Both the position numbers and the translations under genes were made by a program. The notes beneath the pieces were generated by a model. That model saw nothing but the letters and a program-made list of their open reading frames with translations, ran no database searches and was not told where the DNA came from. From an uncultured Alphaproteobacteria bacterium (GTDB lineage: Bacteria > Pseudomonadota > Alphaproteobacteria > CAAHEQ01 > UBA3637), in the NCBI GenBank assembly GCA_944390205.1, contig CALXPF010000005.1, positions 1 through 34,887 of the forward strand: a stretch of DNA of 34,887 bases, given 5' to 3'. The number at the start of each line of letters is the position of its first letter. Position 1 is the stretch's first letter. Positions 1 through 34,887 of this stretch are shown here, piece by piece.

Positions 1-431
1 ACGAGAAAGGAGAAGAAGGGGAAAAAGACAAGACCGCCTCACAAAACAGCTCAAAAAAGGAGAAAAAGGGCTTTTCCGTGAATGCGGATGAACCTCTCCA
101 CAGGTCAGAAAATTTTAGAGATACCCTCACGACAGAAAAAGACGAGAAAGGGAAAAAAGAAGGAGATGGAGGAGAAAAAGATAATAGTGCCGCACAAAGC
201 AGCTCGGGGAAGGAGAAAAAGGGCTTTTCCATGAATGCGGATGAACCCCTCTACAGGTCGGAAAATTTTAAAGATACCCTCACGACAGAAAAAGACGAGA
301 AAGGAGAAGAAGGGGAAAAAGACAAGACCGCCTCACAAAACAGCTCAAAAAAGGAGAAAAAGGGCTTTTCCATGAATGCGGATGAACAAATCAAATTCTC
401 CTCAGAAGGATTTGACGATACACTCTCACAA
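1..431 (+). repeat. Coding tandem repeat, units of 153 and 141 bp
   Basis: The block beginning (G/A)TGAATGCGGATGAAC occurs at 78, 231 and 372, giving units of 153 and 141 bases (51 and 47 codons). Bases 1–77 match 295–371 almost exactly. Unit lengths are multiples of three, so copy number can change without breaking the frame. The near identity of copies points to recent duplication or recombination. Confidence 0.85.
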
Positions 432-434
432 TAA
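1..434 (+). CDS. Lys/Glu-rich tandem-repeat protein, 3' end only
   Basis: The reading frame (codons from base 3) is open from the left edge to a TAA at 432–434, so the true start lies outside the window. A GTG at 78 sits inside a repeat and is not a believable start. The protein is very hydrophilic, rich in Lys, Glu, Asp and Ser, with no Cys and no membrane segment in the visible part. It is built of 47–51-residue units, each containing NADEP, SENF(R/K)DTLTTEKDEKG, and a Ser/Gln stretch followed by KEKKGFS. The last unit is shortened and ends FDDTLSQ. The family is not recognised. Its composition suggests a disordered, perhaps secreted or surface-associated protein, but that is inference. A strong terminator follows within about 25 bases. 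Confidence 0.7.
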   Translation, partial: EKGEEGEKDKTASQNSSKKEKKGFSVNADEPLHRSENFRDTLTTEKDEKGKKEGDGGEKDNSAAQSSSGKEKKGFSMNADEPLYRSENFKDTLTTEKDEKGEEGEKDKTASQNSSKKEKKGFSMNADEQIKFSSEGFDDTLSQ

Positions 435-455
435 AGGGAAATATCGAAATAAAAT

Positions 456-482
456 AAAAAAGCGGGGGAACCCCGCTTTTTT
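456..482. terminator. Bidirectional rho-independent terminator
   Basis: The stem AGCGGGG (461–467) pairs with CCCCGCT (471–477) around a GAA loop. It is flanked by an A run on the left and a T run on the right. It lies between two convergent genes and can end both; its right edge overlaps the stop of the minus-strand gene. Confidence 0.9.
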
Positions 483-2037
483 ATTTTCCCTTTAAAAGAG
501 CATCTATCAATTCTTCAACGGTCGGAATATATCCATTCTTGTACATGGGATCCGTTCCGAATCGGTACGCCAAATGTCCGGCGAACATGAGGTTATCGTC
601 TATACTTTCTCCATGAGCAATCGCCGTCAACGTTTTATTGATACAGAACGAGCGAGAATCCGGTAATCTTTTTAAATGTCCCTCTGCTTGAGACCAACCG
701 GAGAACGCACAAGCAGATAAACATCCGACACAATTTGTTCGATCCGTCTTGATTTGTTTATCTTCTTCTTCGGACAAGAAAATAATAGAATCGTCCGGCG
801 TACGAACGGCAATCGGCTTTCCGTTTTTTTTGTATGTTTCCGTTCGATGAAAATCGTGTTCCGTTAAATAAACCGTATGTGCTTCGGAAACTTTAAACGG
901 TTTCACAAAAATCCCCTCCGGTTTTTCTTTATAAGGCATTTCCGTGTCTTTTCGATCCATCAAATCTCGAATAAATTTATTTTTGACGGCAGAAGAATAA
1001 AAACCGGTCGGAGAAAATTGCTGTAAAACGACATCTCCCTTTTTCAAGCCTCTCAAACATCCTTGCCACGCTTTTGCCACCGGACTTTCTTGTGTCAAAA
1101 GCGGTCTTGTTCCCAGCTGAAAAGCGATCGGTCCGATCTCCGGATTATCGATATAATCTTCAAATTCCTTCAAATTCCAAACGCCCCCCGCCATAATAAT
1201 CGGAATTTGATCCAACTGATACTCCTTCATTTGTTTTCGCAAAGCGATGAGGCGCTCATAAGGACGCTCCGGTTTGGTCGGATCTTCGGAGTTGGAAAGG
1301 CCGTTGTGACCCCCTGCCAACCAAGGATCTTCATAGACAACGCCCCCCAAAAACTCGGGGCAATTTTTATAACTTCGGAGCCACAAAGCTCGAAAAGCCC
1401 GAGCGGATGAAATAATCGGATAATAAAACAAGCCATATTTAGATGCAATCTCAGCCAATTTGTAGGGCATTCCGGCGCCACAAGTAATGCCGTGAATCAA
1501 ATTTTTAACTTCACCCAACATTCCTTCTACAACAGGAGCTGTCTCTTTCAAACGTTTTTGATACCGAAACCTCAAAGTTCCCAAAGTTTGTTGAACCTTT
1601 TCCCCAACGGCCTCTATTTTATCTTGATATTTCTCGGGCGCTTTTTGTTTTAAATTTCCGACCATATTTTCACAGGCATTCATCACGCCCTCCAAAATAG
1701 GAATACTTCCGCCCATTTCCCATAAAACATTCATATGAATCCGTCCGTTTCCACCGGCAATTTCATGAGCAATTTTTGCCTGTGAAATACCGCCTTTAAT
1801 AGACATTTCAATCAATTCATTATGACGTTCCGCTCGTGATTTGCGTGTATATACCTTAGGAACAATATTTCCCTTATCATCAACGATGTCGGCAAAAACG
1901 CCCGAAATGGTTCCGACGGCGCCGGCCTTAGCCCAAGCCCCCGATGAATGTCCGTCCGAAACGGCAACGCCCTTTCCCCCCTCGATCAAAGGAATAACTT
2001 CTTTGCCGGAAATAACAAGCGGATTTAATTTTTTCAT
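481..2037 (-). CDS. Nitronate monooxygenase-like FMN enzyme
   Basis: A 518-residue protein resembling the nitronate monooxygenase / 2-nitropropane dioxygenase family, TIM-barrel flavoenzymes that oxidise alkyl nitronates. Supporting stretches are the Gly-rich N-terminus (GGKGVAVSDGHSSGAWAKAG), the middle GITCGAGMPYKL, and IPIIMAGGVWN followed by AFQLGTRPLLT, which fits the usual phosphate-binding half of the barrel. It is longer than the common 320–350-residue enzymes. The extra C-terminal part carries a Cys cluster, NCVGCLSACAFSG, and a further Cys in SFCINK. These could bind a metal or Fe–S cluster, which is inference. The ATG start is preceded by AAAGGAT. The gene has its own upstream promoter and is divergent from the switch-protein gene. 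The physiological substrate is unknown. Confidence 0.75.
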   Translation of the reverse strand: MKKLNPLVISGKEVIPLIEGGKGVAVSDGHSSGAWAKAGAVGTISGVFADIVDDKGNIVPKVYTRKSRAERHNELIEMSIKGGISQAKIAHEIAGGNGRIHMNVLWEMGGSIPILEGVMNACENMVGNLKQKAPEKYQDKIEAVGEKVQQTLGTLRFRYQKRLKETAPVVEGMLGEVKNLIHGITCGAGMPYKLAEIASKYGLFYYPIISSARAFRALWLRSYKNCPEFLGGVVYEDPWLAGGHNGLSNSEDPTKPERPYERLIALRKQMKEYQLDQIPIIMAGGVWNLKEFEDYIDNPEIGPIAFQLGTRPLLTQESPVAKAWQGCLRGLKKGDVVLQQFSPTGFYSSAVKNKFIRDLMDRKDTEMPYKEKPEGIFVKPFKVSEAHTVYLTEHDFHRTETYKKNGKPIAVRTPDDSIIFLSEEEDKQIKTDRTNCVGCLSACAFSGWSQAEGHLKRLPDSRSFCINKTLTAIAHGESIDDNLMFAGHLAYRFGTDPMYKNGYIPTVEELIDALLKGK

Positions 2038-2075
2038 AAGGATATCCTTTCTGTTGTCATCATTGAATAGGGGCG

Positions 2076-2104
2076 ATTTTATCGTATTTCATTCTAAAAC
2101 GCAA
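2076..2104 (-). promoter_or_regulatory. Candidate promoter of the nitronate monooxygenase-like gene
   Basis: Read on the minus strand: TTGCGT (2104–2099), a 17-base spacer, then TAAAAT (2081–2076), about 40 bases before the ATG at 2037. The -35 box lies inside one arm of an 11-bp inverted repeat. Confidence 0.5.
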
Positions 2105-2147
2105 GTATTTCTTCTTTTTTCGCACACAGGTATGAAAAATACTTGCG
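2100..2147. repeat. 11-bp inverted repeat in the divergent intergenic region
   Basis: CGCAAGTATTT (2100–2110) and AAATACTTGCG (2137–2147) are perfect inverted copies separated by 26 bases. Each arm covers the -35 region of the promoter pointing away from it. It could be an operator, a shared recognition element of a sigma factor, or a hairpin. Confidence 0.7.
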
Positions 2148-2172
2148 AGCCATCCGTATTTAGAGATATACT
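2143..2172 (+). promoter_or_regulatory. Candidate promoter of the HATPase–REC–SpoIIE gene
   Basis: TTGCGA (2143–2148), an 18-base spacer and TATACT (2167–2172) would start transcription near 2179, just ahead of the GAGGA ribosome site and the ATG at 2195. The -35 is modest. Confidence 0.4.
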
Positions 2173-2194
2173 AAAAAAAAATAATGAGGAACAG

Positions 2195-4225
2195 ATGCGT
2201 TATATTACCGGAGACGATGTCAGTCAAGAACAAGTACAACATATTGGATCCCTTTTTAACATAGAATTGTGGCCAAGCGCTCAAACCCCTTTTATCCAAG
2301 AGGGACTTAAGCGAGCCTCGTTTCCGTCTGCCTTAGGGGTTTTAACGGATCAAATAACGGAAGAAAAGCTCAACACGCTGTTTGCTCTGCCGATTTCAAC
2401 GATTATTGATGTTCACTCTCAAGAAGAGAGTATTCAAGATTTTTTAACCCACCAAACAAAAAACAAACTGGATTATTATATCGGCTTTCTATTAACTTGT
2501 CCGATTATTTATCATTGTGACGTGGCTAAAATTTTTATGGACGCCTTACAAACCCGTCTTCACTTTTCAACGGCTCGTTTTGATGCCATTCATTTAGCTC
2601 TTCATGAATCATTGGTCAACAGTCTCATTCACGGGAATCTTCAATTATCCAGCGGGTTGAGGCAATCCGCACATGATTTTGTCGCTTATACCAAAATACT
2701 CAATGATCGTTTGCAAGATCCTGCCTACGCTCAAAAATCAGTCAGTATTTGGGCAACCTGGAACAAAAAGAAATTAGAAATTAAAATTCGAGATGAGGGT
2801 ATCGGTTATGCCGTTTCGGATACGCTCAAAAAAGAACCGGAGCTCAAGGCCAAATCGGGTCGTGGTTTACGCCTTATTGCAGGAACGGCCGATTCTTGTA
2901 CGATTGATGATTTCGGTCGTGAAATTACACTTTCCTTTTTATTAAATGAAAATGATTATCAGGTTGATGAGCCGATTTTGGATGAAACCTCTCACGAACA
3001 TCGAGAATTAACGGATTTGTCCGAGTGTCGGGTTTTAATTATTGAGGACAACCCGAGCAATCAAGCTCTTTTGGCAGCCCTTTTGCCCAATATCGGCATT
3101 GTTCATATAGATATTGCCTCGGATGGTATTGAAGGATTGAACAAAGTTTTAACATTTAAACCGGACTTAATTATCTTGGATATCACCATGCCTCGTATGG
3201 ACGGACATGAGGTTCTATATCATTTAAAATCCGTAGATGAAACAAAAGATATTCCGGTTTTAATCGAAACAGCTTCGGATACTCGAGAAGCTCGTGATAA
3301 AACGTTTAAATCCGGTGCCGCCGATTTTATTACCAAACCGATCAATCCTTTGGAATTTTTCTCTCGGGTTCGGGTTCATTTAGAAAATCGGTTACTGATA
3401 AAACACTTAGAAAACCAACTTCAAAAAATAGAAGCAGAACTTAAAGCAGCTCAACACATGCAAATCGCCATGTTGCCGACACAAGAAGATTTAGAGCATG
3501 TCAAAGAAGAGTACGCTTTGGAAATTGCCCATTACTTTTCTCCCTCCTCTCAATTAGGGGGAGACTTTTGGCAGATTATTCCGCTGTCCGAAAACAGGGT
3601 CGGTATTTATCTGTGTGATTTTTCGGGACACGGTGTCGCTGCCGCTTTTAACACCTTTAGGCTTCATGCCATTATTTCACAATTGGATAAGACATTTGAA
3701 AAACCGTCCGATTTTATGAAACAATTAAATAAACAGTTATATTCTTTGCTTCCGCGAGGTCAATTTGCAACCTTTTTCTTCGGTATATGGGACAGTAAAA
3801 CGCAAACCATTACTTATGCCGGTGCCGGATCTCCCTCACCTTTTTTGAACAATGGGAAAGAGACAATCCGTTTAGAAACAAGAGGCATTCCGCTGGGAAT
3901 TATTTCAAATCCCGAGTATGAAGATAAAACCGTTCCGTTTCATCCCCATGATCAAATGCTCATGTATAGTGATGCGCTCACCGAATCACCGAATATTCAG
4001 GGTGAACGCTTAGGTGAAGAAGGATTTTTAAATTTAATTCGTCCTTTTGCACATATTCCGGACACAAAAGAGACTCTGGATCACATTCTCAAAGCGTTTT
4101 TCAATTTTGCACCACCGCCACCGCCCGATGACGTGACGGCCGTCTTAATTAAAGCTCATACACCGTCCGTCCGTGAAAATCCAGACAAACCAAAAGCGAA
4201 ACAAAAGAAAGGCAACCCAAAATGA
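2195..4225 (+). CDS. Fused HATPase–receiver–SpoIIE-type PP2C switch protein
   Basis: A 676-residue protein with three signalling domains in one chain. Residues about 1–110 are unassigned. An RsbW-like HATPase fold follows, with N-box HESLVNSLIHGN (137–148), DEGIG (200–204) and SGRGLRLI (221–228). A receiver domain lies at about 278–395, with acidic pair E284/D285, phospho-acceptor D329, T359 and K381. A short coiled linker (about 398–425) leads to a SpoIIE/RsbU-type phosphatase with GGDFW (D457), CDFSGHG (D475) and SDALTE (D593). All key residues are present. Known relatives control anti-sigma-factor antagonists by kinase and phosphatase activity; here the target is not in the window. Start choice: the ATG at 2195 has GAGGA five bases upstream; an in-frame ATG at 2132 has a poor site. 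The stop overlaps the rsmE start by four bases (ATGA). Confidence 0.85.
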   Translation: MRYITGDDVSQEQVQHIGSLFNIELWPSAQTPFIQEGLKRASFPSALGVLTDQITEEKLNTLFALPISTIIDVHSQEESIQDFLTHQTKNKLDYYIGFLLTCPIIYHCDVAKIFMDALQTRLHFSTARFDAIHLALHESLVNSLIHGNLQLSSGLRQSAHDFVAYTKILNDRLQDPAYAQKSVSIWATWNKKKLEIKIRDEGIGYAVSDTLKKEPELKAKSGRGLRLIAGTADSCTIDDFGREITLSFLLNENDYQVDEPILDETSHEHRELTDLSECRVLIIEDNPSNQALLAALLPNIGIVHIDIASDGIEGLNKVLTFKPDLIILDITMPRMDGHEVLYHLKSVDETKDIPVLIETASDTREARDKTFKSGAADFITKPINPLEFFSRVRVHLENRLLIKHLENQLQKIEAELKAAQHMQIAMLPTQEDLEHVKEEYALEIAHYFSPSSQLGGDFWQIIPLSENRVGIYLCDFSGHGVAAAFNTFRLHAIISQLDKTFEKPSDFMKQLNKQLYSLLPRGQFATFFFGIWDSKTQTITYAGAGSPSPFLNNGKETIRLETRGIPLGIISNPEYEDKTVPFHPHDQMLMYSDALTESPNIQGERLGEEGFLNLIRPFAHIPDTKETLDHILKAFFNFAPPPPPDDVTAVLIKAHTPSVRENPDKPKAKQKKGNPK

Positions 4226-4923
4226 TCAGACTGTGGGTTAATTCGCCTCTGTTTTCCGGATCAGTAATTTCCTTAGAAGAACGTCAAAAACACTATCTTT
4301 TAAATGTCATGCGTCAAAAAAAAGGGGATTTATGTCTTTGTTTTAACGGTCAAGACGGAGAATGGGAATGTCGAATTGATTTATTGGGGAAAAAGGAGGG
4401 AGCCTTGACGGCCATGCGTCAAACACGTCCCCAACCGCCTCTTAAAAGAGAGTGTATCTTATGTCCGGCATTGATCAAAAAAAATGAAATGGATCTTGTT
4501 TTTCAAAAGGCAACGGAATTGGGAGTCACCAAAATTATTCCCGTTTTAACGGAACGGACCGTTGTAAGGCACCTTAATTCGGAGCGATCGCGCCTTATTC
4601 TGACGGAGGCGGCGGAACAATGTGAAAGATTAGATATTCCGATTCTGTTATCGCCAACACCCCTCAAAGATTTACCGAAATTTCTCTCCCAAGATGAGAC
4701 ATTGGTTTATTTGTCCGAACGACACGCACCGACCGGTCCTTTAAAAAATATAACAACACCCGCATTTTTAATCGGACCGGAAGGCGGGTTTACCGATCGA
4801 GAGAAGGCCTTTCTGACGAGCTTACCGAATCATCTTATCTGCCACTTGGGAGATACCATTTTAAAGGCGGAAACGGCTGCTCTGTCAATTATTTCTTGCT
4901 GGCAATTTAGAAATACTTTTTAA
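4222..4923 (+). CDS. rsmE: 16S rRNA (uracil-1498-N3)-methyltransferase RsmE
   Basis: A 233-residue SPOUT-class methyltransferase of normal family length that methylates U1498 of 16S rRNA using S-adenosylmethionine. The N-terminal PUA-like part (HYLLNVMR) is followed by the SPOUT domain with KATELGVTKIIP, EQCERLDIP, the cofactor-loop motif IGPEGGFT and the C-terminal LGDTILKAETAA, all characteristic of RsmE. It overlaps the upstream switch-protein gene by four bases, so the two are probably translationally coupled. No obvious terminator follows; the next gene appears to have its own promoter. Confidence 0.95.
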   Translation: MIRLWVNSPLFSGSVISLEERQKHYLLNVMRQKKGDLCLCFNGQDGEWECRIDLLGKKEGALTAMRQTRPQPPLKRECILCPALIKKNEMDLVFQKATELGVTKIIPVLTERTVVRHLNSERSRLILTEAAEQCERLDIPILLSPTPLKDLPKFLSQDETLVYLSERHAPTGPLKNITTPAFLIGPEGGFTDREKAFLTSLPNHLICHLGDTILKAETAALSIISCWQFRNTF

Positions 4924-4959
4924 CTTTTTTTCTTTTGCTTTTCCACACCAATTTAAAGA

Positions 4960-4989
4960 TTGCTTTTTCTTTCTTTTTATGCTTAAAAT
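4960..4989 (+). promoter_or_regulatory. Candidate sigma70-type promoter
   Basis: TTGCTT (4960–4965), 18 bases, TAAAAT (4984–4989). It lies about 32 bases ahead of the secreted-protein ATG, which has a clear AAAGAGG site at 5008–5014. Confidence 0.5.
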
Positions 4990-5021
4990 AGAGAAGATTT
5001 TTATTTTAAAGAGGTGCCTTT

Positions 5022-6164
5022 ATGCGTATTCACACAAAATTGCTTTCAATCAGCTTCATGTCTTTTATCTTATTATCGTCTTCTGCTTTTGCTCAAACCC
5101 CTAAAAATACGGTTTTGATTTGTCGTTCCAAGCAGTGTGCCGCTGCCGAATACACAATGTCAAAAGAGTTTTTGTTTAATAAATTGGCCGCTTTTACAGA
5201 ACATAATTTAGGGAAAAAAATTCTATTGTGTGAAGCGGATCCCGTTTCTCGCGTTTGCTACAATAACGCTTTAACATTAAAAGCCAATACTTCTTTGACA
5301 AAAGCAACCATAGAAATTCCTTATGCAACCCTTTTGGATGCAAAGCTGACTTCCGGAAAAACCGCTTTGGATTTGATTTTGGATTATCAGATATCGGTTG
5401 GTCAAAACAGACCGAAGTGTGAGGTAGCCGTTTCTCAATTATCCGTTGATTTTATTGATAAAGTTCAAATGCGTTCTTCTGATTTCCGTTGTGGAATTAC
5501 AAATACCGGAAACACCTATTTTAATATGACTTTTAACATAAATTACATTGATTTTGATTACGGAACATTGGGAGCTTATTACACAGTAGCCTCCGGTGGC
5601 ACGGTTCAAAGCGGGAAGACCGGATATATGTTAATGCGTTTTACTCAAAACATGCCATCAACCGTTTCCGAATATATGTTGCAAGGGCCGGATCCCGATC
5701 TAAAATCGGAGGTTTATTTTAACGGAGAGACCGCAGCCGGTTCAGATGATATTATTCACACTTCCAGTGTTGAGGTTATTCCGGTTATGCCGGCTGTCAA
5801 AACAAATATCACGACCAAAAAAGAAGTGACCGAAAACGGAGATCTTGTTTCAATACAAGAGCAACAAATTCAATATACTCAAGATACATTAAACGGCCCT
5901 GTTGTACAAACGGACAGTAAAATTTTACAAGATAAAACTTTTCCGAAAGAGCAAAAAACGGATACCCCTGTTTCAAAGAAACCAATTACGCAACGTCCCG
6001 TTGTCATAACACCGCAAACATCTGTTTCTTATTCACAAACCGCCGTTGTTCCCTCTCCTTGCGAAAAAGCCGGCTGTCAACCGAACAAAACAGAGGTTTC
6101 AAAAACAGAAGCGGATGATTCTTTTTGGAGCTTTTTCGAAAAAATTCTCTATTTAGAAGATTAA
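5022..6164 (+). CDS. Secreted Cys-containing protein of unknown family
   Basis: A 380-residue protein with a typical Sec signal peptide: Arg/His/Lys at the start, a hydrophobic core at about 8–20, and a likely cut after SSAFA near residue 24. The mature N-terminal half (about 30–240) looks folded and beta-rich, with spaced Cys pairs (LICRSKQCA, LLCEADPVSRVC, PKCEV and FRCGI) that could form disulfides in the periplasm or outside. The C-terminal third is polar and Thr/Gln/Pro-rich, probably disordered, with a last Cys pair in CEKAGC and an aromatic/acidic end (DDSFWSFFEKILYLED). I recognise no family. It has its own promoter and is followed by a hairpin terminator, so it is likely a single-gene unit. 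Confidence 0.75.
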   Translation: MRIHTKLLSISFMSFILLSSSAFAQTPKNTVLICRSKQCAAAEYTMSKEFLFNKLAAFTEHNLGKKILLCEADPVSRVCYNNALTLKANTSLTKATIEIPYATLLDAKLTSGKTALDLILDYQISVGQNRPKCEVAVSQLSVDFIDKVQMRSSDFRCGITNTGNTYFNMTFNINYIDFDYGTLGAYYTVASGGTVQSGKTGYMLMRFTQNMPSTVSEYMLQGPDPDLKSEVYFNGETAAGSDDIIHTSSVEVIPVMPAVKTNITTKKEVTENGDLVSIQEQQIQYTQDTLNGPVVQTDSKILQDKTFPKEQKTDTPVSKKPITQRPVVITPQTSVSYSQTAVVPSPCEKAGCQPNKTEVSKTEADDSFWSFFEKILYLED

Positions 6165-6176
6165 AAGACCCCATTT

Positions 6177-6217
6177 CAAAATCGGTCAAGGGAAGAGAAT
6201 ACTTCTCTGCCGTTTTT
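6177..6217 (+). terminator. Probable rho-independent terminator
   Basis: Inner stem AGAGAA (6194–6199) / TTCTCT (6203–6208) with a TAC loop. An outer pairing of CGG (6183–6185) with CCG (6210–6212) is flanked by A and T runs. The bulged stem makes it weaker than the others here. Confidence 0.55.
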
Positions 6218-6246
6218 GAGGGTGAACAAAATAAGAAAGGCTAAAC

Positions 6247-7503
6247 ATGATAAACATAACACGACTTCCCAACAATATTCGCATCATAACAGATCCCAGC
6301 CCCATGGCTCAAACTGTCTCACTGGGGGTTTGGGTTTCCGTCGGAGCTCGGTATGAAACACCGGAAATAAATGGAATCTCCCATGTTTTGGAACACATGG
6401 CCTTTAAGGGAACAGAAACTCGGTCTGCATTTGAAATTTCAAAAGAAATTGAGGATGTCGGCGGCATCATCAATGCCTATACGGGAAAGAATATGACGGC
6501 TTATTTTGTCAAAATACTCAAAAAAGACATTTCTCTCGGCCTTGACATTATTGCGGATATCATTCAAAACTCCGTCATGGATCCGCAAGAATTGGAAAAA
6601 GAAAAGGGTGTGATCATTCAAGAAATTAACATGCAAAACGATACGCCCGATGATTTGGTTTTTGATTATTTCGCAGAAACAGCCTTTCCGAATCAAGCTT
6701 TGGGACGAGCGATTTTGGGAACGCCTCAAACCGTCCGCGGTATTTCCTCGGAAATGCTTTTGGAATACATGCATTCCCAATATACGACCGATCGTCTTAT
6801 CATCAGTGCCTCCGGTGCTTTTGATGAAAAAGACTTTATCGATTCTTGTGCAAAATTATTTACAAAGGTCACCTCCGTTCCGCAAAAGGGAGCCCCGTCG
6901 GCATATTACGTCGGCGGTGAAAAACGTGTCAACAAACCACATGAACAAGTTAATTTGGTTTTGGGCTTTGAAGGCGCTTCTTACACCGATCCCACCTACT
7001 ATGATTATGTTCTTTTGGGCACAATTTTAGGCGGGGGTATGTCCTCTCGGCTTTTTCAAGAAATTCGTGAAAAACGAGGCTTGGTCTATTCCATTTATTC
7101 CTACAATGCCCCCGAATCGGATACGGGTGTCTTCAGTATTTATGCAGGAACAGGAGAAAAAGAAGTGATAGAATTGCTTCCCGTTCTGTGTGATGAACTA
7201 TGCAAAGCTTCCGATCAAATAACGGAAGAAGAAATTATCCGTGCCAAAAATCAAATAAAAGCAAGGCTTCTTATGAGATATGAGAATATGAGCGCACATG
7301 CTGAGATGAATGCGATTGATATGATTATTTATGGACGGATTATTCCTATTGAAGAAACAATTTCCCGCATTGATTCCGTATCTTTGAGCGGGCTAAAAGC
7401 AGCAGCAAAAAATATTTTAAGCAGTAAACCGACATTGGCGGCGTTAGGTCCGATACAACACGTTATGTCCTATGAGGATATTCAAAAAAGATTATCCTTA
7501 TAA
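6247..7503 (+). CDS. M16-family zinc peptidase (processing-peptidase-like)
   Basis: A 418-residue protein of the single-unit M16B type, related to the mitochondrial processing peptidase beta subunit and common in alphaproteobacteria. The inverted zinc motif HVLEH is at residues 46–50 and a third ligand fits E126 (VIIQEI), so it looks catalytically competent. The C-terminal half has the usual GGGMSSRLFQEIREKRGLVYSI stretch, which supports substrate binding in this family. Start ATG is preceded by AGAAAGG. It ends 11 bases before rnhB and probably shares its transcript. The physiological substrate is unknown; periplasmic or cytoplasmic location cannot be told, as no signal peptide is seen. Confidence 0.9.
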   Translation: MINITRLPNNIRIITDPSPMAQTVSLGVWVSVGARYETPEINGISHVLEHMAFKGTETRSAFEISKEIEDVGGIINAYTGKNMTAYFVKILKKDISLGLDIIADIIQNSVMDPQELEKEKGVIIQEINMQNDTPDDLVFDYFAETAFPNQALGRAILGTPQTVRGISSEMLLEYMHSQYTTDRLIISASGAFDEKDFIDSCAKLFTKVTSVPQKGAPSAYYVGGEKRVNKPHEQVNLVLGFEGASYTDPTYYDYVLLGTILGGGMSSRLFQEIREKRGLVYSIYSYNAPESDTGVFSIYAGTGEKEVIELLPVLCDELCKASDQITEEEIIRAKNQIKARLLMRYENMSAHAEMNAIDMIIYGRIIPIEETISRIDSVSLSGLKAAAKNILSSKPTLAALGPIQHVMSYEDIQKRLSL

Positions 7504-7514
7504 ATTGAAATACC

Positions 7515-8195
7515 ATGGCAGATTTTCATTTGGAAAGCGAAACGATGTTGCCCCATCCGATTTTCGGATTGGATGAGGCCGGACGGGGTTCTTGGTGCGG
7601 GCCGGTCGTTGCTGCTTGCGTGTGTTGGCCTCAATTAAGAATTCCGCCCTCTTTGGCCCAAAATATTCGTGATTCTAAAAAACTAACTCCTCTTCGACGT
7701 GATCGTTTGTTTGATGAAATTATGAGTTCGTCAGCCATTATCGGTATCGGAGAAGCGACAGCCCAAGAAATAGATACCATCAACATTCTTCAGGCTTCTT
7801 TTTTAGCCATGGAAAGGGCTTTGAATGTGGTTAAGGAGAATGGATATTCCATTGGCTCCGCCTTAATAGACGGAAATCGTCTTCCCCAAAACTGGGCTTT
7901 CCCGACAAAAGCCGTTGTTCATGGTGATGACTTATCTTTATCCATTGCGGCGGCCTCTATTTTAGCAAAAGTCACTCGAGATCGAAAAATGAGAGAATTA
8001 TCTCAACAATATCCGGCCTACGGATGGGATCAAAATGCCGGATACGGTACAAAGCAACATAAAGAAGCTCTTCAGAAATATGGAATTACTCCGTTTCATA
8101 GAAAAACTTATGCCCCCGTTAAAGCATTTCTGACCCCCTCCCCAAACAGACAACAATCTTTTGATTTTTTGAAAGAATCATTTGACAAAGTATAA
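7515..8195 (+). CDS. rnhB: Ribonuclease HII
   Basis: A 226-residue RNase HII, which cleaves RNA in RNA–DNA hybrids and removes single ribonucleotides from DNA. The catalytic N-terminal motif GLDEAGRGSWCGPVVAA supplies the first Asp and Glu (D20, E21). SALIDGNRLP and SIAAASILAKVTRDRKM supply the other acidic residues. YPAYGWDQNAGYGTKQH and FHRKTYAPV are standard C-terminal signatures. The start is uncertain: ATG 7515 has a weak ribosome site, whereas ATG 7545 has GGAAAGCG ahead and lies just before the conserved core. The -35 box of the next promoter lies in the last codons of this gene. Confidence 0.95.
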   Translation: MADFHLESETMLPHPIFGLDEAGRGSWCGPVVAACVCWPQLRIPPSLAQNIRDSKKLTPLRRDRLFDEIMSSSAIIGIGEATAQEIDTINILQASFLAMERALNVVKENGYSIGSALIDGNRLPQNWAFPTKAVVHGDDLSLSIAAASILAKVTRDRKMRELSQQYPAYGWDQNAGYGTKQHKEALQKYGITPFHRKTYAPVKAFLTPSPNRQQSFDFLKESFDKV

Positions 8196-8210
8196 AAATG
8201 CCTTTATAAT
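8182..8210 (+). promoter_or_regulatory. Perfect-consensus sigma70 promoter
   Basis: TTGACA (8182–8187), exactly 17 bases, TATAAT (8205–8210). Predicted start is near 8217, leaving a leader of about 80 bases before the ATG at 8296. It is the only full-consensus promoter I saw in the window, and it overlaps the 3' end of rnhB. Confidence 0.85.
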
Positions 8211-8295
8211 TCGCAAGAAGAAGGTTATTATGTGTTTCCATTTTTATGGTTATATCCGTAAAGGGTGTGGTCGGCATATAGGAAAGGGGAAAAAA

Positions 8296-9102
8296 ATGAT
8301 TCAAAAAGGAACACTTACTGCCGGAGTATTTACTGGTTGTATCGGAATAATAGTGTTATCAGCATTGCCATCGGCTGCTTATATGACAACCACACGGGGA
8401 GAGAATTCAAATTTTGCCTCTCCGAATGTGACAGATTGGGGTGGGGGGAACCTCAATACTCATTATGCCTCAAATCCCAAAACAACCGGAGATAATTTTG
8501 AAACGGATATCATAACAAGGGGTACAACAACAAGTCCGAAAACTACCCATTCAACCGCGCCCAGAACGACCGGAACCGATTTTGTCACAAATATTGTGAC
8601 AGATAATACAACAACAAGTCCGGGAACAACTTATTCAACCGCACCCAGAACGACCGGAACCGATTTTGTCACAAGTATTGTGACGGATAATACAACAACA
8701 AGTCCGGGAACAACTTATTCAACCGCACCCAGAACGACCGGAACCGATTTTGACACAAATATCATGACAAATATTACAACGGATCTGAATACAAGTATTA
8801 CAACGGATCTGAATACAAGTTTTCTGGAAAATTCGGATATTTTAACATCCCCCATTACCAGTACTCAAACAGATATCCTAACGACGTGGGATACCGAACC
8901 AACTTCCTTGGAAACAACGTTTATGGAAACGTCTATGGATGGCGGATATTATAGTTCAACGTATCCGGAGACAAGTTCAACTTACCCAGAAATAAGTTCG
9001 ACGTATCCGGAAACAAGCACAACTTATCCGGAAATGAGTACAACTTATCCGGAATCAAGTTCTACGTATCCGGAAACAACGGTACTTTGTATTACAATTT
9101 AA
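8296..9102 (+). CDS. Secreted Thr/Ser-rich tandem-repeat protein
   Basis: A 268-residue protein. An N-terminal hydrophobic segment (about 6–30, ending SALPSAAYM) looks like a signal peptide. The mature part is dominated by Thr, Ser, Pro and Asp and contains three repeat types: three 28-residue units (TTTSP…STAPRTTGTDF…VTDN), two 8-residue units (ITTDLNTS) and six 7-residue units (S(S/T)TYPEx). The composition is mucin-like and could be O-glycosylated, but that is inference. No LPXTG, lipobox or C-terminal membrane segment is visible; it ends TTVLCITI with a lone Cys. The family is unknown. The start at 8296 is chosen because GGAAAGGGGA precedes it and the promoter boxes occupy the upstream open frame. 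A strong terminator follows, so it is a highly expressed monocistronic unit by sequence. Confidence 0.8.
   Translation: MIQKGTLTAGVFTGCIGIIVLSALPSAAYMTTTRGENSNFASPNVTDWGGGNLNTHYASNPKTTGDNFETDIITRGTTTSPKTTHSTAPRTTGTDFVTNIVTDNTTTSPGTTYSTAPRTTGTDFVTSIVTDNTTTSPGTTYSTAPRTTGTDFDTNIMTNITTDLNTSITTDLNTSFLENSDILTSPITSTQTDILTTWDTEPTSLETTFMETSMDGGYYSSTYPETSSTYPEISSTYPETSTTYPEMSTTYPESSSTYPETTVLCITI
8524..8775 (+). repeat. Three 84-bp coding tandem repeats
   Basis: Units begin ACAACAACAAGTCCG at 8524, 8608 and 8692, exactly 84 bases apart. Units two and three are almost identical until the third diverges at its end. They encode the 28-residue Thr-rich motif. Confidence 0.9.
8773..8820 (+). repeat. Two identical 24-bp coding repeats
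   Basis: ATTACAACGGATCTGAATAC plus AAGT occurs twice in a row, encoding ITTDLNTS twice. Confidence 0.85.
8953..9078 (+). repeat. Six 21-bp coding repeats (S-S/T-T-Y-P-E-x)
   Basis: Units start at 8953, 8974, 8995, 9016, 9037 and 9058. The DNA differs mainly at third positions and in the seventh codon (T, I, T, M, S, T), so this array is older or under amino-acid-level selection compared with the 84-bp units. Confidence 0.9.
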
Positions 9103-9124
9103 ATCAAAGTCAAACTTGAGAAAT

Positions 9125-9155
9125 AACCCCGTGGAATGCAGGCCATGGGGTTTTT
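9125..9155 (+). terminator. Rho-independent terminator
   Basis: Ten-pair stem AACCCCGTGG (9125–9134) / CCATGGGGTT (9143–9152) with one G·U pair and an 8-base loop, ending in TTTTT. Confidence 0.9.
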
Positions 9156-10249
9156 CATTCGGAATATGTTAGAATATAAAAAGAAATTCGGAAGAGATAG
9201 AAAGATTTTATATGTAGACAAAATCGACTCCTTTTCAATCCTCTCAACAGACATAAAACAAATAGAGCACCACCGCTAAAACAAGGCTAGATATAAGATG
9301 ATATACTCTTGCCTCATTTATCTGTTATACAAAACGTCTGCTTTGGGATTATTTATTATTTTTTAAGCACCGTCTTTTTTTCTAAATATTTTTCATTTAA
9401 AAAGAGATCCCCCTCTATCAAATACAACCTTTTTCATACGGGGATACAAGCCGTTTTTGTTGCCCCCCCAACGAAACACATCTCCTATTTTGTTATTATA
9501 CGCTATAACGGGCACCATATACCTCTTTGTGAGGGAGCTTTCCCGTATTACTCATTACGTTCACAAAAGGCCTTTAAACCGTTTTCCACATATTCCTTTC
9601 GTTTTTTGTATTCTTAGCGATACGCTCGACATCATTTCACTCATACTCAAAACCTCTATTTAAATATAAATATTTTATGTCTCTCTCTGATCATAAAAGT
9701 GTTCTTTTCTTTGAGGAAGCTTTAAATTTTTAGTATATTTCTCTTATTTGGTTTCCATTCTCCGACAGAGAGAATTTAAATAGGGTTCTCTTCAAGTGTT
9801 TCCAGTTTGAGATCATTTTTTAAAATATAAACTGTTTCCGTCTTTTTTATTGCCGTAAAACTCTTTGCTTCCAAACTTTTGAGCAAATCCGATAGATATT
9901 TAAGGTTCTGCAAGAAAAAGATACAAGGGAGATGATCCTCTTTTTATAATTACTTTAGAACCGTGTTTCTGATTGATTATTTTACATCCGACAGGTTGTT
10001 AAAATTGAACCTATCGGGATCACTTTATCCGCCTTACGATCCTCAACCAAACAAATCTCCACACTGACACGAGCGCCTCCGGAGATAAAAATTTTTCTCA
10101 ATCCGGTATATTTTGATCAGAATCTCAATATCATTGTTTATTTGTATTTGAGTATTCAATTAATCTATTCGGGGGAAAATAGAATCTATTTCAGGAAGCA
10201 AAAATTGATTTATCATAGAAACAAAATAAGGATTGTTCTCTCAAAATAG
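9156..10249. other. 1.1-kb AT-rich stretch without an intact gene
   Basis: Both strands lack a convincing gene with a ribosome site. Short open frames on the plus strand around 9309–9663 have implausible compositions and overlap each other in different frames. On the minus strand, coding-like pieces interrupted by stops occur at about 9776–10116 and, more doubtfully, near 9500–9640. It looks like a decaying region rather than an RNA gene; I saw no tRNA or array. Confidence 0.6.
9776..10116 (-). pseudogene. Possible decayed gene, minus strand
   Basis: One open piece runs from about 10116 to the stop at 9982 and contains ISGGARVSVEICLVEDRKAD followed by KVIPIGSILTTCRM. A second, in another frame, runs from about 9944 to the stop at 9776 and contains YLSDLLKSLEAKSFTAIKK and ends in LKLETLEENPI. 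A further coding-like piece (NNDIEILIKIYRIEKNFYL) precedes the first in a shifted frame. Their composition is protein-like, but stops and frame changes separate them. The ancestral family is not recognised, and chance open frames remain possible. Confidence 0.4.
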
Positions 10250-10277
10250 AAAAAAGCCTCTCAAAAGAGGCTTTTTT
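10250..10277 (-). terminator. Terminator of the rpoBC operon
   Basis: Stem GCCTCT (10256–10261) / AGAGGC (10266–10271) with a CAAA loop, flanked by six A and six T. It lies 25 bases beyond the rpoC stop. Confidence 0.9.
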
Positions 10278-10301
10278 CTGTTTCTGATAAAGGAGGCAAG
10301 A

Positions 10302-13300
10302 TTATCCCATATTTCCTGTCTCTTTATTTCTGGCATCCAAAACATCTTTGTCTCGTTCCGCCGCAATTTGACGAAGCCGTTGCATTTGGGCTCCCGTTCC
10401 GGCAGGAATCAAACGACCGACAATGACATTTTCCTTAAGACCGGCGAGTTTATCTTTCTTTCCGGCAATGGCAGCTTCCGTCAACACTCGAGTCGTCTCT
10501 TGGAAGGAGGCGGCAGAAATAAAGGAGGTTGTCTGCAAACTGGCCTTTGTAATACCGAGCAGAACAGGGGCAACGGTGGCCTCTCGACCGCCGGCTTTTG
10601 CTGCCTTTAAGTTTTCGGCGACCAACGTCTCTTTATCGACTTGTTCTCCGGCCAACAATGTTGTATCTCCGGCGTCCAAAACCTCAAGTTTTTGCATCAT
10701 TTGGCGGACAATCACTTCAATATGTTTGTCATTAATTTTCACACCTTGCAAACGATAAACAGCTTGAACTTCTTTAACCAGATAATCAGCTAAAGCTTCA
10801 ACACCCAAAACTCTCAGGATATCGTGAGGATCCAACGGGCCTTCAACAATCATGTCACCCTTTTGAATAATATCCCCTTCACGGACAGCAACGGAAACAC
10901 CTTTCGGAATAAGGTATTCACGAGTTGTTTCACCATCTTCTCCGATCACGACAATCCGTCGTTTTGTCTTAAAGTCGGCACCGTATTCAACGCGTCCGGC
11001 GATTTCAGAAATAATGGCGGCATCTTTGGGACGACGGGCTTCAAAGAGCTCGGCAACACGTGGCAAACCACCCGTAATATCTCTTGTTTTAGAGCTTTCG
11101 CGAGGCAATCTGGCCAAAACGTCACCCACTTGAACCTTTTGTCCGTTTTCAACGGCCACCACCGCATTAACGGGCAAATAATATCGGGCTTCCATTCCAT
11201 TACTGAACTTAAAGATTTTACCTTTTTCATCCAACAAGGAAAGGTGCGGTTTTCGATCTTGCTTAGAAGATTGTTGACGCCAATCCATAACCACTTTGGA
11301 GGTTAATCCGGTTGCCTCGTCAACCACTTCACGAATTGTTTCGCCATCGACCAAATCCTCATAACGAACCGTTCCGTTTTTATCAACAATGATCGGCATT
11401 GTATAAGGATCCCATTCGGCAACGCGAGTTCCCTTTGTCACTTTTTGTCCGTTTTCGACCATTAATTTAGCCCCATAAGGAACTTTATGGCGTGCCTTTT
11501 CACGGTTGTTTGCATCTAACAAAGAAACCTCGCAGTTTCTTGATAAGACAATCATATCACCGGCGGAATTTTTGATCGTATTACAGTTATTCAAGCGAAT
11601 TTTCGCATCAAATACGGCGTCAATATTGGATTGTTCCGCGCCTCTTTGAGCCGTACCACCGATATGGAAGGTCCGCATGGTTAACTGTGTTCCCGGTTCA
11701 CCGATGGATTGTGCGGCGATAATACCCACGACCTCACCTAAATTAACCGGTGTTCCCCGAGCCAAATCACGGCCATAGCAAGCGGCGCAAATACCATTCT
11801 CGGCCTCACAAGTTAACACGGATCGAATACGAACGGAATCGACACCGACGGAATCAATTCGTTCCACATCATTTTCATCAATTAATTTATTTTTAGGAAC
11901 GATAATTTCTCCCGTTTCGGGATCTTTAATATCCTCAGCAGCCGTTCGGCCCAAAATACGTTCACCGGTCGAGGCAATCACATCACCGCCTTCGATGATC
12001 GGTTGAATGGTAATTCCTTTGTCCGTACCACAATCTTCCATTGTAATAATGGCATCTTGGGCAACATCCACCAAACGTCTGGTCAAATAACCGGAGTTTG
12101 CAGTTTTTAAAGCCGTATCAACCAATCCTTTTCGAGCACCGTGGGTAGAGTTAAAATACTCCATAACCGTCAATCCTTCCTTAAAATTGGAAGTAATCGG
12201 TGTTTCAATAATTTCACCGGACGGTTTTGCCATCAATCCCCGCATACCGGCCAACTGACGCATCTGTGTCGCCGATCCTCGAGCTCCCGAATGAGCCATC
12301 ATATAAACGGAATTGACAGGTTTCCCCGGTTCTGTTTTTGAAATTTCTTTCATCATGGCATCCGCAATAGCATCCGTACAAGAAGACCACGCATCAATAA
12401 CTTTGTTATATTTTTCAAGTCGAGTGATTAATCCGTCTTGATATTGACGTTCAAATTCATTTGTTTTCTTCTTGGTTTCGGCCAATAATTTTTCTTTCGC
12501 GGCCGGAATAATCAAATCATCTTTTCCGAACGAAATACCGGCAGCTGCAGCCTGATGATATCCGAGATTCATAATTTTATCGGCAAAAATACAAGTTGCT
12601 TTCTGACCGCAATGACGATAAACCGCATCAATAATGTCAGAAACTTCTTTCTTACGAATGAGACGATTCATCAAACTGAACGGAATTTTTGAGTTATCCG
12701 GCAACATGGCAGCCAATTGAACACGTCCCGGTGTTGTATCAACAATTCGTGTTCTTTTTTCACCGTTATCTTCCATAATTGTCAAACGAACTTTAATTTT
12801 GGAATGAAGTGTGACCACTTTCTCAAATAATGCATGTTCGATTTCTTGCGGACCGGAGAAAACCATTCCCTCTCCCGGTTCACCGTCTCTTTCCATGGAC
12901 AAATAGTACAAGCCCAAAATAATATCCTGTGTCGGCACAATAATCGGTTTACCGCTGGCCGGTGATAAAATATTATTGGTTGACATCATCAACACACGAG
13001 CTTCCAATTGGGCTTCCATTGACAACGGGACATGAACGGCCATTTGGTCACCATCAAAGTCAGCATTAAACGCCGTACAAACCAACGGATGCAATTTAAT
13101 GGCTTTACCCTCGATCAAAACCGGCTCAAAGGCTTGAATACCCAATCTATGTAATGTCGGAGCACGATTCAACAAAACAGGATGCTCACGAATGACTTCG
13201 GAAAGAATATCCCACACTTCCGGCTTTTCTTTTTCGACCATCTTTTTGGCCGCTTTAATTGTCGAAGCCATTCCGTATTGCTCCAGTTTTGCATAAATAA

Positions 13301-14441
13301 ACGGCTTAAACAACTCCAAGGCCATCCGTTTCGGCAATCCGCACTGATGTAATAACAAATCCGGACCAACCGTAATCACCGAACGACCCGAATAGTCCAC
13401 CCGTTTACCGAGCAAGTTTTGACGGAAGCGTCCCTGTTTTCCTTTAAGCATATCGGCTAAAGACTTAAGCGGGCGTTTGTTAATACCTGCCACGGCACGC
13501 CCTCTGCGACCATTATCAAACAAGGCATCCACCGCCTCTTGCAACATCCGTTTTTCATTGCGAATAATAATTTCCGGAGCCCGTAACTCAAGCAATCGTT
13601 TTAACCGATTGTTCCGGTTAATTACTCGACGATATAAGTCATTCAAATCAGAAGTTGCAAAACGACCCCCATCTAACGGAACCAACGGACGGAGTTCCGG
13701 CGGAATAACCGGCAGTACATCCAAAACCATCCATTCGGGACGTGAACCGGATTCCAAAAAGGACTCAACCATTTTGAGCTTTTTGACGATTTTCTTGCGT
13801 TTCATATCAGAAGTCGTTCCGATCAATTCGGCACGCAACCGTTCTGCTTCTGCGGACAAGTCAATTTGAGACAACATTTCTTTAATGGCTTCGGCACCGA
13901 TCCCGACACGGAAAGCATCTTCCCCATATTCTTCCAGTGCCGTCTGATATTGTTCTTCCGTCAAAAGATCGTGTTGTTTTAAAGGTGTCAATCCGGGCTC
14001 AATCACAATATATTTTTCAAAATACAGGACAGATTCCAGATTTTTTAACATCATATCCAACAACGTTCCGATTCGACTGGGCAATGATTTCAAGAACCAA
14101 ATATGCGTGACAGGAGAAGCCAATTCAATATGTCCCATACGCTCACGACGAACCTTGGATAGTGTCACCTCAACACCACACTTTTCACAAACGATACCCC
14201 GATATTTCATTCGTTTGTATTTACCGCACAAACATTCGTAATCTTTTGTCGGTCCGAAAATCTTGGCGCAGAACAAACCGTCTTTTTCAGGTTTAAATGT
14301 TCGATAATTGATCGTTTCGGGACGTGTGACTTCACCAAACGACCAGGATCTGATTTTTTCCGGAGAAGCAATCGAAATACGAATATCATCAAATGATTGC
14401 GGAGATGCGACCTGTCCAAATGTTTTAATCAATTCATTCAT
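10302..14441 (-). CDS. rpoC: RNA polymerase beta' subunit
   Basis: A 1379-residue beta' subunit, normal length for an alphaproteobacterium. It carries the N-terminal zinc site ([20 protein letters not shown]), the clamp and rudder region, the catalytic Mg-binding motif NADFDGD, the trigger/bridge region ([20 protein letters not shown]), the second zinc cluster ([15 protein letters not shown]) and the conserved [20 protein letters not shown] stretch. It forms the RNA polymerase active centre with beta. It is the last gene of the minus-strand operon; a terminator follows, and rpsL, rpsG and fusA, which often come next, are absent. The ATG has a modest upstream site (AGAGGTAAAAA). Confidence 0.98.
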
Positions 14442-14472
14442 GTTTTTTACCTCTGTTTAAAGTGAAATGAGC

Positions 14473-14496
14473 AGGGAAGAGCCAAAACTCTTCCCT
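14473..14496 (-). promoter_or_regulatory. Perfect stem-loop in the rpoB–rpoC spacer
   Basis: AGGGAAGAG (14473–14481) pairs perfectly with CTCTTCCCT (14488–14496) around a 6-base loop, in a spacer of 61 bases. No U run follows in the transcript, so it is not an ordinary terminator. It may be an mRNA processing or stability element (inference). Confidence 0.65.
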
Positions 14497-14502
14497 TATA
14501 AA

Positions 14503-17500
14503 CTATTTGTCGTTTTGGTTCAACTCAACGTCCAACCCCAAAGAACGCATTTCTTTGACCAAGACGTTAAATGATTCCGGAATACCCGATTCGAAGTTAT
14601 TATCCCCTCGAATAATTGTTTCGTAAGCTTTAATACGACCGGAAACATCATCGGATTTAATCGTCAACATTTCTTGCAACGTATAGGCGGCTCCGTATGC
14701 TTCCAAAGCCCACACTTCCATTTCACCAAATCGTTGACCACCAAACTGAGCTTTACCGCCGAGCGGTTGTTGTGTCACCAAGCTGTATGGTCCGATAGAC
14801 CGAGCGTGAATCTTCTCATCAACCAAATGGTGTAATTTCAGCATATACATATAACCGATTGTCACCTTTCGATCAAACGGTTCACCCGTCAATCCATCAT
14901 ATAACGTCACTTGACCGGATGTATCAAGACCCGCCATCTCAAACATATGATTGATATCATCTTGATGAGCTCCGTCAAAAACAGGAGTTGCAATCGGCAA
15001 TCCGTCTCTGAGATTCTCAGACATGGCCAATAATTGCTCATCTGTCATATCTGCTACTTTATTATTGTACTCTCGATCGCCGTACACCTCTTTTAATTTA
15101 GCTCTCAAATCATCCGTTTTGGCTTGTTTGGCCTTAATATTGTCAACAATCTGACCGATTTGACGACCCAATTCATGGCAGGCGTACCCTAAGTGTGTTT
15201 CCAAAATCTGACCGACATTCATACGAGACGGCACACCCAAAGGATTCAACACGATATCCATCGGCGTTCCATCTTCCGTATACGGCATATCCTCAACAGG
15301 TAAAACACGCGAAATAACGCCTTTATTTCCGTGACGACCGGCCACCTTATCACCGGGTTGCAACTTCCGTTTCGTGGCAATAAAGACCTTAATTTTCTTT
15401 AATTCTCCGGCCATCATTTCATCACCGCGTTGCAATTTTTCAACTCGATTTTCAAATTTTTCTTGCAACTCTTTTTCGGCCTGATTTAAAGTCTCGATCA
15501 ACTGCTCAATTTCAGCCATGACCTGATCATCGGCAATGGAAATTTTCCGCAAATTGTAATTGGCGACATCGGACAAAACAGCTTCCGTTAAAACCGTTCC
15601 GGCTTTAATCCCTTCGGCTTTTGTCACTTTTTGACCAATTAACAAAGAACGAATTCGATCATAGAAGCTTCCTTGAATAATGGCTTTTTCGTCATCTCGA
15701 TCTTTAGCCAATCGACTGATTTCAGCCTGTTCAATGGACAAAGCTCTTTCATCTTTTTCAATGCCTCGGCGTGTAAAAATACGCACATCGACAACGGTTC
15801 CATAGACCCCCGGCGGAACGCGCAAAGAAGAATCTCGAACGTCAGCTGCCTTTTCACCGAAAATTGTTCTGAGCAACTTTTCTTCCGGTGTCATGATTGT
15901 TTCACCTTTCGGTGTCACCTTACCAACCAAAATATCTCCGGCTTTCACTTCGGCACCGATATAAACGATACCCGTTTCATCCAGATTTTTCAATCCTTCT
16001 TCACCGACATTCGGAATATCCCGTGTAATTTCTTCTTGTCCCAATTTGGTATCGCGGGCCACCACTTCAAACTCTTCCAAATGAATGGAGGTAAACACAT
16101 CATCTTTTGCAATGCGTTCGGAAATCAAAATAGAGTCTTCATAGTTATACCCGTTCCACGGCATAAAGGCGACCAAAACATTTCGGCCCAAAGCCAACTC
16201 ACCCAATTGTGTACAAGGACCATCGGCGATGATATCACCCTTTGTCACCACCTCGCCTGTTTTAACAAGCGGTTGTTGTGTCATACAAGTTCCTTGATTG
16301 GAACGTTGGAATTTTTCCAATGTATAAATATCAACGGCCGACGAGGTTGAAGACAGATCATCCGTTGCCCGAATAACAATACGAGAAGAATCCACTTGTT
16401 GAACAACACCGGAACGACGAGCCACAATAGCCACTTTTGAATCTCTGGCAACCTTTCCTTCCATTCCCGTTCCGACAAGAGGAGCCTCATTTTTCAACAA
16501 AGGGACACCTTGTTTTTGCATGTTAGAACCCATCAAGGCCCGGTGAGCGTCATCGTTTTCCAAAAACGGAATTAAAGAAGCGGCAACCGACACGACCTGT
16601 CGGGGATCAACATCCATCAAGTCCACCTCTTCACGTTTTGACAAGATTGCCTCACCCTCATGACGCGCCATCACAAATTCTTCGGAAAAAGCGCCGTCTT
16701 TTGTTAATTTTGCATTGGCCTGCGCAATGATATGAGAAGCCTCTTCCATGGCAGACAAATAGACCACATCGTTTGTCACTTTACCATCAACAACTTTTCG
16801 GTACGGGGTTTCGATAAATCCGTACTTGTTGATTTTTGCGTAAGATGCCAATGAGTTAATCAATCCGATGTTTTGGCCTTCCGGCGATTCAATCGGACAG
16901 ATACGGCCATAGTGTGTCGGATGAACGTCACGCACTTCCATACCGGCACGATCTCGCGTCAATCCGCCCGGTCCCAAAGCAGATAACCGGCGTTTATGTG
17001 TAATCTCGGAAAGTGGATTATTTTGATCCATAAATTGTGACAACTGAGAAGACGCAAAAAATTCACGAACAGCTGCAGATAGCGGTTTTGCATTAATTAA
17101 ATCATACGGCATCACCGAATCAATTTCACTGGATGTCATTCTTTCACGAATCATGCGTTCCATTCGCAATAAGCCCAAGCGATATTGATTTTCCATCAAT
17201 TCACCAACGGAACGAACCCGTCTGTTTCCTAAATTATCAATATCATCAATTTGACCTTTTCCGTCTTTTAATTCGACCAAAGTCTTTAAAATTTTAAGAA
17301 TATCTTCTTTTCTTAAAACACGAACCGAATCCGGAACTTCATTCAAATCAAAGCCCAGACGAGCATTCATTTTGACACGGCCGACAGACGATAAATCATA
17401 CCGCTCTAAATCAAAAAACATGCTTCGGAACAAAGCATCTGCCGTTTCAACAACCGGTAATTCACCGGGGCGCATAATTTTGTAAATATCAATTAACGCC

Positions 17501-18681
17501 TCTTCACGGGTTGTGTTTTTATCGGCGACCAACGTATTGCGAATATATGGTCCGACATTAACATAATCGATATGCAAGACGGAAATTTCTTTAACCTTTA
17601 AAGCCTCCAGTTGAGCAATGTCATCTTCCGTGATTTCATCACCGGCTTCCATCACGACTTCACCCGTATTTTCATCGATAAAATCCGTTGCCACAAAGCG
17701 CCCGATCAGGTCTTCCGAACTGACACGAAATTCTTCCAATCCGTCTTTTTGAAGCTTTTTGGCTTTCGCCATATTCAGTTTTTCGCCTTTTTCCAAAACG
17801 ACTTTTCCGGTTTTGGCATCAATCAAATCAAAAGGAAGTTTAACACCTTTCATTAAAGCGGGGACAAAAGCCGTTTTCCAGCCTTTTTTATCTTTTTTGA
17901 AAACGATCTTTTCATAGAAATAAGACAAAATTTCTTCTTTGCTCATTCCAAAAACATCCGCCGGATCTATTTCAACGCCTTCAGCTTTTGCCTCCAAGCG
18001 TTTTTGAGCCGTTTCTTCACTATCTAACGCATACAACAAAGAAGAAACCGGCAATTTCCGACGACGGTCAATACGCACATAGACCAAATCTTTGGCGTCA
18101 AATTCAAAATCAATCCAAGACCCGCGGTACGGAATGACACGGGCAGCGAATAAAAACTTTCCGGACGAATGGGTCTCACCGTTGTCATGATCAAAGAAAA
18201 CACCGGGGGAACGGTGCATTTGAGAAACGACGACTCGCTCCGTCCCATTGACAATAAACGTTCCTCTTTCCGTCATGAGGGGCAAATCGCCCATATAAAC
18301 ATCTTGTTCTTTAATATCCCGAATAGACCGCATTCCGGTCGCTGCATCAACATCCCAAACAACCAGTCTTAAAGTCGCCCGAACCGGAGCAGCATAAGTC
18401 AAAGATCTTTTTAAACACTCATCGACATCAAACTTTGGCTCATCTAATTCGTACTTCACAAACTCCAAATCGCCTCGACCGGCAAAATCATGGATCGGGA
18501 AAATAGATTTAAAAACTTCTTGGAGACCAATATCTTCTCTTTTCGAAACAGGAACACCCCATTGCAAGAATTGATTGTAAGAACTGGTTTGAACCTCGAT
18601 TAAATTTGGCATTTCGACAACCGGTTCAATTCGGCCAAAATTTTTACGAACTCTTCTGCGATTTATTTCGGATTTGATCAT
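14503..18681 (-). CDS. rpoB: RNA polymerase beta subunit
   Basis: A 1392-residue beta subunit. The N-terminus after the chosen start ([20 protein letters not shown]) aligns with the usual alphaproteobacterial RpoB beginning. The ATG at 18681 has GGGGA eight bases upstream, whereas the in-frame ATG at 18696 has only an A-rich leader. The rifampicin region ([20 protein letters not shown] and [15 protein letters not shown]) is the sensitive-type sequence, with Asp, His and Ser at the main resistance positions. Other landmarks are [20 protein letters not shown], the [12 protein letters not shown] motif and the C-terminal [20 protein letters not shown]. It lies between rplL and rpoC. Confidence 0.97.
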
Positions 18682-18793
18682 GTGCGTAATCCCCATTTTT
18701 TTATTAACACTCTCGACTAAAAGGAGTCGGATCCTTAACTCGTGTCCAATTTAGAGGCATTGGAACCTTGACTTTCGTCTTTTTAGCGGTATC

Positions 18794-18827
18794 GGGTCGA
18801 CACCAATTAAGTCAATTGATGCGACCC
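18794..18827 (-). promoter_or_regulatory. Stem-loop in the rplL–rpoB spacer
   Basis: GGGTCG (18794–18799) pairs with CGACCC (18822–18827). Inside it CAATT (18804–18808) pairs with AATTG around AAGTC. The spacer is about 170 bases (18682–18851), the largest inside the operon. In other bacteria this spacer holds an attenuator and an RNase III site; the same role here is inference. No U run was seen. Confidence 0.5.
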
Positions 18828-18851
18828 AATTCCAGCTTTTTTGAAATAAAA

Positions 18852-19217
18852 TTATTTCAATTCAACCTTAGCGCCAGCGGCTTCGAGTTGTTTTTTGATT
18901 TTTTCAGCTTCGTCTTTGGAAACACCCTTCTTTAATTCTTTCGGGGCACCTTCGACTAAGTCTTTAGCTTCTTTCAAACCCAATCCGGTGATTGTACGAA
19001 CTTCTTTAATGGCAGCAATTTTATTAGCACCACCATCTGTCAAAATAACATCAAATTCTGTTTTTTCTTCAGCGGCAGCAGCAGCGGCACCGGCAGCAGC
19101 AACAACGGGAGCTGCAGCGGAAACGCCCCATTTTTCTTCCAACATTTTGGATAATTCAGCAGCTTCCAAGATTGTTAAAGCTGATAATTCATCAACAATT
19201 TTATTTAAATCAGTCAT
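18852..19217 (-). CDS. rplL: Ribosomal protein L7/L12
   Basis: A 121-residue stalk protein that recruits translation GTPases to the ribosome. The N-terminal dimer domain ([20 protein letters not shown]) is joined by an Ala-rich hinge (about 35–50) to the C-terminal domain with [20 protein letters not shown] and [20 protein letters not shown]. Length and layout are normal. It follows rplJ with a 50-base gap and has the AAGGAATATAAAA site before ATG. Confidence 0.97.
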
Positions 19218-19267
19218 TTTTATATTCCTTTTTTATAAAGTTTAATTAAAGTATCGTTTGTCAAAAA

Positions 19268-19756
19268 TTAAGCGGCAGCTTGTTCTTTTTCGGAATAAGC
19301 TTTTGTCACGCGTGCCAACTGGCCGGCAGGAGCTTGCAACAAGCCAATCAACTTGCCACGCAATTCGTCCAAAGACGGTAAAGCAGCCAATTCATTGATT
19401 GTCTTTACATCAATTCTTTGTCCGTTCATGACGCCACCGATCACCTCAAAGCGATCATTATCCTTGGCCATTTTCACAACTGCCCGTGCTGCGGAAATCG
19501 CATCATCGGAATAAGCAATTGCGGTAGGACCCGTCATCAAATCAATGATGGATTCACATGGCGTTCCTGCGAGAGCCAATTTTGTCAAACGGTTTTTCGT
19601 CACACGATAGTTTGCTCCGTCATTCAAGACATTATTCCGCAAAGTGGTTGTCTCAGCCATTGTGATCCCATTATTATGTGTCACAACAACCAAAGCCGCT
19701 TTGTTGAAAATCTCTTTCATATCGGAAATCAACTGTTGTTTTTCTTCACGTTTCAC
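19268..19756 (-). CDS. rplJ: Ribosomal protein L10
   Basis: A 162-residue L10, the stalk base that binds L7/L12 dimers. The start is taken at GTG 19756, giving (M)KREEKQQLISDMKEIFNKAA, which matches the usual alphaproteobacterial N-terminus. GGAG lies nine bases upstream. An in-frame TTG at 19786 would add ten residues but has a weaker ribosome site. Conserved parts include YRVTKNRLTKLAL, TGPTAIAY and LIGLLQAPAGQLARV, and the C-terminal helix (TKAYSEKEQAAA) that holds L7/L12. It is preceded by a long structured leader. Confidence 0.95.
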   Translation of the reverse strand: MKREEKQQLISDMKEIFNKAALVVVTHNNGITMAETTTLRNNVLNDGANYRVTKNRLTKLALAGTPCESIIDLMTGPTAIAYSDDAISAARAVVKMAKDNDRFEVIGGVMNGQRIDVKTINELAALPSLDELRGKLIGLLQAPAGQLARVTKAYSEKEQAAA

Positions 19757-19789
19757 GACTTTTGTCTCCGTTATTTTTGAATTCAAGAT

Positions 19790-19975
19790 TACTCTTGTCT
19801 TCTGGTTTACATTTGGTTTTTAAAGATCCTCTCTAAAAACCCTCTTTTTTCCTGCCCAGAAAACTCGTTCTTTCATTCCCATTGGAATAACTGACTTATT
19901 TTCTGTCTATGCCGGTGGGATGCTTCCCTTTACTCTTATCCCGTGATAAGCACCAACAGTCTCGGACAGGTTATT
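19790..19975 (-). promoter_or_regulatory. L10-leader-like structured mRNA region (rplJL control)
   Basis: The 260-base rplA–rplJ gap holds nested pairings. A hairpin CTTATC (19935–19940) / GATAAG (19945–19950) is flanked by CACC (19951–19954) pairing with GGTG (19914–19917), and outside that ACAG (19956–19959) pairs with CTGT (19903–19906). A separate 8-bp stem lies at 19815–19841. Position and layout resemble the known leader bound by the L10–L7/L12 complex to repress rplJL. Assignment is by context and pairing only. Confidence 0.6.
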
Positions 19976-20017
19976 CGAAAGGTAATTTTCTTTTTCAAAA
20001 AAATTACCTTTCAATTT

Positions 20018-20710
20018 TTATCCATTAATGCTGGATAAAGCAACTTTCACACCAACTCCCTGAGTCGTACTCAAAGCAACTTGCTTTAAGTAAACACCCT
20101 TAGAAGAAGCCGGCTTCATACCATTAAGCGTTTTCACGAAAGCAATGACATTTTCTTTGATTTTGTCATCTGCAAAGCTTACCTTTCCGATACCGGCATG
20201 AACAATACCCGTCGAGTCGACACGGAATTGAACTTGTCCGGCTTTGGCAGCCTTAACGGCATCCGCGACATCCATTGTCACCGTTCCCAACTTGGGGTTT
20301 GGCATTAACCCTTTCGGGCCTAAAATCTTACCGATCCGGCCGACAAGACCCATCATGTCCGGTGTTGCAATAAGACGTTGGAAATTAATATTTCCCGCCA
20401 TAATACTATTCATTAAATCTTCATCACCGACAATATCCGCTCCGGCTTTTTTAGCTTCTTCGGCTTTGGGTCCTTTTGCAAACACCGCAACCGACAAAGT
20501 CTTTCCCGTTCCGGCCGGCAATGAAACCGCACCACGAATCATTTGATCCGATTGACGCGGATCTACACCCAAGCTAACGGCAATATCAACCGTTTCGTCA
20601 AACTTACCCGATGCGTTGGCTTTAATTGTTTTGATCGCTTCATCCAATTCATATGCTTTGGATGTATCAACCGTTTCGTAAGCTTTTCTTAATCTTTTTC
20701 CGTATTTCAT
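20018..20710 (-). CDS. rplA: Ribosomal protein L1
   Basis: A 230-residue L1 of normal length, which binds 23S rRNA at the E-site stalk and usually represses its own operon. Conserved parts include [35 protein letters not shown] and QVRVDSTG-like [19 protein letters not shown]. It starts four bases after the rplK stop with a GGAGTAAGAAG ribosome site, so the pair is tightly coupled. Confidence 0.97.
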
Positions 20711-20714
20711 CTTC

Positions 20715-21143
20715 TTACTCCACTACATCGATACCCATTGAACGGGCTTGTCCCGCGACCATTTCCATTGCAGCCTCAACCGAATGACAATTCATGTCCG
20801 GCATTTTTTGAGTGGCAATTTCCTTAATTTGCGCCTTTGTAATTTTAGCAACCTTCTTACGTCCCGGTTCTTTAGACGCACTCTTCACATTAGCGGCTTT
20901 TTTAATTAAATAGCTCACCGGAGGCAATTTTGTCACAAATGTGAATGTCCGATCGGCATAAGCCGTAATGATAACGGGAATCGGTGTGCCCGGTTCCATT
21001 TTTTGCGTCTTTGCATTGAACGCCTTACAAAACTCCATAATATTCAACCCACGTTGACCCAAAGCCGGTCCGACGGGAGGTGACGGATTTGCTTTACCGG
21101 CTTCGATCTGAAGCTTAATAAAGCCAATAACTTTTTTTGCCAT
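20715..21143 (-). CDS. rplK: Ribosomal protein L11
   Basis: A 142-residue L11, part of the GTPase-associated centre and the thiostrepton-binding site. Standard N-terminal [20 protein letters not shown] with the conserved Pro residues, then [13 protein letters not shown], and the rRNA-binding C-terminal domain ending [17 protein letters not shown]. Ribosome site GAGGTTATAAA precedes ATG. Confidence 0.97.
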
Positions 21144-21210
21144 TTTATAACCTCATTAAAAAAATCCAATTCATTGAACAATTTCTTGTCGAAGTTCTGT
21201 GGTCTGATGT

Positions 21211-21263
21211 TGGCGCATCCGCCACACAGAAAGAGGATCCGAATTGGTTTGATCCCCCTCTTT
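21211..21263 (-). promoter_or_regulatory. Two hairpins in the nusG–rplK spacer
   Basis: The first is TGGCG (21211–21215) / CGCCA (21220–21224). The second has GGATC (21235–21239) pairing with GATCC (21251–21255), extended outward by AAAGAG and CTCTTT. The second could attenuate after nusG, and the region is where an L1 autoregulatory site would be expected, but I cannot match the L1 motif with certainty. Confidence 0.4.
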
Positions 21264-21268
21264 AAACA

Positions 21269-21796
21269 CTACGCTTTTTTAACCTGCGCATAATCCAAAT
21301 CTAACGGAGTCATTCGTCCAAAAATAGAGACCGAGACCTTTAATCGTTCTTTTTCCGAATCTACCTCTTCAACCGTTCCCGTGAAAGAAGCAAACGGACC
21401 CTCTATAACACGAACCTGCTCACCCACCTCATACGAAACAACGGCTTTGGGTTTTTCAACCCCCTCTTTAACTTGATGTAAAATACGCATGGCTTCAGCC
21501 TCGGTAATCGGAGTCGGCTTTTTACCGCCCAAGAATCCCGTCACCTTCGGAGTCGAATTGACCATATGCCATGTTTCGTCCGTCATTTCCATTTTAATCA
21601 AAACATATCCCGGAAAAAATTTTCTTTCCGTTTCAACTTTTGTTCCGTTTCGGACACTGATAACACTTTCCGTCGGAACCAAAACCTGCTCAAATTTATC
21701 AGTTAGTCCCTTTTTTTCCGCCTGTTCTTGAATAAAAGCGGCAATTCTGTTTTCAAATCCGGAATAAGTATGAACAACGTACCACCGAATAGCCAT
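21269..21796 (-). CDS. nusG: Transcription antitermination/elongation factor NusG
   Basis: A 175-residue NusG. The NGN domain starts WYVVHTYSGFENRIAAFIQE and contains RKFFPGYVLIKMEM and VTGFLGGKKPTPI. The C-terminal KOW domain has GEQVRVIEGPFASFTGTVEE and ends LDYAQVKKA. It binds RNA polymerase and couples it to Rho or the ribosome. It begins four bases after the secE stop. Confidence 0.97.
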   Translation of the reverse strand: MAIRWYVVHTYSGFENRIAAFIQEQAEKKGLTDKFEQVLVPTESVISVRNGTKVETERKFFPGYVLIKMEMTDETWHMVNSTPKVTGFLGGKKPTPITEAEAMRILHQVKEGVEKPKAVVSYEVGEQVRVIEGPFASFTGTVEEVDSEKERLKVSVSIFGRMTPLDLDYAQVKKA

Positions 21797-21799
21797 TCA

Positions 21800-21988
21800 C
21801 TAACCTCCCAAAATCAACCGAATCATTGCTGCAAAAACCAAATCGATCAAAAACAAAAATAAAGCCAGGACGACACTCATAACAATAACGGTTAAAGTTC
21901 CCTGCATGGTTTCCGCTCGTGTTGGCCAAGTGACCTTTGAAATTTCCTGTTTTACTTGACGAACGAACTGTGCCGGCGTTGTTTTCAT
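21800..21988 (-). CDS. secE: Preprotein translocase subunit SecE
   Basis: A 62-residue short-type SecE with one membrane helix. The conserved cytoplasmic helix FVRQVKQEISKVTWPTRAE is followed by the membrane segment at about 31–58 (LTVIVMSVVLALFLFLIDLV). It stabilises SecY in the translocon. It lies between tRNA-Trp and nusG, the common order. Confidence 0.95.
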   Translation of the reverse strand: MKTTPAQFVRQVKQEISKVTWPTRAETMQGTLTVIVMSVVLALFLFLIDLVFAAMIRLILGG

Positions 21989-22009
21989 CTTTAATTCCTT
22001 CTCCTTTAA

Positions 22010-22085
22010 TGGCAGGGGCGGCAGGGATCGAACCCGCGACCTTCGGTTTTGGAGACCGACGCTCTACCAGTTGAGCTACACCCCT
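22010..22085 (-). tRNA. trnW: tRNA-Trp (anticodon CCA)
   Basis: A 76-base cloverleaf with encoded CCA end. The acceptor stem AGGGGTG pairs with CGCCCCT (one G·U). The D arm has GTAGCTCAACTGGTAGAGC. The anticodon stem TCGGT/ACCGA holds loop CTCCAAA with CCA. The T arm is CGGGTTCGATCCCTG-like. It lies 21 bases ahead of secE and is probably co-transcribed with it. Confidence 0.97.
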
Positions 22086-22140
22086 TTTCTTATCTTTTAG
22101 CTTTTAAAACGAATCACATACTTAAACGATAAGACGAGTT

Positions 22141-22169
22141 ATGATAAACAACTCAAAACAAAATGTCAA
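22141..22169 (-). promoter_or_regulatory. Promoter of tRNA-Trp–secE–nusG operon
   Basis: Minus strand: TTGACA (22169–22164), exactly 17 bases, TATCAT (22146–22141). It lies about 55 bases ahead of the tRNA. Confidence 0.8.
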
Positions 22170-22465
22170 GTCTTTTTTAATCCCCCCTTAATTTTTTGTT
22201 AACCGATCATACTCCTCTCACAGACCCCATTTTGAAATTTTGTCCTCTTTTTATTTTGGTTCACGTTTAATCATCATATAAATAATCAAGTTTCCCTTTT
22301 GGGATCATTTTGTTTTCAATTAAGAGGCAAGATCATGATATCACTTAAGGATATACCCTGATCACAAAACCAAAAAAATAACAAAGAAAATAATACATTG
22401 AAAAGACCTTTTTTGTCGCAAGAAAAGGATCGTTTTTTTGAAACGCTTTTTGGATCAAAAAAACC
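22170..22465. other. AT-rich intergenic stretch
   Basis: No gene with a ribosome site on either strand. It contains the first copy of a 22-base direct repeat near its right end. Otherwise I see nothing I can name. Confidence 0.5.
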
Positions 22466-22518
22466 TTGATTTTCTGCCCTCCTTTCGTGTATAAAAAAAA
22501 GGATCGTTTTTTTGAAAC
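22423..22518. repeat. 22-base direct repeat ahead of the prepilin-like gene
   Basis: AAAAGGATCGTTTTTTTGAA followed by AC occurs at 22423–22444 and 22497–22518, 74 bases apart. Similarity continues loosely beyond (gcttttTGGA / agttttGGAG). The second copy forms the mRNA leader; the first lies upstream of the promoter. Confidence 0.8.
22466..22495 (+). promoter_or_regulatory. Candidate promoter of the prepilin-like gene
   Basis: TTGATT (22466–22471), 18 bases, TATAAA (22490–22495), followed by a leader and GGAGAG just ahead of ATG 22536. Confidence 0.5.
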
Positions 22519-22535
22519 AGTTTTGGAGAGATAGG

Positions 22536-24476
22536 ATGTTCAAAGATTTGTTTTTTAAGTCAAAATTAAGCACACAAAAACAAACAACAAAACAAGAGTC
22601 GGGTCGGTCGATGGTGGAGATGTTGGGGGTACTCACGATTATGGGGCTTCTCTCAATCGGGGCGATTGCGGGGTATCGCCATGCGATGGATCAATATAAA
22701 GCCAACGAGACAATCAATGAACTGACGCTTCGGGCGGTGAGTGTGGGCGAACAGGTGCGACAAAACAAAGGGACGCTCACAATGGATGAATTCCCGGTGA
22801 TAACAAGACAAGGGTATCCCGTGACGGCGTTTCGAGAACCGGATGATCCGAAACTGTTTGAGTTAGAAGTGACGCATGTGCCCGTGGGGGTGTGTCGCAA
22901 GATTTTAAAGATGGGCTGGAAACTCCCTGTTTTGATGAAAGCCAATGAGATTGTGTATGGAGGGAACGACTTGATCTGTGAACCGAGCGAGATGGATAAC
23001 AGAGAAACGGCCACTATGGTGTTTTTGTTTGATGAGGATCTGGACGAGACGGCACTGCCCAATTGGTATTGTGAGGAAGATTCGGATTGTAATGCTTGCC
23101 AACGGTGTCAAGAGAACATTTGTGTGTCCTCTTGCGAGGGGTATGAGCGGTGTGCTCAAGACACGGAGACGGGGGAACAGATCTGTTGCCCGAAAGAGAG
23201 ACGCTCAGGCCCCTATTGTTGTGCCAAAGCCGTCAACGGGATGTGCTGTAATGAGAACGATCAGTGTTGCCCATGGCATAAGCCCCTGATTGGGAAAGAT
23301 GGCAACTGTTATTCATGTGACAATGAAGCAGGTGTGGATGTGACCGGCGTAGAAGAGAATTGTGGCGTTTGTACGAACAGAGAACTATGGGAGAGAACAT
23401 CCTTTAATATTCAATGTGTGATCCCGTGTCAGAAAGATGCCCCTCTCAGACAAGACAACGGAAAATGTTATTCCTGTGATTATCCAGATCCAATAGTTAT
23501 TTCTCATACAACCGATTATTGTGAAACTATATGCCCTAATCGAGTAGCAAATGGATGGTTAAATAGATATTGTTCTTTCCCCTGTGGGGAAGGAACATTT
23601 ACAGGAGGTGACGGGAAATGTTATTCCTGTGATGAAGAAAAAAGTGTGGGTGTTGATAGTGTTTCTCATGATGGATGTGATCAATGTGATAATCGGACAC
23701 AAGTCGGAAATTATTGTGTGTTAGACTGTCCCAAAGAGGAAATAAAAGGAGATGACGGGATTTGTTATCCCTGTGATCATTCTGATCCGATTACAATTTA
23801 TAATGCTCTTAATTATTGTAGTAATATTTGTCCTAATCGTGTAGTAAATGGATGGCACGATAGGCTGTGTTCACTTCCGTGCGGAGAGGAGGAAAGATTT
23901 ACAGGGGCAGATGGTAAATGTTATTCGTGTGATGAAACAAAACCGATTAATATGGATGGTGTTTCTCATGATGGGTGTGAGCTCTGCCCTAATCGAACTT
24001 TATCTGGGAACTATTGTATTTTAAATTGTCCTACCAAAGAAATCAGAGGAAGTGACGGAAAGTGTTATTCCTGTGATCATTCTGATCCGATTACAATTTA
24101 TAATGCTCTTAATTATTGTAGTAATATTTGTCCTAATCGAATTGCCAATGGATATCATAATCAACGGTGTTCCATCCCCTGTAAAGAAGGAACATTTACG
24201 GGGGCTACGGGTAAATGTTATTCCTGCGATGAAGAGAAAAATATTGATGTGAATAGTGTTTTTCATGAGGGGTGTGAACGGTGTCCCAATACAAGGAATT
24301 TATATAATCTCATGTGTGTTCCGAAGTGCTCGGGAGATTCACCGCTTCGAGGATCGGATAACAAGTGCTATCCGTGTGATACGGAAACACGTATTCCGGT
24401 CACGAATATGACGGATGCGTGTTATGAGTGCGCCGATCAACGAAAGTTGGATGGAAGTCATTGTGTGTTAAAGTAA
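22536..24476 (+). CDS. Prepilin-like protein with long Cys-rich repeat array
   Basis: A 646-residue protein. Residues about 20–55 form a type IV prepilin-like N-terminus: a polar leader ending SG, then RSMVEMLG with Glu at +5, then a hydrophobic helix (VLTIMGLLSIGAIAGY). The +1 residue would be Arg instead of Phe/Met. A pilin-like domain follows to about 170. After that the chain is Cys-rich, with eight G-x-CY(S/P)CD modules alternating between two types. One carries HSDPITIYNALNYCSNICPNR and the other VDSVSHDGCxxCxNRT. The repeat period is about 100 residues. Start ATG has GGAGAG five bases upstream. It is probably exported by a type II/IV pilus-like machine and held by many disulfides (inference). 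No machine gene is in the window. A terminator follows. Confidence 0.75.
   Translation: MFKDLFFKSKLSTQKQTTKQESGRSMVEMLGVLTIMGLLSIGAIAGYRHAMDQYKANETINELTLRAVSVGEQVRQNKGTLTMDEFPVITRQGYPVTAFREPDDPKLFELEVTHVPVGVCRKILKMGWKLPVLMKANEIVYGGNDLICEPSEMDNRETATMVFLFDEDLDETALPNWYCEEDSDCNACQRCQENICVSSCEGYERCAQDTETGEQICCPKERRSGPYCCAKAVNGMCCNENDQCCPWHKPLIGKDGNCYSCDNEAGVDVTGVEENCGVCTNRELWERTSFNIQCVIPCQKDAPLRQDNGKCYSCDYPDPIVISHTTDYCETICPNRVANGWLNRYCSFPCGEGTFTGGDGKCYSCDEEKSVGVDSVSHDGCDQCDNRTQVGNYCVLDCPKEEIKGDDGICYPCDHSDPITIYNALNYCSNICPNRVVNGWHDRLCSLPCGEEERFTGADGKCYSCDETKPINMDGVSHDGCELCPNRTLSGNYCILNCPTKEIRGSDGKCYSCDHSDPITIYNALNYCSNICPNRIANGYHNQRCSIPCKEGTFTGATGKCYSCDEEKNIDVNSVFHEGCERCPNTRNLYNLMCVPKCSGDSPLRGSDNKCYPCDTETRIPVTNMTDACYECADQRKLDGSHCVLK
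23473..24250 (+). repeat. About 300-bp coding repeats in the Cys-rich array
   Basis: Bases 23770–23839 are identical to 24070–24139, a spacing of exactly 300. A more diverged earlier copy begins at about 23473, 297 bases before. Each period holds two Cys-rich modules. Confidence 0.85.
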
Positions 24477-24494
24477 GTGTTTCCGGAATGTTTC

Positions 24495-24531
24495 AAAATA
24501 AAAAAAAGAGGTTGTTAAACCTCTTTTTTTG
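24495..24531. terminator. Bidirectional terminator between convergent genes
   Basis: AGAGGTT (24507–24513) / AACCTCT (24518–24524), loop GTTA, with long A and T runs on the two sides. It serves the prepilin-like gene and kdsB. Confidence 0.92.
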
Positions 24532-24542
24532 TTGGGTTCACA

Positions 24543-25316
24543 TCAAAATAAAAATTGCTGTGCTTCCGATAGTTCCTCGGGTGTATTGACATCCGCCGGA
24601 GCTTCTTCAATCAATTTAACACTGGGAACAACCAAGGCATATATACTCATTCCGTTTTCCAATGCTCTTAATTGTTCCAATTTCTCAATATTCTCCAAAA
24701 CACCAACCGGATAAGAAACAAACTTTTTAAGAGCTTCCGTTCGATAGACATAAATCCCGATATGCCAATACGCAAAATGATATTCCGGAACATCATCTCG
24801 ATTGAACGGAACCGGACTTCTTGAAAAATAAAGAGCCCGACCAAAATTCTCGCCTTCTCTCAATCCCATAGCAATTTTAACATGAGCCGGATCTTGAATC
24901 TCATTAGAATCGGTTATTTTCATTCCGACCGTCACAATATCTGCCCCGGTTTTTTCCATAATATCAACCAATTGCAGATTTAATTTGGGATCTACATTAA
25001 TTCCGTCCCCTTGAAAACTAACGGCAATATCATATTTTTCACCTGTCGGATCAATCTCACGAAGGGCTGCCGCAATTCGATCCGTACCGGATGGAAGAGA
25101 TGGATCCGTCAAAACACACCGAGCCCCAAAACTTTGAGCCACATCAATAATCTCTTGATCTCCCGCCGCAATATAAACATCTTCTGCCGGATGAACCTGA
25201 ATCGCATGCTCGTACACATGTTGAATGAGGGGCTTTCCGTTGATTATCGCTAACGGTTTGTTTGGTAAACGCGTTGATTTTAAACGAGTCGGTATTAAAA
25301 CAGCTACTTTAGACAT
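24543..25316 (-). CDS. kdsB: CMP-Kdo synthetase (3-deoxy-manno-octulosonate cytidylyltransferase)
   Basis: A 257-residue enzyme that makes CMP-Kdo from CTP and Kdo for lipid A inner core synthesis. The nucleotide-binding start IPTRLKSTRLPNKPLAIINGKP is typical. VLTDPSLPSGTDRIAAAL, VSFQGDGINVDP (QGD motif) and the region SRSPVPFNRD followed by HIGIYVYR match the family. In the family the QGD Asp and a downstream Asp position magnesium. Its start overlaps the end of the HIT gene by 13 bases, so it is part of the ppa operon. Presence implies a Kdo-containing LPS. Confidence 0.95.
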   Translation of the reverse strand: MSKVAVLIPTRLKSTRLPNKPLAIINGKPLIQHVYEHAIQVHPAEDVYIAAGDQEIIDVAQSFGARCVLTDPSLPSGTDRIAAALREIDPTGEKYDIAVSFQGDGINVDPKLNLQLVDIMEKTGADIVTVGMKITDSNEIQDPAHVKIAMGLREGENFGRALYFSRSPVPFNRDDVPEYHFAYWHIGIYVYRTEALKKFVSYPVGVLENIEKLEQLRALENGMSIYALVVPSVKLIEEAPADVNTPEELSEAQQFLF

Positions 25317-25711
25317 AACTCAAATTCCTTTCTGATCTTTTCAATAATCTCTTTCTTTGAATCCCCTAAATAAGGAATTCCCGGAACTCCCCAAACCGTC
25401 CCCGGCCAACAGGCATCTGTTTGATAACGACAAATAACATGTACATGTAATTGAGGTGTCATGTTTCCAATCATTGCCACATTTGTTTGATCCGGATTAA
25501 AAAGGCGTGTCATAACTTTTTCCGCTATCTCAATTTCCTTCATCAAAACAAGGCGTTCTTCTGTTGTCAAATCCAACATATTTCGAACATTTTCTTTTTT
25601 AGGAACCAAAAAAATCCACGGACAATTCGCATTATCCTCAAACAAAACCTTACAAAACGGAAGATCGCAAACATAATCTTTTTTTTGTAAAGCCGGATGA
25701 AGTTGAAACAT
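25304..25711 (-). CDS. HIT-family nucleotide hydrolase
   Basis: A 135-residue HIT-domain protein of the small proteobacterial type. The catalytic triad region reads MTPQLHVHVICRY, with Gln in place of the first His of the HxHxHx motif. This Gln form is common in this subfamily, so activity may persist. An upstream WIFLVPKKENVRNMLDL stretch also fits. Relatives hydrolyse dinucleoside polyphosphates or nucleoside phosphoramidates; the substrate here is unknown. It lies in the ppa–HAD–HIT–kdsB group and overlaps kdsB. Confidence 0.85.
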   Translation of the reverse strand: MFQLHPALQKKDYVCDLPFCKVLFEDNANCPWIFLVPKKENVRNMLDLTTEERLVLMKEIEIAEKVMTRLFNPDQTNVAMIGNMTPQLHVHVICRYQTDACWPGTVWGVPGIPYLGDSKKEIIEKIRKEFELCLK

Positions 25712-25726
25712 TTTTTCTCCTTTCTC

Positions 25727-26620
25727 TTAAGCGGATATTCTAGCATTCACATCACCGACGACTTCCAAAATATAATCCGGATTGCCCATATGATGTTCTG
25801 CCAAAAGATCGGCTATTTTTTCTCCTTTTTTTAACAAGCGTGAAACCACCCCCGTATGTGTGACTAAAACAGTCTTCATGCCGGCGTTTTTCCCACCCTC
25901 AATATCTGTTCGAAGCGTATCTCCGATCATCAAAGACGTTTGAGGATTTGCTTTTGTTCGTTGAAAAACATACCGATAAATATTTGCATACGGCTTTCCG
26001 ATCCAACAAACGTGTCCCCCATTTTCTTCATACCACTTTCCGAGAGCACCGTTAGCCGGAAAAGATTCGTCCCCCTTCATATATGTATAATCCGGATTGG
26101 CACAAACAGCCGGTAATTTTTTTTCGAGAGCCTCTCGCATAAACGGAATAAACGGGTCAATCGTTGTCACGGCCACGCCATTCAAATCCAAACCGCTTAA
26201 ATAAATAATATCTGCTCTTGAAACATCTTTAACAGATCGAATGGACATCCCCTTAAACAATGCGGGATTCGACCGTCCGACTGTATAACAAGCCGGTTTT
26301 TTCAAAGATGTCAATTGCTCAAATAATCCTTCTTGAATCATAAAACGACAGGCATCTCCGGACGTGATATAATCATCGTAATGAACACCTAAAATCAATC
26401 CTTTTTTTTCTTTTTGAGGAATTGAATAAGCAGATAATTCGGTTGAATTCGATAAAATGTAAATATGCTTTCCAACCGCTTTCAACTCCTTAAGAGTATC
26501 AAGAACATAAGGATAAAATTGGTTCCCATCCCATAAAACACCCCATAAATCAAAAAATAAATTCGTGTATTCAGACGGAAAATCCAAACCGGTTTTTAAA
26601 TAACAAGAAAATAAGCTCAT
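25727..26620 (-). CDS. HAD class IIA hydrolase (NagD-like)
   Basis: A 297-residue HAD-superfamily IIA phosphatase. Motif I is [11 protein letters not shown], motif II is YILSNST, motif III Lys is in [12 protein letters not shown], and motif IV is [13 protein letters not shown]. The Asp of motif I is the expected nucleophile. The layout agrees with the alphaproteobacterial subgroup of hypothetical IIA hydrolases. The substrate is unknown, perhaps a sugar or nucleotide phosphate. It overlaps the ppa stop by four bases (translational coupling). Confidence 0.88.
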
Positions 26621-27165
26621 TCAGAATATCCGGGTAATTTTGTTTTAACACTTTCATATAAACGAACGGCTTGACGAATTAAATCCTTCGCCTCGATCGG
26701 ACCTAAAAATGTCTCGATTTTAACTTCTTTTTGTTCCAAAACCTTATAATCTTCAAAAAAGCGTTGCAAAATTTTAAGAATATGAGGCGGTAATTGATCA
26801 ATATGTGTGTATCCGTTATATTCGGGATCGTCTTCATGAATGGCAATAATCTTGTCATCCGACTCGCCATTATCAATCATTTTAATAACCCCGATCGGGC
26901 GAGCTCTCATAATACAAAGCGGGCAAACCGGAACTTGACCCAAAACCAATATATCTAACGGATCGTTATCTTCCCCGTACGTTTGCGGGATGAATCCGTA
27001 GTTTGCCGGATAATGAACAGAAGAATATAAAATTCGATCAACTTTTACCAATCCGCTTTTTTTATCGAGCTCATACTTGATCTGGGATCCTTTCGGAACC
27101 TCAATAATAGCCGGAACAATATCCGGAAATGCGTCATAATGTTTAACCTGATGCCAGGGATGCAT
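26617..27165 (-). CDS. ppa: Inorganic pyrophosphatase (family I)
   Basis: A 182-residue soluble family I pyrophosphatase, the usual bacterial size. It hydrolyses PPi and so pulls biosynthetic reactions forward, including the CMP-Kdo step made by the kdsB product in the same group. Visible signatures are [27 protein letters not shown], the acidic metal site [11 protein letters not shown] and [11 protein letters not shown] ribosome site AGAAAGGAATTT precedes the ATG, and a good promoter lies just upstream. Confidence 0.97.
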
Positions 27166-27201
27166 GATAAATTCCTTTCTTAATATAAGACAATGGATAG
27201 T

Positions 27202-27230
27202 ATTTTAAAATCTTTAAAATATCCTGTCAA
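27202..27230 (-). promoter_or_regulatory. Promoter of ppa–HAD–HIT–kdsB
   Basis: Minus strand: TTGACA (27230–27225), 17 bases, TAAAAT (27207–27202), about 37 bases before the ppa ATG. Confidence 0.75.
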
Positions 27231-27248
27231 GACGAAAAAATTCAACGC

Positions 27249-27262
27249 CAAAGGATCCTTTG
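27249..27262. repeat. 14-bp perfect palindrome
   Basis: CAAAGGATCCTTTG lies 18 bases upstream of the ppa -35 and within the virB4–ppa spacer. It could be an operator or part of a weak virB4 terminator; no strong U run follows. Confidence 0.5.
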
Positions 27263-27316
27263 AGCCGGCCTGTCCTTCCTAAAATTTTTATGCGAATTGA
27301 TAAAAAATCTCCTTTG

Positions 27317-29761
27317 CTAGGCTCTCTCTAAATATGCTTGAACAAGCGCATCCGTGTCATTCAACTGTTTAGAAAGCTGTTCTGCCAACAAAACATTTTT
27401 ATTTCCGGATGAATAAACTTTTAAATACGGTCCTAAACCACTCAAATCAACATCCAAAATAACAGATTCATGAATGGCGGGTCGAGAAACCAAAATAGCA
27501 TACTTTCTGTCTGCAAATTCTTTTCCCATAATAAAATTCATTTCTCGAGGCGTCAAATTCCATGTGGCATAATCCGATGGATTGGCTTGCGGATTACGGA
27601 AGAAAATAACGGTTTGACATTGACCGCGGATCACATCCCCCAACCCATTGTCATCCAAAAAGCGAGGCTGTTGGAAAGCGCACAGGAAGGCCTGTCGTTT
27701 CTTTCGGCCCTCTCGCAAACCGACAATAAAGCTTTCTTTAAACATGGGGTGTTCCAACATCGGTGCGGTTTCATCAATCATAATTAAAGAAGGAGTTCCC
27801 ATAGCAGTTGCCAATGTGTGAATTCTATGCATAACATAACTGATAACCGCCGGAGCCAAAACGCTATCTTGGAAAATAGTCGTGAAATCAAAAGCCATAT
27901 ATCGACTGGACAAATCCAAATTATCCGTTACGGAGTTAAAAATACGCCCATACTGATCATCATTCACCCAACGGAATAATTCTCTACGCATAAATCCGTT
28001 CGGAGCAAAACAACTCTTATACAGGTTCTTAAGAAGCCGTTCACTGGGATCCAAATATTCAAATGCGGTTGTGACGGCACGGGCGATTTCTTGTTCGGAA
28101 ACGGCATCCGTTCCCCCCGTAATATCTCGCACCCATGTTCTTAAAAAGGCTCTGTTATCAGAGGTATCCGGAACGGCAAACGGATTTAAAGAAACCGATT
28201 CGGCTCCTCCGTCAAATCGAACATACGGGGCGTTTTGCATTAACGCAAACACCTTTGCACCATTATTACGATCAAAGAAATAAGTATGTAAATCCGGAAT
28301 TCTCATGGACTGTCCGGCCATAAACGAGAAAAATGTCGTCTTACCTTGACCGGTCGGTCCGATTAAAGCGGTATGAGCAACGGCATACGGCTCTTCCGAA
28401 ACGTGAAATTGAAAGGCGTACGCCGTTCCGGTAATTGTTCGGAAATAAGAAAGAGGAACATTGCCCCAATCAGATTTCTGACGTCCCTCCGCCGTTTTGT
28501 CAATACAAATACCGCAAGCAACCACTCGAGACAGATACATAAATGTTCTCGGATAAACTTCATATGTCGGGAATTGAGAAAAGAAAACAGCCTGTGCCGC
28601 CCAACCGTCTCGCACCGGCGTCACATTATGCAACCGACAAATTTTTTCAACCTCTTCTTGCCCAAATTGAAGCTCTTCTTTAGAATCGCCGAAAATAAAG
28701 ACAGACATGGCATATTCATTCAGAGTCTGCCCATCGGCATCCGACTGATCCATCCACTCCAAGGCCGTGTTATACTGTGCCTGAACATTCTGAGAAAATG
28801 TGGTTAAATAAGCCATACGCCTTTGTTGAATAAGCAAGAAATTTGCTTTAACATGAGGGATTGACTTAATGTTATGAATGACATTTAATTCACAGTCAAT
28901 ACTGATAATATCGGCGACCATCTGTTCATCCATAAAATCCCCCGGTTTTCGAATCCCTATACAGATAGCCAATTTTTCACGATCACCCGAAAAGAACTTG
29001 ATAATCCCCTCATCCTTTGTAAAATGGATATAATCACCCGTCAGTAATGCATTTAAATAATCCCCTTGCTCCCCGTTAATAAGGGGTTTTGGATTTGATA
29101 AGGGGCTAACTAACTGAGCAAAAACCCAAAACGGACTTTTATCTTGATGTTTATAAGGAGTTTTTTCCGAAATAAGAACCGGTTCATACATATCTAAAAT
29201 AGATGTCAACGCATTAGAGGCTTGTTGAAGATCTTTCATAGCGGTTTTTCTATCATTAACGGACAGAATAATGTAATGCTTATTTCTGAAAATACGATGT
29301 AAACTTTCAATCCATCGGGTCGAAATGGCCTGTAATAGTTTACTGTCTTTATAAAGCTTTTCCTCATGCAACGGAACTTTTTCACGAATGGTAATCACAC
29401 GAGAAACAATCTCAAGCTCCGCCATGGAATCAATCCATTGTTTGCGAGCATCAGCCAGAGCGGCACGTTCTTCCGGTAAAAGTAAGGTTGTGTCGGCACC
29501 TTTCACCTCAAAAACACGCGCCAAAGAATTATTGCGCAAATGAATGGTTGCGCCGTCTTCATCCAATCGGCTAAAGGGTAAAAAGTCAGAAACTCTTGTT
29601 TCACGAGGCTTGGGGAGAATAATATCCCCCAACTTTGTCACAAAAACAGACATAATCAACATAGCGGCAAGCACACCGATAACAGCCACTATCGTTGAAA
29701 ATGAGCTGGCACTTTGCAACAACATATCCATAACACCCATATCAACCGCTATTTCATTCAT
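27317..29761 (-). CDS. virB4: Type IV secretion ATPase, VirB4 family
   Basis: An 814-residue VirB4-type ATPase that powers substrate transfer and pilus assembly at the inner membrane. Walker A is GPTGQGKT at about 468–475 and Walker B is LIMIDE at about 659–664. The C-terminal GLREGRKKRQAFLCAFQQP and IFFRNPQA segments are typical. An N-terminal membrane segment at about 22–44 (STIVAVIGVLAAMLIMSVFV) precedes the CagE/TrbE-type domain; this extra helix is not universal in VirB4. It follows virB3 with a 62-base gap; AAGGAT lies upstream of the ATG. No other secretion genes are in the window. Confidence 0.93.
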   Translation of the reverse strand: MNEIAVDMGVMDMLLQSASSFSTIVAVIGVLAAMLIMSVFVTKLGDIILPKPRETRVSDFLPFSRLDEDGATIHLRNNSLARVFEVKGADTTLLLPEERAALADARKQWIDSMAELEIVSRVITIREKVPLHEEKLYKDSKLLQAISTRWIESLHRIFRNKHYIILSVNDRKTAMKDLQQASNALTSILDMYEPVLISEKTPYKHQDKSPFWVFAQLVSPLSNPKPLINGEQGDYLNALLTGDYIHFTKDEGIIKFFSGDREKLAICIGIRKPGDFMDEQMVADIISIDCELNVIHNIKSIPHVKANFLLIQQRRMAYLTTFSQNVQAQYNTALEWMDQSDADGQTLNEYAMSVFIFGDSKEELQFGQEEVEKICRLHNVTPVRDGWAAQAVFFSQFPTYEVYPRTFMYLSRVVACGICIDKTAEGRQKSDWGNVPLSYFRTITGTAYAFQFHVSEEPYAVAHTALIGPTGQGKTTFFSFMAGQSMRIPDLHTYFFDRNNGAKVFALMQNAPYVRFDGGAESVSLNPFAVPDTSDNRAFLRTWVRDITGGTDAVSEQEIARAVTTAFEYLDPSERLLKNLYKSCFAPNGFMRRELFRWVNDDQYGRIFNSVTDNLDLSSRYMAFDFTTIFQDSVLAPAVISYVMHRIHTLATAMGTPSLIMIDETAPMLEHPMFKESFIVGLREGRKKRQAFLCAFQQPRFLDDNGLGDVIRGQCQTVIFFRNPQANPSDYATWNLTPREMNFIMGKEFADRKYAILVSRPAIHESVILDVDLSGLGPYLKVYSSGNKNVLLAEQLSKQLNDTDALVQAYLERA

Positions 29762-29823
29762 TCTCGTATCCTTACCTGATTAAATAATTTTTTAACGTTA
29801 AAAAATAAGACACTTTTTTCTCC

Positions 29824-30111
29824 TTAAGGGGCTAACTTATTTCCCCGAGACGGATAAACATTTTTGGAGGGCGTAGACAACGGACCTGCCGCCTTCATCA
29901 TATTCGACAAATGTGGTTCCCGAACACTGTAAATGATAATAATGACATGAACAATCAAAATCGTTCCGATAAAAAAAATCGGGTTTTGACCGGCAGCAAT
30001 CCACATAAACATAATAGGTGCCTGTACGGCAAAATTGGCAACCGCCGGTATCATGGGCGCCCAAAAAACACGTGGAGGCATGGCAACGGCTTTTAAAATA
30101 GGTTCACGCAT
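29824..30111 (-). CDS. virB3: Type IV secretion inner-membrane protein, VirB3 family
   Basis: A 95-residue protein from ATG 30111, which has GAGGAAGAG directly upstream. A longer frame starting near 30291 would add a Lys/Phe/Ile-rich tail of 60 residues with no ribosome site and is rejected. Two membrane segments (ANFAVQAPIMFMWIAAG and FFIGTILIVHVIIIIYSV) and the short VRxPxL-like ending (VREPHLSNMM) match VirB3. In known systems VirB3 works with VirB4 next to it, as here. Confidence 0.82.
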   Translation of the reverse strand: MREPILKAVAMPPRVFWAPMIPAVANFAVQAPIMFMWIAAGQNPIFFIGTILIVHVIIIIYSVREPHLSNMMKAAGPLSTPSKNVYPSRGNKLAP

Positions 30112-30308
30112 TCTCTTCCTCTTTATTCTGCTTTCATATGTTTTTTTTATCATAATCCAAATGAAAATAAAATAACAGAAAAAAATGATTTTCCTTGACT
30201 TTTTTTTGAAAAAAAGGCATTTTGAGACCCGTACCAGTAAAAAGATAAACATCGATAAATCACATAATCTCATCCGATGTTTGAAATACAAACTGAAAGA
30301 GTAAAATC

Positions 30309-30596
30309 ATGAGTTTTAATGAAACAACCATTCAAAACATATCTAAACTGGCCCGTCTTCGTTTACCGGAAGATCAGCAACAAAAATTTATGACTGATAT
30401 CGCCGGTATTTTAGATTGGGTCGAACAATTAAAAGAAGTGGATATTGAGCATGTTGAACCTCTTGTATCCGTTTCAACAAGACAAAAGGCGGAACGAAAA
30501 GATGAAGTCAGCGTTGGCAATTTACAAACAGAGCTTATGGAATGCGCCCCTGATTCCGTACAAGGGTTTTATGTCGTTCCTAAAATGGTGGAGTAA
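30309..30596 (+). CDS. gatC: Asp/Glu-tRNA amidotransferase subunit C
   Basis: A 95-residue GatC, the small stabilising subunit of the GatCAB complex. ISKLARLRLPEDQQQKF, ILDWVEQLKEVDIEHVEPLV and FYVVPKMVE are standard. It is divergent from virB3 and begins the gatC–gatA–gatB operon; the next gene follows after three bases. I could not fix a convincing promoter in the gap. Confidence 0.95.
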   Translation: MSFNETTIQNISKLARLRLPEDQQQKFMTDIAGILDWVEQLKEVDIEHVEPLVSVSTRQKAERKDEVSVGNLQTELMECAPDSVQGFYVVPKMVE

Positions 30597-30599
30597 AAG

Positions 30600-32081
30600 A
30601 TGACCGAATTAACAGATTTATATATTTCCGAGGCGCTGGATTTATTGGAGAAAAAAGAGATTTCCTCAGAAGAATTAACAAAAGCGCATTTGAAAGAAAT
30701 GGAAAAAGCTCGTTTTTTAAACGCTTATATTACGGAGACGCCGGAATTGGCATTGGAACAAGCCCGCTTATCTGATCAACGCAGATCTGCCGGCATTCAA
30801 CCCAAACCTTTAGAGGGAATTCCGATTGCCAATAAAGATCTCTACTGCACAAAGGGTATTCGAACAACCGCAGCTTCTAAAATTCTTTCTAACTTTATCC
30901 CTCCCTATGAATCAACCGTCACACAGAAATTAAAAGATGCCGGAACGATTATGCTCGGAAAGGTCAATACCGATCAATTTGCAATGGGCGGATCAACCAT
31001 GACAAGTTATTTTGGTGTCACCAAAAATCCGTGGACAGATGAGAACGGCGAATATAATCTGGTCCCCGGCGGTTCGTCCGGCGGTTCGGCGGCAGCCGTT
31101 TCCGCGGGGCTTTGCATGGGGGCTACCGGTTCGGATACCGGCGGATCCATTCGACAACCGGCATCATTTTGCGGTATAACGGGAATTAAACCGACTTATG
31201 GTCGTTGTTCTCGGTATGGAATTGTGGCATTTGCCTCTTCTTTGGATCAGGCAGGACCAATGGCTCGTTCCGTCAAAGATTGCGCTCTTTTATTACGGGA
31301 AATAGCCGGATTTGATGTCCATGATTCAACGGTTTCGGACTTACCCGTTCCGGATTACACAAAAGCATTGACAGGAGATATTCGAGGGAAAAAAATCGGA
31401 ATTCCGAAAGAATATCGTCCGGATGGTCTGAATGCGGAAGTCGCCCGAATTTGGGATAAAGGAATACAATTTTTAAAAGAAGCCGGCGCCGAAGTGGTTG
31501 ACGTGTCTTTACCACATACAAAATATGCTTTACCGGTTTATTACATTATCGCTTGTGCCGAAGCCTCCTCTAATTTATCTCGATATGACGGGGTCAGATA
31601 CACGACAAGAGTGGACGGAAAAACACTGGACGAAATGTATGAAAATACGAGAACAGACGGTTTTGGTGCCGAAGTGGTTCGCCGAATTTTATTAGGAACA
31701 TTCGTACTTTCCGCCGGATTTTATGATGCTTATTACATTCGGGCTCAACGGGTTCGTCGTTTAATTTATGAAGATTTTCAAAATGTGTTTAAAACCGTGG
31801 ATGCATTACTTGTTCCGGCGGCTCCGACACCGGCGCTCTCTTACGAAGCGATGAAAAACATGAGTCCTGTCGATACATATCTGGGGGATGTTTTTACAAC
31901 GCCCAGTTCATTAGCCGGCGTTCCGGCGCTTTCATTGCCGATAGGATTATCCAATAACGGTCTGCCGATCGGATTACAAGTTATTGGAAATCATTTTGAT
32001 GAAAATACGGTCTTCCAAATTGCCGATGTTTTAGAAAAACAAGCCGGCTTTGAAAAACGGCCCCATCGGGTGAAAGGATAA
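30600..32081 (+). CDS. gatA: Asp/Glu-tRNA amidotransferase subunit A
   Basis: A 493-residue amidase-signature subunit that releases ammonia from glutamine or asparagine for conversion of misacylated tRNA. The catalytic Ser–cisSer–Lys set is visible: Lys in [11 protein letters not shown], Ser in [12 protein letters not shown], and the Gly/Ser-rich [15 protein letters not shown]. Length is normal. It sits in order C–A–B, with gatB starting five bases after its stop. The gatCAB set supplies Gln-tRNA, and possibly Asn-tRNA, by the indirect route; which one cannot be told here. Confidence 0.97.
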
Positions 32082-32085
32082 ACAG

Positions 32086-33543
32086 ATGTACACAATTAAA
32101 GGAAAGACAACAGAATGGGAATTGGTTATCGGATTAGAAGTACACTGTCAAATTATTTCTAAATCCAAGGTGTTCTCCGGAGCCTCAACAGCTTTCGGAG
32201 CGGAACAAAACACACATGTGTCATTTATTGATGCTGCTTTTCCGGGAATGTTACCCGTTGTCAATGAAAAGTGCATTGAGCAGTGCGTTAAAACAGGTAT
32301 GGGCTTAAATGCCGTGATTAACAAATATTCCCGATTTGATCGCAAAAATTATTTTTATGCCGATTTACCTCAAGGCTATCAGATCAGTCAATTGTATCAT
32401 CCGATTGTCGGCGAAGGTTTTATTGAGGTGACAACTTCGGAAGGAACCCGAAAAATCGGTGTGGAACGCCTGCATTTGGAACAAGATGCCGGAAAATCCA
32501 TTCACGATATGAGTCCGACAAAATCATTTATCGACCTCAACAGATGCGGGGTCGGATTGATGGAAATCGTTTCAAAACCGGACATGCATTCTCCGGAAGA
32601 AGCCGGTGAATATTTGCGTCAATTAAGAGCGATAGTTCGAGCTCTCGGGACCTGTGACGGGAACATGGATGAAGGCTCTATGCGGTGTGATGCCAACATT
32701 TCCGTTCGTCCGGTCGGTTCAACGGAATTAAGACAACGGGTTGAAGTTAAAAACGTCAATTCCGTTCGGTTTGTCATGGAAGCAATTGAAATTGAAGCCC
32801 ATCGCCAAGTGGAGCTCTATGAAGCCGGTCAAACATTCTCTCAAGAAACCCGTCTCTTTGATTCCGTTAATAAAGAGACAAGACCCATGAGATCCAAAGA
32901 AAATGCCAACGACTATCGGTATTTTCCGGATCCCGATTTGCTACCGGTTATCTTGACGGATGAATATATTGAAAATATTCGCCGTAATTTACCTGAATTA
33001 CCGGAAGCCAAAAAGAAAAGATATGTTTCCGAATTGGGATTAACACCGTATGATGCCGGTGTTTTAACGGCAGATACGGAGACTTCCGCTTATTTTGAGA
33101 CAGCTATTAAAGGGCAAGATCCCAAGAAAGTCGCTAATTGGATTATGGGAGATTTATTCGCCTTTTTAAATAAGACGAACATTCATATTTCGGAAAGTCC
33201 GATTAAAGCGAACCAATTAGGGGCTTTGGTTGAATTAATTACCAACGGAACCATCTCGGGAAAGATTGCAAAAGAAGTCTTTGAAATTATGACACAAACA
33301 GGGAAAGATCCGGCGGTTATTGTGGATGAGAAGGGGTTAAAACAAGTTTCCGATACGGGAGCCATTGACGCTCTTATCCATGATATTTTGGCTGCAAATG
33401 CGGATAAAGTTGCCGAGATTAAAGCCGGAAAAGATAAATTAAAAGGCTGGTTTGTCGGTCAAATCATGAAAGCCTCTCAAGGAAAAGTGAATCCGGCACT
33501 TGCCAATCAACTTTTAGAGAAACAATTGGATTCTTGGTCATAA
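32086..33543 (+). CDS. gatB: Asp/Glu-tRNA amidotransferase subunit B
   Basis: A 485-residue GatB, the kinase/amidotransferase subunit that activates the aminoacyl carboxyl with ATP and receives ammonia from GatA. Visible motifs: [47 protein letters not shown], and [20 protein letters not shown]. The C-terminal YqeY-like tail reads [20 protein letters not shown]. It is the last gene of the operon, followed by a strong terminator. Confidence 0.97.
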
Positions 33544-33584
33544 AAAAGGATGATTGAAAAATAAACTTTTCAAGACGTTGAATA

Positions 33585-33622
33585 AAAAAATCCTCTCTGA
33601 TTAAAACCAGAGAGGATTTTTT
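33585..33622 (+). terminator. Terminator of gatCAB
   Basis: A long perfect stem: AAAAAATCCTCTCTG (33585–33599) pairs with CAGAGAGGATTTTTT (33608–33622) around an 8-base loop. Confidence 0.95.
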
Positions 33623-33734
33623 CAATTCTTGTCATTAAAATATAAACCTGTCAAAAATAGGAAACACACTAAAATCAACCAAGTTTACAAAAACAAAAGA
33701 CAAATCTTATAAAAATTTATAAATACCCGCTATA

Positions 33735-33773
33735 AATGGTTCTGTTAATCTTATAAAGACCAATAGAACCATT
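33735..33773 (-). terminator. Long hairpin just after the stop of the last minus-strand gene
   Basis: AATGGTTCT (33735–33743) pairs with AGAACCATT (33765–33773). Inside, TTAATCTT pairs with AAGACCAA with two G·U pairs, so almost the whole 39 bases form one stem. It begins five bases after the TAA at 33779–33781. No U run follows, so a stabilising 3' hairpin is equally likely. Confidence 0.5.
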
Positions 33774-33778
33774 CAAAA

Positions 33779-34887
33779 TTATTTGCAAATAGCTGCATTG
33801 TCCAGATCATCAAATAGAGAAAAATGGAAGAAAGATGGTGTTTGATTGATAGGATAACTTAAGAGAATACCTTCATGTGAACTACGCTTATCTCTTAAAA
33901 AAGACCAACCGATGCTTCCTTGAGCGGAGGGGTCTATAAAATCAGAGTCGTCGGAAACATCGGAAACATCAGAAACATCAGAAATGTCAGAATAGTCGTC
34001 AAAATCGGCACATTTACTCTCAAATGTATGTTTGTTCGCATCATATACGATCCCGATAAGTTTCCCTGATGGACAAAAATCTGATAAAGAGGGCATTTCC
34101 ATCCCCAAGGCTTTACAAAAATTTTCAGCCCCAAACCAATTGATATCAGGAGAAGATTTAACATACTCAACATTATTGCGGATGGCCCGAGATGAAATAG
34201 TAGCTTTTTGGCAAGAACCGACCAAATTTATTTTTGAATAACCCTTTAAATTACAAAAATAATCTCCTGTTTCGGATCCATTATTACAATCAGCATTGGT
34301 GCGACATTCCATACATTTCCCAATAGTTGCATTACAAAATGGCTTATCTGCAGAGCAATCTTCGTCGGTCTGACAACCATTTATTGGAAGACACTGAGGG
34401 TTGTATATTGGATTATCACAGAAATATCCCTCATTACAACATGAGTTTCCACATGCGATTCGTGGGCTTGGACAATATATACAATATGGTGCATAATAAG
34501 AGGTGCCCTCTTGGGCATTTGGACATTTTCGACAAGTATCTGAGACATCAGAATTAAATGTATCTGAAATCGGATTATCTTCCGTCGGGCAGGGGGCACA
34601 CGTTCCATTTTGATCGATCATAAACGTTCCTATCGGACAACTATCCTCAACACATTCGCCCGTGTTAAGGTCTCGATACTCGTTTTCTCCGGGGCACGGT
34701 TCATCCATGGGATCCGTTAAGGGCGGCTCTTCCGAACTGGTGGATCCACCGAAACCACATGCGTCTCCCTCACAGGGGGTGAGCGTTTTATAAAACTCAA
34801 ATGCCATTGTGTTTTCTGCTTGATTACAGGCATCATCCACGGAGACTGTTCCATCGATGATATCTTCCGTCTCATTCACGAACGAAT
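33779..34887 (-). CDS. Cys-rich secreted-type protein, 5' end beyond the window
   Basis: At least 366 residues, open to the right edge, so the N-terminus is missing; a GTG at 34879 is unlikely to be the start. The visible part has Cys-rich motifs (ECVEDSCPIGTF, NGTCAPCP, CGNSCCNEGYFCDN, CQTDEDCSADKPFCN, CMECRTNADCNNGS). The C-terminal domain begins INWFGAENFCKALGMEMPSL and ends DNAAICK, spacing that loosely recalls lectin-like folds, though this is weak. A stretch of Asp-Ser/Val repeats (SDVSDVSDVSDDSD) interrupts it. It resembles the prepilin-like protein in style and may share a pilin-type N-terminus, which cannot be seen. Family unknown. Confidence 0.7.
   Translation of the reverse strand, partial: SFVNETEDIIDGTVSVDDACNQAENTMAFEFYKTLTPCEGDACGFGGSTSSEEPPLTDPMDEPCPGENEYRDLNTGECVEDSCPIGTFMIDQNGTCAPCPTEDNPISDTFNSDVSDTCRKCPNAQEGTSYYAPYCIYCPSPRIACGNSCCNEGYFCDNPIYNPQCLPINGCQTDEDCSADKPFCNATIGKCMECRTNADCNNGSETGDYFCNLKGYSKINLVGSCQKATISSRAIRNNVEYVKSSPDINWFGAENFCKALGMEMPSLSDFCPSGKLIGIVYDANKHTFESKCADFDDYSDISDVSDVSDVSDDSDFIDPSAQGSIGWSFLRDKRSSHEGILLSYPINQTPSFFHFSLFDDLDNAAICK
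33949..33993 (-). repeat. 9-bp coding microsatellite (Val-Ser-Asp)
   Basis: Repeats of the type GAAACATC(G/A) in tandem encode SDVSDVSDVSD. The unit is a multiple of three, so length can vary in frame. Confidence 0.7.

Follow-up and report, generated by a model that had tools for sequence, protein, structure and literature searches.

Giant modular prepilins, probably of type IVb, in an uncultured alphaproteobacterial lineage: a dispersed gene family whose variable cassettes are probably swapped among fixed loci by homologous recombination

The major pilin of Neisseria is varied by the pilE/pilS system, in which a single expressed gene is accompanied by silent cassettes devoid of promoters. 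PilV of the IncI plasmids R64 and TP114 is an adhesin encoded by one gene with clustered invertible segments, which are rearranged at sfx sites by the recombinase Rci (PMC9045228). In the modular type IV pilins, such as PilB of S. sanguinis and CofB of ETEC, a small pilin module is joined to a bulky extra module; a location at the pilus tip and a role in adhesion have been proposed for these proteins, and multi-domain cases of up to 860 aa are described (PMC8179133).

The window analyzed here, that is, the whole stretch of 34,887 nucleotides, is contig C5 of a 1.3-Mb draft genome that is 79% complete (G000, hereafter the own genome). On its forward strand it carries a gene for a giant modular prepilin of 646 aa (22536–24476, stop codon included), and the open reading frame is as delimited in a first-pass annotation made from the letters alone. 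The ATG at 22536 (MFKDLFF...) is preferred as the start because a Shine-Dalgarno-like GGAG lies upstream of it and the start region aligns in the paralogues. The product begins with MFKDLFFKSKLSTQKQTTKQESG, directly followed by RSMVEMLGVL, which constitutes a class III signal (ESG/RSMVEMLGVL, the slash marking the predicted cleavage site); the leader of 23 aa (22536–22604) is hydrophilic and ends in Gly(-1), encoded by 22602–22604, and prepilin peptidase would cut before the Arg codon at 22605. Arg+1 and Glu5 follow, the latter within a stretch of about 21 hydrophobic residues, so that the whole signal spans 22536–22667. Pfam N_methyl is a weak hit, which counts against a pilin, but Gly(-1) and Glu5 are invariant across genera in a 13-row alignment; the assignment to the prepilin-type proteins, made in the first-pass annotation, is supported.

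Downstream of the leader, the gene consists of an N-arm (22605–23429) encoding the pilin domain and a first Cys-rich domain, a variable cassette of 288 codons with three A+B module pairs (23430–24293), and a C-arm comprising the conserved last 60 codons (NLYN...CVLK; 24294–24473). The N-arm is a mosaic with about 90% DNA identity among the paralogues of both species considered below, and the C-arm is about 80% identical between paralogues. All eight CY(S/P)CD modules that had been noted in two alternating kinds were recovered (in order CYSCDNEAG, CYSCDYPD, CYSCDEEKS, CYPCDHSD, CYSCDETKP, CYSCDHSD, CYSCDEEKN, CYPCDTET); the alternation is strict in the central six, where A modules are mostly about 51 aa and B modules mostly about 48 aa long. 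Variable positions fall between the invariant Cys and CPNR positions. The structure model shows one long helix (residues 27–76, encoded by 22614–22763), the predicted pilin α1 helix, then a strand-rich part and, from residue 251 on, a Cys-rich rod. The helix and the rest of the pilin domain are modeled with low confidence; the rod mostly reaches a pLDDT of 75–93, with about 80–93 for the modules of the cassette, which bears out the modular Cys-rich extension proposed earlier. A pilin part is thus followed by a confidently modeled array of extra modules, as in modular pilins. The whole protein matched nothing in Pfam or NCBIfam, nor, by sequence, in the PDB; a Foldseek comparison of the model with the PDB returned weak, untrusted matches, such as the type IVb pilin CofA (E 0.88) and megalin (low TM-score).

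The gene lies between two genes on the minus strand, an upstream one at 21269–21796, which we take to be nusG, and a downstream one at 24543–25316, presumably kdsB-like, both named from their sequences. Sister contigs, from the draft genome of a sister species (G001, uncultured Alphaproteobacteria assembly CASECF01), match either side: the 5′ flank (16174–22439; nusG, rplK, rplA, rplJ, rplL, and part of rpoB) is 92.7% identical to C20, which terminates inside the N-arm of another giant prepilin, and the 3′ flank (24501–31209; the kdsB-like gene onward) is 93.5% identical to C6, by which the window locus is orthologous in the sister species. Further downstream (27317–29761) lies a gene for a VirB4-family type IV secretion ATPase (TIGR00929, below the curated cut-off), with no obvious T4SS cluster around it within the window.

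Two palindromes on the forward strand mark the leader of the gene, GAAAAGGATCGTTTTT with one mismatch at 22422–22437 and, 74 bp downstream, AAAAAGGATCGTTTTT at 22496–22511, which follows the pattern exactly and is situated just upstream of the start codon. The paired 16-bp palindrome AAAAAGGATCSTTTTT, its copies 74 bp apart, precedes giant genes at other loci too. With one mismatch allowed, the window contains three matches against 0.02 expected; exact matches, counted on both strands, number 18 in the own genome and 36 in the sister, and the reversed control gave none. Several matches lie at contig ends, as is expected because the giant loci are broken by assembly. Folding of the leader as RNA was not clearly better than that of shuffled sequences; the palindrome may be a regulator site, a terminator, or an aid to recombination.

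The window gene is one of many. A query with its N-terminus matched 26 places in the own genome, among them short prepilins, plausibly major or minor pilins, and many giants, so that paralogues combining the same N-terminus with different C-terminal arrays, for which the first-pass annotation had proposed a search, do exist. Giant modular prepilins are present in at least 12 copies in the 79%-complete own genome and at least 17 in the sister (the copies found of the conserved last 64 residues, the C-arm); the own genome is estimated to carry about 20. One further locus (L040; C12 of the own genome, 3873–4913) contains a prepilin reading frame of 190 aa, one in-frame stop, and then a Cys-rich tail similar to the one found in the giant prepilin at L042; it may be a decayed or split giant prepilin. 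Each of the 43 genomes searched from the same taxonomic family matched the family profile, frequently with dozens of matches and with frames of 400–1100 aa; across the class, 12 of 190 genomes matched, two of them from the same taxonomic family, and the other matches cover mostly the pilin N-terminus. The 26 matches in the own genome and those in all 43 family genomes together indicate that the reading frame and its prepilin character are not due to chance. A literature search on the motif, on alphaproteobacterial pilins of the RF32 type, and on gene conversion in Cys-rich minor pilins found nothing.

GRSMVEM is the standard form of the N-terminus throughout the lineage, in short prepilins and giants alike, and residue +1 varies (R, H, or Y). 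Arg+1 is therefore no evidence for a special peptidase, and the distinct prepilin peptidase specificity that had been read from GRSMVE was rejected; the sole Peptidase_A24 protein matched in the own genome (G000:C44, over the cut-off) keeps both candidate catalytic Asp motifs. The own genome also encodes a T2SSE ATPase and a T2SSF platform protein, located at a contig start, and a PilT-like ATPase; the peptidase and pilus machinery on whose presence the prepilin assignment was to be checked were thus found. In the sister genome the same ATPase and platform genes follow genes for a TcpQ-domain protein, a PilN-type secretin (TIGR02520, 1.4e-83), PAP_PilO, and a PilP-like protein (cluster L170). 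This cluster is a type IVb pilus cluster of the R64/TCP kind, which is partly present in a second genus (G002) as well; the machine found in close relatives is hence a type IVb pilus, and the secretion pseudopilus that had been considered as an alternative finds no support. The giant prepilin genes are not adjacent to the pilus operon, as the position of the window gene between nusG and kdsB illustrates.

For a comparison of the two species, all giant genes and their flanks were extracted from both genomes, the giant reading frames being masked when flanks were compared. The flanks pair one-to-one over several kb with about 88–96% DNA identity; the cassettes do not follow them. Nine loci had comparable cassettes, and at only two was the cassette kept (C53/C29, 92%; C15/C33, 98%), whereas a different one was present at the remaining seven, where mean DNA identity was 65%, as against 64% (sd 4%) for random pairs. 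Some cassettes reappear elsewhere. That of the window has its full-length match, with 89.6% DNA identity, in sister contig C60, which represents the locus of own contig C2 and not that of the window, and the cassette of C2 is in turn 95.6% identical to that of sister contig C16, again a different locus. The C60 locus is anchored on both sides, by own contig C65, which ends exactly in a giant-gene leader, at the 5′ flank and by C2 at the 3′ flank. Loci are thus fixed and orthologous, and gene bodies have been exchanged between them.

Where the exchanges end can be seen at matching loci: identity rises from about 60% in the cassette to 90–100% only near the 3′ end of the reading frame and in the flank. 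A permutation test gave locus-specific similarity for the final 30 nt (p=0.0018), a borderline value for the 30 nt preceding them (p=0.05), and no significance upstream of this end of the C-arm. The breakpoints vary in position along the C-arm. On the 5′ side, most N-arms are cut by contig ends, and in these two draft assemblies the 5′ linkage is known for few copies. In the window gene, the stretch between 60 nt upstream and 120 nt downstream of the Gly codon is 97–100% like that of a third locus, sister contig C73; the sequence that follows is in part most like C60, and the 5′ flank resembles C20. Identity among N-arms is 91% inside a species and 90% across the two, as though all of them came from a single pool; a species-specific homogenization of the N-arm, which was also considered, is unsupported by these values.

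These data are probably best explained by a family of giant modular type IVb minor pilins whose cassettes are swapped among fixed loci by homologous recombination. Prepilin peptidase would cut after Gly(-1); the N-terminal helix would become part of the packed pilus, and a rod of A and B modules, putatively stapled by disulfides, would project from it, most likely at its tip, to present an adhesin-like surface that would bind ligands. The genes are dispersed, with conserved leader, N-arm, and C-arm surrounding a cassette in which between one and three module pairs were seen, most often two or three; gene conversion between copies, the arms serving as homology, would repeatedly have replaced this cassette at fixed loci, with the consequence that species have loci in common but not the protein at each locus. 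Such inter-locus recombination would diversify what we infer to be a pilus-displayed protein family, and the exchange may be adaptive. Points against this reading are the low model confidence for the pilin domain, the weak N_methyl match, the location of the giant genes away from the pilus operon, the draft state of both assemblies, and the mostly colinear copies of a second genus. A bolder version, programmed surface variation, in which some 20 giant modular minor pilins at fixed loci reshuffle disulfide-rich cassettes at a rate that produces variation inside one population and the leader palindromes mark or initiate the exchange, is possible but, in our view, doubtful.

The cassettes might also have come mainly from outside, other strains supplying divergent alleles of each locus through homologous recombination while the loci themselves exchange little. 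Type IV pili often function in DNA uptake (PMC4471445), which counts for such import, as does the observation that most replaced cassettes are without a full-length partner in the other genome. However, two cassettes occupy different loci in the two species and the start of the window N-arm resembles that of C73, which implies that exchange between loci also takes place; import as the principal cause is accordingly judged unlikely.

Since the genomes are drafts, one may ask whether short reads joined cassettes to wrong flanks by way of the arms, the loci being truly orthologous throughout. Many contigs do end inside the N-arm, where exact runs shared between copies extend up to 140 bp in the own genome and 132 bp in the sister. 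The link between cassette and 3′ flank, however, crosses the C-arm, in which paralogues are only about 80% identical and exact runs do not exceed 56 bp (own) and 82 bp (sister), which argues against misjoining there; the two retained loci show that the assemblies are able to resolve the region; and the seven replaced loci, most of them partnerless at full length, would require many independent misjoins. Such chimaeras are thus a very improbable cause, and because of the short exact runs and the retained pairs we regard the exchange as real, with some residual doubt.

Swapping of the cassettes by a site-specific recombinase (a shufflase or invertase), on the model of the PilV shufflon of R64, is also highly unlikely. 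In its favor, both genomes encode small serine recombinases, which may make some site-specific contribution, the leader palindrome is conserved, and on one sister contig an N-arm faces a cassette head-to-head across a short junction; against it, the breakpoints vary along the C-arm, the sole tyrosine recombinases common to both genomes are two of Xer size, and the copies are dispersed instead of clustered as invertible segments. The head-to-head arrangement (L138; C41, about 640–720) is joined inside CAAAAAAACGATGG; it could have arisen by a microhomology-mediated inversion or else be an artefact of assembly.

The pace of exchange differs within the taxonomic family. In the second genus (G002 compared with G032) most giants are colinear orthologues and one clear replacement was seen (L192 versus L173), in a conserved locus with colinear neighboring copies and with the break some 115 nt upstream of the stop; exchange thus occurs in that genus as well, though more slowly, and a fast pace is not family-wide. 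Separately, the giant prepilins at L173–L179 of G002 contain long, near-identical internal repeats (roughly 150 aa), each gene having its own version, which suggests homogenization inside each gene. A set of stable minor pilins or pseudopilins, each with its own function, whose differences between species reflect ordinary divergence under selection, would suit the colinear copies of the second genus, but is the least probable of these accounts for the genus studied here, where cassettes at matching loci are no closer than random pairs despite flanks of about 88–96% identity and whole cassettes are found at other loci.

Cassette swapping among fixed loci, if it indeed affects pilus-borne adhesins with exchangeable binding modules, would be a third route of type IV pilus diversification, beside shufflons and pilE/pilS, and would offer a testable handle on changing attachment, or on the evasion of phages, hosts, or neighbors, in an uncultured lineage. 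Few luxury genes are expected to persist in bacteria with small genomes, and yet giant Cys-rich pilins take up many loci in this lineage; the family also explains why metagenome assemblies of these genomes break at such genes.

Like the known modular pilins, the window protein has an N-terminal pilin module that carries a bulky extra part; it differs from them in that its modules are without sequence match in Pfam, NCBIfam, or solved structures and that it belongs to a large multigene family with exchangeable cassettes. By analogy with these pilins (PMC8179133) and with the PilV adhesin (PMC9045228), the simplest account is that it is a type IVb minor pilin, probably located at the tip, whose modules would bind ligands. 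The likeness to the PilV shufflon lies in a type IVb-type machine and in an adhesin, here a putative one, with a constant N-terminal and a variable C-terminal part that is varied by DNA rearrangement. PilV, however, is encoded inside its pilus operon, while here about 20 full genes reside at separate loci away from the pilus cluster and have a conserved C-terminal end as well. No dedicated recombinase of the Rci type was identified, the tyrosine recombinases common to both genomes being the two of Xer size, and the copies are dispersed and do not form clustered invertible segments; the family is accordingly not a PilV shufflon. Its conserved 5′ part and its variable cassettes, probably exchanged by homologous recombination, recall pilE/pilS, but the copies look like complete genes for giant pilins with leaders of their own. 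Wherever the 5′ end of a copy is visible, leader, start, and N-arm are present, apart from the one head-to-head copy, which is partial; as there appears to be no single expression site and the copies look complete, the family is not a strict pilE/pilS system either. The family would thus appear to work like R64 PilV or Neisseria pilE/pilS while being a member of neither.
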